From Nitratireductor alexandrii (GTDB lineage: Bacteria > Pseudomonadota > Alphaproteobacteria > Rhizobiales > Rhizobiaceae), in NCBI RefSeq assembly GCF_004000215.1, contig NZ_RBVY01000002.1, forward strand, positions 62,001 through 126,000: a stretch of 64,000 bases of DNA, written 5' to 3'. The notes below the pieces were generated by a model that saw nothing but the letters and a program-made list of their open reading frames with translations, did no database searches and had not been told where the DNA came from. Made by a program: the position numbers and the translations under genes. Of the stretch, positions 1-64,000 are shown piece after piece (position 1 is the stretch's first letter; each line of letters begins with the position of its first letter).

Positions 1-192
1 CGGCCCCGCAGCCGGCCGAGACCGAGGCCGACACGCCGATCGCACTGTCAGATCAGGACACGCGGTGGACGCGGGAAGCCGAGCGCGAGTTGAAGAAAGT
101 GCCCTTCTTCGTTCGGGGCAAGGCCCGCCGCAACACCGAGCATTTCGCTGCCGAAAACGGCATTCACCCGATCACCGTGGAGACGTTATACG

Positions 193-218
<26 letters not shown>
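1..218 (+). CDS. bchB: Light-independent protochlorophyllide reductase subunit BchB, 3' end (partial)
   Basis: C-terminal 71 codons only; the 5' part lies left of the window. The frame is open from base 3 to a TAG at 216-218 and ends in the BchB/ChlB tail: basic residues, the segment [13 protein letters not shown], then [15 protein letters not shown]. This small C-terminal domain is typical of BchB. BchB forms the NB catalytic heterotetramer of dark protochlorophyllide reductase with BchN and is fed electrons by BchL (3960-4889). Its last 26 bases overlap the start of bchH, so the two are translationally linked. bchN and bchF are presumably just upstream but cannot be seen. Confidence 0.9.
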
Positions 219-4889
<4,671 letters not shown>

Positions 4890-4905
4890 GGCTTTGGGAG
4901 CAGGC

Positions 4906-5625
4906 ATGACACGGGCCAGCTATGTCAGGCGAACCAGCGAGATCGAACATTATTTCGATCGCACGGCGCTGGCGGCCTGGAAGAGATTGACAGGGGACCA
5001 GCCGGTCAGCGGCATAAGGGCGACCGTCCGCCAGGGCCGCGAGGCGATGCGCCAAACGCTCGCCGGCTGGTTGCCGCGGGATCTGACCGGCTGGCGGATC
5101 CTGGATGCCGGCTGTGGTTCCGGCGTCCTGTCGCTCGAGCTGATGGCGCGCGGCGCGGATGTGGTCGGCATCGATCTTTCCGCGCAGATGGTGTCCTTCG
5201 CCCGGCAGCGCGCGGCGGAGCTGCAGACCCAAAGAAGCGTACCGACCGCAGGCCGCGTCGATTTTCGCAGCGGCGACATGCTCGACCCGCGTCTCGGGCG
5301 GTTCGACGCCGTCGTGGCGATGGATGTGCTGATCCATTACGCGCCCGAAGACGCCAGGAGCGTCCTGGAACAGTTCGCCGAGCGCACCCGCCGCGGCCTT
5401 CTGTTCACGCTGGCACCCAGCTCGCACCTGCTCAGGGCGATGCTGATGATCGGCAAGGTCTTTCCGCGATCGGACCGGGCACCCGCCATCTACCCGACCG
5501 ATCCCGAGCAACTGGCCGGTCAACTGGTCGCCCAGCAACACATGTCCGGCTGGCGAGTGGGGCGCAGCCAGCGGATTTCCGTCGGTTTCTACACGTCCCA
5601 GGCGGTGGAGGTGGTCCGCTCATGA
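4906..5625 (+). CDS. bchM: Magnesium protoporphyrin IX O-methyltransferase (BchM)
   Basis: A 239-aa SAM-dependent methyltransferase that methylates the ring-C propionate of Mg-protoporphyrin IX, preparing it for the cyclase AcsF (9355-10464). The class-I SAM motif LDAGCGSGVLSLEL is near residue 65, followed by VVGIDLSAQMV. ATG 4906 is preferred over the TTG at 4894 because GGGAG sits 5 bases before it. It lies 16 bp after bchL, and its stop overlaps lhaA (ATGA). Confidence 0.95.
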   Translation: MTRASYVRRTSEIEHYFDRTALAAWKRLTGDQPVSGIRATVRQGREAMRQTLAGWLPRDLTGWRILDAGCGSGVLSLELMARGADVVGIDLSAQMVSFARQRAAELQTQRSVPTAGRVDFRSGDMLDPRLGRFDAVVAMDVLIHYAPEDARSVLEQFAERTRRGLLFTLAPSSHLLRAMLMIGKVFPRSDRAPAIYPTDPEQLAGQLVAQQHMSGWRVGRSQRISVGFYTSQAVEVVRS

Positions 5626-7061
5626 TGCTTGGCGCCGCAAACCGCAGGATGGTTGCGCTCTGGCAAAAGGCCGGACTGCGCTTCATGCCGTTTGCGGATG
5701 CGGCCACGACCGAGGTGCCGCTCTCGCGCCTGTTGCGGCTCTCCCTGTTCCAGGTTTCCGCCGGCTGCGTGCTGGTGCTGCTGACCGGAACGCTCAATCG
5801 GGTTTTGATCGTCGAACTCGGGGTTTCGGTCGCGCTGGTTTCGGCCGTCGTCGCCATTCCCGTTCTGGCGGCCCCGTTGAGGCTCTTTTTCGGCTATCGC
5901 TCCGACACCTACAAATCCGTGCTCGGCTGGCGGCGCGTGCCCTATCTCTGGCTCGGCAGCCTGCTGCAGTTCGGCGGCCTGGCGATCATGCCGTTTGCGC
6001 TTCTTTTGCTGCAATCCCAAACGCTGGGCCCCGAATGGGCCGGGGCGGCAGGCGCCAGCCTTGCCTTCCTGCTGACCGGTTTCGGACTGCATATGGCGCA
6101 AACCGCAGGCCTCGCACTCGCGACCGACATCGTGCCGCGGGAGAAACGGCCACGGGTCGTGGCGCTTCTTTATGTCCTGCTGCTGGCGGGCATGATCGCG
6201 GCTTCGGGTTTCTACAGCTTTTTCCTGGTCGATTTCACGCCGAAACTGCTGATTCAGGTCATTCAGGGTACGGCGGTCCTCACCATCGCGCTCAATGTGA
6301 TCGCCATGTGGAAGCAGGAGGCGCGCGACCCGAGCCGGACCGCCAGGGACCGCACGCTGCCAGGCTTTTTCGAGGCGCTCGCCGACTATCGTCGGGATCC
6401 GGGCACCGTGCGCTTGCTGCTGGCGGTCGCCGTCGGCTCGGCGGCGTTTTCGATGCAGGACATCCTTCTGGAGCCTTATGGCGGCGAAATCCTCGGCATG
6501 AGCGTCGGCCAGACCACGCTTCTGACCGGGCTCTGGCCCGCCGGCACCATGGTCGGTTTTGCCTGGGCGGCGCACAGTCTCAACCGTGGCGCGCATATGT
6601 ACCGGGTGGCCGCACGGGGGCTGCTGATCGGCATCGCGGCCTTCTCCGGGGTGATCTTCGCATCCCCGCTCGGCGTCGATGGCCTGTTTTATGCCGGCGC
6701 GGCCGGGATCGGGCTCGGCGGCGGGCTGTTCGCGGTCGGTACGATGCTGGCTGCGATGGGTATTTCGGCCCGTTCCGACAGCGGCATCCTGGTGGGCGCC
6801 TGGGGCGCGGTTCAGGCAAGCGCGATCGGCGCCAGCCTGCTTCTGGGCGGCATCATCAAGAACGCCGTCAACACGCTCGCGCTCGACGGGGCGCTCGGCA
6901 CCGCCATGGACACCGCGGCGACCGGATATCTTGTCGTCTATCACTTGGAGATCGGGCTGCTGTTCGTTTGCCTGGCCGTACTCGGCCCGCTGACGGGACA
7001 CCGCTACCGGCAGGACAGCCGCCATAACATGCGATTTGGACTGGCCGAGATGCCCGGCTGA
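5622..7061 (+). CDS. lhaA: Light-harvesting 1 assembly protein, PucC/LhaA-type BCD transporter family
   Basis: A 479-aa, 12-helix membrane protein of the PucC/LhaA branch of the major facilitator superfamily. It begins with a short cytoplasmic segment and the helix LFQVSAGCVLVLLTGTLNRV, followed by the family-typical PLRLFFGYRSDTYKS. LhaA helps insert or assemble the LH1 antenna and may handle bacteriochlorophyll. The position between bchM and puhA is the classical one for LhaA rather than PucC, and no LH2 (puc) genes are in the window. ATG overlaps the bchM stop. Confidence 0.92.
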   Translation: MMLGAANRRMVALWQKAGLRFMPFADAATTEVPLSRLLRLSLFQVSAGCVLVLLTGTLNRVLIVELGVSVALVSAVVAIPVLAAPLRLFFGYRSDTYKSVLGWRRVPYLWLGSLLQFGGLAIMPFALLLLQSQTLGPEWAGAAGASLAFLLTGFGLHMAQTAGLALATDIVPREKRPRVVALLYVLLLAGMIAASGFYSFFLVDFTPKLLIQVIQGTAVLTIALNVIAMWKQEARDPSRTARDRTLPGFFEALADYRRDPGTVRLLLAVAVGSAAFSMQDILLEPYGGEILGMSVGQTTLLTGLWPAGTMVGFAWAAHSLNRGAHMYRVAARGLLIGIAAFSGVIFASPLGVDGLFYAGAAGIGLGGGLFAVGTMLAAMGISARSDSGILVGAWGAVQASAIGASLLLGGIIKNAVNTLALDGALGTAMDTAATGYLVVYHLEIGLLFVCLAVLGPLTGHRYRQDSRHNMRFGLAEMPG

Positions 7062-7098
7062 TCCGGGGCGAGGCCACCATTTGGAGGAGGAGGTACCC

Positions 7099-7878
7099 AT
7101 GACGGGTTCAGTGGTCGGCAGCATAGATGTCGCACAGGTGGTGCTCTACGCGTTCTGGGTCTTTTTCGCCGGGCTCATCTGGTACATCCGCAAGGAGGAC
7201 CGGCGCGAGGGGTATCCGCTGGAGGATGACGTTTCCGGCGCCCACAACAAGAGCCCATGGCTGTTCGTGCCGGACAAGAAGACCTTCGTTCTTCCTCATG
7301 GCCAGGGTACGAAACAAGTCCCTGATCTCGCCCGCGACGAGCGGGCGCTGAATGCGGAACGCATGGCGCGCGCGTCGGGCTCTCCGCTTGAGCCGACCGG
7401 CAACCCGATGCTGGCCGGCGTCGGGCCGGGCTCCTGGGCCGAGCGCCAGGACCTTCCGGACCTGACCGCCCACGGCGAGGCCCGCATCGTGCCGATGCGC
7501 GTCGCCGACGGGTTCGACATCGCCGCGGGCGAAACGGATCCGCGCGGCCTGCCGGTGGTCGGCTGCGACCGCAAGCCCGCCGGCATCGTCAAGGACGTTT
7601 GGGTGGATCGCTCCGAACACCTGATCCGCTACTACGAAATCGAGGGCGAGGACGGAGCCTCCGGCCCGTTGCTGCCCAACAATTTCGTCGTCATCAAGAA
7701 GGCCAGGGGCGACAAGCCGTATCTCTACGTTCACGCCGTCACCTCCGAGCAGTTCGCCGACGTACCGGGCCACGCAAAAGCGGAAACGGTGACGCGGCTG
7801 GAAGAAGACAAGATCGCGGCCTATTACGGCGGCGGCCTCCTCTATGCCCTGCGCAACCGACGGGAGGCTCTGCTGTGA
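7099..7878 (+). CDS. puhA: Photosynthetic reaction centre H subunit (PuhA)
   Basis: A 259-aa H subunit with one N-terminal transmembrane helix (about residues 11-32, ending GLIWYIRKEDRREGYPLE) and a cytoplasmic PRC-barrel domain that caps the L/M core and shapes proton delivery to QB. The family segments LPVVGCDRKPAGIVKDVWVDR and EQFADVP are present. A strong SD run (GGAGGAGGAGG at 7083-7093) fixes the start at 7099. An upstream in-frame start at 7036 lies inside lhaA. It is followed by puhB with overlapping codons. Confidence 0.97.
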   Translation: MTGSVVGSIDVAQVVLYAFWVFFAGLIWYIRKEDRREGYPLEDDVSGAHNKSPWLFVPDKKTFVLPHGQGTKQVPDLARDERALNAERMARASGSPLEPTGNPMLAGVGPGSWAERQDLPDLTAHGEARIVPMRVADGFDIAAGETDPRGLPVVGCDRKPAGIVKDVWVDRSEHLIRYYEIEGEDGASGPLLPNNFVVIKKARGDKPYLYVHAVTSEQFADVPGHAKAETVTRLEEDKIAAYYGGGLLYALRNRREALL

Positions 7879-8549
7879 AACAGTTTGTCGTGCGTGAACA
7901 TGAGATCGAGCCCGTTGCGGGCCTGCCGGGTTATCCGCCGCATGGCGAGGAGATCCTCTGGCAGGGCCGGCCCTGCGCCCGGCTCGTCGCTCGGCATGTG
8001 CTCAAGAATCGCTGGATCGCCGGGTATTTCGGGCTGCTGATCGCCTGGGCGGTCGTCGGCGGGCTTTATGACGGCCGCCCGGCGGCTGGGATCGTGTTTT
8101 CCGTCGCCGTGCTGACGGCCCTTGCGGCCGCCGTCATCGGTATCCTGGAACTGTTTGCCTGGGCGGTTCACAAAACCACGCTTTATACGATCACGTCCCG
8201 TCGCGTGGTGATGCGGTTCGGTGTCGCCTTTTCGCTGACGCTCAATCTGCCCTTCAAGCAGGTGAACGCCCTGTCGCTTGCCGAACTCGGCGGCGGGGCG
8301 GGGCATGTGGCGATCCAACTGCTTGCCGGGCACCGGATGTCCTGGCTGCTGCAATGGCCACACACGCGCGCTTGGCGGTTATCCGATCCGGAACCGAGCC
8401 TGATCTGCCTGCCGGACGCGAAGAAGGCGGCCGACATCCTGGCGCTGGCGATCACCCAATATGCGGCGCTGACATCCGGGCATGCCCGGCTGGCGCAGGA
8501 CGATCGCGCGGCGGACGCGCTGGCGCCGGCGGTCGTGGCCGCGGAATAG
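7875..8549 (+). CDS. puhB: Photosynthetic complex assembly protein PuhB
   Basis: A 224-aa membrane protein with two hydrophobic helices (roughly residues 50-95) and a PH-like (bPH2) region of the type TLYTITSRRVVMRFGVAFSLT. PuhB homologues act in RC/LH1 assembly. The start is a GTG at 7875 overlapping the puhA TGA (GTGA), with GGGAGG about 8 bases before it. Upstream in-frame starts lie inside puhA. The tail runs QYAALTSGHARLA and then becomes Ala-rich. Confidence 0.93.
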   Translation: MKQFVVREHEIEPVAGLPGYPPHGEEILWQGRPCARLVARHVLKNRWIAGYFGLLIAWAVVGGLYDGRPAAGIVFSVAVLTALAAAVIGILELFAWAVHKTTLYTITSRRVVMRFGVAFSLTLNLPFKQVNALSLAELGGGAGHVAIQLLAGHRMSWLLQWPHTRAWRLSDPEPSLICLPDAKKAADILALAITQYAALTSGHARLAQDDRAADALAPAVVAAE

Positions 8550-8558
8550 GAGGACACC

Positions 8559-9050
8559 ATGGCTTCGGCATCCCATCTCGGCTATCTGTCGGACCGCAAG
8601 GGCAGGCACGGCAATCCGTTCCCGGCCGGTATCCTGATCGGCGCGGCATTGCTGCTCGTGTTTGCCGCCGGCGCGGTGGTTTTTGGCCAGGCCACCGGGA
8701 TCGGTGTGATCAAGCACCGCACCGGGGCGCCTGTCGCCATCCGAGACATCACCATTTTGCGCGGCGCCGACGACATCGTCGTCGTGGCCGACGCCGCCAG
8801 CGGCAGCCGAATTGCGACCTATGAAAAGGACACGGGCGGCTTCGTACGCGGCTCGCTGCGCGCGTTCGAACGCATGCGCATGGTGGCCAAGGTTTCCGAG
8901 GCCGTTCCTTACCGTTTGATCAAGTGGCAGGCCGGAACGGTCAGCCTGTCCGACACGGCGACGGGCGAGCGGATCTATCTGGAAGCGTTCGGCAAGGACA
9001 ACGCGGCCGCCTTTGAGGCCCTGCTCGAGGCTCGTGGAGGAGCAAGCTGA
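8559..9050 (+). CDS. puhC: Photosynthetic complex assembly protein PuhC
   Basis: 163 aa with one transmembrane helix (about residues 24-45, ILIGAALLLVFAAGAVVFG) and a C-terminal domain carrying the family pattern RGSLRAFERMRM. PuhC is required for efficient RC-LH1 assembly in Rhodobacter. It follows puhB by 9 bp with SD AGGAGG just upstream, and its stop shares a base with the next start (TGATG). Confidence 0.92.
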   Translation: MASASHLGYLSDRKGRHGNPFPAGILIGAALLLVFAAGAVVFGQATGIGVIKHRTGAPVAIRDITILRGADDIVVVADAASGSRIATYEKDTGGFVRGSLRAFERMRMVAKVSEAVPYRLIKWQAGTVSLSDTATGERIYLEAFGKDNAAAFEALLEARGGAS

Positions 9051-9358
9051 TGACCAACCCGCTTTTTTCCCTGATGCGGCGCCGGGAAACGGTCGACTGC
9101 ACCGTGGAGATCAACAACACGTTCGACCAGCTTGGCGCCCATGTGCGTTTCGACAACGGCACCGTGGTCCATCCCGGAGACGAGGTCTTCGTGCACGGCG
9201 CGCCGGTCTCCATCCCCTACGGTCGATGCGAGAGTTTCCGCCGCAAAGCGACGATCCGCCGTGCCGGGCGGCTCGAGCGCGCCTGGACGCGCGCGACCGG
9301 GGATTTCGACATGATGGAATTGTGCGAATTCAGTTTCACGGAAAGGGCACTGTCATGA
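9050..9358 (+). CDS. Conserved-type hypothetical protein between puhC and acsF
   Basis: 102 aa with no transmembrane helix and no motif I can name. It is predicted soluble, with the beta-rich stretch VDCTVEINNTFDQLGAHVRF followed by PGDEVFVHGAPVSIPYG and a basic segment with REW/RRAGRLERAW character. Its stop overlaps acsF (ATGA) and its start overlaps the end of puhC, so it is surely translated with the operon. Short uncharacterised ORFs in this spot are known from other alphaproteobacterial clusters. The context suggests a role in pigment-protein assembly or with the cyclase, but that is inference. Confidence 0.85.
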   Translation: MTNPLFSLMRRRETVDCTVEINNTFDQLGAHVRFDNGTVVHPGDEVFVHGAPVSIPYGRCESFRRKATIRRAGRLERAWTRATGDFDMMELCEFSFTERALS

Positions 9359-10464
9359 ACAAGCCTGTCTCCAAGGCCGACCTGGCCGGCCACACGCCGA
9401 TGGCCGACGCGCGCAAGGCGTCCGTCAACGACACCACCCGCAGCGCGCTGGTCTCCACCATGCTGACCCCGCGTTTTTATACAACCGACTTCGACGAGAT
9501 GGACAAGATCGACGTCGAACCGGTACGCGAGGAATGGGACGCGCTGATTGCGCAGATGAGGAGCGATCCCAACAAGGGCCATTTTAAGCGAAACGAGGAT
9601 TGGGACGAGATCGACTTTGCCGCCCTGCCGGACGACCTGCGGGAGGAACTTATCGACTTCCTGGTCTCCTCGCTGACCTCGGAATTTTCCGGCTGCGTGC
9701 TCTACAAGGAAATGAAGCGGCGCGGCAAGAACAAGGAGATCTGTGAGCTCTTCGGTTACATGAGCCGCGACGAAAGCCGCCATGCGGGCTTCATCAACGA
9801 CGCGCTCAAGGATTTCGGCATCGGCGTCAATATGGGTTTCCTCGCCAAGGCGAAGAAATACACCTATTTCAAGCCGAAATTCATCTATTACGCGACCTAT
9901 CTGTCGGAAAAGATCGGTTATGCCCGCTACATCACCATATTCCGGCATCTGGAACAGCATCCCGAGCACCGGTTCCACCCGATTTTCAAGTGGTTCCGGC
10001 AATGGTGCAATGACGAGTTCTCCCACGGTGAAGCCTTTTCGCTGATCATCCGTTCTGACCGGCGGCTTCTGGAAGGGCGCAACAAGCTCTGGATCAAATT
10101 CTTCCTCCTGGCGGTGTTCACCACCATGTATGCGCGCGATCACATGCGCCCGGCCTTTCACAAGGCGCTGGGCGTCGATATCCACGCCTATGACATGCGG
10201 GTCTTCAAGCTGACCTCGGAAATCTCGCGCCAGTGCTTCCCGCTGGTGCTGGATCTCGACAACCCGGCTTTGGTCGACGGCTTCCGGCGCATGGAACGGA
10301 TCAATCGCAAAATGCAGGCGGCGGGCGCCAAGGGCGGCCTGACCGGCCGGTTCGGCAAGGCCTGGTGGGGCTGCGCCGCCGGCGTCAATTTCCTGCGCAT
10401 GTACATGATCCCGACCAAAACCAACGCGCTGCCGGACACCTCGCGTCTGCAGCCGGTCTGGTAG
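9355..10464 (+). CDS. acsF: Oxygen-dependent Mg-protoporphyrin IX monomethyl ester cyclase (AcsF)
   Basis: A 369-aa di-iron oxidative cyclase that forms ring E of bacteriochlorophyll using O2. The ferritin-like iron-binding pattern is visible: Glu in [11 protein letters not shown], the EXXH motif in DESRHAGF (residues 139-146), and [10 protein letters not shown] (from about residue 220). ATG 9355 overlaps the preceding stop. The upstream in-frame region is the shadow of the 102-aa gene. The anaerobic cyclase BchE is not in the window, so pigment synthesis from this cluster depends on oxygen. Confidence 0.97.
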
Positions 10465-10473
10465 GGCGCAGCC

Positions 10474-11325
10474 ATGAACTTCGCGACCCCGGTCATCGCC
10501 GCGTTGATCGCCATCGGCGTCTGGTGGCTTTCGACCGGGCTCGTGCTGGCCATGGTCCACTGGTCGACCAAGCGCCGGCTCGGCCCGTGGCCGTTGCTGG
10601 CGACGGTGACGCTGGTCGGCATGGTCGGTTTCCTGCTGATGCTCTACGGCAGCGGACAACGGACACCGCTCGGCTCCTATGCGGGCTTTTTCGGCGCGCT
10701 TCTGGTTTGGGCCTGGCACGAAACCACCTTCCTGACCGGTATGGTCACCGGGCGGCGCAAGCAGGAATGTCCCCCGGGCCTGACCGGGTTCGACCGGTTC
10801 AAGGCCGCCTGGAAGGCGGTCTGCGACCACGAAATCGCGCTCCTGGTCACCGGCCTCTTTCTCTGGTTCATGCTCAGGGACACGGACAATCCGTTCGGCC
10901 TGGCAACATTCGGCCTGCTGTGGGGCATGCGGGTCTCGGCCAAGGTGCTGATCTTCCTGGGCGCGCGCCACGCCATCAGCGGCCTGATGCCGCCGGCGAT
11001 CCTGCATCTGAAATCCTATTTCAACACCGGCAGGACGACGCCCTTGTTCCCGCTCTTGCTTGCCGCAGCGGTCGGCCTGCTGGCGGTGCTGGTGGCCGGC
11101 GCTCTGCGGGCCGAGCAGGATTATTCGGTGGTCGGCCACATCCTGCTGTCGACCTTCATGGCGCTCGCCATCATCGAGCATCTCATTCTCGTTTTGCCGG
11201 TCTCCGACGCGGCCCTGTGGCGCTGGGCGGTGCCCGGAGCGCCCGCGACCGGCGCGGCCAAGACACCAAACGTGGAGCCGGCCCTCGCCTCGGCCGGCGC
11301 AGACCATCCGGCGAAAACGCCCTGA
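10474..11325 (+). CDS. puhE: Photosynthetic complex assembly protein 2 (PuhE)
   Basis: A 283-aa integral membrane protein with about seven hydrophobic helices. It starts [20 protein letters not shown] and includes [19 protein letters not shown], typical of the PuhE family placed after acsF. In Rhodobacter, PuhE affects bacteriochlorophyll flow and RC-LH1 assembly. It lies 9 bp after acsF and 29 bp before hemA. The C-terminal tail is Ala/Pro-rich and likely disordered. Confidence 0.9.
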
Positions 11326-11354
11326 CGGCACCAGAGAGGGAAGAGGAACAGGAA

Positions 11355-12572
11355 ATGGACATTTTCAATCACATGGAAACCGCTCTCTCCGGTCTTCGCT
11401 CCGCCGGCAATTATCGCGTATTCGCCGAGTTGGAGCGCCACTGCAGCGACTTTCCCAAAGCGACCTTCTACGAGGAGACGGGCAAGACGAGGCAGGTGAC
11501 GGTCTGGTGCTCCAACGATTATCTCGGCATGGGGCAGAATCCGATCGTTACCGGCCGGATGAAGGAAATCATCGAAAAATGCGGCGCCGGTGCCGGCGGC
11601 ACGCGCAACATTTCCGGCACCAATCACTACCATGTGCTTCTGGAACGCGAACTTGCCGACCTCCACGCCAAGCAGGCGGCGCTGATCTTCACCTCGGGCT
11701 ATGTCTCCAACTGGGCGGCGCTCGGGACGCTGTTGTCGAAGATCCCGGGGATCATCGTCTATTCCGATGCGCTCAACCATGCCTCGATGATCGAGGGCAT
11801 CCGCCATTCGCGTTGCCAGAAACGCCTGTTCCGCCACAACGACCCGGCCCATCTGCGCGAGCTGATGGAAGCGGACGACCCGCACGCGCCGAAGCTGGTT
11901 GCGTTTGAAAGCGTCTATTCGATGGACGGCGACATCTCCCCGATCGGGGACATCTGCGACGTGGCCGACGATTTCGGGGCGATCACCTATCTCGACGAGG
12001 TGCACGCGGTCGGCATGTATGGCCCGCGCGGCGGCGGGGTCGCCGAGCGCGAAGGGCTGATGGACCGCGTGACGGTAATCGAGGGCACGCTCGGCAAGGC
12101 CTTCGGTGTCATGGGCGGTTACATCACCGGTCCAGCCGTGCTGATCGACTTCGTGCGCTCCTTCGCCTCCGGCTTCATCTTCACCACGGCACTGCCGCCG
12201 GCGCTTGCAGCCGGAGCGACCGCGTCGATCCGCTATCTGAAGGAAAGCACGACCGAGCGCCGGGCCCACGGGGAAAACGTCGCCAAGGTTCGCGCCGCGC
12301 TCAACGCCCGCGGCATCCCGCATATGGACAATCCCAGCCATATCGTGCCGGTGATGGTCGGCAATGCGTCAAAGTGCAAATGGATTTCCGATGTCCTTCT
12401 GGCCGATTTCGGCATATATGTGCAGCCGATCAACTATCCGACCGTGCCGGTCGGCACCGAAAGACTGCGCATCACGCCGACACCGCTGCACAGCGACGCG
12501 GATATCCGGCACCTGGCCGAATCCGTGTGCGCGTTGTGGTCGCAATGCGCCCTGGCGCGGGCCGCGGCGTGA
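11355..12572 (+). CDS. hemA: 5-aminolevulinate synthase (HemA)
   Basis: A 405-aa PLP enzyme that condenses succinyl-CoA and glycine to 5-aminolevulinate, the Shemin pathway entry used by alphaproteobacteria. It has [13 protein letters not shown], the PLP aspartate region [12 protein letters not shown], and the Schiff-base lysine in [13 protein letters not shown] (Lys248). ATG 11355 has AGGAA just upstream; the longer in-frame run is puhE shadow. Its place in the puh operon supplies tetrapyrrole precursor in step with pigment synthesis, and a housekeeping copy may exist elsewhere. Confidence 0.97.
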
Positions 12573-12608
12573 CGGGCGCGATCGAGCGGGTCCAGGAGTC
12601 CGTGAAGC

Positions 12609-13133
12609 ATGAACAGGCCTATCATCATCCCGGCAATCGCCGGCGACGGCTCCTCCTATCCGGTGGAGAAGATGGACGCGCACGTGAAGGGCCTGTTGCA
12701 TCTGGCGGTCTCGGTGTTCGTCTTCGACGGTGACGAGTTGCTGGTTCAGCGGCGCGCGGCCGCCAAATATCATTGCGGCGGGCAATGGGCCAACACGTGC
12801 TGCAGCCACCCCCATTGGGGGGAAAGCCTCCAAGCCTGCGCCGAGCGCCGCCTGCAGGACGAGCTCGGCTTCACCGTGCCGCTCACCCGCCACCGGACCG
12901 TGGAATATCAAGCGCCGGTCGGCGAGGGGCTCAGCGAGCATGAGCGCGTGACGCTGTTCAGCGCGGAGGTCGATCGTCACAGCTTGGCCTTGGAGCCCAA
13001 TCCGGACGAAGTCGACGCGGTGCGCTGGATCAGTCCGGACGAGCTGCATCGCGAAGTCGCAAGCGCCCCGCAGGATTTCGCGCCCTGGTTCCGGATCTAC
13101 CTGCAGCGTTTTCCCGACCTGACCTTCGGTTAG
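12609..13133 (+). CDS. idi: Isopentenyl-diphosphate delta-isomerase, type I
   Basis: A 174-aa Nudix-fold IPP isomerase that interconverts IPP and DMAPP for the carotenoid and bacteriochlorophyll tail. The catalytic cysteine segment is QWANTCCSHPHWGES, followed by a Nudix-like helix, and the second active-site region has EHERVTLFSAEV. It lies 36 bp after hemA and is the last plus-strand gene of this run, convergent with pufC. Carrying idi beside hemA makes the cluster self-sufficient for both precursor branches. Confidence 0.94.
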   Translation: MNRPIIIPAIAGDGSSYPVEKMDAHVKGLLHLAVSVFVFDGDELLVQRRAAAKYHCGGQWANTCCSHPHWGESLQACAERRLQDELGFTVPLTRHRTVEYQAPVGEGLSEHERVTLFSAEVDRHSLALEPNPDEVDAVRWISPDELHREVASAPQDFAPWFRIYLQRFPDLTFG

Positions 13134-13344
13134 GCCAACTCCATCGGAACCGCGACCCGGTTTTGCCTCCAGGAGTTTTGCCTCCAGGATTGTAGAAGAA
13201 AACCGAACGGATAGCCGGGCTTCGCGGCGCTCCGGGTTTCACCGGGCGCGCCCCGGCAAAGTGCCCTTTTTCAACGTCGATATGCCCGAACGGTCGCTTG
13301 CCAGGGGCTGCATCTATCCGTTCCAGGGTGGTTCGGACACGCAA

Positions 13345-13366
13345 AAGGGAGCCTGACGGCTCCCTT
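13345..13366 (-). terminator. Rho-independent terminator after pufC
   Basis: Perfect 9-bp stem AAGGGAGCC / GGCTCCCTT with a TGAC loop. On the minus strand the stem is followed by TTTT (complement of the A-run at 13343-13346). It lies 22 bp past the pufC stop and would close the bchCXYZ-puf transcript in the convergent gap with idi. Confidence 0.7.
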
Positions 13367-13387
13367 CGAGGTGCGGCGGCTTGCCCG

Positions 13388-14530
13388 TCAATCCTGCGTA
13401 TTGGCGACCGTGGTCCGGGCAGGCAGTGCGGACGAGGTGGTCGGCGCGTCGGCGCCCAGCACCTGGGTTTCACCCGGCACATAAGTCGTGTAGTCCGGCG
13501 CATCGGCCGGGCCTTCTTTCTTGTCGAGCGCATCGACATAGTCCTGAAGCATCGACACGCCGTTGAGCGGCTTTTGAACGCCGTTGTGGCAGGTGGCGCA
13601 GCCGACCTTGAAGACGTCGCCTTGCGGTCCCTTGCGCTCCGCCGGAAAGACGGGGGCAAGGCCGGTCAGATAGTCGGCATTGAGCGCGCGCGTCATGGCG
13701 ATGCCGTGCCAGGCGGTGACCCGTTGCGGCGGGCTCTGGTCCCAATCGTTGAAGGCGCGGGAATTGTGGCAGGTGACGCAGTTCACGCCGAGCGATTCCG
13801 ACATGTACATCATCAGCGCCCAGGTGTTTTCCGTCTCCTTCACGCCGGCCGTGTTGGTGCCCGTTGGAAGGGCCGTGAGCGAGTGGACGCGGATGGCCTC
13901 GTCACCGAGCAGGTAATCCATCAGCGCGTTCTGCGGCAGCGAAGTGTTGCCGGAATATTTGCCGGCGACGTTCTGGCCGGCCCGGCTGGCATTGCTTGCC
14001 GGTTTCGGTTCGCGGTCGTCGACCCAGTAATTGGCCGGCACGGCCTCGCCTCGGTGACAGGTGTAGCAGGTCACGCCGACCTGGCCGACATGGTCTTGCC
14101 AGTCGACATTGATCGCCTGGTTCATCTGGATCATGCGCCGGGAGACGACTTTCTGATAAACCTCGTCCGACGCCATGTTCTCGATATCGTGGCAGTAGGC
14201 GCAGCCCTGGTCTTCCGGGGCGACCCATTGGGTGATCGCCGCCATGAACTGGTTGAACTGATCGTCCGACAGATCGCCGAGCACCTGGACATTTTGGTAG
14301 ATGTCGCCGGCGCGCTCGCCTTCCGGATCCGCTTCCCATGGGGCTTCCGGCACGACATTGGCGGCCTTGAGCGCCTCCAGTTTTTCGACATCCTGTTCCA
14401 GATACATGCCGGTTCCCCGATAGCCGATCTGGGTCGTCTCGACCGGCGGGGCGTCCCAGCCGGCGCCGACGAAGCTGGCGATGGCGAGCAAGGCTCCGGC
14501 GGAAGCAGCAAACGGTATCCAAAGTTGCAT
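13388..14530 (-). CDS. pufC: Tetraheme cytochrome c subunit of the reaction centre (PufC)
   Basis: A 380-aa periplasmic cytochrome that re-reduces the special-pair bacteriochlorophyll. Four CXXCH heme sites begin at Cys110 (CAYCH), Cys155 (CYTCH), Cys251 (CVTCH) and Cys311 (CATCH). The N-terminus (residues 4-24) is a single hydrophobic signal/anchor helix without a lipobox cysteine, so it is probably membrane-anchored by that helix. The C-terminal 40 residues are low-complexity. It is the last gene of the puf operon, 11 bp after pufM. Having PufC rather than PufX distinguishes this core from Rhodobacter sphaeroides. Confidence 0.96.
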   Translation of the reverse strand: MQLWIPFAASAGALLAIASFVGAGWDAPPVETTQIGYRGTGMYLEQDVEKLEALKAANVVPEAPWEADPEGERAGDIYQNVQVLGDLSDDQFNQFMAAITQWVAPEDQGCAYCHDIENMASDEVYQKVVSRRMIQMNQAINVDWQDHVGQVGVTCYTCHRGEAVPANYWVDDREPKPASNASRAGQNVAGKYSGNTSLPQNALMDYLLGDEAIRVHSLTALPTGTNTAGVKETENTWALMMYMSESLGVNCVTCHNSRAFNDWDQSPPQRVTAWHGIAMTRALNADYLTGLAPVFPAERKGPQGDVFKVGCATCHNGVQKPLNGVSMLQDYVDALDKKEGPADAPDYTTYVPGETQVLGADAPTTSSALPARTTVANTQD

Positions 14531-14541
14531 TTTCCCTCTCC

Positions 14542-15507
14542 TTACCGCGCGGCCGGATCGACGACGTCCGGATAGATGTCGGGCAGAGGCGCAACGAGCC
14601 CGTGCTCAACGCCCCACAAGTACCAATTGTCGACGACGGTGCCTGTCAAAAGGATGCCGATGCCGCCGGTCAGCGGCGTCAGGATGGCGAACCACCAGGC
14701 CCAGCGATGGACGGACTCCATGGTGGCGTTGAAGCCCATGGTCCAGCGCCAGAAAAGCGCGGCGCGTTCGGAGGCCGTACCCCGATCCGTGATCTGCTCC
14801 AGCTCGCGTTCGCCACCATATTTGCCGACCGCCAGGATCGTGGCGCCGTGCATGGCAAACAGCAGCACCGAGCCGTAGAGGAAGACGATCGACAGGCAGT
14901 GGAAGGGGTTGTAGTAGAGATTGCCGTAGCGGATCGAAAATGCCGCGGTCCAGTCCAGATGCGGGAAGATGCCGAACGGCACGGCTTCCGAAAAATTGCC
15001 CATCAGCAGCGGGCGGATAAAGCCGAGCACCAGGAACAGCCAGATCGCCGAGGCAAAGGCCCAGGCGACATGGGTGCCCAGTTCAAGCTGGCGCGCGCGC
15101 CGGTAGACGCGCAGCCACCACAGCAGCACCGACGCGGTCAGGAAGAAGCCGGCGATCAGCCACCAGCCGCCATCGTTGAGCGGCGGCAGCACGGTAAGGC
15201 CGTAATGGGCCGGCGGCGGTTCCAGGCCGAGCCAGAACAGCTGGCGCACGAACTGGATCGGGTCCCAGCCGACGGAAGCCAGCATGTTCAGGCCGATGAT
15301 CTCGAAGGCGATGAAACCGAACAGCAACGACAGGGAGCCGAGATAGCCGAGATAGATCGGGCCGATCTGGGCATTGCCGATCCAGCCGAGCAGGCGCGAC
15401 ATGAACGGCGTGCCCTTGCGGGCGCTGTCGCCCTTGGGCAGGGGCAGGCCCGCTTCGACCGGGCCGCTGATCTGAACGACGGTCAGGATGTTCTGATACT
15501 GGGTCAT
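14542..15507 (-). CDS. pufM: Photosynthetic reaction centre M subunit (PufM)
   Basis: A 321-aa five-helix core subunit binding half of the special pair and QA. Characteristic segments are [45 protein letters not shown], and [22 protein letters not shown] with conserved pigment and iron histidines. The start MTQYQNILT at 15507 is the family start, with a purine-rich SD just upstream. The longer in-frame run upstream is the shadow of pufL. It lies 11 bp after pufL. Confidence 0.97.
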
Positions 15508-15518
15508 GACAGCTCCCC

Positions 15519-16364
15519 TCAACTCCAGATCGGCAGGTCGAGCCACCAGTTCCACCACTGGGGCCAGCCCTGGTTCCAGAACGGCCCGCTGATGATGATG
15601 CACACAGCGCTCCAGAAACCCGCGTTGAGCGCGAGGATGAGGCCCAGCCGGTGAATGCCGAGCGTACCGATCGAGTAGCCGATAATGTCGCGGAAAAACG
15701 TATCTTCGTATTCGGGCGTCTTGACTTCGGCCTGCTTGCCGCCGCCTTCCTGGGACTCGCCCGGATTGGCCGCCGACAGGATCAGCCCGCCATGCAGCGC
15801 CAGCGCCAGGCAGGTCGTGAAGAAGAACGACACGGCGATCATATGCGCCGGGTTGTAATGGAAATGCAGGTACTGGTAGCCGACATTCGACACCCAATCG
15901 AGATGGCTGAAAATGCCGTACGGAAACCCGTGACCCCAGGCGCCCAGCAGCAACGGCCGGAACACCACCAGCGTCGCATAAGCGAAGATCGCGAAGGAAA
16001 AGGCGAAGGGTACGTGATAGCCGATGCCGAGCTTGCGGCAGATCTCGACCTCCCTGAGCGCCCAGGAGCAGAAGGCGCCGAGCGCGCAGACCGTGATGAT
16101 CTGCCAAAGCCCGCCTTCCTTCAGCGGGGCCAGTGCCAGGCCGTAGGACAGATCCGGCGGCGCGATCGAGATTTGCCAGATGTTCCAGGTGGGGCCGAGC
16201 GCGGCCCCATAGACGATCAGGGCGGTGCCAAGGCTGGCGAAAAACGCGGTGGTGACACCGAAAAAGCCGACATAGAACGGGCCGACCCAGAAATCGAAGA
16301 GGTCGCCGCCGATCAGCGTCCCGCCACGTACGCGATATTTGCGTTCAAAACTCAGCAGCGCCAT
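15519..16364 (-). CDS. pufL: Photosynthetic reaction centre L subunit (PufL)
   Basis: A 281-aa five-helix core subunit that pairs with PufM and binds QB. It begins [20 protein letters not shown], exactly the family N-terminus, so the 26-residue upstream extension to 16442 is rejected (SD GAGAGGAACA precedes the ATG). Conserved stretches are [29 protein letters not shown] and [18 protein letters not shown]. Confidence 0.97.
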
Positions 16365-16419
16365 TGTTCCTCTCCTACGGATGATCAGCCGCATGGCGAC
16401 AGGGCTGTCTTGTGTTTTG

Positions 16420-16457
16420 GCGGCGGACGGAACCGTTGACACGGCCGCGCCCGCCGC
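16420..16457 (-). other. GC-rich inverted repeat between pufA and pufL
   Basis: GCGGCGG (16420-16426) can pair with CCGCCGC (16451-16457) across a 24-base loop, in the 98-bp gap between pufA and pufL. Intercistronic hairpins in this position protect pufBA mRNA from 3' decay in Rhodobacter, which allows more LH1 than RC to be made. The stem here is short, so the assignment is tentative. Confidence 0.4.
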
Positions 16458-16462
16458 CCGTT

Positions 16463-16660
16463 TCAGCCGATAAGCTTCAGACCCTCGCTGCCCGTGACGG
16501 ATTGCTCGATCGAACCGGTCGTGACGGGTTTCCCCTCAAGCCAGTTGAAACGATCCGTGCTCAGCAGGATGAAATGGATCAGAATGGCGAGCGTGAACAG
16601 GAAGACCGACAGAGCAACGAGCGCCCTGCGCGGATCGAACATGAGCCAGATTCTCCACAT
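16463..16660 (-). CDS. pufA: Light-harvesting 1 alpha polypeptide (PufA)
   Basis: A 65-aa single-helix antenna protein. N-terminal [20 protein letters not shown] leads into the membrane helix, with the bacteriochlorophyll-binding histidine in [11 protein letters not shown] and a C-terminal FNWLEG. It forms the LH1 ring with PufB around the reaction centre. It lies 12 bp after pufB. Confidence 0.96.
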
Positions 16661-16672
16661 GTTGCGACCTCC

Positions 16673-16894
16673 CTATGCAAGCATCGACAGAAGCGCCTGA
16701 GCCGTCTGGTTGACCCCGTCGAGGGAGGCATAACCATCCGGACCAGGAATCCAGGGACGCCACAACCAGACCAAGATATGCGCAACGATCGCGATCGCCG
16801 TGAATATCAAAAAGCCTTGGATGAAGAATCCATGGACCTCTTGCGCTTCGCTTTCGGTCAGACCCGAAAGTGAGACATTTGATGAATCAGCCAT
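16673..16894 (-). CDS. pufB: Light-harvesting 1 beta polypeptide (PufB)
   Basis: 73 aa. [20 protein letters not shown] carries the two typical histidines (EVH and, in the helix, [12 protein letters not shown], the bacteriochlorophyll ligand). The ATG at 16894 is preceded by a strong AGGAGGTG. The TTG directly upstream (16897) would add one residue but sits too close to the SD. The C-terminal 20 residues beyond RPWIPG form a longer tail than in many PufB proteins. Confidence 0.94.
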
Positions 16895-17011
16895 CAATTC
16901 ACCTCCTAGTCTCGAAACGCCGCGGCGCCCCCGCGGCCGGGTTCCAGTGAAGCCGGATGATCAGTCTCACTGGGCTCTTGCCGATGTCGAGAACACCGGC
17001 AAAATCCTGGG

Positions 17012-17245
17012 TCACACGTGGAATGCGTACCCTAAGGCTGCATAGGCCGAAGCTTTGGCTTCGGCGAAAACGGAGCCCTCGACAGTGCCGTCGCGCGGGC
17101 CGAACACCTGGATGACCCGCGCCAGCGCCACGGCCGCCAGGCAGAGCGGAAAGACGATGAAAAACAGTCTTTTCATCATCTGGCGTTCCGATTCCCGCTC
17201 CCGGTGACGGCGGGCCAGCCGGTTGTCGTGTGCCGTGGAGAGCAT
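17012..17245 (-). CDS. pufQ: PufQ, bacteriochlorophyll-related puf leader protein
   Basis: 77 aa with a basic N-terminus (RLARRHRERESER), one transmembrane helix (LFFIVFPLCLAAVALARVI) and a short tail ending YAALGYAFHV. The size, topology and position between bchZ and pufB identify PufQ, which influences bacteriochlorophyll supply to the antenna. GGGAGGT lies 5 bases before the ATG. The 117-bp gap to pufB could hold processing sites. Confidence 0.88.
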   Translation of the reverse strand: MLSTAHDNRLARRHRERESERQMMKRLFFIVFPLCLAAVALARVIQVFGPRDGTVEGSVFAEAKASAYAALGYAFHV

Positions 17246-17289
17246 TTTCTACCTCCCTCAGTTCTGCCGATTCCGACCCCGTCGGGGGA

Positions 17290-18735
17290 TCAGGCCGGCG
17301 CCGCCGACAGGCGCGTCGCCCTGTCGACATGTGTCAGCTCTACGTGCGAAGCGTTGTCGCGGCGGGCCTCCCGCTCTGCCGCTTCCCTCAGGCGTTTGGC
17401 GGCGGAAATGCGTACCAGTACCGGTTCCCGGTTGATCCGTTCGTCGAGGGCCGCCTGGGCGCCCGCCTGCCACGGCATCTCGGCGCGCGCCCGAGCGGCC
17501 GTGGCCTCGATCGCATCGAGCTCGCCCGCCCGCGGCAGGATCTCGAACAGCATGTCGAACAGCGCGTTGCAGACTTCCTGGATCAGCCAGCAGGCGCCCG
17601 AATAGCCCATCACCGGCGTGCCGGTATGCCGGCGCACGATCGCGCCCGGATAGGAGAGCTGGATGAACTTCCCGCGCGCGCCCGCTTCGGCCATGTACAT
17701 GCGCTCGTTGAAGGAGCCGAACATCACCATGGGCGGCCTGCTCGCGATCAGTTCCGCCACTTGCGGATTGTCGGTCTTGGTCCCCGCCTTGCGCGCGACG
17801 GCAAAGGCGCAGGGCAGGCCCATTTCCTCTTCGAGGAAATTTTGAATGCCGCGCACATAGGTCTCGTTGGCGACGACGGCGAAATTGGCCGTGGCGAAGA
17901 AGTCCTGGGTTACCGAGCGCCACAGATCCCACAGCGGTTTCAGCGTGGTGTGCTTTTCCCTGGCGATGAACGGCTCCGGATCGAGCTCCAATATCTCGCC
18001 CAGCGAACGCAGGAAGGCGGTGGTCGAATGAATGCCGATCGGCGCCTGCAGATAGGGCCGGTCGAGGGTTTCGCACAAAAGCCGCCCGAACTCGCGATAA
18101 AGGCAGATATTGGCCTGGGCGTCGGCCAGTTTGCGCACGTCCTCCACGTGGCTGCCGAGCGGGAAGATCATGTTGATCTCCGCGCCGATGCCTTCCACGA
18201 GGCGCCGGATTTCGTGCAGGTCGGAGGGCATGTTGTAGGTGCCGTAGATCGGGCCGACAATATTGACCTTCGGCTTGGCGCCGTCCTTGCGGCCACGCGG
18301 TTTGGGCACGCGTTTCGGCCCGAATTCGCTCCACAGCCATTTGAGCGCCCGGTCCGCGCTCTGCCATTGGTCCTCGTCGATGGTCCGCGGCAGGAAGCGC
18401 TTGATATTCGTGCCTTCCGGCGTGACGCCGCCACCGATCATCTCGGCGATCGAGCCGGTGACCACAACGGCGGGAAGGTCGGCATCCAGCGCCTCGCGGG
18501 CCCGTTTCATCGCCGCTTCCGTGCCATGCTGGCCGAGTTCGTCTTCCGACAGACCGCTGACCACGATCGGCAGTTCATGCGGCGGCAGGGCGTCGGTGTA
18601 GTGCAGCACCGAGGTGACCGGCAGGTTTTCGCAGCCGACCGGTCCGTCGATGATGACCTGCAGCCCCTTGACGGCAGTGAACACATAAACACTGCCCCAG
18701 TAACCGCCGGCCCGGTCGTGGTCGAGGATTAGCAT
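17290..18735 (-). CDS. bchZ: Chlorophyllide reductase subunit BchZ
   Basis: A 481-aa nitrogenase-like subunit. With BchY it forms the catalytic component of chlorophyllide a reductase, which reduces ring B and converts the chlorin to a bacteriochlorin using electrons from BchX. The start [19 protein letters not shown] at 18735 matches the family and overlaps the bchY stop by 7 bases. Family segments include [22 protein letters not shown] and [13 protein letters not shown]. It lies 44 bp upstream of pufQ in the same transcript. Confidence 0.96.
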
Positions 18736-20306
18736 CCCACGCTCTCCCCGTTGTCGACCGCGTTCTGCGACACACGGACCTTTTTGGCGTATTTCGCCCG
18801 ATAGCTGCTCTTGTCCTGCGGCACGTCCTGCCAAATGCCGGCCGTGTCGCCCTGACCGACGCCTTCGAAGAAATGCTGCATCTTGACGAAGCGGTCCTTG
18901 TTGGCGATCGCGGTGGAAATCACCCCCGGCAAAGAGCCGGTTCCGGCCGGGCCCATCAGCGGGCGGGCGGAAATGAGATTGGTGAAATAGAGCGCCGGTG
19001 TCGCGCGTTCCTTGGCCTTTTGAACGACCGGCGTGGTGCCGATGGCCAGGTCGGGCCGGTATTCCTCGAACGCGGCCAGATCCTGCTCCAGCGATGCCCG
19101 GAACCGGACCTCGACACCATGGGCCTCGAGCCACTCGGCATCGGCTGCGTTGTAGGGCGTCTTCGGGCAGGCGGTGCCGACATAACGCAGATCCGCGCCA
19201 AGCTCCGTCAGCAGCCGCCCGACCAGGAGTTCGGACCCTTCGTAGCCGGACAAGGTGATGCGGCCGTCGATCCTGTTGTCGCCAAGCGTCGCCGAAATGG
19301 CGCCATGCATGGCGTTGCGGCTGAGATTGATCTTGTCCGCGGCAATGCCGCACGCCTCGCCGATGGCCGACAGCCAGGCATCGGTGCCGTGCAGGCCGAT
19401 GGGCGCCGAGCCGACGATCTTGCGTCCCGCGGCCTCGAATTCCCGGAAGGTCGCGGTGTAAAAGGGATGCAGGCCGGCCACGGCGGCGCAGTCGAGCGCC
19501 GCGTAAAGCTCGCGCCATTCGCGCACCGGAACGGTGGGGCCGGCGGCCAGACCCATCGGCTCCAGCATGGCCCCGATCACCATCGGATCGGCCGGAAACA
19601 TTTCCCCCACCAGAGCGACCGTGGGCTTGTCCGTTAGGCCGTCGCGCGGTGGCAGAACCGGCCCGTCCATGGCCTCCTTGCGCGCATAGGCGAGCATGGC
19701 GCCGGACAGGACGTCCTTGGCTTCGGCATGGGTCGGCACGCCGAAACCCGGAACGTCGATACCAACGATGCGCACGCCGTCGATCGCCTTGGGCAGCATC
19801 CGCAGCGGCACACCGGAAGCGGTCGGGACGCACAGATTGGTGACGATGACGGCGTCGAACCGCGCCGGATCCGCCATCTTGTGCACGGCCTCGACGATGT
19901 CCTCGTAGAGCTTGCCGGTCACCAGGGTCTCGGAGTTGAACGGCACATAACCGACCGAACGCTTGGCGCCGTAGAAATGGGAGGTGAAGGTCAGCCCGTA
20001 GACGCAGCAGGCCGACCCCGACAGGATCGTCGCCACCCGGCGCATGCGCAGACCGACCCGCAGCGAGCCGAAGGCCGGGCACATGGATTGCGGCTGGTCG
20101 TGAGGCCCCTTGGGATAATCGCTTTCGTAGCGGTCCATCAGGTCTTGGTTGCCCGCGGCCCGCGCCGCGGCTTTCGACAGCTCCGTGCCGCCATGGCAGC
20201 CGGCGGAGTGCGCCGCGGCACGACCGCCCGGTTCAGCCGCCGCGCTTTCGCGGGGCGCGGCGGTTCCGACGGCTTGCATCTCCAAGTGCTTCGCGTGTGT
20301 GTTCAT
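18729..20306 (-). CDS. bchY: Chlorophyllide reductase subunit BchY
   Basis: A 525-aa partner of BchZ. Cysteines likely to ligate the NifDK-like cluster are in [22 protein letters not shown] and [12 protein letters not shown]. The first 55 residues (Ala/His/Gly-rich, with the small Cys-His segment AHSAGCHGG) are an extension I regard as variable. ATG 20306 is 15 bp after the bchX stop. The gene order bchC-X-Y-Z is conserved in purple bacteria. Confidence 0.96.
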
Positions 20307-20321
20307 AATCCCGTCCGGTTG

Positions 20322-21329
20322 TTAAACCGTGTCGTAAATCACCTCGAGCGACGGCCTGTCGGCGGCGCCGGCCGCGCACATGTCCTCGGGGGTGGCCGGT
20401 GTCAGCTGGTAGTCGGCGCCGGTTTCGCTGGCATCGAAAAGAGCCAGCAGCCCGTCCTGATCGAGCGGTTCCGGCAGCACCGGCGGAGCCTCGGCCAGAT
20501 TGACGGACAAGGTCTCGAACAGCGGTGCCCAGGTGCCGCCCGGCATGCCGATGATCTGATAATTCGCGCTTTTGCGGCGAATGTCCTCGTCTTGGGGAAT
20601 GGCCGCCAGAACCGGAATGCCCACGGCCTTGGCGAAGGCCTGGGCCTCGCCGGTGCCGTCGTCCTTGTTGACGACCAGGCCGGCCACGCCGACATTGCCG
20701 CCGAGCTTGCGGAAATACTGGACCGCCGAGCACACATTGTTGGCGACATAAAGCGATTGCAGATCGTTTGAACCGACGACCACCACCTTCTGGCACATGT
20801 CGCGCGCGATCGGCAGGCCGAAGCCGCCGCAGACCACGTCGCCGAGGAAGTCGAGCAGCACATAGTCGAAATCCCAGTCGTGGAACCCCAGTTTTTCAAG
20901 GGTTTCGAAGCCGTGGATGATGCCGCGGCCGCCGCAGCCGCGGCCGACTTCCGGGCCGCCCAGCTCCATGGCGAAGACACCGTCGCGCTTGAAACAGACA
21001 TCCGAGACGGTCACCTCGCTGCCGGCTTCCTTTGCCGAGGAGGCGGTCTGGATGATCGTCGGGCAGGCGCGACCGCCGAACAGCAGCGATGTTGTGTCGC
21101 TTTTCGGATCGCAGCCGATCAGCAGCACTTTCTTGCCGAGCTGGGCGAGCATGTAGGAGAGGTTGGCGAGGGTGAAGCTCTTGCCGATGCCGCCCTTGCC
21201 GTAAATGGCAATGATCTGGGTTTCTTTGGTGACCGGTCCCGTGGCCGGTGGGTCCGGCTCGATGGCGGCCTCCTCGCGCAGGAAGTCTTCCATCCGGTAG
21301 TGCTGGCTGGTCGGGTTTTCCAGGGTCAT
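20322..21329 (-). CDS. bchX: Chlorophyllide reductase iron protein (BchX)
   Basis: A 335-aa NifH-like ATPase donating electrons to BchYZ. The P-loop GKGGIGKS is at residues 44-51, and the cluster cysteines lie in GRGCGGRG and [12 protein letters not shown]. It is longer than BchL at both ends, as usual for BchX. The ATG overlaps the bchC stop (ATGA). Confidence 0.96.
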   Translation of the reverse strand: MTLENPTSQHYRMEDFLREEAAIEPDPPATGPVTKETQIIAIYGKGGIGKSFTLANLSYMLAQLGKKVLLIGCDPKSDTTSLLFGGRACPTIIQTASSAKEAGSEVTVSDVCFKRDGVFAMELGGPEVGRGCGGRGIIHGFETLEKLGFHDWDFDYVLLDFLGDVVCGGFGLPIARDMCQKVVVVGSNDLQSLYVANNVCSAVQYFRKLGGNVGVAGLVVNKDDGTGEAQAFAKAVGIPVLAAIPQDEDIRRKSANYQIIGMPGGTWAPLFETLSVNLAEAPPVLPEPLDQDGLLALFDASETGADYQLTPATPEDMCAAGAADRPSLEVIYDTV

Positions 21330-22273
21330 GCGGCTTTCCTCCAGTCGATCACCATTTTCAGGCAGGCCGGATCGGCGAACGCGGTCCGGTAGGCCCTGTG
21401 CGCCTCGGACGGCGGGGCGCGATGCGTGACAAGGTCCTTGAGCGACAGCCGGCCAGTCGCCACGAGATCCAGCACGGCATGGATGTCTGCCGGTTTGAAT
21501 TCCGCGGCCAGCAGGATCGAGATCTCACGCATGAACGCGGGGGGGAAGTCGAAGCTCACGCGGTCGCCGTAAAATCCCGCCAGCACCAGTTCCCCGCCTT
21601 TGTCGAGCCTGGCAATGGCCGGATCGAGCGCGGTCCGGTTGCCGCTGGCGTCGACGATGCACTTGCAACTCGCGCGGATGGCAGGCGATGCCGGGTCGAG
21701 AACGTCGTAATCCGTGGCGCCGGTGCGCCGGTCCGCAGACGTCTCCAGAACCTGGAGCGATGCCGCTCCGAGCGCCTGCGCGACCCGCGCAATCAACCGA
21801 CCGAGAACGCCGTGGCCGACAATGAGGTCCACCGGGCCGCTGGCCCGCCGGACCGCACGATGCGCCGTCGCCGCCAGCGCCAGAAGAACCGCGTCCTCGG
21901 TGAAATCGTCCCCGACCGGGACCGTCCGCGCGCCGGGCAGAACGAGCCGGTCGGCCGAAGCGCCGAATAGGCCGGCCGCTCCCTCGAAGCAGCTCGCCCC
22001 TGGAACGAAGACGGTCTCGCCGGCCGTACGTCCGGATTCAGGGCCGGCCTCGATGATGCGCGCGACGGATTCGTAGCCGGGGACCAGTGGATAGGCCAGG
22101 CCGGGGAAGGCCGGCATGGAGCCGTCGAACAGCAGTTTTTCCGTGCCGGTCGAGACGCCGCTCATGATGGTTTCGACGACCACGTCGGCACGTTTCGGCG
22201 CGCTCAGCGCGAGGCGCTTGACCCGCAGCGCGCCGGGCTTTTCGAAAACGATTGCCGTGGTGTCCAATTTCAT
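21326..22273 (-). CDS. bchC: Bacteriochlorophyllide a dehydrogenase (BchC)
   Basis: A 315-aa medium-chain dehydrogenase/reductase-fold enzyme that oxidises the 3-hydroxyethyl group to the 3-acetyl of bacteriochlorophyllide a. An N-terminal GroES-like half (MSGVSTGTEKLLFDG, VPGYESVARI) is followed by a Rossmann half (LIVGHGVLGRLIARVAQALGA). I chose ATG 22273 (MKLDTTAIVFEKPG) because it matches the usual length. A GTG at 22303 would add 10 residues and leave almost no leader after the predicted -10. GGGAGG is unusually close to the ATG, so the start is not certain. It is the first gene of the bchCXYZ-pufQBALMC run. Confidence 0.93.
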   Translation of the reverse strand: MKLDTTAIVFEKPGALRVKRLALSAPKRADVVVETIMSGVSTGTEKLLFDGSMPAFPGLAYPLVPGYESVARIIEAGPESGRTAGETVFVPGASCFEGAAGLFGASADRLVLPGARTVPVGDDFTEDAVLLALAATAHRAVRRASGPVDLIVGHGVLGRLIARVAQALGAASLQVLETSADRRTGATDYDVLDPASPAIRASCKCIVDASGNRTALDPAIARLDKGGELVLAGFYGDRVSFDFPPAFMREISILLAAEFKPADIHAVLDLVATGRLSLKDLVTHRAPPSEAHRAYRTAFADPACLKMVIDWRKAA

Positions 22274-22307
22274 GCCTCCCGCAGCCGGGGTTTGGCGGCT
22301 CACGATA

Positions 22308-22325
22308 TGTCATTGTAAGTTGACG
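22308..22325. promoter_or_regulatory. Second PpsR/CrtJ-type box upstream of bchC
   Basis: TGTCATTGTAAGTTGACG follows TGT-N12-AC(G) with the TGTCA/TTGAC arms of PpsR/CrtJ boxes; the last base deviates. It lies exactly 8 bp from the perfect box at 22334, the spacing known for cooperative CrtJ binding at bchC in Rhodobacter capsulatus. Confidence 0.65.
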
Positions 22326-22339
22326 CATGTGAGTGTCAA
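22312..22339 (-). promoter_or_regulatory. Putative sigma-70-like promoter of the bchC-puf run
   Basis: On the minus strand, TTGACA (22339-22334) and TACAAT (22317-22312) are separated by 16 bases, placing transcription start about 30 bases before the bchC ATG. The -35 and -10 lie inside the two PpsR/CrtJ boxes, which would let the repressor block polymerase directly. Confidence 0.6.
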
Positions 22340-22351
22340 TTAAAATTTACA
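22334..22351. promoter_or_regulatory. PpsR/CrtJ box upstream of bchC
   Basis: TGTCAATTAAAATTTACA is a full TGT-N12-ACA match with an AT-rich centre. It covers the predicted -35 of the bchC promoter and is paired with the box at 22308. Confidence 0.8.
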
Positions 22352-22407
22352 GTCACATTGGTGGGAAACGGCGGATCCGTCGCTTGCGAGACGGGCATTG
22401 CAGTCGT

Positions 22408-23598
22408 TTAACGTTCGGCGAACACCAGCGTGGCCAGGAGGGGATTGGGCGTTGCGACCGTATGCGGGCGTCCGAAGCCGGCTTGTACCAACAATCCCTT
22501 GATTGCCGTGTCCGTCCTGCACCGGCCGGAGCCCATGGCGAGGAAGTAGAGGCTGAAATAGACCGCGGCGAGCTGCGCGCCCTCGCTTGGTCCGGCCATC
22601 GCCTCGGCAATCATCACGCGTGTGCCCGGCGCCAGGCTGCGATGCAGATTGTTCAAAATGGCGAGGGCCCGCGCGTCGTCGTGATCGCACAGAATGCGAA
22701 TCAGGCAGACGCAGTCCGCGGTTGCGGGGATCGGATCCGCGGCAAAATCTCCGCTGTGCAGTTCGCTGCGTGCGCCCAGGGGTTTCGCGCTCAGATTCCG
22801 GCGGGCGAGCTCCGCGACGGGCGGCAGCTCGAACAGGTGCAGCGCGAGATGCGGATGGGCCGCCGCGGCGGTCGCCAAAAATGTGCCGTCACCGCCGCCG
22901 ACATCCATAATGGACTTGTAGTGGCCGAAATCATGGGCGGCGAGAATGCAGTCGGCGAGCATGGACTGGCTTGCCTGCATGAGGCCGGAATAGGACGCCG
23001 CGCGGTCCGGATCGATGGCGCCCGGCTTTTCGTTGCGAGCATAGGCCCAAAACCGCTTCAATTGCGTGTCGGTCTCCGGTGCTCTGAGCAGCGTCGCCGG
23101 ATCGGCCAGATCCTGGTAGAGCATGTCGTGATGAGCGATCATGGCCGCGATGCCGGGATCGGTCGCCACGACGACGCCGGCGTCGTCCAGTATCCACCCG
23201 TCCGTCTCGGCCTGCCTGACCAGGCCGAGGCGCGCGGCTTGCTCCAGCAGCAGCCGCATCCGGGCCTCCGGCAGGTCGCAGCGCTCGGCCAGCTCCGCGG
23301 TCTTCAGGCTGCGATCGCGCAGATGATCGAAGACGCGAAGCTTCACGCAGGCGGCCAGAACCTGCGAATGGACGAACCCGGCCGTAAGTCTGAACAGCGC
23401 ATTGGCTTTTTTGTTGGCGAGCCATTTCGTGGCCGGAAAACGCTGTATCCGGCTGCGAAATTCAGGAGAGCCCAGCAAGGCGTTGCGCCATTGGCGTATC
23501 CGCAGGCCAAGGCCGCGCACGGCGGATCTGTCGGGCGCCAAGCCTTTTGTCGGGCGCGTCTCGGCCTTTTGCGGGCGTGTTGTGACGCGCTCCGACAT
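22408..23598 (-). CDS. crtF: Hydroxyneurosporene/demethylspheroidene O-methyltransferase (CrtF)
   Basis: A 396-aa SAM-dependent methyltransferase that caps the 1-hydroxy group of acyclic carotenoids as a methoxy group. An N-terminal dimerisation/winged-helix part (LAERCDLPEARMRLLLEQAARLGLV) precedes the SAM site MDVGGGDGTFLATAAAAHP. The C-terminus is LVQAGFGRPHTVATPNPLL. It follows crtE by 9 bp and probably shares its promoter. The start at 23598 has only a weak SD, so a slightly shorter protein is possible. Confidence 0.93.
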   Translation of the reverse strand: MSERVTTRPQKAETRPTKGLAPDRSAVRGLGLRIRQWRNALLGSPEFRSRIQRFPATKWLANKKANALFRLTAGFVHSQVLAACVKLRVFDHLRDRSLKTAELAERCDLPEARMRLLLEQAARLGLVRQAETDGWILDDAGVVVATDPGIAAMIAHHDMLYQDLADPATLLRAPETDTQLKRFWAYARNEKPGAIDPDRAASYSGLMQASQSMLADCILAAHDFGHYKSIMDVGGGDGTFLATAAAAHPHLALHLFELPPVAELARRNLSAKPLGARSELHSGDFAADPIPATADCVCLIRILCDHDDARALAILNNLHRSLAPGTRVMIAEAMAGPSEGAQLAAVYFSLYFLAMGSGRCRTDTAIKGLLVQAGFGRPHTVATPNPLLATLVFAER

Positions 23599-23607
23599 CG
23601 CGCGGCG

Positions 23608-24477
23608 TCAGGCGGCGCTTGCCGCCAGTTTTGCCGGCATGAGCCGTTTTGCTTCCTTGTGGATCATGGCGCGCAGCATGCCGGCGCCTTCGCAGTCCGG
23701 CACGTTGTCCGCCGCCTGGTCAACCAGGTCCAGAAGTCGTTTCAGGGCGCCTTCGACGCCCAGTTCCGCGACCAGATTGGGCCGGCCGTTCAGCCTGTCC
23801 TGGCCGACGGGCTTGCCCATGCTTCCGCTCTCGTCCATCGCGTCGTAGAGGTCGTCGGCGACCTGGTAGGCGGCACCCAGGGCATCGGCCAGAGCGTACC
23901 AGTCGAGCGGATTGCCTTCCGAAGACAGCGCGCCGGTGGAGACGGCGCCGGTGAAAAGCGATGCGGTTTTTGCGCGGTGATAGGCGGCGATATTGATTTT
24001 CGGTTCGCTTTCCCAGGCCTGGCCGGCGACCAGCCCGTAGGGCGAGCCGACAGCGTTGGCGACGGTGGAGATGAGGCGGGCGGTCAGGTGCGGCGCGTGC
24101 AGCGTTTCGCGGGCAATGGTTTCGAACGCGGCCACGATCAGGCCGTCTCCGACCAGAAGCGCGATTTCCTCGCCATACTCCTTATGGACGGAAGCCTTGC
24201 CGCGGCGGGTGGCGGCGTTGTCGAAACAGGGCAGGTCGTCATGAACCAGCGAGGCGCAATGCAGCAGTTCGATGGCGCTGGCCGAGGCTGTGGCGACGCG
24301 GGGGTTGCGATCGCCGCACGCCAGTGCGACGGCGAGGCAGAGGCGCGGCCGAATGCGCGCGCCGCCGGGAAAGACCGCGTAGCGCAACGCGCCGGCGAGT
24401 TTTTGCGGGCAGCCATTTGCGGTGGCGTAGCGGATGGCAGTTTGCATCCCGGTTTCGATGCGTTCCGACAGGTCCAT
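23608..24477 (-). CDS. crtE: Geranylgeranyl diphosphate synthase (CrtE)
   Basis: A 289-aa trans-prenyltransferase making GGPP for carotenoids and the bacteriochlorophyll tail. The first Asp-rich motif DDLPCFD is at residues 80-86, the second is ADDLYDAMD, and PGGARIRP is also present. I chose ATG 24477 because AGGGAG lies 7 bases upstream and the length matches the family. Starts at 24501 and 24534 would run into the regulatory sites and lack an SD. It is divergent from crtD. Confidence 0.94.
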   Translation of the reverse strand: MDLSERIETGMQTAIRYATANGCPQKLAGALRYAVFPGGARIRPRLCLAVALACGDRNPRVATASASAIELLHCASLVHDDLPCFDNAATRRGKASVHKEYGEEIALLVGDGLIVAAFETIARETLHAPHLTARLISTVANAVGSPYGLVAGQAWESEPKINIAAYHRAKTASLFTGAVSTGALSSEGNPLDWYALADALGAAYQVADDLYDAMDESGSMGKPVGQDRLNGRPNLVAELGVEGALKRLLDLVDQAADNVPDCEGAGMLRAMIHKEAKRLMPAKLAASAA

Positions 24478-24504
24478 GGGGCCGCTCCCTGTTTTTGACA
24501 TGGA

Positions 24505-24522
24505 TGTCAACTTTAATTGACG
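24505..24522. promoter_or_regulatory. PpsR/CrtJ-type box between crtE and crtD (crtE side)
   Basis: TGTCAACTTTAATTGACG: TGTCAA and TTGACG arms in TGT-N12-AC(G) arrangement, one base off the consensus. It lies 28 bp before the crtE ATG. Confidence 0.68.
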
Positions 24523-24528
24523 ATACAC

Positions 24529-24546
24529 TGTCAATATAAAGTGACG
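24529..24546. promoter_or_regulatory. PpsR/CrtJ-type box between crtE and crtD (crtD side)
   Basis: TGTCAATATAAAGTGACG, again TGT-N12-AC(G), 6 bp from the neighbouring box. The pair sits in the short divergent gap and could repress both crtEF and crtDC. Confidence 0.68.
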
Positions 24547-24579
24547 AAATGCGGGTAAATGTCAACGTCGGAGCGCTGC

Positions 24580-26163
24580 ATGCGAAGACGAGCACCGAAG
24601 CACAGGGTCGTGGTTGTCGGGGCCGGGATCGGCGGCATCGCGGCCGCCCTGAGGCTGGCTGCGGCCGGATGCTCGGTGCTGGTTCTGGAGGCCTCGGATG
24701 CGCCGGGCGGCAAGCTGCGCCAGGTGCGGGCCGGCGGGCGGATGTTCGACGCGGGTCCGACCGTCCTCACCATGAAATGGGTCTTCGACGATCTGTTGAA
24801 GGACTGCGGCACCTGCCTGGACGACGAACTGGCGCTGGAAAAGGCCGATCTGCTGGCGCGACATTACTGGCGGGACGGCGCCTGCCTCGATCTGCACGCG
24901 GACCCGGGCAGGAATGTCGAAGCCATTCGGGCTTTTGCCGGCGATCGCGAGGCGGAAGGCTTTCAGAGATTTGCCGCCGACAGCCGCCGGGTTTTCGATC
25001 TGCTGAAAACCACCTTCATCGACGCGACCCGCCCCAATCCGGTAAGCCTTTCCTGGCGGATCGGCATGACGAAGCCGGGCGCTCTGTTCGCCCTCAAACC
25101 CTTTTCCACGCTTTGGTCGGTTCTTGGCGACTATTTTTCGGATCCGCGTCTCAAGCAGCTCTTCGCCCGTTACGCCACCTATTGCGGTTCCTCGCCCTAT
25201 CTCGCCCCGGCGACCCTGATGCTGGTCGCGCATGTGGAGCAGACCGGTGTCTGGATCCCGAAAGACGGCATGCACGCCCTGGCGCGGCGGTTGGTTGATC
25301 TGGCTGCCGGTCTCGGCGTGGAAATTCGATACGCGGCCCGTGTCGAAACCATCGTGACGGCTGCAGGCGGGACGCGCGTTGCCGGTGTCAGCCTGTCGGG
25401 TGGAGAAACCGTCCCGGCCGAGCAGGTGGTCTTCAACGGCGATGTGGCCGCCTTGGCGCAGCTTCTCGGGCGGCCGGAAAGACCGCGTAGAGGTGGCAAT
25501 CCCGCTCAACGGTCCCAATCCGCGCTGGTCGTCTGCGCTCCGGCGCGGCCGCAGGGGGTGCCGCTTGCCCACCATACGGTGTTTTTTTCCGATGCCTATG
25601 AAGCCGAGTTCGACGCCGTTTTCGAACGGCGGGCGCCACCGGACGACCCGACGGTTTACGTCTGCGCGCAGGACCGTACCGGCGGCGGTGTCGCAGGGCC
25701 GGCCGCCGCGACGGCCGAGCGCATCTACTGTTTGATGAACCTGCCGGCGGACGGCGACCGGCACGACTATTCCGAAAGCGAGTTGGATCGATGCCTGACA
25801 GCGATGGACCGCCGGCTGGCGGCAAACGGATTGGTGCTGCGACGCAACCGGCAGGCCCAGGTTCTGAGCGCGCCGGACCTTTTCGATCGTCTCTATCCGG
25901 CGACGGGCGGCGCCCTTTACGGCCGGGCATCGCACGGCTGGATGGCCTCGTTCAACCGTCCGGGCGCCCGCGCTGCGTTGCAGGGGCTGTACCTGGCAGG
26001 CGGCAGCGTCCACCCGGGGCCGGGCGTGCCGATGGCGGCGCTGTCGGGCAAGATCGCGGCCGACTGCCTGTTGGCCGACCTTGCTTCGACCGGCCGGTTC
26101 CGCCCGGCGGCTACTGCTGGTGGTATGCGGACGCGACCAGCGACTGCGGACAGTTCGCGCTGA
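24580..26163 (+). CDS. crtD: 1-hydroxycarotenoid/methoxyneurosporene 3,4-desaturase (CrtD)
   Basis: A 527-aa FAD-dependent phytoene-desaturase-family enzyme introducing the C3,4 double bond into hydroxylated acyclic carotenoids. It has the N-terminal dinucleotide fold VVVVGAGIGGIAAALRLAAAG and LEASDAPGGKLRQ, and the C-terminal signature YLAGGSVHPGPGVPMAALSGK. I prefer ATG 24580 because GGAG lies 6 bases upstream; ATG 24559 would add seven residues. The C-terminal 35 residues overlap the open frame of crtC. Confidence 0.93.
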   Translation: MRRRAPKHRVVVVGAGIGGIAAALRLAAAGCSVLVLEASDAPGGKLRQVRAGGRMFDAGPTVLTMKWVFDDLLKDCGTCLDDELALEKADLLARHYWRDGACLDLHADPGRNVEAIRAFAGDREAEGFQRFAADSRRVFDLLKTTFIDATRPNPVSLSWRIGMTKPGALFALKPFSTLWSVLGDYFSDPRLKQLFARYATYCGSSPYLAPATLMLVAHVEQTGVWIPKDGMHALARRLVDLAAGLGVEIRYAARVETIVTAAGGTRVAGVSLSGGETVPAEQVVFNGDVAALAQLLGRPERPRRGGNPAQRSQSALVVCAPARPQGVPLAHHTVFFSDAYEAEFDAVFERRAPPDDPTVYVCAQDRTGGGVAGPAAATAERIYCLMNLPADGDRHDYSESELDRCLTAMDRRLAANGLVLRRNRQAQVLSAPDLFDRLYPATGGALYGRASHGWMASFNRPGARAALQGLYLAGGSVHPGPGVPMAALSGKIAADCLLADLASTGRFRPAATAGGMRTRPATADSSR

Positions 26164-27029
26164 CGGTGATTGCCTTTATCGGTTCGGTATTCTCGCCCTA
26201 TTATCACTGGGCCGGGCGTAAGGCTCCGCAGGATCACGTCGCGTTCAATGTCGCCTTGTACCGGCCTGGCGGGAACGGTTGGGCGATGACGGAACGCGGG
26301 CGCAAAAGTCTTTTGCGGACGCCGCAGAGACTGTGCATCGGCAACAGCCGCCTCGACTATGCCAAGGACGGCGACGGGCTTGAGATCCAGTTCGACGAGA
26401 TGGCGCTGCCCTGGCCCGGGCAGCGCCTGCTGCCGACGCGCATCTCGGGAGCGATCCGCATTGAGCCGGAAATACGAAACCATGTCGTCATCGAGCTCGA
26501 TCCGCACGGGCATCACCGCTGGTGGCCGGTCTTTCCGCGGGCCAGGATCAGCGTTGAAAGCGATTTCTTTCCCGGTGGCGGCTGGCAAGGCGAGGCCTAT
26601 CACGACTTCAACGCGGGTGACCGACCCCTCGAAACCGACTTTGACGGCTGGGACTGGGCACGCGGGCAGGTTGGGTCCGAGGCGGCCGCGATCCTCTACG
26701 ATGCGGTTTTGAAGGACGGCCGACGGCGTACCCTTGGCCTGTCTTTTTCGACCGATGGCACGGCTGCCGACTTTACGCCGCCGCCGCGTCACCCGCTTCC
26801 ACGCGGCCTGTGGGGCGTTGGCGGCGGAATCGGCTGTGACGCCGGGGCTTTGCCGCAGCTGTTGTGCAGGCTGGAGGACACGCCTTTTTACAGCCGCGCG
26901 CTCGTGCGCACGTCGCTTGAGGGCGTGCCGGTGACCATGGTTCACGAAGCGCTGAACTGCAGGCGGCTGGCCAATCCAATGGTCCGGCTGATGTTGCCCT
27001 TCCGCATGCCGCGTCGGACTTCGGCCTAG
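25791..27029 (+). CDS. crtC: Hydroxyneurosporene synthase / carotenoid 1,2-hydratase (CrtC)
   Basis: CrtC adds water to the C1,2 double bond of neurosporene/lycopene-type carotenoids. The recognisable protein begins near 26064 with GRPCFDRPVPPGGYCWWYAD and TVIAFIGSVFSPYYHWA, and continues to MVHEALNCRRL at the end. No ATG, GTG or TTG occurs in frame near that point: the only upstream conventional start is the ATG at 25791, which would add about 90 non-CrtC residues translated through crtD in another frame. The real start may be non-canonical or a sequencing error may be present, so the 5' boundary is uncertain. It converges with the 50-aa ORF; the stops overlap. Confidence 0.88.
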   Translation: MPDSDGPPAGGKRIGAATQPAGPGSERAGPFRSSLSGDGRRPLRPGIARLDGLVQPSGRPRCVAGAVPGRRQRPPGAGRADGGAVGQDRGRLPVGRPCFDRPVPPGGYCWWYADATSDCGQFALTVIAFIGSVFSPYYHWAGRKAPQDHVAFNVALYRPGGNGWAMTERGRKSLLRTPQRLCIGNSRLDYAKDGDGLEIQFDEMALPWPGQRLLPTRISGAIRIEPEIRNHVVIELDPHGHHRWWPVFPRARISVESDFFPGGGWQGEAYHDFNAGDRPLETDFDGWDWARGQVGSEAAAILYDAVLKDGRRRTLGLSFSTDGTAADFTPPPRHPLPRGLWGVGGGIGCDAGALPQLLCRLEDTPFYSRALVRTSLEGVPVTMVHEALNCRRLANPMVRLMLPFRMPRRTSA

Positions 27030-27178
27030 TCGGTTTTCTTGTCCGCCTGCCGTTGCCGTTCGCGGGCGCGGGTCTTGTCGCGCGCCTTTTTCAGGTCATG
27101 CCGCTGCCAGAGGTAAAAGGCGACGGCAAGGCCGAAAACCAGGGCCACTTCGATCAGGCCGAAATAAGCCTCAAACAA
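27026..27178 (-). CDS. 50-aa membrane microprotein downstream of crtB
   Basis: A short ORF starting at TTG 27178, overlapping the last codons of crtB in another frame. It encodes MFEAYFGLIEVALVFGLAVA, then FYLWQRHDL, followed by a highly charged tail rich in Lys, Arg, Asp and Glu. One transmembrane helix (about residues 5-24) is clear. Its stop overlaps the crtC stop on the opposite strand. The composition is that of a real protein, and I recall similar small ORFs beside crtB in other alphaproteobacterial photosynthesis clusters, although I could not check that here. Function unknown; a small subunit or anchor for carotenoid or assembly enzymes is a guess. Confidence 0.72.
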   Translation of the reverse strand: MFEAYFGLIEVALVFGLAVAFYLWQRHDLKKARDKTRARERQRQADKKTD

Positions 27179-28331
27179 GGCCGGACGCTTTCTCCCGGGC
27201 CTCGAGGCGGCGGAACCGCCGCTCGTCTCGGGTCTGTGCCTGGAGCCGCATGATGATGGTCAGGAAGCGGCCCGGATCGGCGCGATCGGCCGCTATTCGC
27301 GACGGCGCGCGCGAAAACGCGTCCGCCGCCGCGGCGACCAGTTCGGCCGCCGCTGGATCCGCGGCGGCGCCCAGCAGCCTTGCCGACGAGGTCGGGCCGC
27401 TCGGGGCCGGCCCTTGGGCCCGCAGCATCAGCGCAAGCTTTCCGCCGAGCTTGATATGCGCGCGGCGGGAGACGCTGTCATAGCCGTTGGCGGCGATTGC
27501 GGCCCCGATTTCCTCGTAAACCAGTGCCGCCGTGCGAATGGCCGGGCGGCATCTGGCCGGCAGAGCCGCGATCCCGGCATGACCCAGCCGGTAATGGTGC
27601 GCCGCTTCCCCGACGAGGCGCTGCACCACCTCGCCGAGCGCCGGCGAGAACCGGGGAGCCCGCAGGAAACGCTCCGCATCCACACCCGCAGCCTCGAGCC
27701 AGTCGGCGGGCAGATAAAGCCGGCCAAGGCGCGCATCCGCGCCGACATCGCGGGCAATGTTGGTCAGTTGCATCGCGATGCCGAGATCGGCCGCGCGCGC
27801 CAGGGCTTGCCTGTCGCCGGTTCGCATGACCAGCGCCATCATCAGGCCGACGGTCGAGGCGACGCGGGTCGCGTAGGTCTTGACCTCGGCGATCGTCCGG
27901 TAGCGCCGGTTGGCGATGTCCATGGCAAAGCCGTCCAGCAGTGCCAACGGCACGGTTTTGGGGATCGCATAGGCCGCCACGGTGCGCGCGAAGGCCCGGT
28001 CGCAGGCATAGGCGGCCGGCGTACCGCGATAGATCAGGTCGAGCCGGACGCGCAGCCGGTTCAGTGCCAGCCGGTTCGCGCGCGGATCGTCGATCAGGTC
28101 GTCGGCATGGCGGCAGAACGCGTAGAGCGCCTGAGCGGCCTGACGGGTTTCCCGTGGCAGGATCATGGAGGCCAGGTGAAAGGATTTCGAGCCTTTGCGG
28201 ATAGCTGCCGCACAGGCGCCGAGATCCGTTTGGTGCCCGCAAAACCCGTAAGCCTGGCCGCGGGACCAGGCAGGCCCCGATGGCGCGGGCGCCGCGGCGC
28301 CCTCGAGCCGGCCCGTGTCGATCGCGCTCAT
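27171..28331 (-). CDS. crtB: 15-cis-phytoene synthase (CrtB)
   Basis: A 386-aa squalene/phytoene synthase family enzyme joining two GGPP to phytoene. The Asp-rich motifs are HADDLIDD (residues 75-82) and NIARDVGADARLGRLYLP. Start MSAIDTGRLEG at 28331 overlaps the crtI stop (ATGA); the long in-frame region upstream is crtI shadow. The last 60 residues are Ala- and Arg-rich. Confidence 0.95.
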   Translation of the reverse strand: MSAIDTGRLEGAAAPAPSGPAWSRGQAYGFCGHQTDLGACAAAIRKGSKSFHLASMILPRETRQAAQALYAFCRHADDLIDDPRANRLALNRLRVRLDLIYRGTPAAYACDRAFARTVAAYAIPKTVPLALLDGFAMDIANRRYRTIAEVKTYATRVASTVGLMMALVMRTGDRQALARAADLGIAMQLTNIARDVGADARLGRLYLPADWLEAAGVDAERFLRAPRFSPALGEVVQRLVGEAAHHYRLGHAGIAALPARCRPAIRTAALVYEEIGAAIAANGYDSVSRRAHIKLGGKLALMLRAQGPAPSGPTSSARLLGAAADPAAAELVAAAADAFSRAPSRIAADRADPGRFLTIIMRLQAQTRDERRFRRLEAREKASGLV

Positions 28332-29902
28332 GGTCGTCCTCTGCGTTGCGGCCCGGGCTGCGCGGACGCGGCGAACCGCGCCGGGTCCGGCGCGAGATCG
28401 GCGACGATCCGCGCGGAGCAGACCACCCCGGGCAGGCCCGCGCCGGGATGGGTTCCGGCGCCGCACAGATAGAGGTTGTCGAGTTCCTCGCTCTTGTTGT
28501 GCGGGCGAAACCACGCGCTTTGAAACAGCTTGGGTTCGAGCGAAAAGGCGGCGCCTTGCCATGAATGCAGACGGTCGCGGAAATCGACCGGGGTCGTGAT
28601 GCGCGATGTGACGATATGCCGGCGCAGATCGGGCAGCAGCGTTTCTTCCAGGCGCGCGGCGATCCGGTCGCGATAGGCCAGTGCCTTTTCGCTCCAGTCG
28701 GTGGTGCCGGCGAGATTGGGCACTGGGCTCAGCACGTAGAACGCGTCGCAGCCCTTCGGGGCCACCGAGGGGTCGTTTGCGGAAGGGCGATGCAGATAAA
28801 GGCTGAAATCGCGGGCAAGCCGCTTGCTGCCGAAAATATCGTTCAACAGGCCGCGATAACGCGGTCCGAAAAGCATGGTGTGGTGACCGACATCGTCGAA
28901 ACGGCGGTCGGTGCCGAAATACCAGACGAACAGGCTCATGGAATAGTCGCTGCGGCGGATCTTTTTGTCCGTCCAGCGCTTGCGCGGCAGGTTTTTCAGC
29001 AGCCGGCCATAGGTCACGGCGGGATCGCAGTTCGACACGACGATATCGGCGGCGACCGTTTCACCGCCGGCCAGACGGACGCCGGTCGCGTTGCGTCCGC
29101 TCGTCAGGATGGTTTCGACCGTTTGCCCGAGACGGATCGTGCCGCCGTTGCGCCTGACGAGACCGGCCATGCCGTCGACCAGCGCGTTGGTGCCGCCCAG
29201 GACGTAATGGACGCCGTGCTTGCTCTCCAGATGCGCGATCAGACAGTAGAACGACGTTGCCGTGAACGGATTGCCGCCGATAAGCAGCGGATGGAAGGAA
29301 AAGACGGTTCGCAGTTTGGGATGCCGGAAATGCCGCGAAACCACCGAATAGACCGAGCGGTAGCCGCCGAGCCGCACGAGCTTGGCAAGCGCGCCGGCGG
29401 TGAAGAACTTGCTGTGAAACGGCCGGTCGGCGAACCGCAGGAAGGCGATGTCGTAGATGCGCCGGCTTTCCGCCATGAAACTGCGGTAGCCGGCGACATC
29501 CTCCGGTGAGATCTTCCCGATCTCGGCTTCCATCGCCGCTCGGTCGCCGCAATAGCTGAACACCGTGCCGTCGTCGAAGCGGATTTTGTAGAACGGGGTG
29601 TTGGGTCGGATATCGAGATCGTCCTTCAGGGACGCGCCGCAATCGGCCCATAATTGTTCGAACAGCCAGGGAGCGGTGATGATGGTCGGGCCGGCATCGA
29701 AGGTGAAGCCGTCCTGCCGGTAGGCATAGGCGCGTCCGCCAGGCGCGTCGAGCGGGTCGAATATGGTGACGCGGTAGCCGCGCGCCGCCAGAAGCGCGCC
29801 GGCCGCGAGGCCGCCGACGCCGGCGCCGATGACGACGGCATGGGGCTTGTCCCGCGCCCCGGGGGAGGAAGCGCTGCTGGCGAAGCGTTGGGCGATGTTC
29901 AT
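28328..29902 (-). CDS. crtI: Phytoene desaturase (CrtI)
   Basis: A 524-aa FAD-dependent desaturase converting phytoene to neurosporene or lycopene; the number of steps cannot be told from sequence alone. FAD-binding VVIGAGVGGLAAGALLAARG is followed by DAPGGRAYAYRQDGFTFDAGPT, and the C-terminal motif is LYLCGAGTHPGAGLPGVV. ATG 29902 overlaps the bchO TGA. Because CrtC, CrtD and CrtF are present but crtA is not, a spirilloxanthin-type end product is the simplest reading. Confidence 0.95.
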   Translation of the reverse strand: MNIAQRFASSASSPGARDKPHAVVIGAGVGGLAAGALLAARGYRVTIFDPLDAPGGRAYAYRQDGFTFDAGPTIITAPWLFEQLWADCGASLKDDLDIRPNTPFYKIRFDDGTVFSYCGDRAAMEAEIGKISPEDVAGYRSFMAESRRIYDIAFLRFADRPFHSKFFTAGALAKLVRLGGYRSVYSVVSRHFRHPKLRTVFSFHPLLIGGNPFTATSFYCLIAHLESKHGVHYVLGGTNALVDGMAGLVRRNGGTIRLGQTVETILTSGRNATGVRLAGGETVAADIVVSNCDPAVTYGRLLKNLPRKRWTDKKIRRSDYSMSLFVWYFGTDRRFDDVGHHTMLFGPRYRGLLNDIFGSKRLARDFSLYLHRPSANDPSVAPKGCDAFYVLSPVPNLAGTTDWSEKALAYRDRIAARLEETLLPDLRRHIVTSRITTPVDFRDRLHSWQGAAFSLEPKLFQSAWFRPHNKSEELDNLYLCGAGTHPGAGLPGVVCSARIVADLAPDPARFAASAQPGPQRRGRP

Positions 29903-30825
29903 GCCGCATCCACTCCGCTCGAATGGCGTTCGCGCAAGGCGTCGTCGATCCAGGCGTGAACGCGTTCGGGATCGCACTCGTGCAGCAGGTGGCCGCCGGT
30001 ATCGCTGAGGGTCAGGCGCGCGTCCCGGGCGAGGGCGGCGGCGTTTTGGGAACTTGTCGCCGGCACCATGGGGTCGTCGCGGGCGGCGAGCAGCGCGAGC
30101 CGGACCGGCAGGCGGCGCAGCAGGGATGGAAGCTGTTCCAGGTCCCAGGAGGCCATCATGCCGAGCGCGCCGCGCACGTGCCCGGACGACCCCAGCAGCA
30201 GCCGGTAGATCGCCTCGCCCTCGGGACCGATCCGCGAGCCGGTTGCCGCGAGGAGATTGCTGCCGAGCGGGGTCGTCTTGGCCAGAAGCGAGAACATCGA
30301 AGCCGACAGGGGATTGGCAAACAGCGCCTTTGCCATGGGCGACAGCAGCCGGTTGCCGCGGATCGGTTTGAGGGCGCCGTTGACGCTGAAAACCATCCGC
30401 GGCCGATCGACGGACCCGTCCTTGTGCCGCGCGGCAGCGGCCGCGAGGGAGAGCCCGATCACCGCTCCGGCCGAATGGCCGAGAACCAGTTGCGGCCGGA
30501 TATGAAGATGCTGAAGCAGACCGCCGATGGCCGCGGTCATGCCTGACAGCGACAGATCCGCCGCCGATTCCGGTCGGGTGAAACCGTGGCAGGGCAGGTC
30601 CGGCACGACCAGGCGAAAACGGTCCTGCAGCAACGGCACGAGCGCGCGCCAGGAAAAGGACGCCGCCCCTGTGCCGTGAAGCAGGACGAATGCCGGGGCC
30701 TGATCCGGGCCGAACATCTGCACGTGCCAGCGATAGCCGCCGGTCGAGACAAACAGGCTCGCCTGGCGGTGCGGCCATATCCGGCCGTCCGTCTCCCAGG
30801 CGAGCCAGGTTCGCTGCGCCGTCAC
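29899..30825 (-). CDS. bchO: Magnesium-chelatase-associated alpha/beta hydrolase (BchO)
   Basis: A 308-aa alpha/beta-hydrolase. The nucleophile elbow GHSAG is at residues 116-120, the oxyanion region is LLHGTGAASFSW, and a histidine lies in GGHLLHE near the end. BchO is always found beside bchI/bchD; its exact role in the chelatase step is unproven. The start is GTG 30825 overlapping the bchD TGA (GTGA), with GGAGGAGG 7 bases before it. Confidence 0.92.
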   Translation of the reverse strand: MTAQRTWLAWETDGRIWPHRQASLFVSTGGYRWHVQMFGPDQAPAFVLLHGTGAASFSWRALVPLLQDRFRLVVPDLPCHGFTRPESAADLSLSGMTAAIGGLLQHLHIRPQLVLGHSAGAVIGLSLAAAAARHKDGSVDRPRMVFSVNGALKPIRGNRLLSPMAKALFANPLSASMFSLLAKTTPLGSNLLAATGSRIGPEGEAIYRLLLGSSGHVRGALGMMASWDLEQLPSLLRRLPVRLALLAARDDPMVPATSSQNAAALARDARLTLSDTGGHLLHECDPERVHAWIDDALRERHSSGVDAA

Positions 30826-32684
30826 GAGCGCGCCTCCTCCAGCGATGTGTTCACCACCTCGCACATATGGCTTGCATCCGCGTGGCGCAGGACATGCAGC
30901 TCGGCGGCCATGGTTTCGGCCAGGCTGGCAACTGCCGCGCGCGGGCGCCGCGCAATGTCGATGCACACCGACCGGATATCTTCGCCGCGGCAGCGTGTTG
31001 CAATGCGCGTCAGCTGTTGTGCGGCAAGTGCCCGGTCCGCACTGCCGTCCAGCGCGACGTTGCCGCTGCCGTCGGTCAGCAACACCAGAACGGGCGTGCT
31101 GCCCTGGCGGCGCACGGCGAGGGCCATGTCCAGGCCCCGTTCCAGTCCGGCCGCAAGCGGGGTGGGGCCACCGCCGGGCAGGCCGGCAAGCTTGCGCTTG
31201 GCCATCACCAGCGACCGGGTCGGCGGCAGGACGGTGTCCGCGCCCGCGCCGCGGAAGGCGATCATGGCGACCTCGTCCCGGCGCACGTAGCAGCGTGAGA
31301 GCAACTGCTCGATCGCGCCCTTGGTTTCGCCCAGGCGCTCGAGTGCGGTAGAGCCGGACGCGTCCACGAGGAAAATCGCCGTTGACGGTGTCTCGTGGCG
31401 CAGACGCCGATAGCGGTAGTCGTCCCGCGTGATCAGCGTGCGCGGTTGCTTGCCGCCAGCGGGCCCTCTGTGCAGCCTGGACGCCACAAGCTGGCGCTGC
31501 CGGTTGCGCAGAGCCTGCCACGGAGCGGCCGCGCGCAGCGTTGCGATCACGTTCGGCCGCGCGTCCCGATAGGGCGCGGAGCGGACGGTCGAGACGGGCC
31601 TGCCGCGGCGCGCTTGCTTGTGCGCTGCTCCGGACTTGCCCGCACGCGCGCGCGGCGAACGCACGGTGGTGCTGGACGTGAAATCCGGCAGGCCGGCAAT
31701 CGTTCCGGCTTCAACGGCGGCCAGAAGCTCGCCGAGGTCGGCGAGGCTGGACGGGCCGTCCTCGGGCGGCGCGTGTCGATCCTGCGGCGGGTCTGAATCG
31801 CGCGCCGAATGGGCGATGTCCTGAGGCGGCGGATCGCCCGCCCGCGTCTCGGCGCTTTCGGGCGCGGCCTGTTGCCGTGGCGTGAGCGTGACGCCGAGAC
31901 ACAGCCGCAGGGCGGTCAGGACGTCTTTTTCGCTGACACGGGACCGGCCGTCGAGCCAGGTCAGGATGCGGCAGGCGGTTACGAGATGGCGCAGCGTGCG
32001 CAGGGACCGGGCGCCGGCGGCGCAGGCAAGGTCGGAGAAGAGCCGGACCAGATCGTCGCTGGCCGTAACTGTCTCAAACGCCACCGGAGAGGGGGAGGCC
32101 GCGGAGGCAGGCGCGGCGACAGACGCGACCTGGCTCCAGGCAACCGCATTCAGGTCGACGATCAGGCCGAGACGGTCCGTCAGCGCTTGCGGCGGGCTTT
32201 CGTCGGGGCCGGCGCTTTCGTCGACCGCGATGACCTGGAACCGCGCATTTTCGCGTTCGCTCCGGTTGGCGGACCGTCCGGCTTTGGCGCAGCTTCCCGT
32301 GTCCATGGCCTCGCCGAGCAGGGCCGCCGCCGGCGCTTCCAGCCGCTCGGCCATGGGCACGAGCAGCACGCCCCGGTCCGCCCTGGCCAGCAATCCTGGC
32401 TGGGTGACAAGGCGCCCCGCCAAAGCCGTTGCTGGAAAGTCGATACTGCCGGTGAGCGCGGACAGGCACACGCCGGCGGGTACGCGAACCCAACCCGCGC
32501 CGGGATCGAGCAGGGCGCCGAGATGGTTGAGATAGGTCTCCCGCACACCGCCGGCCCTGGCCTTCAGCCACAGACCACCGATCCCGGGCCCGCCGGCCGC
32601 GAGGATTTTTGCCGCCACAAGAGCATCCTGCCACGGGTCGGGCGCGGCCGTTTCGGAGCCCTGCATGGAGGCGAGCTCATCCAT
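30822..32684 (-). CDS. bchD: Magnesium chelatase subunit D (BchD)
   Basis: A 620-aa chelatase subunit with a degenerate AAA+ N-terminal half, a Pro/Asp-rich acidic linker (around residues 290-320, PPPQDIAHSARDSDPPQ) and a C-terminal von Willebrand A domain whose MIDAS motif IFLVDASGST starts near residue 433. It couples the BchI ATPase to BchH. ATG 32684 overlaps the bchI stop by 8 bases; the extension to 32744 lies within bchI. Confidence 0.95.
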   Translation of the reverse strand: MDELASMQGSETAAPDPWQDALVAAKILAAGGPGIGGLWLKARAGGVRETYLNHLGALLDPGAGWVRVPAGVCLSALTGSIDFPATALAGRLVTQPGLLARADRGVLLVPMAERLEAPAAALLGEAMDTGSCAKAGRSANRSERENARFQVIAVDESAGPDESPPQALTDRLGLIVDLNAVAWSQVASVAAPASAASPSPVAFETVTASDDLVRLFSDLACAAGARSLRTLRHLVTACRILTWLDGRSRVSEKDVLTALRLCLGVTLTPRQQAAPESAETRAGDPPPQDIAHSARDSDPPQDRHAPPEDGPSSLADLGELLAAVEAGTIAGLPDFTSSTTVRSPRARAGKSGAAHKQARRGRPVSTVRSAPYRDARPNVIATLRAAAPWQALRNRQRQLVASRLHRGPAGGKQPRTLITRDDYRYRRLRHETPSTAIFLVDASGSTALERLGETKGAIEQLLSRCYVRRDEVAMIAFRGAGADTVLPPTRSLVMAKRKLAGLPGGGPTPLAAGLERGLDMALAVRRQGSTPVLVLLTDGSGNVALDGSADRALAAQQLTRIATRCRGEDIRSVCIDIARRPRAAVASLAETMAAELHVLRHADASHMCEVVNTSLEEARS

Positions 32685-33714
32685 GTCCGGCCCCGGCGGC
32701 GACGGCGGCGACGGCGCGTTCGATCCGCGGTGCGCTGCCGGCATCGTCGAGCGGATCGCGGCGCAGCCTGTGGCACAGCACCATCGGCGAGATGTCGGAG
32801 ACGTCGTTCCAGTCGACCTGCGGCCGTCCGTCTAGCGCGGCCGCAGCCCGGCAGGCGCGCATCAACGTCAGTTCGCCGCGCATGCCGTCTATGCCCAGGC
32901 TCATGCAGAGCTGCGACATACGTGTCAGCACATGGTCGGGGATGTCGACCTGCCGGAGTATCTTCCGGGCCTTGACGACCCGGTTGCGGATGGAGGCGTC
33001 CTTGCGCGACCAGCGTTGGCAGAAGGCAACGGGATCGGCTTCATAGGCGTCCCGGCGGCGGATCACCTCGATGCGCTGATCCAGCTCGTCAATGGTTTTG
33101 ATGTCGACGCTGAGGCCGAACCGGTCGAGCAGTTGCGGCCTGAGATCACCCTCTTCCGGATTGCCGCTGCCGACAAGGGCAAAACGGGCCGCGTGGCGGA
33201 CGCTCAACCCTTCGCGTTCGACAACATTGACACCCGACGCGGCGGCATCCAGCAGCAGGTCGACAAGGTGGTCCTCCAGGAGATTGACCTCGTCGATATA
33301 GAGGAAGCCTTGATTGGCGGCAGCCAGCAGGCCGGGCTCGAAATCCTTTTGCCCGGCCACGAGCGCCTTTTCCAGATCGAGCGCGCCGCAGATGCGGTCT
33401 TCCGTTGCGCCGAGCGGCAGATCGATCATCGGGGTGCGGATTTTGACGATTCGCGCAGGTTTTCCACCGTCCCGCGGGGTGCACACCGGGCAGGCCGCCT
33501 GCGGCTCTGCGGGCGTGCAATTGAAGCGGCAGCCGCTTCTCGTCTCGATCTTCGGCAGCAGCTCGGCCAAGGCGCGCACGGCCGTGGATTTGCCGGTGCC
33601 GCGATCGCCGAAGATCAGGACGCCGCCCAGAAGCGGCTCCACCGCCGCCATCAGCAGGGCTCTTTTCAGATCCTCTTGGGCAACGATGGCCGAGAAGGGA
33701 AAGGGGCTGGACAT
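32677..33714 (-). CDS. bchI: Magnesium chelatase ATPase subunit I (BchI)
   Basis: A 345-aa AAA+ ATPase that powers Mg2+ insertion. Walker A GDRGTGKST (residues 36-44), Walker B FLYIDEVNLLEDHLVD and sensor-1 ALVGSGNPEEGDLRPQLLDRFG are all intact. The N-terminus MSSPFPFSAIVAQEDLKRAL is family-like, which supports ATG 33714. A perfect PpsR/CrtJ box ends 19 bases upstream. It heads the bchIDO-crtIB run. Confidence 0.96.
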   Translation of the reverse strand: MSSPFPFSAIVAQEDLKRALLMAAVEPLLGGVLIFGDRGTGKSTAVRALAELLPKIETRSGCRFNCTPAEPQAACPVCTPRDGGKPARIVKIRTPMIDLPLGATEDRICGALDLEKALVAGQKDFEPGLLAAANQGFLYIDEVNLLEDHLVDLLLDAAASGVNVVEREGLSVRHAARFALVGSGNPEEGDLRPQLLDRFGLSVDIKTIDELDQRIEVIRRRDAYEADPVAFCQRWSRKDASIRNRVVKARKILRQVDIPDHVLTRMSQLCMSLGIDGMRGELTLMRACRAAAALDGRPQVDWNDVSDISPMVLCHRLRRDPLDDAGSAPRIERAVAAVAAGAGHG

Positions 33715-33732
33715 GGCGCCGTCAACCTTGAG

Positions 33733-33750
33733 TGTCAATATAAATTGACA
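33733..33750. promoter_or_regulatory. PpsR/CrtJ box upstream of bchI
   Basis: TGTCAATATAAATTGACA is a near-perfect palindrome and a full TGT-N12-ACA match, 19 bp before the bchI ATG. It is the strongest single box in the window and marks the edge of the photosynthesis cluster. Confidence 0.8.
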
Positions 33751-34162
33751 CATTTTGCCACCGGATTGAAGGGGCCGCGTGGTTTTTCTTTCACGCTCGC
33801 CGGCCCGCAAGGTCGATCCGTGTGCGGGACGCCCGGCAGCGGCCGGTCGTCTACCGATCTGGCCGCGCCGGCTTGCCGGGCACCGACTTCTCGAATGGGG
33901 GAGCGGGCGGCGAAGGGCACGTCGCATTTTCGACGCTCGGAGACGGCTGCAACGCGTCCGGCCATGACGGCGCGCGTCGGCGCATGTCGGTTGCCGCTTT
34001 GTCCGAGGCCGGACGCGGCGCGGTGATCGAGACCGCCCCGCCCGGATTTTCGAGGAAAAAGATCCCTTTCCAATCAAGCCGATGGAGAATCTTCACAGCC
34101 GGTATGCGTGCCGCAAGGGCGCTTGCGGAGATTCCGGGTTGACAAAAAGGTGGATAGAGATT
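33751..34162. other. Intergenic region between bchI and the IclR gene
   Basis: About 410 bp dividing the photosynthesis cluster from the peptide-uptake region. Open frames occur on both strands, but they are GC-driven, lack SDs and show no recognisable motif. I see no convincing gene. Confidence 0.5.
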
Positions 34163-34199
34163 GAACTATATAGAACAACACTGTTGCTGTATATGGAAC
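34163..34199. promoter_or_regulatory. 37-bp imperfect palindrome before the IclR gene
   Basis: Left arm GAACTATATAGAACAACA and right arm TGTTGCTGTATATGGAAC around a central C; 13 of 18 positions pair, including perfect inner arms CAACA/TGTTG. It ends 3 bases before the IclR ATG at 34203 and is AT-rich in a GC-rich genome, as expected of an autoregulatory IclR operator. Confidence 0.65.
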
Positions 34200-34202
34200 G
34201 AC

Positions 34203-34967
34203 ATGAGCTCGCTCGAAAACGGTCTCAAAATCCTCACCCACTTCAGCAAGGAGCGCCCGGTGCTGCGGGTCGGCGAGGTGTGTCGGGAGTTGGACATCCC
34301 CAAAAGCTCGGTGTCGCGTCTGCTGAAGACGTTGAGCGAGTTCGGGCTTGTCGAGCGCGAAGCGGGCGATGCGGGCTATGTTCTCGGGGTGGAGGCGCTC
34401 GCTTTGGCGGATTGCTTCGTCGCGGCGCGGTCGCTCTTGTCGATGGTCAACACCAGCATCGACGACCTGATCTCGGAGTTCCAGTTCGTTGGCTACGTCG
34501 CCGTCTTGTCCGGCGCCGACATCATCATCCTGCGGGCCAAGTCGGGCTCCTATCCGTTGCGTCTCGTGCATGCGGTGGGACGACGCATGCCCGCATTGCC
34601 GACGGCGCTCGGCGTCACGCTCTTGGCCAGGCAGGCGGACGATCAGATCCTGGCCACGCTCGCAGGCAGCCTGGATAGCGAAGAGACGCGCGAAAACGCC
34701 ATGGCCAGGATCGAGGAGACCCGTCGCACGGGTGTCTTCAACCTGTACGACGGCATGCGGTCGGGCGTGTCGGCGGTCGGCGCCGCCGTTTGCGACCCGG
34801 CGCGTCACGAAAACATTTCGTTTTCGATCTCCTATCCGTCGGACGCCGTCGACGAGCAGTTGCTGAAGCGCATGCGGGCGCGGGTGCGCGAGGAGGCGCT
34901 GCGTATCGGAAAGAGCGTGGGCGATCCGTTCTGGTCGGACCCGGCGCGTGCAACGGAGACGCTCTGA
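34203..34967 (+). CDS. IclR-family transcriptional regulator
   Basis: 254 aa. The N-terminal winged helix SSLENGLKILTHFSKERPVLRVGEVCRELDIPKSSVSRLLKTL is the classical IclR DNA-binding domain, followed by an effector-binding domain (GYVAVLSGADIIILRAKSG, RRMPALPTALGVTLLA). Family regulators respond to small metabolites of catabolic operons. I chose ATG 34203; an alternative TTG at 34161 would translate the palindrome. It reads in the same direction as the ABC importer that starts 124 bp downstream and probably controls it. Confidence 0.9.
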   Translation: MSSLENGLKILTHFSKERPVLRVGEVCRELDIPKSSVSRLLKTLSEFGLVEREAGDAGYVLGVEALALADCFVAARSLLSMVNTSIDDLISEFQFVGYVAVLSGADIIILRAKSGSYPLRLVHAVGRRMPALPTALGVTLLARQADDQILATLAGSLDSEETRENAMARIEETRRTGVFNLYDGMRSGVSAVGAAVCDPARHENISFSISYPSDAVDEQLLKRMRARVREEALRIGKSVGDPFWSDPARATETL

Positions 34968-35091
34968 ACACGAAATTCTCGGGTCCGGCCAAGGAGAAAG
35001 CCGGCCCGGTCACCTGGCGCCGCTCTGCGGGGTTTCGGTCTGCCGCAGGGTGAAATCAACTTATCGCAAAAAGGAAAGAGGGGTAAAATCC

Positions 35092-36630
35092 ATGACGATA
35101 ATCAGAAGAACGTTTCTCTCCGGCTTGATGTCGGTGTCGCTGCTGGCTTCGCAGTTTGTGGGTGTCGTTCCGGCTTCGGCGACGGAAGAGGGCGTGTTGT
35201 CGATTGCCCAGGGCTTCGATCCCGTTTCGCTGTGGCCGAACTATTCGACCACCCAGGAGCAGATCAATGTCGGCAGCCTGATCGTCGAGCCGCTGTTCTG
35301 GGTGCCGCCGGATTCCGATGAGGCGCAGCCGATCCTGGCCGAGGGCTACGAACTGGTCGACGACAAGACGGTCCGTATCTCGCTGCGCAAAAATATCCAA
35401 TTTACGAACGGGGAGCCCTTCAACGCCGATGCGGTCGTCCATTCGTTCGACATCTTCACCGACATAAAGACCACGCCCGCCTATGGGCGCTACTCCGTGG
35501 TCATCGACAGGGCCGAAAAGGTCGATGACCACACGGTCATGCTTTATCTCAACCAGCGTTATCCCGCGCTTAACCTCGTGCTGAGCCAGGTCTTCATCGT
35601 CCCGCCGGCCTATTGGCAGGAAGTCGGCGGGCCCGACGGGTTTGGCAGCAAGCCGATCGGCACCGGACCCTTCAAGCTGGCCGACTGGGTGCGCGACAGC
35701 GAACTGGTGATGGAAGCGAACCCCGATTACTGGGGGCAGGCTCCCGAAGGAATCGAGCGCGTCGTGCTGCGTCCGATCCCCGACGACATGGTGCGTGCCT
35801 CCGCGCTCATGGCCGGTGAATTCGACATTGCCACCAATGTCCCGATCGCGGCTTCGGCGCAGATCGGCGGCCAGTCCGGCCTGGAGGTGCTGTCCATCCC
35901 CAGCTATCGGATCTTCACGGTCTCCCTGTCCAATCTACCCGGCCAGGAGAGCCCCCTGCATGACGTCCGCGTTCGCCAGGCGATCAACTATGCGGTCGAC
36001 AAGGAAGGCATCATCAAAGGGCTGTTTCAGGGGCAGGCGAGATCGCTCAACGGACAGTTGTTGCGCAAGGAGCAGGTCGGTTTCAATCCCGACATCAGCG
36101 ACTACCCCTATGATCCCGAAAAGGCGAAGGCGTTGCTCGCCGAAGCCGGCTATCCCGACGGTTTCGACATCACGTTCAAATTCCCCACCGGCCGCTATGC
36201 GCAGGACAGGGAAGTGGCCGAAGCGGTTGCCGGCATGCTGGGCGCCGTCGGCGTGAGAACCCAGATGGTATCGCTCGAACCAGGCGAGTTCCTGCGTCAG
36301 CTCAGTGGACGCGAACTGCAGCCGATGGGCTATGTCGGGCTGGCTCCCGCCGACGATCCCGATCTGCAGCTCTCGCAATACCGCTCGGACTGGCGGTATT
36401 CCTACGTCAACAATCCCGAGCTCGACACACTTATCGACGCCGGTGGCAGCGAGTTGGATCGCGCCAAGAGGCAGGAGATCTACAGTAAAGCCATGCGCAT
36501 CATGCACGATCAGGCGCATGTGCTGTTCCTGTACCAGGGTGTCGATCTCTACGGCGTTTCGGAGCGTGTGGACGGCTTCGCGCCGCGCGGCGACCAGCGC
36601 TGGGTCATCTACGGAATGTCCTTGAACTAA
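35092..36630 (+). CDS. Oligopeptide/dipeptide-type ABC transporter substrate-binding protein
   Basis: A 512-aa family-5 (SBP_bac_5) periplasmic binding protein. A signal peptide (RRTFLSGLMSVSLLASQFVG, cleavage near PASA-TEE) precedes the family segments LAEGYELVDDKTVRISLRKN, GTGPFKLADW and DVRVRQAINYAVDKEGI. It captures the ligand for the permeases encoded next. ATG 35092 has a purine-rich AAAGGAAAGAGGGG upstream. The substrate cannot be read from sequence; the family binds peptides, opines, nickel or glutathione. Confidence 0.92.
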   Translation: MTIIRRTFLSGLMSVSLLASQFVGVVPASATEEGVLSIAQGFDPVSLWPNYSTTQEQINVGSLIVEPLFWVPPDSDEAQPILAEGYELVDDKTVRISLRKNIQFTNGEPFNADAVVHSFDIFTDIKTTPAYGRYSVVIDRAEKVDDHTVMLYLNQRYPALNLVLSQVFIVPPAYWQEVGGPDGFGSKPIGTGPFKLADWVRDSELVMEANPDYWGQAPEGIERVVLRPIPDDMVRASALMAGEFDIATNVPIAASAQIGGQSGLEVLSIPSYRIFTVSLSNLPGQESPLHDVRVRQAINYAVDKEGIIKGLFQGQARSLNGQLLRKEQVGFNPDISDYPYDPEKAKALLAEAGYPDGFDITFKFPTGRYAQDREVAEAVAGMLGAVGVRTQMVSLEPGEFLRQLSGRELQPMGYVGLAPADDPDLQLSQYRSDWRYSYVNNPELDTLIDAGGSELDRAKRQEIYSKAMRIMHDQAHVLFLYQGVDLYGVSERVDGFAPRGDQRWVIYGMSLN

Positions 36631-36636
36631 CGTTGC

Positions 36637-36664
36637 GGGCTTCGCGCCGACCGGCGCGAAGCCC
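36637..36664 (+). other. Perfect hairpin between binding-protein and permease genes
   Basis: GGGCTTCGCGCC / GGCGCGAAGCCC, a 12-bp stem with loop GACC, 6 bp after the stop codon and without a T-tract. Probably an mRNA stabiliser or attenuator that keeps binding-protein levels above permease levels. Confidence 0.6.
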
Positions 36665-36705
36665 TACCGCCCGATTTCACGCACTCCCGCGACCACAGGT
36701 GTCCA

Positions 36706-37623
36706 ATGGTCGATTATGTGTTGCGCCGCCTTCTTTACACAATTCCGTCGCTGCTCGGCATTGTGGTGGTGTGTTTCTTCCTCACGCGTCTGAGCGGTGA
36801 TCCGACGGACCTGTTTCTGCCGATCGATGCCTCGGAGGAGGCGCGGGACGCGTTTCGGGTCCAGTATGGGCTCGACAAGCCGCTCATGGAGCAGTTCGTC
36901 GCGTTCTTCTACAAGGCCTTGCAGGGCGATTTCGGCAATTCCCTGCGCTTCGGAGAGCCGGCCATAAGCCTGCTCGCAGAGAGGCTCGGAGCGACGATTC
37001 AGCTCGCCCTGGCGACGCTTTTTATCGCCGTCGGCGTCGGCATTCCGGCCGGCATCGTGTCCGCCTATTACCGCAACTCGCTTCTCGACGTGGCGGTGCG
37101 CAGCCTGGCTGCATTCGGTCAGGCCGTGCCGACCTTCTACTGGGGCGTTTTGTGCATCCTCATCTTCTCGGTGTGGCTGAAATGGCTGCCGACCGGTGGC
37201 AGCGGCGGGCTCGTTCACCTGATCTTGCCCGCCACCACGTTGGCCTCCACGCTCGTCGCGCTGCTGGCGCGGGTGATGCGCTCGACGATGCTGGACGTGA
37301 TGCGGCAGGATTTCGTTCGCACCGCGAGGGCCAAGGGGCTGGGCGAATTCACCGTCGTCATGCGCCATGTCGCGCGCAACGCGTTCATTCCCGTGCTGAC
37401 GGTGATCGCGCTGCAGTTCGGCGTCTTGATGGGCGGCGTGATCGTCACCGAAACGGTCTTTTCCTGGCCGGGCGTTGGCCGCCTCGTCATCCAGGCGATT
37501 TATGCGCGCGACTATCCGGTCGTCCAGGCGGTGGTGTTTTTCTTCGCCCTGATCTTCGTCCTCTCCAACCTGCTCGCCGACATCCTCTCGGCGGTGCTGG
37601 ATCCAAGGGTCCGTTACAAATGA
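36706..37623 (+). CDS. ABC transporter permease, DppB/OppB type
   Basis: A 305-aa inner-membrane permease with six helices, beginning YVLRRLLYTIPSLLGIVVVCFFLTRLSGDP as in DppB. The EAA cytoplasmic loop is DFVRTARAKGLGEFTVVMRHVARNA. It pairs with the next permease, whose start overlaps its stop (ATGA). Confidence 0.93.
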   Translation: MVDYVLRRLLYTIPSLLGIVVVCFFLTRLSGDPTDLFLPIDASEEARDAFRVQYGLDKPLMEQFVAFFYKALQGDFGNSLRFGEPAISLLAERLGATIQLALATLFIAVGVGIPAGIVSAYYRNSLLDVAVRSLAAFGQAVPTFYWGVLCILIFSVWLKWLPTGGSGGLVHLILPATTLASTLVALLARVMRSTMLDVMRQDFVRTARAKGLGEFTVVMRHVARNAFIPVLTVIALQFGVLMGGVIVTETVFSWPGVGRLVIQAIYARDYPVVQAVVFFFALIFVLSNLLADILSAVLDPRVRYK

Positions 37624-38519
37624 CCGCTGCACCTGTATCCATGCCGGCTCGTCGGCACAGGCGCTTGGGCTCGCTTATGCGCCATCTGCGCTCGCCGGTG
37701 GCCGTCACCAGCCTGATCGTGGTCGGGCTGGCCCTCTTGGCCACGCTCGCGCCGGGCCTCTTGGCGCCGCACGATCCCGCCGAGCAGAGCCTTCTGGCAA
37801 GGCTCGCGCCGCCGTCCTTCCTGGGTGGACCGGAGGGGCATTTTCTGGGAACCGACCAGCTTGGTCGCGATATCCTGTCGCGCATCATCTACGGCGCGCG
37901 CGCGACGCTTTTGATCAGCATCGCCGCGGTCGTCATCTCCTGCAGCATCGGTACGACGGTCGGTCTGGTCGCAGGCTATAACGGCGGCAGGACGGATGCG
38001 CTCGTCTTGCGCCTGATCGACATGCAGCTCGCCTTTCCGGTGATCCTGCTGGTGATCGCGGTGGTCGCCGTCGTCGGCTCGTCCGTGCTCACCCTGATCG
38101 TGGTGCTCGGCGTTTCCGGCTGGCCGCAATTCGCCCGCATCGTTCGCGCGGCGGTGATCTCGGTCAGGGAAATGGAGTATGTCGAGGCCGCCCGGGCGAT
38201 CGGCGCGCCGGCAATGCGTGTCATCTTCCGGCATATCGGCCCCAACGTGCTGTCGGCGACCATCGTGTTCGCCACCTACGAGCTGTCGCGCATGATCCTT
38301 ATCGAGGCGACGCTGAGCTTTCTGGGGCTCGGCATCCAGCCTCCAACGCCCACATGGGGCGGCATGATCAGCGAGGGCCAGAAATATATCAGCCTGGCCT
38401 GGGCCGCCTCGGTGTTTCCGGGCATCGCCATCGCGTCCACCATTCTGGCGATCAACATGATCGGCGACGTTCTGCGCGATGCTCTCGATCCCCGCCTGTC
38501 CGGGGAGGACGGCCGATGA
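37620..38519 (+). CDS. ABC transporter permease, DppC/OppC type
   Basis: A 299-aa permease with an N-terminal helix, then [26 protein letters not shown], the DppC hallmark, and an EAA loop [24 protein letters not shown]. It forms the heterodimeric channel with the preceding permease. ATG 37620 is set by overlap; the upstream frame is shadow. Confidence 0.93.
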
Positions 38520-39541
38520 GCTTGACCATGACCAGCAGGCCAAGCGCCGGTGTCGAACGGCACGACGAGATCCTGTCGATCAAGCAGCTTCGCACGACGC
38601 TCGGCTCGCGACCCGGCGGCGTGACGGTGGTCGACGGCGTCGACCTGTCGGTACGGCGCGGCAAGACGCTCGGCATCGTCGGCGAAAGCGGTTGCGGCAA
38701 GTCGATGCTGTCGCTGTCGGTGATGGGGCTGGTGCCGCCGCCCTGTCGGCTGGAGGGACGGATCGAGTTTTCCGGACGAAACCTGCTCGACGTGTCGCCG
38801 GCCGAGATGCGACGGATCCGCGGCAATCGTATCGCGATGATTTTCCAGGAACCGATGACGAGCCTCAATCCGGTTCTGACCGTCGGCTTCCAGATCGTCG
38901 AGGCGATGCGCGCGCACGACCGCAAGTCGTCCTACGAGGTGCTGCGCCGCCGTGCCATCGAGGCGCTGGTGCAGGTGCGCATGCCGGCGGCGGAGAGACG
39001 TTTCGACGAATATCCGCACCAATTGTCGGGCGGCATGCGCCAGCGCGCGGCCATCGCCATGGCGTTGTCCTGCAAGCCGGAGGTGCTGATCGCCGACGAG
39101 CCGACGACGGCGCTCGACGTGACCGTCCAGGCCGAGATCCTCGATCTTCTGCGCGATCTCCAGCAGGAGACCAATATGGCGATCGTTCTGATCACCCACG
39201 ACCTGGGTGTGGTGGCGCAGGTCGCCGACGAGGTCGCCGTCATGTATGCCGGGCGCATCGCGGAGAAGGCGAGCTGCGACGCGCTGTTCGCCGACCCGCA
39301 GCACCCCTACACGCTCGGTCTGCTCGGCAGCATCCCGCGCATGGACCAGGCCGCCACGCGGCTGCTGGCCATCGACGGGGTGGTGCCGCCGGTTGCGTCG
39401 ATGCCTCCGGGGTGCCGGTTCCATCCCAGATGCGTCTTCAGCGGTCAGGAATGCACCCGGCAGCGGCCCGAATTGACGGCCGTGGCCGACGGGCACGCCG
39501 TTGCCTGCCTGAAGGCGCCAATCGAGGAGGGCCAATCGTGA
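38516..39541 (+). CDS. ABC transporter ATP-binding protein, DppD/OppD type
   Basis: A 341-aa ATPase with Walker A GESGCGKS, signature LSGGMRQR, Walker [13 protein letters not shown] and the OppD C-terminal cysteine-containing segment [18 protein letters not shown] (a [4Fe-4S]-like C-terminal motif seen in this subfamily). GGGGAGGAC lies before ATG 38516, which overlaps the upstream stop. Confidence 0.93.
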
Positions 39542-40644
39542 CCGAAGGGCTTCTGGAAGTACGCGACCTGTCCAAGACCTATACGATCTCCCAATCGCTG
39601 ATTACCCGGCGCAAGCAGGTGTTGCGGGCCGTCGACGGCGTGTCCTTCTCGCTGAAACGCGGGGAGACGCTGGCGCTGGTGGGCGAAAGCGGATGCGGAA
39701 AGTCGACCACCGCGCGGCTCGCCATGCGCCTGATCGAACCGTCGGCGGGAACCGTCCGCTTCGACGGCAGCGACATCGGCGGACTGCGCGGGGCGCCATT
39801 GCGGCGTTTCCGGCGGCATATGCAGATCATCTTTCAGGACCCGTTCGCCTCGCTCAATCCCGGGATGACGGTCTGGCAGACGCTGGAGGAGCCGCTGATC
39901 GTCAACGATCTCGGAAACCAGGCGACACGCCGGGCGCGCATCGACGAGGTGATGCGGCAGGTTGGGCTCGCCCCCGAATATGCCGGTCGGTACCCGCACG
40001 AATTTTCGGGCGGGCAGCGGCAAAGGATAGGGATCGCCAGGGCATTGATCGTTCGACCGCAGCTTGTGGTGTGTGACGAACCGGTCTCGGCCCTGGACGT
40101 CTCGATCCAGGCTCAGGTGATCAATCTCTTGGGCGATCTGCAGGCGCAGCTCGGCCTGTCCTATCTTTTCATTTCGCACGATCTGGCGGTGGTCAAACAC
40201 ATCTCCGACCGGGTCGCGGTGATGTATCTGGGCAAGATCATCGAAACCGCGCCGAAGCGGGATTTCTTTGCCATGCCGCGCCATCCCTACTCGCGGGCGC
40301 TCCTGTCGGCGATACCGCAGCCCAATCCTCGCGAAAGGCTGAACCGGATGGCGTTGTCGGGCGAAATCCCCAACCCGATCGACCTGCCCCAGGGCTGCCG
40401 TTTCCATCCCCGCTGCCCGTTTGCCGTCGACCGCTGCCGCAAGGAAGAGCCGACCCTTGCCGAGATCGGCACGGATGCCGCGGTCGCCTGTCACAGGGCC
40501 GCCGACCTGCCGGATTGGGAAGGCTCGCCCGATCCGCTGGACATTCTCTCACCCGCCGCGCGGCGGCGCGTTGCAGCCTATGCCGCGCGCACCCGCCAGC
40601 AGCTCCCAACCATCCACAACAGTCAAGATGCAAGTGAGGTATAG
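39538..40644 (+). CDS. ABC transporter ATP-binding protein, DppF/OppF type
   Basis: A 368-aa second ATPase of the importer: Walker [10 protein letters not shown], signature FSGGQRQR, Walker B LVVCDEPVSALDVS, and the C-terminal cysteine motif [16 protein letters not shown]. It starts with GTG 39538, overlapping the previous TGA, with GAGGAGG upstream. The C-terminal extension after RAADLPDWEG (about 40 residues) is longer than usual and low in motif content. Confidence 0.92.
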   Translation: MTEGLLEVRDLSKTYTISQSLITRRKQVLRAVDGVSFSLKRGETLALVGESGCGKSTTARLAMRLIEPSAGTVRFDGSDIGGLRGAPLRRFRRHMQIIFQDPFASLNPGMTVWQTLEEPLIVNDLGNQATRRARIDEVMRQVGLAPEYAGRYPHEFSGGQRQRIGIARALIVRPQLVVCDEPVSALDVSIQAQVINLLGDLQAQLGLSYLFISHDLAVVKHISDRVAVMYLGKIIETAPKRDFFAMPRHPYSRALLSAIPQPNPRERLNRMALSGEIPNPIDLPQGCRFHPRCPFAVDRCRKEEPTLAEIGTDAAVACHRAADLPDWEGSPDPLDILSPAARRRVAAYAARTRQQLPTIHNSQDASEV

Positions 40645-41655
40645 ATGAGTGCCGAAACCAAAACGCGCCCGATCGTTATCGATGGGCTGAATTGCGCCGG
40701 GGTCACCCCGGGTCAGCTCAAGCGGACGCTGGAAGGGGGCATCTCGGCGATGAACCTGACGGCGATCAGGCCGGGCGCGCATCTTCACGACGCGTTGCTG
40801 CAACTCGAAGAGGCGCGCCGCGCGATCGAGGGCATGCCCGAACTGGCGACCGTCGTCACGACCGTGGACCAGATCGTCGCCGCCCATGACAAGGGCGTGG
40901 TCGGCGTCATTCTCGGCGCGCAGAACACCTTGATGGCGGAGCCCGACGTCAAGCTGCTGGCGAGCTTTCATGCCTTGGGCATGCGCATCATCCAGCCCAC
41001 CTACAACGAGCGCAACGCATTCGGTTACGGCGCGTCCTTCACGGATATGGGCGACCGCGGCATCACCGAGGCCGGACGCATGTGGCTCGAGGCGATGGAG
41101 GAATTCGGCATTCTGGTCGACCTGTCGCATTGCGGCCACCGCACGAGCCTCGACTATCTGGCGGCGGCCAAGCGTCCGCTGGTCTTCAGCCATGCCAACG
41201 CCTATGCCGTGTGCCCCAGCCCGCGAAACAAGACCGACGAAATGATCCGCGGCGTCGCCGAGACAGGCGGCCTGATCGGCGCCGTCACCTGGGCGCCCGT
41301 CGTGCGTTGGGACCAGCGCCCGACGCTCGACGATTACCTGGATCACCTCGATCACCTGGTCAAGGTCGGCGGTATCGAGCATGTGGCGTTTGCCAGCGAC
41401 CTGCCGGAGGACATCGGCCAGACTAAGGACGCCTGGCAGAAAATGTGGGGGCCGAACGGTCTCTATCCCAACGTCACCGGTGTGCTCGGCGATTGGTATA
41501 CCTATGAGGACCGCTCGACCCAGGGCATGGAGACGATCTCCACGACGCCGCTGGTCTGGGACAAGATGCGCGCCCGCGGCTACCACGAGAGCGATATCGA
41601 GAAAGTGATGTCGGGCAACTGGCTGCGCGTTCTCGGCGACGTCTGGAAGAACTGA
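40645..41655 (+). CDS. Peptidase M19 (membrane dipeptidase) family protein with altered metal site
   Basis: A 336-aa TIM-barrel amidohydrolase of the renal-dipeptidase family. DLSHCG (159-164), SHAN (182-185) and VAFASDLPED (247-256) match the later M19 metal/substrate motifs. The N-terminal metal motif, normally DGHND, is DGLNC (13-17), and the bridging glutamate position reads GAQN (residues 91-94). I recall DGL-type members as a distinct M19 subgroup, so this is probably a divergent enzyme rather than a dead one. It starts immediately after the dppF-like stop with GAGG upstream, so it belongs to the importer operon and likely acts on the imported compound. Confidence 0.85.
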   Translation: MSAETKTRPIVIDGLNCAGVTPGQLKRTLEGGISAMNLTAIRPGAHLHDALLQLEEARRAIEGMPELATVVTTVDQIVAAHDKGVVGVILGAQNTLMAEPDVKLLASFHALGMRIIQPTYNERNAFGYGASFTDMGDRGITEAGRMWLEAMEEFGILVDLSHCGHRTSLDYLAAAKRPLVFSHANAYAVCPSPRNKTDEMIRGVAETGGLIGAVTWAPVVRWDQRPTLDDYLDHLDHLVKVGGIEHVAFASDLPEDIGQTKDAWQKMWGPNGLYPNVTGVLGDWYTYEDRSTQGMETISTTPLVWDKMRARGYHESDIEKVMSGNWLRVLGDVWKN

Positions 41656-41662
41656 CGGCGCG

Positions 41663-41708
41663 GTCGATCCCGCCCGCAAAGGCCTTGCGGTCGTTGCGGG
41701 CGGTCGAC
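41663..41708 (+). other. Hairpin between the M19 gene and hydantoinase A
   Basis: CCGCCCGCAA (41670-41679) pairs with TTGCGGGCGG (41694-41703), extended by GTCGA/TCGAC across a two-base bulge. There is no T-run, so it is an intercistronic structure rather than a clear terminator. Confidence 0.45.
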
Positions 41709-41815
41709 AATCCAGTCCGAAACATCGCCAATCGTTGGCGCAGCCGCCGCCGCGATCCCGCAAGCCGCTCGCCGGGGCGGATACGAGATCGTGACCGGCG
41801 TTTTGGGAGCGCGGT

Positions 41816-43855
41816 ATGCTCAGGATCGGCATCGACATCGGCGGCACGTTCACCGATTTCGCCGTCTGGAAGGATGACGGCGACGGCTACGCGCAGATCG
41901 AAAGCCGCAAGATTCCCACCTCGCGGCCGAATTTCGCCGAGGCGGTCAAGCGGGGTATTGACGAGATCGTCGCCGAGCTCGGCTATTCTAATCGGGCGCC
42001 CCTGACCGTGGTGCACAGCACGACCGTCAGCACCAATGCGGTGATAGAGCGCTCGCAGCCTCCGGTCGGACTGATCACCACGGAAGGGTTTCGCGACATT
42101 CTCGGCCTGGCGCGGCTGCGTCTCGACAAGCCGGTCGACCTCTTTAACCGGAGAGCCAGGCCGCTTGTCCCGCGCCAAAACGTCTTCGCCGTTGCCGGCC
42201 GCATCCTTGCGGATGGCACCGAGGACCGGCCGCTCGACGAGGACGGTCTGCGCGGGGCGTTGCGCACAATTGTCGATCGCGGCCTGGCCGGCGCCGCGAT
42301 CTGCTTTGTGAACGCCTACCGGTATCAACAACACGAGGTGAGAGCGCTGGAGATCGCGCGCGGCGAGTTTCCCCGGCTCGAGGTGATGGCCTCGCACGAG
42401 GTGTGGCCGCAACAGGCCGAATACGAACGCGCCGTGCTGACCCTGCTTAACGTCTATGTGAAGCCGCTCATGCAGGACTATCTGCACGAGATCGACGGTT
42501 TTTTGCGTTCACGCTACCCCGAGGCGCGCCTCTATCTGACCAAGTCGAACGGCGGCATCATGTCGGTCGACGAGGCGCGCAGGCTGCCGATCCACACGCT
42601 GCTTTCGGGCCCGGCCGCCGGCGTGACCGCGGCCCAGGTGCTCGCCGAGCATGTCGGTATCGATCATGTGCTTACCTTCGACATGGGCGGCACGTCGGTG
42701 GACGTGTCGCTGGTGGAGAGCGGGCGACCGACCACCACCGGGCAGGCGGAAGTCGGCGATTTTCCGCTGATGATGCCGGTGACGGCGGTCGAGGCGATGG
42801 GGGCGGGCGGCGGCTCCGTCATCGGGCTCGACGACCGCGTTTTGAAAGTCGGTCCGCGCAGCGTCGGTTCGTCGCCGGGGCCCGCCTGTTACGGTCTCGG
42901 CAGCGACGAGCCGGCACTGTCGGATGCCTATCTCCTGCTTGGCTATCTGCCCGGCGAAGGGCTTTTGGGCGGTCGTTTGGGGCTAGACCGGGACCTGGCG
43001 GTGCGGGCCCTGCAGCCGCTGTGCGAGCGGCTCGGTCTCGACAGCGTGCAGGTCGCCGAAAGCGCCGTGGCGGTCGCCACCTCCGAAATGCTTGCCAAGA
43101 TCACGCCGTTCCTGGCCAGGCTCGGCGTCAGCGCCGGCGACCTGACCATGATGATATTCGGCGGCGCCGGCGGCATCCACGGCCCTTTGCTCGCCGAGGA
43201 GGTCGGCATTCGCCGCGTCGTGGTGCCGCGCATTCCCTCCGTCTTTTGTGCCTTCGGCGGCCTCGTGTCCGACATGATGCACGACGCGGTCCGCTCCGTG
43301 CACGGTCAGCGGCTCGGCACCGACGAGCTCGTTGTCGGTTTTGCGGCCCTCGCGCAGGAGGGCAGGCGGTGGCTTGCCGCCCAAAAGGTGACGGAGCTGG
43401 CCGCGGTGCGTCACGTCTATCTGGCCGATATGCGCTACGCCGCCCAGTCTTTCACCATATCCGTCGACGTGTCCGCGCCGCAGGCCGGCGCGATGTCGAT
43501 CGCGGCCGCCGAGGCGGCGTTCCACGACCAGCATCAACGATTGTTCGATTATTGTGACCGCCAGGCTCCCGTCAGCATCGACGCGCTGCGCGTACGCACG
43601 ATCGGGCCGCGCGCGCGGCCGGCGGCGGGCATGCTTGCCGAGCGCTTTGGCGCGGCTGTCCCGGCCGGCGAGCGCGATATCCGGCTGAACGGCTCCTGGC
43701 GGCGTGTGGCGGTGTGGAATTGGCACGACCTTGGAACGGGCTGGCACTGCGACGGCCCGGCCATCGTGCAGCAGTCAATCGCCACGATCCTGGTTCCCGA
43801 CGGGTTTCGGGCGCGCGTCGACGGCCTCGGCAATCTCGAGATGGAACGACGGTAG
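41816..43855 (+). CDS. Hydantoinase/oxoprolinase family protein, subunit A
   Basis: 679 aa of the HyuA/OxoprolinaseA type. An N-terminal ASKHA nucleotide-binding fold (RIGIDIGGTFTDFAVW) is followed by VVHSTTVSTNAVIER, a second phosphate loop FDMGGTSVDVSLVE and a C-terminal SHS2-like domain. Family members open hydantoins, 5-oxoproline, acetone or acetophenone at the expense of ATP with a B subunit. GGGAG lies 6 bases before ATG 41816. It is 160 bp downstream of the M19 gene, probably in the same unit. Confidence 0.9.
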   Translation: MLRIGIDIGGTFTDFAVWKDDGDGYAQIESRKIPTSRPNFAEAVKRGIDEIVAELGYSNRAPLTVVHSTTVSTNAVIERSQPPVGLITTEGFRDILGLARLRLDKPVDLFNRRARPLVPRQNVFAVAGRILADGTEDRPLDEDGLRGALRTIVDRGLAGAAICFVNAYRYQQHEVRALEIARGEFPRLEVMASHEVWPQQAEYERAVLTLLNVYVKPLMQDYLHEIDGFLRSRYPEARLYLTKSNGGIMSVDEARRLPIHTLLSGPAAGVTAAQVLAEHVGIDHVLTFDMGGTSVDVSLVESGRPTTTGQAEVGDFPLMMPVTAVEAMGAGGGSVIGLDDRVLKVGPRSVGSSPGPACYGLGSDEPALSDAYLLLGYLPGEGLLGGRLGLDRDLAVRALQPLCERLGLDSVQVAESAVAVATSEMLAKITPFLARLGVSAGDLTMMIFGGAGGIHGPLLAEEVGIRRVVVPRIPSVFCAFGGLVSDMMHDAVRSVHGQRLGTDELVVGFAALAQEGRRWLAAQKVTELAAVRHVYLADMRYAAQSFTISVDVSAPQAGAMSIAAAEAAFHDQHQRLFDYCDRQAPVSIDALRVRTIGPRARPAAGMLAERFGAAVPAGERDIRLNGSWRRVAVWNWHDLGTGWHCDGPAIVQQSIATILVPDGFRARVDGLGNLEMERR

Positions 43856-43865
43856 GGAGCAAGCG

Positions 43866-45596
43866 ATGGATCCCGTCCAGACCGAAATCATGAAGAACCG
43901 GTTCTCCGCGATGGCCGAGGAGGCGGCCACGCTGGCCTACCGGACCGCGCATACGACCTTCGTCAAGCAGACCCAGGATTTCCAGGTCGCCGTGGCCGAT
44001 CTGGACGGGTATTTCTTTGCCTATCCGATGCAGACCGGCGTCGTGACGGGAAGCGGGCAGACGATCGCCGGCCTGCTGAAGCATTTTTGCGCCGAGCAGC
44101 TGCGGCCCGGCGACGTGCTGATCTCGAACGACCCGTTCCGCACCGACGGCGTCGTCACCCACATGATGGATATCCACATGGCGCGGCCGATCTTCGTCGA
44201 CGGCCGGCTCGCCTGTTTCGCCTGGTCTTTCATCCACGCCTCCGACATTGGCGGCGCGGTGCCCGGAAGCATCTCCCCCGATCTCTATGAGTGTTTTCAG
44301 GAGGGCTTGCGGATTCGGCCGAAAAAACTGGTCGAGGCCGGGCGGCTGAACCAGGACATCGTCGATATCCTGCATGACAATTCGCGCATCGGCGAGGCGA
44401 TCTGGGGCGATCTCGAGGCGATGATGGCGGCAATGCGCCTGCTCGACCGGCGCATCAACGAACTGTGCGAAAAGGTCGGCCGCGCCGGTTTCGAGCAGGG
44501 CGTGGCGGATGTGATGGCCTACGCGGAGATGAAGGCGCGCCGCGCGATTTCGGGGCTGACGGACGGGCAGTACAGCTTTGCCGACCGGATCGAGGGCGAC
44601 CAGAACGGCGCCGATATCGAGTTCCGCTGCAGGCTCACCATTCGCGGCGACGAGGCCGAAATCGACTATGACGGGAGCTCGCCGCAGGTGCGCGCGGCCT
44701 TCAACTTCACCACCGGAGACCGCACCCACCCGTTTCTGTGCCTCGCGCTGACCCACTATATCCACACCGTTGAGCCGGACATTCCCGTCAATGGCGGAAT
44801 CATGCGTCCCATCCGCGCCCGCGCGCCGCGCGGCAGCGTGATGAACGCCACCTTTCCCGCCGCGATGGGCAACCGCTTCGTGGCGGTGATGCGCAGCTAC
44901 GACACCTTGATGGGCTGTCTCAACCAGGCGGTGCCCGGCGGCATCGTCGCCTGCGGCGCGGGCCAGGCCGGGATCATCAGCTATGCCTGGAACCCGTCGG
45001 GCGACGGGCGGCAGCGCGTCGCCGTCGTCGAGCCGTTTTCGGGCGGCTCCGGCGGACGCGTGCGCGGCGACGGGGTGGACGCGAGCGACACCATGATCGC
45101 CGTTTTGAAAAGCGCGCCGGTCGAGCATGTCGAAAGCGAGATGCCGCTCATCCTACGCCGCCACGACCTGGTTGCCGGCAGCTTCGGTCACGGCCGGTTT
45201 CGCGGCGGCGCGTCGGTGGCGATCGAGCTCGAGAACCGGGCCCCGGACGCCGCGATCACGGTGCGCGGGCTCGACCGGTTCCGCTGCCGCCCGTGGGGCG
45301 TGGCCGGCGGCACGCCCGGTGGCAACAGCCTGGCCGAAATCGACGCGCCCGGGCAGGCAAGCCGCACGGTCGGACGCATCAAGGTGCTGCATCTGCGCGC
45401 CGGCGACGTGTTGCGCATGAGATCCTCCTCGGGCGGCGGTTTCGGCGATCCGTTCGAGCGCGAGCCCGACCGGGTGCTGCGCGACGTGCTCGACGAACTG
45501 CTGAGCCGGGAGGACGCCGAGGCGATCTACGGGGTGAAGATCGACGGCGACCGGGTCGACGGCGCCGTCACGCAGCGGCTGCGTGCGGCGCGGTAG
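43866..45596 (+). CDS. Hydantoinase B/oxoprolinase family protein, subunit B
   Basis: A 576-aa HyuB. It starts MDPVQTEIMKNRFSAMAEEA, and contains LISNDPFRTDGVVTHMMDIHMARPIF, FIHASDIGGAVPGS and the C-terminal FRGGASVAIE and SSGGGFGDPFER that mark the family. It forms the catalytic complex with subunit A, 10 bp upstream. Which ring it opens cannot be told; coupling with a peptide-type importer and an M19 homologue suggests a cyclic dipeptide, hydantoin or oxoproline-like substrate. Confidence 0.92.
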   Translation: MDPVQTEIMKNRFSAMAEEAATLAYRTAHTTFVKQTQDFQVAVADLDGYFFAYPMQTGVVTGSGQTIAGLLKHFCAEQLRPGDVLISNDPFRTDGVVTHMMDIHMARPIFVDGRLACFAWSFIHASDIGGAVPGSISPDLYECFQEGLRIRPKKLVEAGRLNQDIVDILHDNSRIGEAIWGDLEAMMAAMRLLDRRINELCEKVGRAGFEQGVADVMAYAEMKARRAISGLTDGQYSFADRIEGDQNGADIEFRCRLTIRGDEAEIDYDGSSPQVRAAFNFTTGDRTHPFLCLALTHYIHTVEPDIPVNGGIMRPIRARAPRGSVMNATFPAAMGNRFVAVMRSYDTLMGCLNQAVPGGIVACGAGQAGIISYAWNPSGDGRQRVAVVEPFSGGSGGRVRGDGVDASDTMIAVLKSAPVEHVESEMPLILRRHDLVAGSFGHGRFRGGASVAIELENRAPDAAITVRGLDRFRCRPWGVAGGTPGGNSLAEIDAPGQASRTVGRIKVLHLRAGDVLRMRSSSGGGFGDPFEREPDRVLRDVLDELLSREDAEAIYGVKIDGDRVDGAVTQRLRAAR

Positions 45597-46114
45597 CGGG
45601 CCAGGCCGAACAGCGGCGAGGTCCTCGGAAGCCGGAGCGGGATTAGGACCGGACAGCCGCAAGCGGGATCGCGCATCACAGCCCCGGAGCATCCGCGCCG
45701 AACCACCAATGTCAGGCCGGCCGCATGCAGCACGGCGCCGCGGAAGCCGGCTGAAGGGCGTGTCTTGAGGACGAGCCGTCAGCCAGTGTGATGGATGCGT
45801 ACCGTCACCCATGTCTTCGGTGCGGGCACTTGTTGTGACGCAGACGCAAACTGGACCTCAACGCATCTCTTTGACCCGGTGCGACCTGAAGCCAATAGGT
45901 ATTGGAGTATCCAGCTCTTGGCTTTTGCGATGGGAGGAATTGGGCGCTTTCCTCGCCGTGTCCGCTTCTCGAACATTATGGTGGCTTGGCCTCGCGAACT
46001 GGTGATGGAGTGGTGCGAGGCGGGCATATCGGCAAGAGAGAAAAGCCGTCCCCAAGTTGACATGTACGCCATGGCGACGTACATAATCTTTGAGCTAACA
46101 TTGAGGAGGCGACG
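45597..46114. other. Intergenic region between hyuB and the toxin-antitoxin pair
   Basis: About 520 bp, progressively less GC-rich to the right. A 125-codon open frame (45795-46172) and others exist, but none has an SD plus recognisable protein features, and the longest runs through the antitoxin start and operator. I see degraded accessory DNA and no supported gene. Confidence 0.45.
46063..46083. promoter_or_regulatory. Putative TacA operator
   Basis: TGTACG-N9-CGTACA palindrome 31 bp before the antitoxin start. Ribbon-helix-helix antitoxins of this family autorepress by binding palindromes in their own promoter, usually together with the toxin. Confidence 0.55.
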
Positions 46115-46423
46115 ATGCGCGCTTTCCATGATCACACGAAAACCATTGATGAGCGGGCGAGCGAACGGATGAATTTCCGTACCAAGCCCCATATCAAGAA
46201 GGCGATCCAGCAAGCGGCGGCGCTGAGCGGAGTGGACGATTCTGTCTTCACGATGAACGCCGCTTATAGCTCGGCGTTGGAGACGATTGCCACGCATGAG
46301 CGTACCATGCTTGATCCGGCAGATCATGCCGCGTTCTTCTTGGCACTCGACAACCCGCCGGCCCCGACTGCGAAGTTGCGGGATGCCTTTGCGCGCCATC
46401 GATCGCGTATCGCTTCCAAGTGA
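46115..46423 (+). CDS. DUF1778 (TacA-like) ribbon-helix-helix antitoxin
   Basis: 102 aa. ERMNFRTKPHIKKAIQQAAALSGVDDSVFTMNAAYSSALE is the DUF1778 fold: an N-terminal ribbon-helix-helix DNA-binding part, with a C-terminal toxin-neutralising tail containing PADHAAFFLALDNPPAP. It has SD GAGGAGG 5 bases before the ATG, and its stop overlaps the toxin GTG start (GTGA). Together the two form a type II module. Confidence 0.9.
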   Translation: MRAFHDHTKTIDERASERMNFRTKPHIKKAIQQAAALSGVDDSVFTMNAAYSSALETIATHERTMLDPADHAAFFLALDNPPAPTAKLRDAFARHRSRIASK

Positions 46424-46974
46424 CCTCGCCCGCCGATGCAGGGCTGATCATAGAGCCGTTCGATCCTAAAAAACATGATCGGGCGGCTTTTTCCTGTGGT
46501 GTTGAGCAGGTCGACAACTTCTTCAAAAAGACCGCGAACAAACTGGCCAAGGCCGGCAATCTGCGCGTCCATATCATGGTTGGCGCAGCTGGCGAGGTCA
46601 TCGGCTTCTATGCGATCAATGCCCATGCGGTCGACTATCAGGAACTGCCGAAGCCCTATGCCCGATCCCGTCCGCGCCATGGGTCGATCCCAGCCGCATA
46701 CATGTCCATGATCGGCGTTGATCAAAGATATACAGGACGTGGCTATGGAGGTGATCTGCTCGTGGATGCGTTGCAGCGCATCGCGTTCGCCGCTGAAAGC
46801 TTGGGGATCGCCGTAGTCGTGCTTGATGTTCTTGACGATGGAAATCCCGGTCTGACCGCCCGCCGCAAGAAACTCTACGAGGGCTACGGCTTTATACCCT
46901 TCAAATCCGATCCGCCCAGAATGTTCCTTCCTGTAGCAACCATTCAGGAGATACTGGGCGCATCATCTGCGTAG
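46420..46974 (+). CDS. GNAT-family toxin (TacT-like acetyltransferase)
   Basis: A 184-aa GCN5-type N-acetyltransferase. It has the TacT N-terminus (EPFDPKKHDRAAFSCGVEQVDNFFKKTA), the acetyl-CoA loop region IGVDQRYTGRGYGGDLLVDAL and the C-terminal YEGYGFIPF with the conserved Tyr. TacT enzymes block translation by acetylating charged tRNA. The GTG start overlaps the antitoxin stop, giving tight translational coupling. Confidence 0.9.
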   Translation: MTSPADAGLIIEPFDPKKHDRAAFSCGVEQVDNFFKKTANKLAKAGNLRVHIMVGAAGEVIGFYAINAHAVDYQELPKPYARSRPRHGSIPAAYMSMIGVDQRYTGRGYGGDLLVDALQRIAFAAESLGIAVVVLDVLDDGNPGLTARRKKLYEGYGFIPFKSDPPRMFLPVATIQEILGASSA

Positions 46975-47154
46975 TGGTGTCAATTCGTTGCAGGTCGGCA
47001 CTGGTCCGGATCGCGACAGACCATCGCGCTAACCAGCTACACCGCGTCTGGGGACGTCACCGTTCCTGGCTCGCCCGAGGCGCCGACGCCGACGCTCGGC
47101 GACATCATCCCGCAGTTCATCGATAGGGACGCAAAAAACGCGCGAACGGTGTGA
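46975..47154 (+). pseudogene. Open 3' remnant of an unidentified gene
   Basis: Immediately after the toxin stop, a frame stays open to TGA 47152-47154 without any start codon. It encodes GRHWSGSRQTIALTSYTASG, then VTVPGSPEAPTPTLGDIIPQ and FIDRDAKNARTV. It has protein-like rather than GC-shadow composition and reads like the C-terminus of a larger protein whose front has been lost. I do not recognise the family. Confidence 0.35.
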
Positions 47155-47507
47155 GGGCGCGGGGCGGGGCCGGTGCACGGCCATTGGCCGCAGCGCGTTC
47201 GATCAGCCAGCAAGAGCGTCTGGAGTGTATCCACGCGCCGTACTCAGAGGCGTGATCTTCCAACGAGATCCTAACACTTGTGGGGTGTGACGTTGTCTTA
47301 ACTATCTAGAATAAAAGGAAAAATGGCAGCGGAGGAGGGACGATGTCCTCTGACAGCCGCTAAGTCATTGATCTTCGAACCGGAAAATTGTGATTGTCTC
47401 ACGGTTTCGATCAATGTCCCCGCGTACAACAACGGGGACATTTCTTCAAGCCGCTGTCCTCAAATCACCAAATTTCGGGGGTCGTATGGTATGTTGCCTG
47501 TGAGGCT
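47155..47507. other. Non-coding stretch with the distal attachment repeat
   Basis: Between the gene remnant and the end of the AAA+ ATPase gene. Apart from the tRNA-like repeat at 47324-47341 I see no gene; plus-strand frames here run into the 3' part of the ATPase gene on the other strand and lack SDs. Confidence 0.45.
47324..47341. repeat. Distal copy of the tRNA-Met 3' end (putative att site)
   Basis: TGGCAGCGGAGGAGGGAC matches 17 of 18 bases of the tRNA-Met 3' terminus at 49158-49175 (TGGTAGCGGAGGAGGGAC), in the same orientation. It lies 1.8 kb away on the 3' side of the tRNA, as a displaced tRNA end left by site-specific integration would. Confidence 0.65.
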
Positions 47508-48800
47508 TCAGAAAGTCCGGAGACGCCGCTTCATTGCCGGATGGTCGACCTCCAGAACGACGCCTGCCTGCTCTGCTCGGAGCCGAACGTACCCACGGAT
47601 CATCTTCTCGGTGAACTCGTACCACCCCTGTCTGCTGCCTGTGAGGATGCTGGCGTGGGCGGGCTGCTTCAGCCTGTTGATGCGCTGGTTGAACTTGGCG
47701 CGATCCAAGGCTTCCTCGGGGCGATCCCGCATGATGCGCAGATAAGACTCGTAGATGGCAGAACTCTGCCGCTTCATCTCGTGCCCGTCCGCTGCAGCCC
47801 AGAGCACGGCTTCGTAGTCGTTGTTGTATTTCTGCGTGGCGGTTTCGTACGGCCCGCGCAGCTTCATGTCCATCGATGAAGCCGCATCCGACATGGCAAA
47901 CCCAAAAAGTTCGGGCGTGATCCGGCCACCGTTCTGCGCCTCGAACACTCTCCAGAACAGCTTTTCAGAGACGAAGTGGACATAATGCGGGAAGCCATCA
48001 CTGATGCGGGCGATCCGGATGACGGTATTCTCGTCCGTTGTGACGCCAAGCCGCTCGGCTGCCCCGTTGACGATCTCATAGCGCGCTTCCCACGGAAGCT
48101 GGCCAAGTCCCACCGTGTGGAAGTATCGATCTGCGCTCGCGTGGGCGGACATGATGGCGTCGATGCTTTCGCCGATCCCGCAGAATATGAAGTGCGCCGG
48201 AACGTGCCTGTCTGATACCTGCTTGATGAAGTTGGTGAAGAACTGCTGTTCGTCCTTGTCGGTAAGCTGATCGAACTCGTCGATCACGATGACGGGTTTC
48301 ACCGTGTAGCTCTCACACAGGAATTGGACCAACCGGACCGCTTCGTTCACCGAACCCGGTGCGCTCGCTTTGCCCTCCTGGGTCGCTTCTTTCCCGCCGA
48401 GCGTGATCCCGAGTTTCGAGAAACTCAGGCCCGCCTCTCTGATGCGTTTCTCCACGAGCGGATTGTTCGTCACCGCGCCGTCGAACATCTCCCTGATGAC
48501 GCTGCCGAACGTGCTCTTGTCGTCGCAGGCCATGATGATCGGGTCCATGTCCGTGGACAGGCTGAAGGCGGCGGTCTGGGCGAGAGATGACTTGCCGACC
48601 CCGCGCAAGCCGTGAATCAGGACGTGTCTACCTGCTTGGTATAGCGCGCGCTTTATGCCTTGAAGCTGTTCTTCTCGGCCCCTGAGAAACTCCTCCGACT
48701 GGAGCGGCTGGGAGGGCGACAAGACCTTACCCAGCATGATTCCGAAGTCGTGTTCGGATTCTGAAAGGACCGCACGCATTGTATCCAAATGACCCGTCAT
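47508..48800 (-). CDS. Orphan AAA+ ATPase (ORC/STAND-like P-loop protein)
   Basis: 430 aa. A central AAA+ core has Walker A GLRGVGKSS (residues 64-72), Walker B VIVIDEFDQ (170-178) and a following NFIKQVSDRHVPAHFIFCG sensor-type strand. The C-terminal 200 residues (FPHYVHFVSEKLFWRV, MRDRPEEALDRAKFNQRINRL) resemble the helical lid and winged-helix part of Cdc6/ORC-like ATPases. No catalytic effector domain is fused. It is flanked by tRNA-derived direct repeats and stands alone. Such ATPases are frequent cargo of small islands, possibly in phage defence or element maintenance, but no partner gene is intact here. Confidence 0.85.
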   Translation of the reverse strand: MTGHLDTMRAVLSESEHDFGIMLGKVLSPSQPLQSEEFLRGREEQLQGIKRALYQAGRHVLIHGLRGVGKSSLAQTAAFSLSTDMDPIIMACDDKSTFGSVIREMFDGAVTNNPLVEKRIREAGLSFSKLGITLGGKEATQEGKASAPGSVNEAVRLVQFLCESYTVKPVIVIDEFDQLTDKDEQQFFTNFIKQVSDRHVPAHFIFCGIGESIDAIMSAHASADRYFHTVGLGQLPWEARYEIVNGAAERLGVTTDENTVIRIARISDGFPHYVHFVSEKLFWRVFEAQNGGRITPELFGFAMSDAASSMDMKLRGPYETATQKYNNDYEAVLWAAADGHEMKRQSSAIYESYLRIMRDRPEEALDRAKFNQRINRLKQPAHASILTGSRQGWYEFTEKMIRGYVRLRAEQAGVVLEVDHPAMKRRLRTF

Positions 48801-48906
48801 GCGAGAAATCTACACTTCGCCGTCATGAACGAATAGATCTCGTCCCTCACAATCCCCGGAATACTTGTCGAACGCCAAGCTGAAATCAGCGTGGGAACAG
48901 GAACCA

Positions 48907-49098
48907 TCAAATCGCGCGTTCCCAGAGCGTGACCTCATTGCCCGTTAGGTCGAATAGCTTATAGACGATACAATCAACTTTGAGCTCGGCGCTGACGGTC
49001 TCAACAACAACCTCAAGAGAGCCAAGACGCCTCGGATTGGAGTCTCCCGTCGCGTCCAAGCGCACGCCCGTGTTAACCAAAACGGCACCGAGCGCCGT
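48907..49098 (-). pseudogene. C-terminal remnant, possibly of an Eco57I/type IIG-like methylase
   Basis: An open frame of 63 codons plus stop. It ends AELKVDCIVYKLFDLTGNEV and TLWERAI. The pattern D-x-x-V-Y-x-L-(F/Y)-x-L-T-x-x-E is the usual C-terminal tail of large restriction-modification methylases. The upstream part is gone (a TGA at 49101-49099 and then the tRNA region). It is likely the stump of an R-M gene deleted from the integrated element. The family call is from memory of that tail only. Confidence 0.4.
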
Positions 49099-49157
49099 TC
49101 ACGCCGGCTGTCGATTAAAAATGCTAGACTTATCTATCTGAAATCATTGATGATTTT

Positions 49158-49175
49158 TGGTAGCGGAGGAGGGAC
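49158..49175. repeat. tRNA-proximal copy of the att repeat (tRNA-Met 3' end)
   Basis: The 3' 18 bases of the tRNA-Met gene, including CCA. Together with 47324-47341 it brackets 1.8 kb containing the AAA+ ATPase and the methylase stump. No integrase gene remains between the repeats. Confidence 0.65.
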
Positions 49176-49234
49176 TCGAACCCCCGACACAAGGATTATG
49201 ATTCCTCTGCTCTAACCGGCTGAGCTACTCCGCC
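49158..49234 (-). tRNA. tRNA-Met (CAT), elongator type
   Basis: 77 bases including an encoded CCA. The acceptor stem GGCGGAG/CTCCGCT, D arm GCTC...GAGC, 5-bp anticodon stem with loop ATCATAA (anticodon CAT) and T-arm GGGGGTTCGAGTCCCTC all fold. The G-U at position 1-72 and the AATCATAATCC core agree with alphaproteobacterial elongator tRNA-Met rather than initiator (which has a mismatched first pair) or tRNA-Ile2. Confidence 0.93.
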
Positions 49235-49329
49235 CCGTTCACGCCGCGAGGCGGCGCGGTGTCCGGGCAGGCCCGAACCGCAAGGTTGGGCGGATATAGG
49301 GTCGCCGCGGCAAGCCTGTCAAGCAAGCT

Positions 49330-49362
49330 TTCGCCCGCGACGGCGACCGCGGGCGAATTTTT
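49330..49362 (+). terminator. Terminator-like hairpin upstream of the GntR gene
   Basis: TTCGCCCGCG / CGCGGGCGAA, a 10-bp stem with an 8-base loop, followed by TTTTT on the plus strand. Nothing obvious is transcribed into it from the left on this strand, so it may insulate the GntR operon or be left from a lost gene. Confidence 0.5.
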
Positions 49363-49649
49363 GTGGCCAGGGCGGGCGGCGGCCCGTGGGCTGGGTCTTC
49401 GAACCGCTTGTCCGCCCCCTTGTCCGGCTCGGCCGGCGGCGCTCGCGCGGGCAGGGCGGCCTTGCTGCGCCGCGCGCGGCGGCAGTGGACGTGGCCGCGA
49501 TCGACGACGTCGCAAGCGAACCGGCCGGCGGCGGGCGCCGCGCCCCAGGGGATGGCGGCTCGGCCGGGCCGGTGGCCGGCGGTTTGCGGGAAGCGGGAGA
49601 GGGCACGGGCGGGCGAGATCCCGCACGAGGGAAGACCATAATTTCAAAC

Positions 49650-49661
49650 TTGACTAGTCAA
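49650..49661. promoter_or_regulatory. Putative GntR-family operator
   Basis: TTGACTAGTCAA is a perfect 12-bp palindrome, immediately followed by a second ACTAGTC. It lies 23 bp before the GntR ATG. GntR/HutC-type regulators bind short palindromes of this size, so autoregulation is likely. Confidence 0.55.
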
Positions 49662-49684
49662 CTAGTCTATTTTACCGTGATGGC

Positions 49685-50473
49685 ATGAAACCGATGGCCG
49701 CCAGCACGCCCCGCTATCTCGTCCTCGCCGAAGAGCTGCGTGCGCGCATCGAGGGCGGCGTCTTGAAGCCGGGCGATCGGCTGCCGAGCGAGGCGCAGCT
49801 TTGCGCGACCAACGGCGTCAGCCGCGGCACCGTCGTACGCGCCATCGAGCAGCTTGTCTCGCAGGGCTTCGTCACCCGACGCCAGGGCGCGGGCAGTTTC
49901 GTCGCCAACCGCTCGCTGCACCGCAAGGCCGGCCATCTGTTGAGCTTTTCCCAGACCGCGCGCCAGGACGGGCACCGCTCCGAGCAGCGCCTGCTCGCCT
50001 TTCGCTCGGCAGACGACGCCGAGGCGCAGCAATTCGGCGTCGCCGCGCCGGCGCGTCGGCTCGAGCGCGTGCGCCTGATCGACGGCGAACCGTGCGCGGT
50101 CCATGGCTCGGTGATCCCGGCCGCCGTGTGCGAGCGCATCGGTCTTGCCGGCGACGGCGCGGCCGCGTTGCTTAAGGATCCGGACTTTTCGCTCTACGCC
50201 CGTTTCGAGGCCGCCGGCCTGGCGGTGCGCGAGGCGCATGAGCGCGTCACCGCGCGGCTGGCGACGGCGTCGGAATGCGCCGTGCTCGCCGTGACTGCGC
50301 CGAGCCCGGTCATGGTCGTGTTCCGGACCAGCTACGCGGCCGACAATCTTTTGGTCGAGGCCGTCGAAGCGGTCTATCGCGCCGATTTCTACACCTATGA
50401 CACCCATCTGGTCCGTGGCGAGCGCCATGCCGGCTCCGGCCTGCGCATCGTCGCTGCGGGAGCGGATTTCTGA
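49685..50473 (+). CDS. GntR-family (HutC/UTRA) transcriptional regulator
   Basis: 262 aa. The N-terminal winged helix RYLVLAEELRARIEGGVLKPGDRLPSEAQL, followed by VSRGTVVRAIEQLVSQG, is GntR. The C-terminal UTRA domain (ARRLERVRLIDGEPCAVHGSVIP) binds a small-molecule effector. It lies 35 bp upstream of the binding-protein gene on the same strand and probably represses the operon until the imported compound or its phosphate appears. Confidence 0.92.
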   Translation: MKPMAASTPRYLVLAEELRARIEGGVLKPGDRLPSEAQLCATNGVSRGTVVRAIEQLVSQGFVTRRQGAGSFVANRSLHRKAGHLLSFSQTARQDGHRSEQRLLAFRSADDAEAQQFGVAAPARRLERVRLIDGEPCAVHGSVIPAAVCERIGLAGDGAAALLKDPDFSLYARFEAAGLAVREAHERVTARLATASECAVLAVTAPSPVMVVFRTSYAADNLLVEAVEAVYRADFYTYDTHLVRGERHAGSGLRIVAAGADF

Positions 50474-50508
50474 ACCAAAGGTTGGAGCCAATGGAAAAGG
50501 GGAATTTT

Positions 50509-51543
50509 ATGAAAAACCTGACGAAACTGCTTGCCGTGTCGACCGTTCTGGGTGCCGTCGCCGCCCCGCAGGCGGGGGCCGCCGACGTGGCCCCGGCCGC
50601 GCTGATCATCGCCCAGGGCGGTCTCGGCGACGGCTCGTGGAACGACACCGCCTATGCCGGCTTCAAGGCCGGGCTCGAAAAGACCGGCGTCGAGGGCCGT
50701 CCGATCGAATCCAAGGATGTCGTCGCCCAGGGCGAGGAGATCATGCGCCGCGCCGCCGATGGCGGCTTCGGATTGGTCGTCAGCCTGGAATGGATCCACG
50801 GCGAGCCGATGCAGAAGATCGCGCCCGACTATCCCGACACCAATTTCGTCATCATGAACCAGACCCGCGAGGGCGCCAATCTCGCCTCGGTGGTGTTCGC
50901 CGAGCATCAGGGCTCCTATCTGGCCGGCGCGCTCGCCGCCCAGGTCACCACCGACACGTCGATCGAGGGCATCAACGCCGATCCGGTGATCGGCGTCATC
51001 GGCGGGGTCAAGTCGCCGGGCATCGACAAGTTCATCGTCGGTTACATCCAGGGCGCCAAGGCGGTCAATCCGGATATCGACGTCAAGGTCGCCTATGCCG
51101 AATCCTTCGGCGATCCGGCCAAGGGCGAACAGCTCGCCAAGGCGATGTTCGCCGAGGGCGCCGACATCGTCTATCAGGTCGCCGGCGGCACCGGCATCGG
51201 CATCATCGAGGCGGCGAAGGCGGAGGGCCGCTACGCGATCGGCGTCGACACCGACCAGGATTCCATGGCGCCCGGCCATGTGCTGACCAGCATGGTCAAG
51301 CGCGTCGACGTGGCGGTCGAAAAGATCCTCGAGGACTATGCCGGCGGGGCGTTTCCCGGCGGCCAGGTGCTGACCTTCGGCCTGAAGGAGAACGGCGTGG
51401 CCTTGTCCGACATGGAGCACACCAAGGACCGCATTCCCGCCGCCTATCTCGCCAAGGTCGAGGAATTGAAGGCCGGCATCGTCGACGGTTCCGTCGAGGT
51501 CTGGGACGTGACCGAGAAGGGCTATCCCGACTTCTACAACTGA
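50509..51543 (+). CDS. BMP-family (nucleoside-type) ABC transporter substrate-binding protein
   Basis: A 344-aa basic-membrane-protein/PnrA-type binding protein. The signal peptide KNLTKLLAVSTVLGAVAAPQAGA precedes LIIAQGGLGDGSWNDTAYAGF, the BMP start. QGSYLAGALAAQVT, VIGGVKSPGIDKF and YQVAGGTGIGIIEAA are also family segments. BMP proteins usually bind nucleosides or related purines. ATG 50509 is chosen because AGGGG lies 7 bases before it; ATG 50491 and TTG 50482 would put a non-signal stretch in front. Confidence 0.92.
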   Translation: MKNLTKLLAVSTVLGAVAAPQAGAADVAPAALIIAQGGLGDGSWNDTAYAGFKAGLEKTGVEGRPIESKDVVAQGEEIMRRAADGGFGLVVSLEWIHGEPMQKIAPDYPDTNFVIMNQTREGANLASVVFAEHQGSYLAGALAAQVTTDTSIEGINADPVIGVIGGVKSPGIDKFIVGYIQGAKAVNPDIDVKVAYAESFGDPAKGEQLAKAMFAEGADIVYQVAGGTGIGIIEAAKAEGRYAIGVDTDQDSMAPGHVLTSMVKRVDVAVEKILEDYAGGAFPGGQVLTFGLKENGVALSDMEHTKDRIPAAYLAKVEELKAGIVDGSVEVWDVTEKGYPDFYN

Positions 51544-51557
51544 TCGATCGCCGTCTG

Positions 51558-51580
51558 GGCCGGGCGTGCGACGCCCGGCC
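51558..51580 (+). other. Hairpin between binding-protein and ATPase genes
   Basis: GGCCGGGCGT / ACGCCCGGCC with loop GCG, 15 bp after the stop codon and followed by no T-run. Placed like the hairpin at 36637-36664, it probably sets the ratio between binding protein and transporter. Confidence 0.55.
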
Positions 51581-51614
51581 ATTCTTCCCGTTGCAAAAAG
51601 CCCGGTAAACCGTT

Positions 51615-53198
51615 TTGGCCGACATCCGAAATCATAGCACCGCGCCGGTGGCCGTGCGGCTGGGCGCGCGCGACGTCGCCAAGAGCTACGGCGCCGTGCG
51701 GGCCAATAGCGGCATCACGCTGGAGGTCGCTCCGGCCGAGATTCATGCGATCGTCGGCGAGAACGGCGCCGGCAAGTCGACCCTGATGCGGCTCTTGCAA
51801 GGGCTCGAACAGCCCGATGCCGGCAGCATCGTCTTCAACGACCGGCCGATCCGGCTGCGCGACCCCGAGCAGGCGCTCGGTCTCGGCATCGGCATGGTGC
51901 ACCAGGAATTCATGCTGGCGCCGGAACTGACCCTTTTGGAGAATTTCGTCCTCGGCCACGAGCCGGTGACGGCCGCGCTCCCGCTCGGCCGCCACATCGA
52001 CTGGCGCGCGGCGCGCGCGGCCGGCGATGCCCTGGCGGCCAAGACCGACCTGGCGATCGACTGGGACCGCCGTGCCGGCACCGCGCCGGTCCACATCCAG
52101 CAATATACCGAAATCCTGCGGCTCTTGCAGCGCGGCATGAAAGTGCTGATCCTCGACGAGCCGACGGCGGTGCTGGCCCCGCAGCAGGCCGACGACCTGT
52201 TCACGCTGCTGCGTCAATTGCGCGATCAGGGCACGTCGATCGTCTTCATCAGCCACAAGCTGCGCGAGGTGATCGCGCTCGCCGACCGCGTGACGATCAT
52301 GCGCCGCGGCCGGGTTGTGGCCTCCTCCCGCATCGACGAGACCGACATCGACACGATGACGCGCCACATCGTTGGCGAGGCCGCGTCTGTCGCACCGCCG
52401 GCGGCCGCTGTGCGCGCCGCTGCCGGCGCGCCGGTGCTCGATGTGACGGGGCTGAGCGCGCCAGCGATCGCGGGTTCCCATCCGGTCCGTGCGGTCGATC
52501 TTCAGGTGCGCTCCGGCGAGATCGTCGGCATGGCCGGTATTGCCGGCAACGGCCAGGACGAGTTCATCCAGTGCGTCGTCGGCCTGCGCAAGCCGTCTTC
52601 GGGCGCGGTGGGCCTTAACGGGCGCGCGCTCGCCGGCCGCGACAATGCCGATTTTCGCGCCGCGGGCCTCGGCTATATCAGCCCCGACCGGGCGCATGAG
52701 GGCCTGGCCAAGAGCGCGTCGATCGAGGATAACGTCATGGCTGCGAGCCAGCGCGCGCCGGCTTTCCGCCGCGGTCCGTTCCGCCGCCTGGGCGCCGTGC
52801 GGACCGAGGCCTTCCGCCGCCTGTCCCAGCTCAAGGTGCGTTTCGGCCGCCTGTCCGATCCGGTCGCCAGCCTGTCGGGCGGCAATCAGCAGCGCCTCGT
52901 CTTTGCCCGCGAGATCGCGACCGAGCCGGCGCTGCTCGTCGTCGCCCAGCCGACGCGCGGTGTCGATCTCGGCGGCATCGCCGCCATTCATGCGATCCTG
53001 CGCGACTTCGCAGCGCGCGGCGGCGCCGTGCTTCTGGTGTCGGAGGAACTCGACGAGCTGATCGCGCTGTCCGACCGTATCGTGGTGATGGCCGAGGGCG
53101 CCATCGTCGGTGAGATCGCCGACGAAACCGCGACGCCGGAGGCGATCGGCCGGCTGATGCTGCAGCAAGACAGTCACGGGGAGGCGGCCAATGGCTGA
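51615..53198 (+). CDS. Duplicated ABC ATPase of a BMP/nucleoside importer
   Basis: A 527-aa fused double ATPase (sugar/nucleoside importer type). NBD1 has Walker A GENGAGKST (48-56) and Walker B VLILDEPTAV, but its signature is VHIQQYTE (159-166) where the family has LSVGxQQR. NBD2 has an intact LSGGNQQR (420-427) but Walker B reads LLVVAQPTRG, with Gln at the catalytic Glu position, as in relatives. The likely start is TTG 51615, overlapping nothing and with a weak SD. Its stop overlaps the next gene by 8 bases. Confidence 0.92.
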   Translation: MADIRNHSTAPVAVRLGARDVAKSYGAVRANSGITLEVAPAEIHAIVGENGAGKSTLMRLLQGLEQPDAGSIVFNDRPIRLRDPEQALGLGIGMVHQEFMLAPELTLLENFVLGHEPVTAALPLGRHIDWRAARAAGDALAAKTDLAIDWDRRAGTAPVHIQQYTEILRLLQRGMKVLILDEPTAVLAPQQADDLFTLLRQLRDQGTSIVFISHKLREVIALADRVTIMRRGRVVASSRIDETDIDTMTRHIVGEAASVAPPAAAVRAAAGAPVLDVTGLSAPAIAGSHPVRAVDLQVRSGEIVGMAGIAGNGQDEFIQCVVGLRKPSSGAVGLNGRALAGRDNADFRAAGLGYISPDRAHEGLAKSASIEDNVMAASQRAPAFRRGPFRRLGAVRTEAFRRLSQLKVRFGRLSDPVASLSGGNQQRLVFAREIATEPALLVVAQPTRGVDLGGIAAIHAILRDFAARGGAVLLVSEELDELIALSDRIVVMAEGAIVGEIADETATPEAIGRLMLQQDSHGEAANG

Positions 53199-54273
53199 TG
53201 CAACCGCGGAGCCGGGGGCCGGCCGGCCGAGCCTGATGCCGGCGCTCGAACGCATGGCCGGCGACATTGCGCGCTTCGCGCTGCCGGTCCTGTTCGCGTT
53301 TTTCGTCGGCGCGGTGGTGCTGGCCTTCATCGGCGAAAACCCGCTCGACACCTACGCGCTGATGCTGTCGGAGGGTTTCGGGTCGTCGCGGCGCATTGCC
53401 GCCACCCTGTCGGCCGCGACCCCGCTTCTGTTCACCGCCGTTGCCACGGCGATCTGTTTTCGCTCCGGCGTCTTCAATGTCGGCGTCGACGGCGCTTTCG
53501 TGCTCGGGGGACTGGCGGCGGCCGCCGCCGGCGCCCTTTTGCCGGTGGCGTTCGGCTGGTCGATCGCGCCGCTCGCCATGGTGGCCGCGATGGCGGTTGC
53601 CGGGGTCTGGCTCTACGTGCCGGGCCTGTTGCTGGCGCGGCTCGACGTCGACGAGGTGGTGTCGACGTTGATGCTCAACTTCATCGCACTGGGCCTGTCC
53701 GGCTTCCTGGTCAACACGCTGCTCTTGTCGGAAACCTCCGGCAACAACACCACCGACACCATTCACGACGTGGCCGAACTTTCCAGGCTGATGCCGCCCT
53801 CGACGCTTCACAGCGGCTTTCTGATCGGGCTCGCCTGCGTTGCCGCCTATTGGGTGTGGGCGCGCTGGACACCGGCAGGCTACGAGGCCAAGCTGGTCGG
53901 CCTCAACCCGCGTTTCGCGCGTGCCGTCGGCATTGCGATCCCCGCCTCCATCGTCCTGGTGATGGCAATCTCGGGCATCGTCGCCGGGCTCGGCGGCGCC
54001 AGCCACGCGCTCGGCCAGGTGCACAAATTCTCCGACGGCTTTTCCGCCGGTTACGGTTTCACCGGCATGGCGGTGGCGCTGCTTGCCCGCAATTCTGCCT
54101 TCGGCATCGTGTTCGGGGCCGTGCTGTTCGGCGCCTTGGCCTCGGCCGGCACCACCATTCAGCTGTTTTCCGACGTGCCGCTCGACATCGTCAACGTGAT
54201 CGAGGGCACGGTGATGATCTTCGCGGTGATGGAACTGGGCCGCCTGTCGCTGCGGCGGGGACGGGCCTCATGA
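53191..54273 (+). CDS. BMP-type ABC transporter permease 1
   Basis: A 360-aa, 9-10 helix permease of the BPD_transp_2 family (YufP-like). After an N-terminal helix it shows CFRSGVFNVGVDGAFVLGGLAA, the hallmark loop of this family, then DVDEVVSTLMLNFIALGLSG and GYGFTGMAVALLARNSAFG. It pairs with permease 2, which overlaps it by 4 bases (ATGA). Confidence 0.92.
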   Translation: MADATAEPGAGRPSLMPALERMAGDIARFALPVLFAFFVGAVVLAFIGENPLDTYALMLSEGFGSSRRIAATLSAATPLLFTAVATAICFRSGVFNVGVDGAFVLGGLAAAAAGALLPVAFGWSIAPLAMVAAMAVAGVWLYVPGLLLARLDVDEVVSTLMLNFIALGLSGFLVNTLLLSETSGNNTTDTIHDVAELSRLMPPSTLHSGFLIGLACVAAYWVWARWTPAGYEAKLVGLNPRFARAVGIAIPASIVLVMAISGIVAGLGGASHALGQVHKFSDGFSAGYGFTGMAVALLARNSAFGIVFGAVLFGALASAGTTIQLFSDVPLDIVNVIEGTVMIFAVMELGRLSLRRGRAS

Positions 54274-55169
54274 TGCAGATTGCCGAACAGGTTCTGGCCA
54301 CCTCCGTCGTGCTCGCCACGCCGATCCTGCTTGCCGCCATCGGCGGGCTGGTCAACCGCCAGGGCGGCATCGTCAACATCGCGCTGGAAGCCAAAATGCT
54401 CGCCGGCGCCTTCGTCGCCGTCATCGTTTCCTCGGCCACGGGCTCCTGGGGTGTCGCGGTCCTGGCCGCGGCCCTCGTTTCGGCGGCGATCGGTTATCTG
54501 TTTTCGCTGACGATCACCCGCGCCCGCGCCAACATGATCATCGCCGGTCTCGGCCTCAACGTGCTGGTTGCCGGTTTCGTCGGCTTCATCATGAATGTCG
54601 GCTTCGACGCCAGCGGCACCTTGCGCATGCCCGATGTGGAATTGCTGCCCAAATTGCTGCCCGATTCCGTCGCCGCGCTGCCGCTCGTCGGCGAGGTGCT
54701 CGCCGATCTCGACCCGCTCACTGTCTTCGCCTGGCTGAGTGTGGCGGCCCTGCCGTTCCTGCTTGCCAATACGCGTCTCGGCCTGCGGCTGCGCGCGGCC
54801 GGCAACGCCCCGCACGTCGCTCGCGCGGTCGGGCTGCGCGAAAAGTCGCTGCAGGATCTGGGCACCGCCTTCGCCGGGTTCTATTCGGGTCTTGCCGGCG
54901 CGCACCTGGCGTTGGCCTCGATCGGGCTGTTCAACGAGGGGCTGACGGCCGGCCGCGGTTTCATCGCGCTCGCCGCCTTCTACTTCGCCCGCAACCGCCC
55001 GGTCGGCACGGCGCTGGTGTGCCTGTTTTTCGGTTTTCTCGATGCGACCCAGATCCGCCTGCAAACGGTGGGCCTGCCGCCGCAACTGATCGGCACCCTG
55101 CCATACGCCATGGTGATTCTCGGCCTGTGCCTGACGGCCTGGAACCTGAAAAGAAAGGCGCAAGCATGA
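54270..55169 (+). CDS. BMP-type ABC transporter permease 2
   Basis: A 299-aa permease (YufQ-like). LLAAIGGLVNRQGGIVNIALEAKMLAGAF is the family N-terminus; GLFNEGLTAGRGFIALAAFYFARNRPVGT is the conserved late segment. It completes the importer. Its stop overlaps the start of the isochorismatase-like gene. Confidence 0.92.
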   Translation: MMQIAEQVLATSVVLATPILLAAIGGLVNRQGGIVNIALEAKMLAGAFVAVIVSSATGSWGVAVLAAALVSAAIGYLFSLTITRARANMIIAGLGLNVLVAGFVGFIMNVGFDASGTLRMPDVELLPKLLPDSVAALPLVGEVLADLDPLTVFAWLSVAALPFLLANTRLGLRLRAAGNAPHVARAVGLREKSLQDLGTAFAGFYSGLAGAHLALASIGLFNEGLTAGRGFIALAAFYFARNRPVGTALVCLFFGFLDATQIRLQTVGLPPQLIGTLPYAMVILGLCLTAWNLKRKAQA

Positions 55170-55741
55170 GCGAGCCCGCACTGATCGTCATCGACATGCA
55201 GAATTCCTTCCTGCATCCGAAAGGGGAAAATTACTATCCGGCCGCGGGCGAGACCATTGAGCCGGTCCGCCGGCTTCTGGACGCCGCCCGCACCGGCAAA
55301 CGCCTGATCGTCCACACGCTCGACCGCCATCGCCGTGGGCTCGTCGACTTCGAGCAGAAGCGCCTGCCCCAGCATTGCCTCGAAGGTGGTTTCGACGCCG
55401 CCTATTTCGAGGGTTTCGGTCCGCTCGCCGACGCGCCGCGCGAGGTCGAGATCGTCAAGCGCCGCTACAGCGCGTTCTTTGCCACCGATCTCGGCCTGAT
55501 GCTGCGCGAAAACGGCGTCGAGACCGCGATCATCTGCGGCGTCAAGACCAATGTATGCGTGCGCGCGACCTCCCAGGACGCCTTCGCCAACGGTTTTAGG
55601 GTGGTGGTGCCGCGCCAGGCCACCAACTCCAACCGCGCCAATCTCCAGGCAGCCTCGCTGGAAGACATCGACCGCTATCTCGGTCATGTCGTCGAGCTCG
55701 ACGAGGCGCTGTCCCAGCTTGCCGGCGGTTCCGATGGCTGA
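55166..55741 (+). CDS. Isochorismatase-like cysteine hydrolase
   Basis: A 191-aa isochorismatase-fold hydrolase. The catalytic triad can be read as Asp in LIVIDMQNSFLHP, Lys in IVKRRYSAFFATDL and Cys in ICGVKTNVCVRATSQDA. Family members cleave amide or C-N bonds (nicotinamide, ureidoacrylate, N-carbamoyl compounds). Within this operon a role in breaking down a nucleobase-derived amide is plausible, but the substrate is unknown. Translationally coupled on both sides. Confidence 0.9.
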   Translation: MSEPALIVIDMQNSFLHPKGENYYPAAGETIEPVRRLLDAARTGKRLIVHTLDRHRRGLVDFEQKRLPQHCLEGGFDAAYFEGFGPLADAPREVEIVKRRYSAFFATDLGLMLRENGVETAIICGVKTNVCVRATSQDAFANGFRVVVPRQATNSNRANLQAASLEDIDRYLGHVVELDEALSQLAGGSDG

Positions 55742-56585
55742 GGTGGTCATCACCGGTTATGCCAGCCTCGATTACCCCGCGCTGCTCGACGGCACGGTGG
55801 CGGGCGACAGCACGACGCAGATCCGCTTTCGCGATCCCGGTGCCTGGCCGCGGCTCGGCGGCTCGCCGGCCTATGCCGGTGCGGCGCTGGCGCGCGGCGG
55901 TCATCGGGCGACCCCGATAAGCTGGGTCGCTTCCGACCAGGCCGGCGATACCTATGTGCGCATGACCGGAGAGGCGGGCATGGCGACCGACGCCCTTGCC
56001 AGGATCGACGCGCCGCGCTCGCCGATCTCGCTGATGCTCTACCAAGCGGACGGGACCTCGATCTGCCTCTACGATCCCGGTTTCGCCGGCCGCGAGGCTT
56101 TGACCCCGGTGCAGCGCCAGCACCTCGCCGAGGCGGCGCATGTGTGCGTCACCGTCGGGCCGGGGCATCTGCTTGCCGAAATCCTCGATCTCGTCGGGCC
56201 GGACGCGAGACTCTACTGGGTGGCCAAGAACGACCCGACCTGTTTCACGCCGGCCCTGTGCGCACGGCTTTCGGCGCGCGCGAGCGTCATCTTCTGCAAC
56301 CAGGCCGAACGCGCCCTGATCACAGCCGGTACCCGCGAAGACGCGATCGTGATCGAGACGATGGGCCGGCGCGGCTATCAGGTCGGCGTCGATGGGCAAA
56401 GCCGTTTCGTCGCCGCCGATCCGGTTTCCGTCTCCGACCCGACCGGCGCCGGGGACACCTTCGCCGGCGCCTTCATCGGCGCATATTTGAAAGACGGCGA
56501 TCCGCACGCCGCCGCGCAGGTCGCGGCCGAGGCGACCCGGCAGATGCTCGAGGTCCGCGGTCGCGCAGAAAGGAGCCTTTCATGA
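55734..56585 (+). CDS. PfkB-family carbohydrate/nucleoside kinase
   Basis: A 283-aa ribokinase-fold kinase. Its N-terminal GYASLDYPALLDG and WPRLGGSPAYAGAALARGGH give substrate contacts, and the C-terminal catalytic motif SDPTGAGDTFAGAFIG has the base Asp. PfkB members phosphorylate ribose, nucleosides or pseudouridine. It overlaps the preceding stop by 8 bases and the next start by 4. Confidence 0.9.
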   Translation: MAEVVITGYASLDYPALLDGTVAGDSTTQIRFRDPGAWPRLGGSPAYAGAALARGGHRATPISWVASDQAGDTYVRMTGEAGMATDALARIDAPRSPISLMLYQADGTSICLYDPGFAGREALTPVQRQHLAEAAHVCVTVGPGHLLAEILDLVGPDARLYWVAKNDPTCFTPALCARLSARASVIFCNQAERALITAGTREDAIVIETMGRRGYQVGVDGQSRFVAADPVSVSDPTGAGDTFAGAFIGAYLKDGDPHAAAQVAAEATRQMLEVRGRAERSLS

Positions 56586-57316
56586 AATCGGCCTGGTATC
56601 TGGGCTATTCGCAAGCCGATGTCGGCGACAGGGCGTTGCTGGCCGGCGATCCCGACCGGGTCGACCGCATTGCGCTGTTGCTCGACGACGCCCGGCCGAT
56701 GCCGGTCAAGCGTGGCCTCAAATCGGTGACCGGAACCTATGCCGGCAAAAAGGTGACGGCGGTCGCCTTCGGCATGGGCGCGCCGATCGCCACCGTCGTG
56801 CTGCACGAACTGGCAGATCTCGGCGTCAAAAGCTTCATGCGCATCGGCACGGCGATGTATTTTGCGCCGGTCGCGCCCGGCGATTTCGTGCTCAGCGACC
56901 GCATCGCCTGTTTCGAAGGGACATCCCGGTCCTATGTCGACGATGTCGAGGCGCAGCGCGCCGACGCAGGCCTCAACCGCGCGGTGGCCACGGCGGTCGC
57001 AGCCGGCGACGCTCAACTCCACACCGGCACCTTCGCCACCTTCGACGCGTTTTATCGCGACATGTTCGCGCTCGATGCACCGACCCAGGCGCGGGTCGAT
57101 GCCAATCGCGCCATGCTCGCCGAGCGCGGTGTCGTCGCCGCCGACATGGAGACTTCGGCGCTGGTCAATGCCGCGGCCGCGCTCGACGTCCGCTTCACCA
57201 GCCTGTGCGTTGGCACGGTCGACGGCGTGACACGCGCCAAGCTGGAGCCGGAGGCGATGGCCGCCGCAGAGCACCGGCTGTTCACGACCGCGCTCAGCGC
57301 CATCACATCCCTTTAA
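56582..57316 (+). CDS. Nucleoside phosphorylase (PNP/UDP family)
   Basis: 244 aa. LAGDPDRVDRIA, FGMGAPIATVVLHELADLG, FMRIGTAMYFAPVAPGDFVLSD and VVAADMETSALVNAAAAL follow the phosphorylase family, including the ribose-binding Met-Glu in DMET. It would split a nucleoside into base and sugar-1-phosphate. AAAGGAG precedes the ATG. This gene and the BMP-type binding protein are the best evidence that the operon handles nucleosides. Confidence 0.9.
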   Translation: MKSAWYLGYSQADVGDRALLAGDPDRVDRIALLLDDARPMPVKRGLKSVTGTYAGKKVTAVAFGMGAPIATVVLHELADLGVKSFMRIGTAMYFAPVAPGDFVLSDRIACFEGTSRSYVDDVEAQRADAGLNRAVATAVAAGDAQLHTGTFATFDAFYRDMFALDAPTQARVDANRAMLAERGVVAADMETSALVNAAAALDVRFTSLCVGTVDGVTRAKLEPEAMAAAEHRLFTTALSAITSL

Positions 57317-57362
57317 ACGCGGCCGGCTTGCCGGCCCGCCAATCGATCCAACGGAGCTTCGC

Positions 57363-58130
57363 ATGACCACGATTGCCCAAAACTATTTCGCGCTCGTCAT
57401 CGAGCGGCTCAACACCGTGATGGAAACCCAGGCCGAAGCCATCGAGGCCGCCGCCGAAATCTGCGCCGAGGCGATTGCCCGCGACAAGCTCGTTTTCACC
57501 TTCGGCACCGGCCACGGCTCGTTCGCCGCCATGGAGATGTTCCCGCGCACCGGCACCGTCACCGGCTTCCGGCCGATCGTGGAAAGCACGATGATCTCCT
57601 TCCACCGCGTGCTCGGCGACGGTGGCGCGCGCCAGTACCGTTTCATCCACAGCCGCGAAGGCTATGGCGACGCGATCCTGGCCTCGCACCAGCTTGACGG
57701 GCAGGACGCCATGCTGATCTTTTCCCATTCCGGCCTCAACGCCGTGACGCTCGACATCGCCGTCGGCGCCAAGGCGCGCGGCATGAAGGTGATCGGCGTG
57801 ACCTCGGTGCCGCATTCCTCCAGCACGCCCTCGCGCCATAGCTGCGGCAAGCGCCTGTTCGAGCTCGCCGACGTGGTCATCGACACCGGCGTGCCCAAGG
57901 GCGACGCGTCGATCCGCATCGACGGTGTGGAGGGCGCGGTGGGCGCCACCTCGACCTCGATCGCGATCGCCGTCGGCCAGGCGATCAACGCCGCCACTGC
58001 CGAGAAACTGGCCGGGCGCGGCGTCAAGCCGTTCGTCATGGTTTCGCCCAACACCACCGAAAAGGCCGCCGCCGACGCCCAGAACGACCGCAACTACGCC
58101 GAATTGTGGCGCCGCCTGAAGGCGCGCTGA
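57363..58130 (+). CDS. SIS-domain sugar isomerase-like protein (UPF0309 type)
   Basis: 255 aa. A SIS phosphosugar-binding domain has FTFGTGHGSFAAMEMF and LIFSHSGLNAVTLDIAVGAKARG as its Ser/Thr-rich phosphate loops, and the tail has TSTSIAIAVGQAINAATAEKLAGRG. Uncharacterised UPF0309 proteins have this form. It likely isomerises or transfers an amino- or ketose-phosphate produced by the kinase or phosphorylase. GGAG lies 6 bases before ATG 57363; 46 bp separate it from the phosphorylase. Confidence 0.85.
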   Translation: MTTIAQNYFALVIERLNTVMETQAEAIEAAAEICAEAIARDKLVFTFGTGHGSFAAMEMFPRTGTVTGFRPIVESTMISFHRVLGDGGARQYRFIHSREGYGDAILASHQLDGQDAMLIFSHSGLNAVTLDIAVGAKARGMKVIGVTSVPHSSSTPSRHSCGKRLFELADVVIDTGVPKGDASIRIDGVEGAVGATSTSIAIAVGQAINAATAEKLAGRGVKPFVMVSPNTTEKAAADAQNDRNYAELWRRLKAR

Positions 58131-58156
58131 ACCGGCGACAGCAACCAATCGGGATA

Positions 58157-59611
58157 ATGACCATGCAACGCGGATTTTTCATCGCCGGGCAATGGCGGTT
58201 CTTCGACGATGCCGAGCGTTTCGACATCGCCGAGCCCGCAACCGGCAAACCGGTCGGCACCACGCTGCTGGCCGCCGAGACCCATATCGACCAAGCCGTC
58301 GAGGCAGCCGTTGCCGCCGCGCCGGTGATGGCGGAAATGGCGGCCAGCGAGCGCGCGGCGATCCTCGAGCGCACGGCCGCGCTGATGATCGAGCGCGAAT
58401 ACGACATGGCGGTGCTCCTGACCCGCGAGCAGGGCAAGCCGGTCGCCGACAATATCAAGGAGATCCGCTTCGGCGCCGAGGTTCTGCGCTATTATGCCGG
58501 CGAGGCGGTGCGCCTCGGCGGCTCGTTGCGGCCGGCCTCGGCGCCGGACATCCGCAATCTGGTGACCCGCCACCCGGTCGGCGTCTGCGCGGCGATCGTG
58601 CCGTGGAACTATCCGGTCGACCTTTATTGCTGGAAGGTGGGCCCGGCAATCGCCGCCGGCTGTCCGCTGGTGGTCAAGAGCCCGCACGAAACGCCATTCG
58701 CGATCGGCATGTTTGTCGACTGCCTCCACGAGGCGGGCCTGCCTGCAGGCGCGATCGCCGATCTGCCGGGGCTCGGCCCGGTCGCCGGCGCCGCCTTGTC
58801 GCGCCATCCCAAGATACGCATGATCTCGGCCACCGCCTCGATCGCGGCCGGCCAGGACATCATGCGCAACGCCGCCGGAAATCTGAAGAAAGTCAGCCTC
58901 GAACTCGGCGGCCATGCGCCCTTCATCGTCATGCCCGACGCCGACATCGAGGCGGCGGCCAGGGCCGCCCACCGGCGCGGCTTTTCCAACATGGGCCAGA
59001 TCTGCATTACGGTGAACCGCATCCTGGTGGCGCGCGAGGTGCATCGCGATTTCGCCGACTGCCTGGGCGCGCTCGCCGAGGCGACCGAACTCGGCAACGG
59101 GCTCGAGGACGGCGTCGCTTATGGACCGGTGCTCAATCCGTCCGTCATCCGCCGCGTCGAGGCGCACAAGAAGGACGCGCTCGACAAGGGCGCGACCCTG
59201 CTTGCCGGCGGGTTCGCGCCCAAGGACGGCGCCTTCGGCCACGGTCATTTCTATCGCCCCACCGTGATCGACAACGCGCCGCTCGACAGCATGCCGATGA
59301 GCGAGGAGACCTACGGCCCGCTTGTCGGGATCGCGCCCTTCGACGGCGTCGAGGACATGCTGGCGATGGCCAACGGGCTCGAATACGGGCTTGCCGCCTA
59401 TCTCTATGGCGGCGATCTCGGCCGGTTGTGGGCGATCGCCGAAAAGCTGGAATTCGGCGCGATCGGCGTTAACGTCAACGACACCAGCGAGCTGCAGGCG
59501 CCGTTCGGCGGCTGGAAGATGAGCGGCATGGGGCGTGAGCTCGGACCGGAGGGCCTCGACGCCTTTCTGGAAACCAAACACCTCAAAATGCGGCTGCCCG
59601 CCGCGTTCTGA
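58157..59611 (+). CDS. Aldehyde dehydrogenase family protein (NAD(P)-dependent)
   Basis: 484 aa. VPWNYPVDLYCWKVGPAIAAGC is the coenzyme-binding region. The catalytic Glu lies in KVSLELGGHAPFIV, and the catalytic Cys in FSNMGQICITVNRILV. This is the layout of succinate-semialdehyde-type dehydrogenases. ATG 58157 has GGGATA close upstream. Position at the end of the operon, with a terminator 35 bp beyond the stop, suggests it oxidises the final aldehyde of the pathway. Confidence 0.9.
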   Translation: MTMQRGFFIAGQWRFFDDAERFDIAEPATGKPVGTTLLAAETHIDQAVEAAVAAAPVMAEMAASERAAILERTAALMIEREYDMAVLLTREQGKPVADNIKEIRFGAEVLRYYAGEAVRLGGSLRPASAPDIRNLVTRHPVGVCAAIVPWNYPVDLYCWKVGPAIAAGCPLVVKSPHETPFAIGMFVDCLHEAGLPAGAIADLPGLGPVAGAALSRHPKIRMISATASIAAGQDIMRNAAGNLKKVSLELGGHAPFIVMPDADIEAAARAAHRRGFSNMGQICITVNRILVAREVHRDFADCLGALAEATELGNGLEDGVAYGPVLNPSVIRRVEAHKKDALDKGATLLAGGFAPKDGAFGHGHFYRPTVIDNAPLDSMPMSEETYGPLVGIAPFDGVEDMLAMANGLEYGLAAYLYGGDLGRLWAIAEKLEFGAIGVNVNDTSELQAPFGGWKMSGMGRELGPEGLDAFLETKHLKMRLPAAF

Positions 59612-59646
59612 GGTCGTTGCGCGTTCGAAGCCTGCGTTTGGACACG

Positions 59647-59676
59647 AGGCGCGGCCGGTTCCGGTCGCGCCTTTTT
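59647..59676 (+). terminator. Rho-independent terminator after the nucleoside-type operon
   Basis: A 12-bp stem AGGCGCGGCCGG / CCGGTCGCGCCT (one G-U) with a tight two-base loop, followed by TTTTT. It lies 35 bp downstream of the aldehyde dehydrogenase stop and closes the GntR-controlled unit. Confidence 0.8.
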
Positions 59677-59714
59677 GTATGCGCGGCCGCGCTCGACTCC
59701 GGCCGGTGGGCCTG

Positions 59715-59736
59715 ATTATATGTAAATGCACATAAT
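59715..59736. promoter_or_regulatory. Palindrome upstream of the cyclase-family gene
   Basis: ATTATATG-N6-CACATAAT, 7 of 8 arm positions pairing, AT-rich in a GC-rich setting and 52 bp before the ATG. It has the size expected of a MarR-family operator; a MarR gene lies 1.2 kb away. Confidence 0.55.
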
Positions 59737-59787
59737 TGTGACCGGCCGTGCAGAAAGCCCGCCCGGAACAGTCGAGGGAGGATCATC

Positions 59788-60873
59788 ATGAAAAAGCTTC
59801 TGGGCGTCGTGGCGACGCTCGCGCTTGTCGGTGCGGGCGGTGCGTTCGCGCAGTCGGACGGCCTGGCCGATGCCGTCGAACGCTCCAAGACGATGGTGCC
59901 GAGCCCGCCCTGGGGCGAGGGCGACCAGGTCGGCATGGCCAACGCGCTCGGGCAGGGAACGTGGCTGCGCTGTGCCGCGCACCTGGCCGCGCCGGACGCC
60001 AAGGCCTACGAATTGTCGCACGAACGCTCCAACACCATGCCGTTGTCGCCGTTCGGCGTGCCGCTTAAATATGTTTACCGCCCGACGGTCGGCATCCCCG
60101 GCACCCTGCACGCCTTCAACGGCGAGCAGGTCGAAAGCGGCGAGCCCGGCGCGCAGGGCACGCAGATGGACGCGCTCGGCCATTTCGCCATCCTGCCCAA
60201 GGCCTGGGACGGCCAGGGCGAATTTCCGGCCGGCACGGCGCAGTATTATGGCGGCTACAGCCAGGACGAGGTCAAGCCGGCGCCGGATTCGCCGCTGCTC
60301 AAGCTCGGCATAGAGCACGTGCCGCCGATCGTCACCTCGGCCGTTCTGCTGGACGCCAAGGCGCACAATGGCGGCGAGGCGCTGGGCGCCGGCGACCGGG
60401 TGACGACTGCCGATATCGAGGCGATGCTTGAAAGCCAGGGGCTGGCCGAGCGCGGCATCCTGCCCGGCGACGTGGTCTACATCCACACCGGCTGGAGCGA
60501 GAATTGGCAGGACCCGGCCGGTGATACGCCCTATTACGGCATGGGCCCGGGATTGGCCTATGACGCCGCGCAATATCTGGCCGAAAAGCGCATCGTGTTG
60601 CTCGCCCTCGACAATCCCTTTACCGACCCGGTCAACGATGGCGCGCTGCAAGGCAAGGCGGGGCCGCCGGAGGGCGTGCCGGATGGACAGCCTTTCGCCA
60701 TCCATAGCTTCAATCTGGCCGAGGCCGGCATCCACCAGATCCAGAACGCACGGCTCGGCGACCTGGCGGCCGACAAGGTGTGGACCTCGTGCACAATGAT
60801 CCTGCCGCTGCGCTCGCGCGGCGGCTCGGGCTCGCCGGTGCGGCCGGTCTCCATCGGCGTACCGGGCGCGTGA
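59788..60873 (+). CDS. Exported cyclase-family hydrolase
   Basis: 361 aa. Signal peptide MKKLLGVVATLALVGAGGAFA-QSDG, then a cyclase/kynurenine-formamidase-like fold: GTQMDALGHFAILP corresponds to the metal-binding HxGTHxD region, with Gln and Asp but not the usual histidines before GTH; LPGDVVYIHTGW and VLLALDNPFTDP follow. Such enzymes hydrolyse amides or lactones. GGGAGG lies upstream. It is separately transcribed from the GntR operon (terminator between them) and may be controlled through the palindrome at 59715. Confidence 0.85.
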   Translation: MKKLLGVVATLALVGAGGAFAQSDGLADAVERSKTMVPSPPWGEGDQVGMANALGQGTWLRCAAHLAAPDAKAYELSHERSNTMPLSPFGVPLKYVYRPTVGIPGTLHAFNGEQVESGEPGAQGTQMDALGHFAILPKAWDGQGEFPAGTAQYYGGYSQDEVKPAPDSPLLKLGIEHVPPIVTSAVLLDAKAHNGGEALGAGDRVTTADIEAMLESQGLAERGILPGDVVYIHTGWSENWQDPAGDTPYYGMGPGLAYDAAQYLAEKRIVLLALDNPFTDPVNDGALQGKAGPPEGVPDGQPFAIHSFNLAEAGIHQIQNARLGDLAADKVWTSCTMILPLRSRGGSGSPVRPVSIGVPGA

Positions 60874-60973
60874 ACTTGAAAGCGGATAGCGGTTCCTGAA
60901 AACCGCGTCGCAACAAGATGATAGACGACGATGGTGATTCACTGCATCACCGTCGTCGTGCAGGAGACGAACC

Positions 60974-61516
60974 TCAGGGCCGGCGCGGAACGATCCGTGC
61001 CGGCTGGCCTGGTGCCTCGTCCTTGGCGATATCGTAATTGTCGAGATTACGGGTCATGCGGCGCACCGCCTTTTTCAGCTCCGCCTTCTCCCGGTCGGAA
61101 AACCCCATCACCACGCGCTCGGCATGGGCAAGGCTCATGGCACGCACCTTCTCGTAGGCAAGGCGTCCGTCCTCCGTCATCGATACGGTGACGACACGTC
61201 CGTCGGGACCGCCGCGCTCGCGCCGCACCAGCGATTGCTGCTCCATGCGCATCACCAGCCGGCTCAGCGTCGACTGCTCGATCATCGCATAGTCGGCAAG
61301 ATCGTTGATGGTGACCGCGCGCGCCGAATCCAGCACCGCCAGAACGCGCCAGTCGGAGATGCCGAGGCCGTAGGCGCGCAGGTCGCGGTTCAGCATCCGG
61401 CTCATCCGGAAGCCGAGCCGGTTGATGAGATAGGGCAGGATGTTTTCCAGCAGCACGGTCCGCCGGCCGCTGTCCGGCTGCGCGTCCGTCTGTTCCGGTT
61501 CCGATCGCTCCCGCAT
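60974..61516 (-). CDS. MarR-family transcriptional regulator
   Basis: 180 aa. The winged helix YGLGISDWRVLAVLDSARAVTINDLADYAMIEQSTLSRLVMRMEQQ and the wing RERGGPDGRVVTVSMTEDG are typical MarR. AGGA lies before ATG 61516. It is 37 bp downstream of iorB on the same strand, so it may be co-transcribed with iorAB, and it converges on the cyclase-family gene. Both are possible targets. Confidence 0.92.
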   Translation of the reverse strand: MRERSEPEQTDAQPDSGRRTVLLENILPYLINRLGFRMSRMLNRDLRAYGLGISDWRVLAVLDSARAVTINDLADYAMIEQSTLSRLVMRMEQQSLVRRERGGPDGRVVTVSMTEDGRLAYEKVRAMSLAHAERVVMGFSDREKAELKKAVRRMTRNLDNYDIAKDEAPGQPARIVPRRP

Positions 61517-61553
61517 TGAAAATCCTGACTACACCTGACCCACGGGGCTCCGA

Positions 61554-63164
61554 CTAGTCGGCTTTGACGCGCGCCGCAAGCGTGTCACCGGTTTCCGCGA
61601 AGGAGCGCACGGTTTCGATGGCGCCGTCTAGGGCGCTGCCGTCTTCGTCCTTCAGCGCGGCCTCGCGCAGCCGGCGCAGCCAGTCGCCGCCGTCGTCGCG
61701 CGGCGCAAGCAGCGGCACCGTCGCCAGGACCCGGTCGAATTTCGATAGGCCGCGCTGATGCGTGTCGCTGTACCCCTTGATCAGGCGCCGGCATGCGACG
61801 ATCTCGACCGCGAGGGCATAGTTTTGCGGCGCCATGTGCAGCGCCTGGGTCAGCCATTCGTCGATATGGGCGGTTTCCTTGGCATGGCGCAACAGCCGCC
61901 GCCGCCAGCGGCGCAGTCCGGCGAGCGTAAACAAGACGGTGAACCAGATCAGGGAATCGGTGCGCACGCGCCGGCCGCGATTGACCATCCGGTCGAGCCC
62001 GGCGAGCAGGCGCGGCCGCGCCTCGACGAACCGGCCGAGGCCCGCCGGCAGCATCGAACAGACCTCTTCGCCGCGCGGGTGCATGAATTCGGTCACCTGC
62101 ACGAGCGCGTCCGCGGGCGCTTCGACTTCCCGCCTGATGCGCGTGAAGCGGTCGGCCCGGGTCTTGCGGTCGGCGACGCGGATCACGTCGTCATAGGCCA
62201 TCGCGTTGGCGACATGCTTGGCCGCCGTGACCGACAGCGCCCATTCCCGGCCATCGGCTCCGGTAGCCTTGTCGACCGCCAGCACCACGTCGAGTCGTTC
62301 GAGATAGGCCGCGCCATAGGCGAGATCCTGGAAATCGACCACCTTGGCCAGTCCGCGCGTGGCCATGTCGCGCATGGCATGCGGATAGGCCGCAATCCGC
62401 TCGCACAGGTCGCGCCAGCGTTCGAGCAGGTGCGCCGGTCCGCTGGGCGCGGCCATTCCCGCCACCGCCTGCGGCGCATCATCGGCCGCATTGGCCGTTG
62501 CGTCCGCATTGCGCGCCCGCTCGAAAGCGGTTTCGAAAGCGCGCAGGCTGGCCTCCACCCCGCGCCCGCCTTTGCGGATCGCGGCCTCGAACGCGGCCCG
62601 CTCGAAGGGCAGCGCGCCCGACCCGGCGAGCGCGCCGTACAGGCTCGCCGAAATCATCGTGCCGGCCTCGGCGGCGATCTTGTCCATGTCGAAGCCGATA
62701 AACCGCTTGGCCGCCTCCTCGACGGTGGCGAGCACCGTGTCGCCGTCGGCGATGCCGTTGCCGGCGACGATCTTTTCCGAGACGGCGAGCATGCGGTGGG
62801 TGGAGGCGATCAGCGTGGTGCGGTCGGGCGTGACCAGGCCGCGCATCACCGCGCGTCCGGCCTCCATCAGTTCGGCGGCGATCACGATGTCGACGTCGCC
62901 GGGCGAGGGCATCAGCGCCAGCACCGGCAGCCTGTCGCTGCGCGGCGTCATTTCGATGCTGTAGATCGTGGCGCCGGTGCGCTGGGCGACGCCGGGCACC
63001 GAGGTGGTCTGCACCGCATAGCCGCTTTCCTCGGCCGCCTGGACGATCCAGTCGGACAGCACGCCGCCGCCCTGGCCGCCGACGGCCAGGATGGCGAGCT
63101 TGACGATGTGCGGATCGGCAATCGGGATTGCCGGGGGCGCGTCGGGACCGATGGCGATGGTCAT
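61554..63164 (-). CDS. iorB: Indolepyruvate ferredoxin oxidoreductase beta-type subunit (IorB), fused form
   Basis: 536 aa. The N-terminal 190 residues are the pyruvate:ferredoxin oxidoreductase gamma-type domain (LAILAVGGQGGGVLSDWIVQAAEESGYAVQTTSVPGVAQRTGATIYSIE). The rest is the long helical C-terminal domain (PFAM DUF6537-like as I recall it) found in the fused proteobacterial IorB. With IorA it decarboxylates aryl-pyruvates to aryl-acetyl-CoA, reducing ferredoxin. ATG 63164 overlaps the iorA TGA; the frame upstream of it is shadow of iorA. Confidence 0.9.
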   Translation of the reverse strand: MTIAIGPDAPPAIPIADPHIVKLAILAVGGQGGGVLSDWIVQAAEESGYAVQTTSVPGVAQRTGATIYSIEMTPRSDRLPVLALMPSPGDVDIVIAAELMEAGRAVMRGLVTPDRTTLIASTHRMLAVSEKIVAGNGIADGDTVLATVEEAAKRFIGFDMDKIAAEAGTMISASLYGALAGSGALPFERAAFEAAIRKGGRGVEASLRAFETAFERARNADATANAADDAPQAVAGMAAPSGPAHLLERWRDLCERIAAYPHAMRDMATRGLAKVVDFQDLAYGAAYLERLDVVLAVDKATGADGREWALSVTAAKHVANAMAYDDVIRVADRKTRADRFTRIRREVEAPADALVQVTEFMHPRGEEVCSMLPAGLGRFVEARPRLLAGLDRMVNRGRRVRTDSLIWFTVLFTLAGLRRWRRRLLRHAKETAHIDEWLTQALHMAPQNYALAVEIVACRRLIKGYSDTHQRGLSKFDRVLATVPLLAPRDDGGDWLRRLREAALKDEDGSALDGAIETVRSFAETGDTLAARVKAD

Positions 63165-64000
63165 GCTGCGGCGTCTCCGGCGAAGGTCAGGCGGCGGCGC
63201 TGGCGCCAGCCGGCGAGCGCGCGGGTGGCGCGCTGCCGCAGCCGCGTCATGGCACGCTCCAACCGGGTGGGATTGCGGATGACGTCGGCCCGGTAGAAGG
63301 AGGGGCACAGCACGGCGGCGTCGGCGACCTCGCCGCAATTGCCGCAGCCCACGCAGGTTTGGTCGATCGCGGCGACGGGATCGTCGCGCAGCGGGTCGTC
63401 GAGCGTCTTGACGCTGAGTGAGGGGCAGCCCGACAGCCGCATACAGGCGTGATCGCCCGTGCACACGTCCTCGTCGACGCCGAAGCGCGGCTTGACCACC
63501 CGCTTGCCGTCCTTGACCGCCTTGGCCATCAGTGGCTTTTCGCGGCGCTGGCGGTTGAGCATGCATTCCGACGAGGCGACGATCACCTTCGGCCCTTTTT
63601 CCGGCGTCGTCAGTGCTTCGGCCAGCGTGTCGCGCATCTTGCCGACATCGTAGGTGCGGTCGATCTGGCGCACCCATTTGACGCCGACCCCCCGGACCGC
63701 GTCGGCGATCGGATGGTTGGTCGATTTGGAACGGTTCTCGGCCCTCGACGACAGCACGTCCTGCCCGCCGGTGGCCGCGGAGTAATAGTTGTCGACGATC
63801 AGAATGACACCATCGGCCTCGTTGTAGACCGCGTTGCCGATGCTCGACGACAGGCCATTGTGCCAGAAACCGCCATCGCCGATGATCGAGATCGGCCGTT
63901 TGCCGCCGCCGCCGTGAAAGGCGGCATTGGAGGCCGGGCCGAGGCCGTAGCCCATCGTGGTGCCGCCGATCTCGAACGGCGGCAGGATCGAGAACAGGTG
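63161..64000 (-). CDS. iorA: Indolepyruvate ferredoxin oxidoreductase alpha-type subunit (IorA), 3' part
   Basis: Partial: about 280 C-terminal codons; the 5' part lies right of the window and the frame is open to base 64000. The thiamine-diphosphate domain GDGGFWHNGLSSSIGNAVYN, with DNYYSAATGGQD, is followed by a ferredoxin-like tail: CTGDHACMRLSGCPSL and CVGCGNCGEVADAAVLCP supply cysteines for two Fe-S clusters. The last 35 residues are Arg-rich. The ATG at 63955 is an internal methionine, not the start. Confidence 0.92.
   Translation of the reverse strand, partial: HLFSILPPFEIGGTTMGYGLGPASNAAFHGGGGKRPISIIGDGGFWHNGLSSSIGNAVYNEADGVILIVDNYYSAATGGQDVLSSRAENRSKSTNHPIADAVRGVGVKWVRQIDRTYDVGKMRDTLAEALTTPEKGPKVIVASSECMLNRQRREKPLMAKAVKDGKRVVKPRFGVDEDVCTGDHACMRLSGCPSLSVKTLDDPLRDDPVAAIDQTCVGCGNCGEVADAAVLCPSFYRADVIRNPTRLERAMTRLRQRATRALAGWRQRRRLTFAGDAAA

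Follow-up and report, generated by a model that had tools for sequence, protein, structure and literature searches.

An open reading frame on the minus strand at 27026–27178, within a carotenoid gene block of Nitratireductor alexandrii, encodes an unnamed membrane microprotein that is under selection and recurs as a typical component of photosynthesis clusters in many Alphaproteobacteria; we consider it virtually certain that this frame is a real gene. It lies in a window of 64,000 nucleotides (the whole stretch of DNA that was analysed), to which all coordinates refer. Purple-bacterial carotenoid genes have been studied for decades, yet for this companion gene, detected in 118 of 145 crtC-bearing genomes, the window protein matched no Pfam or NCBIfam family above cut-off. 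It may bear on how the soluble phytoene synthase passes its product into the membrane and on the control of pigment flow in purple bacteria without PufQ, and it would offer a clear example of a membrane microprotein, probably translationally coupled, of the kind that gene finders with a length cut-off can miss. The features of the window on which the analysis rests are the following:

27026..27178, minus strand: microprotein gene, TTG start, 50 aa, one predicted transmembrane helix and a basic C-terminal tail
27171..27178, minus strand: overlap of microprotein start and crtB stop, 8 nt, TTGTTTGA
27026..27029, no strand assigned: CTAG, spanning the two convergent stop codons with the bases common to both
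27171..28331, minus strand: crtB, phytoene synthase, purple-bacterial type (Pfam SQS_PSY, 2.6e-74)
26106..27029, plus strand, start approximate: crtC, carotenoid 1,2-hydratase (NF045922, 249.2 bits, under the cut-off of 400)
24559..26163, plus strand: crtD, 1-hydroxycarotenoid 3,4-desaturase (NF045637, 633.3 bits, over the cut-off of 580)
28328..29890, minus strand, start approximate: crtI, phytoene desaturase family (TIGR02734, 604.4 bits, over the cut-off)
23608..24534, minus strand: crtE-like polyprenyl synthetase (Pfam polyprenyl_synt, 1.7e-42)

The best NCBIfam row for crtB was NF045921 at 335.5 bits, below the model cut-off of 500, and crtC returned no Pfam row; judged by rank and E-value, the identities assigned to both genes are clear despite their sub-cut-off NCBIfam scores. 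For the polyprenyl synthetase, the best NCBIfam rows were farnesyl diphosphate synthase (NF045485, 185.9 bits) and CrtE (NF045685, 151.7 bits), both sub-cut-off, and we call the gene crtE-like because of its position in the cluster.

The microprotein has the sequence MFEAYFGLIEVALVFGLAVAFYLWQRHDLKKARDKTRARERQRQADKKTD (translation of 27026..27178, minus strand). Its TTG start codon occupies positions 27178-27176 and the TGA stop codon of crtB positions 27173-27171, and its own TAG (27028-27026) meets the TAG of crtC (27027-27029). The sequence-only reading had described a TTG-started frame that overlaps the end of crtB and shares stop-codon bases with convergent crtC, and this description is exact, the overlap measuring 8 nt and the two stop codons having two bases in common. 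That reading had also expected a membrane microprotein with one helix and a charged tail; AlphaFold2 predicts for the window protein a single helix spanning residues 2-49 (pLDDT 92.7), and the tail is basic.

These properties recur in the family, for which 101 members were reduced to 81 non-redundant sequences and to 61 in the alignment, start codons being picked by rule (L009 and L090, with no start in range, were dropped). The hallmarks are a Glu, then 13 uncharged residues, a W-Q/E pair and a basic tail: alignment position 10 is Glu in 54 of the 61 rows, position 24 is Trp in 45, position 25 is Gln or Glu in 60, and position 31 is Arg or Lys in 58. The window protein follows this pattern with E10, W24 and Q25. 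Among family members the helix core holds no charged residue at any of 793 positions, and the mean number of Lys plus Arg is 0.08 ahead of the Glu against 7.5 past the Trp. Based on this skew and the positive-inside rule, the microprotein, a single-pass inner-membrane protein, probably has its N-terminus outside and its basic C-terminus inside.

The junction with crtB suggests how the protein is made. An overlap of start and stop codons is the usual mark of translational coupling, and where the crtB stop was located (86 members) it is overlapped by 8 nt in 13 cases and by 4 nt in 18. An SD-like motif is present in 47 of 101 members; the window gene carries none within the tested distance upstream of its start, so that coupling would fit better than independent initiation. 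We therefore consider it likely that translation of the microprotein is coupled to that of crtB at the 8-nt overlap.

Selection on the frame also speaks for a coding gene. Pooled over 34 pairs of relatives, pS was 0.345 and pN 0.111, and pairwise dN/dS ranged from 0 to 0.79 (one pair being saturated), with 0.14 for the window against its relative L147; the dN/dS comparison proposed in the sequence-only reading came out on the side of a gene. In 16 chosen pairs taken from those 34, pN/pS was 0.22 in frame; the two alternative sense frames gave 1.52 and 2.18, and the antisense frames 1.28, 0.39 and 2.26, the value of 0.39 belonging to the frame whose wobble base coincides. Among 45,242 ORFs from Markov-shuffled loci, the best profile E-value was 0.54. 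The earlier reading called the composition of the ORF far from random; relatives in place, purifying selection on the frame and the shuffled-loci null together bear this out, indicating that it did not arise by chance.

Genomic controls point in the same direction. Of 63 control genomes for which no crtC match was listed (the crtC status being assumed for many of them), 3 gave a hit at E≤0.01, all weak (0.002-0.007), and no convincing copy was found. These three hits were rejected, since two lie inside large unrelated frames and one in an open frame of 42 residues. In a sample of 142 genomes of the class, 15 passed E≤0.01: all ten hits at E<1e-8 are in crtC-listed genomes, which leaves five weak ones (1e-4 to 0.009), including G865, which has crtC, and G900, for which none is listed.

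The distribution of the microprotein was followed through loci gathered by a CrtC model, which hit 49 of the 394 genomes screened from the family, 74 of 397 from the order and 26 of 385 from the class; after removal of repeats, the survey set comprised 145 crtC genomes with 146 loci. Loci from one genus, e.g. L045, L046 and L048, are not independent in these counts. A search with the single protein in 61 genomes returned the window's own copy and one relative only, and the profile then used was more sensitive. The tblastn check named in the sequence-only reading found relatives beside crtC in part of the survey loci, the closest being L147 and L101, both from other families, and most crtB-crtC gaps of up to 330 nt hold a similar one-helix ORF. 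With the profile, 97 of the 146 loci showed a member no more than 400 nt from the crtC stop, all convergent to crtC, and none on the crtC strand within that distance. A lack of conservation at the locus, or stop codons in relatives, had been set beforehand as the outcome on which the proposal would fail, and a fixed place in the carotenoid block had been claimed; the proposal passed this test, and the 97 loci agree with the claimed place.

The tight convergence is itself open to another explanation, namely that the overlapping 3' ends of crtB and crtC serve antisense or termination control as a regulatory element and that the ORF is incidental. In 63 of the 97 loci the stop codons of the member and of crtC do lie 20 nt or less apart, with the window's spacing (-3) in 16 of the 97. 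However, selection acts at the amino-acid level on the microprotein frame, which largely refutes this reading, and members away from crtC keep their sequence; we consider a purely regulatory element extremely improbable.

Whole-genome profile searches of the other 48 crtC genomes yielded 20 more matches at E≤0.01, of which 16 adjoin crtB, tspO, bchO or dxs; of the remaining four, two have other genes around them (G1094 and G1015) and two stand behind a DUF3422-like gene (G641 and G657). Three rows of this search, G422, G528 and G464, are weaker (E 2.1e-6 to 4.4e-5). Six of the 20 best rows cross one stop codon (G874, G655, G615, G798, G422 and G865): a stop-bounded ORF that passes E 1e-3 exists in G874, G615, G798 and G422, and via L118 in G655, and there is none in G865, a weak match (E 0.009) behind crtB-tspO. 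A motif screen of the 38 loci without a copy added a divergent copy beside dxs and crtC in L198 (E 0.026); L207, from the same screen, was judged a chance match. The microprotein was thereby detected in the 118 crtC genomes given above, two weak matches included: 116 pass E 1e-3 as stop-bounded ORFs, and G865 and L198 fail. By a hand count from family labels, about 38 families are spanned.

No copy was detected in 27 of the 145 crtC genomes, 17 of them in the window's own family. Some of these 27 may be misses, since in large genomes only part of the first-look candidates was scored (up to 140 in the 48-genome search and 47 in the class sample). Of the 48 crtC genomes that lack an adjacent copy, 47 have reaction-centre genes, and so do 26 of the 27 in which no copy at all was detected; these 26, together with six copy-less genomes that carry a purple-type crtB, indicate that the microprotein is dispensable somewhere. 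In the window's own genus, three genomes (G001, G002 and G003) have neither a crtC match nor the microprotein, and the genus is thus uneven in its possession of the photosynthesis cluster.

Variation within the family was also observed. Tandem pairs of family-like ORFs stand beside crtC or crtB in L112, L062 (the second at E 0.018), L057, L108 and L118. The second copy of L112 and the single copies of L198 and L065 form an apparent divergent subgroup with the pattern LAFIEL..VLAF..GW.ILE...

The gene neighbourhood was classified 700 nt upstream and 900 nt downstream of the 116 members at E≤1e-3. By nearest classified neighbours, the order is crtB > microprotein >< crtC in 73 of the 116 and tspO > microprotein >< crtC in 16; other upstream neighbours are bchO (7), dxs (3) and a DUF3422-like gene (3). 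Where no crtC is nearby, the microprotein follows crtB in 6 cases and tspO in 3. A further 5 of the 116 have an unclassified upstream gene. All but two of the 116, which are unclassified, have one or more neighbours of the crt, tspO, bch, dxs or DUF3422-like classes (114 members), and where crtB and crtC are far apart the microprotein is found with either. The placement between crtB and crtC given in the sequence-only reading therefore stands for the window and does not extend to those relatives that have tspO, bchO, dxs or a DUF3422-like gene upstream. In L161, L171 and one crtC locus, the microprotein lies behind a gene that we take to be DUF3422-like, a further possible functional link; the gene after it in L161 is presumably bchG-like.

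Two good members of the microprotein family, both in f67 genomes (L158 in G1094 and L160 in G1015), stand beside metabolic or transporter genes, with crtC on another contig. Small one-helix look-alikes also occur outside photosynthesis clusters, as a pair in G900 (L225/L229), behind what we take to be a glcF-like gene, and singly in G798 (L179), which may point to a broader class of microproteins of this kind. The protein might accordingly have another membrane role and merely hitchhike in the photosynthesis cluster, as the position of the two f67 members and the two look-alikes of G900 (E 1e-4, no crtC match listed) would allow. Against this, the 63 genomes without a listed crtC hold no convincing copy and the ten strongest hits of the class sample all fall in crtC-listed genomes, and we regard hitchhiking as improbable.

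A single-protein search of plasmids gave matches in 18 records, up to an E-value of 10 and for the most part by chance, among which the one from Novosphingobium proved real; it is the one case among 11 crtC-bearing plasmid records with the microprotein near crtC. This relative (WP_062786511.1, Novosphingobium capsulatum; profile E 6e-19) is convergent to crtC, lies behind bchO and is annotated as a hypothetical protein. The claim that the gene had been overlooked is too broad in that this relative is annotated. The other 10 records (seven from the Roseobacter clade, Roseinatronobacter, Methylobacterium and Thiodictyon) showed no copy in the 3-4 kb flanks of crtC that were read, a gammaproteobacterial plasmid (4 kb) among them.

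CrtB scores fall on two sides of a gap, the upper of which we label purple type. In the 27 genomes without the microprotein, 6 have a purple-type CrtB (375 bits or more) and 21 a weaker phytoene synthase (130.7-231.5 bits), mostly far from crtC or on another contig. Where the microprotein is present, 63 genomes were tested: CrtB is of the purple type (335 bits or more) in 49 and scores lower (242 bits or less) in 14, a proportion of 14/63 that overstates the exceptions, because the tested set deliberately includes genomes without a known adjacent crtB. The association (49/63 vs 6/27) has a Fisher p of 1.1e-6 in a chosen sample uncorrected for phylogeny. No phytoene-synthase match was found in 17 tested genomes for which crtC is not listed. 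The microprotein thus tends to be lost along with the purple-type crtB, but the 14 exceptions show that it can remain. Repeated replacement of the purple-type crtB is possible, given the 21 and 14 genomes with the lower-scoring type, mostly located away from crtC.

A pigment role would fit this co-occurrence with phototrophy and with purple-type CrtB. Our tentative proposal, which we favour with somewhat less than even confidence, is that the microprotein serves the early steps of carotenoid synthesis as a small anchor or scaffold whose production keeps pace with that of CrtB. Termination-reinitiation at the 8-nt overlap would keep the two products in step; the helix Glu and the W-Q/E pair would pack against a membrane partner; and on the cytoplasmic side the basic part of the helix would keep CrtB and perhaps CrtI, or the lipophilic products of these enzymes, close to the membrane, from where carotenoid could reach CrtC/CrtD and the photosystem. 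Counting against such a scaffold, the 14 of 63 microprotein genomes with only a lower-scoring CrtB imply that the purple type is not required, and several members follow bchO, dxs or a DUF3422-like gene and not crtB; the 27 crtC genomes without a detected copy and the missing SD-like motif of the window gene weigh on the same side.

Known families were searched for a match. The window protein gave nothing above cut-off in Pfam or NCBIfam, and the 61 members gave weak rows only, of which MraZ, F0F1 subunit c, COX4 and similar entries were rejected as composition matches. In the PDB sequence file, which excludes chains made solely of unknown residues, phmmer with the single protein found no match and the profile returned only two chance-level ribosomal-protein matches (E 1.8-1.9); Foldseek found none. 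The sole genome-contig locus matched by the 50-aa query, in a Chloroflexi MAG, was rejected as a chance match, because it falls inside a protein of 245 residues that has several hydrophobic segments. No description of the microprotein gene was found in the open-access literature searched; the cluster maps in the portion consulted of PMC3176799 show hypothetical genes and do not name it. Two genes considered as possible counterparts in model species were set aside: RSP_0268, for which no mention was found in the open-access literature searched, and RPA1514, which is HemF according to excerpts of PMC13289028, PMC12844201 and PMC6974649.

Another small membrane protein, TspO/MBR, is found between crtB and crtC, but it is encoded by a separate gene of about 155 aa, and where tspO co-occurs the usual order is crtB > tspO > microprotein >< crtC. 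The Novosphingobium protein WP_062786511.1 belongs to the same family as the window protein and differs in having bchO, not crtB, upstream. CcmD is likewise a small single-helix protein, and as heme exporter protein D (PF04995) it is the nearest weak resemblance, seen in 8 of 61 members at E≤0.1 with best member E-values of 5.6e-4 in Pfam and 8.5e-4 in NCBIfam (judged by E-value). The window protein itself has no CcmD row in either database, and the ccmD gene belongs to a cytochrome c maturation operon, whereas the window gene lies at crtB/crtC (ccm genes were outside the neighbour classes scored).

Protein-Z, protein-Y and PufX of the Rhodobacter sphaeroides RC-LH1 are also small membrane polypeptides tied to photosynthesis, and the microprotein could, like them, be a minor single-helix subunit or assembly factor of RC-LH1 or of LH2, its gene sitting in the carotenoid block since LH1 incorporates carotenoids. 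A single helix of suitable size and the co-occurrence with phototrophy agree with this, as does the precedent of protein-Z, a single-helix RC-LH1 polypeptide whose gene was misannotated in the genome (PMC8652583, in the sections available). The genes of these polypeptides, however, occupy another genomic place, and neither phmmer nor the profile matched the microprotein to solved chains of the known extra subunits (PufX, protein-Y, protein-Z, W and gamma). No convincing PDB sequence or fold match appeared, despite the thirteen unique RC-LH1 structures counted by a 2023 review (PMC10214105, in excerpt), and the neighbours that could be classified belong to the crt, bch, tspO, dxs and DUF3422-like classes, puf and puh being outside the classes scored. 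We judge a subunit role unlikely, if still a credible contender.

PufQ (PF05398) is likewise a small, single-helix protein of the photosynthesis cluster, with a C-terminus predicted to be cytoplasmic; according to the available part of PMC5725709, it co-purifies with ferrochelatase and carotenoid and is absent from some purple bacteria. The microprotein might therefore act as a PufQ-like regulator of pigment flux that binds a biosynthetic enzyme and shifts the flow among carotenoid, bacteriochlorophyll and haem. Besides the similar architecture, with one helix and a cytoplasmic C-terminus, this reading can draw on bchO and bchG among the neighbours (the latter if, as we presume, the gene is rightly so named) and on the distribution of PufQ, which scored above cut-off in 3 of 80 genomes: 3/24 without the microprotein against 0/55 with it (p 0.026), and 0/1 without crtC. 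Yet PufQ, too, went unmatched in 21 of those 24 microprotein-free genomes, the three PufQ genomes may represent one Rhodobacter-type lineage, and G165 has the microprotein together with a sub-threshold PufQ-like hit (E 0.0086). Furthermore, no PufQ row appeared in Pfam for the window protein or among 25 of 27 families listed for the members, and the window genome holds no PF05398 match above cut-off. We think such a regulator unlikely, and similarly doubtful is the broader interpretation in which the microprotein would be a standard photosynthesis part in most alphaproteobacterial phototrophs outside the Rhodobacter/Roseobacter type, a PufQ counterpart that keeps the enzymes of carotenoid and perhaps bacteriochlorophyll synthesis together, passes pigment on to the photosystem and was missed since the best-studied models lack it. 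The two proteins also differ in the place of their genes, that of PufQ sitting in the puf operon and that of the microprotein between crtB and crtC.
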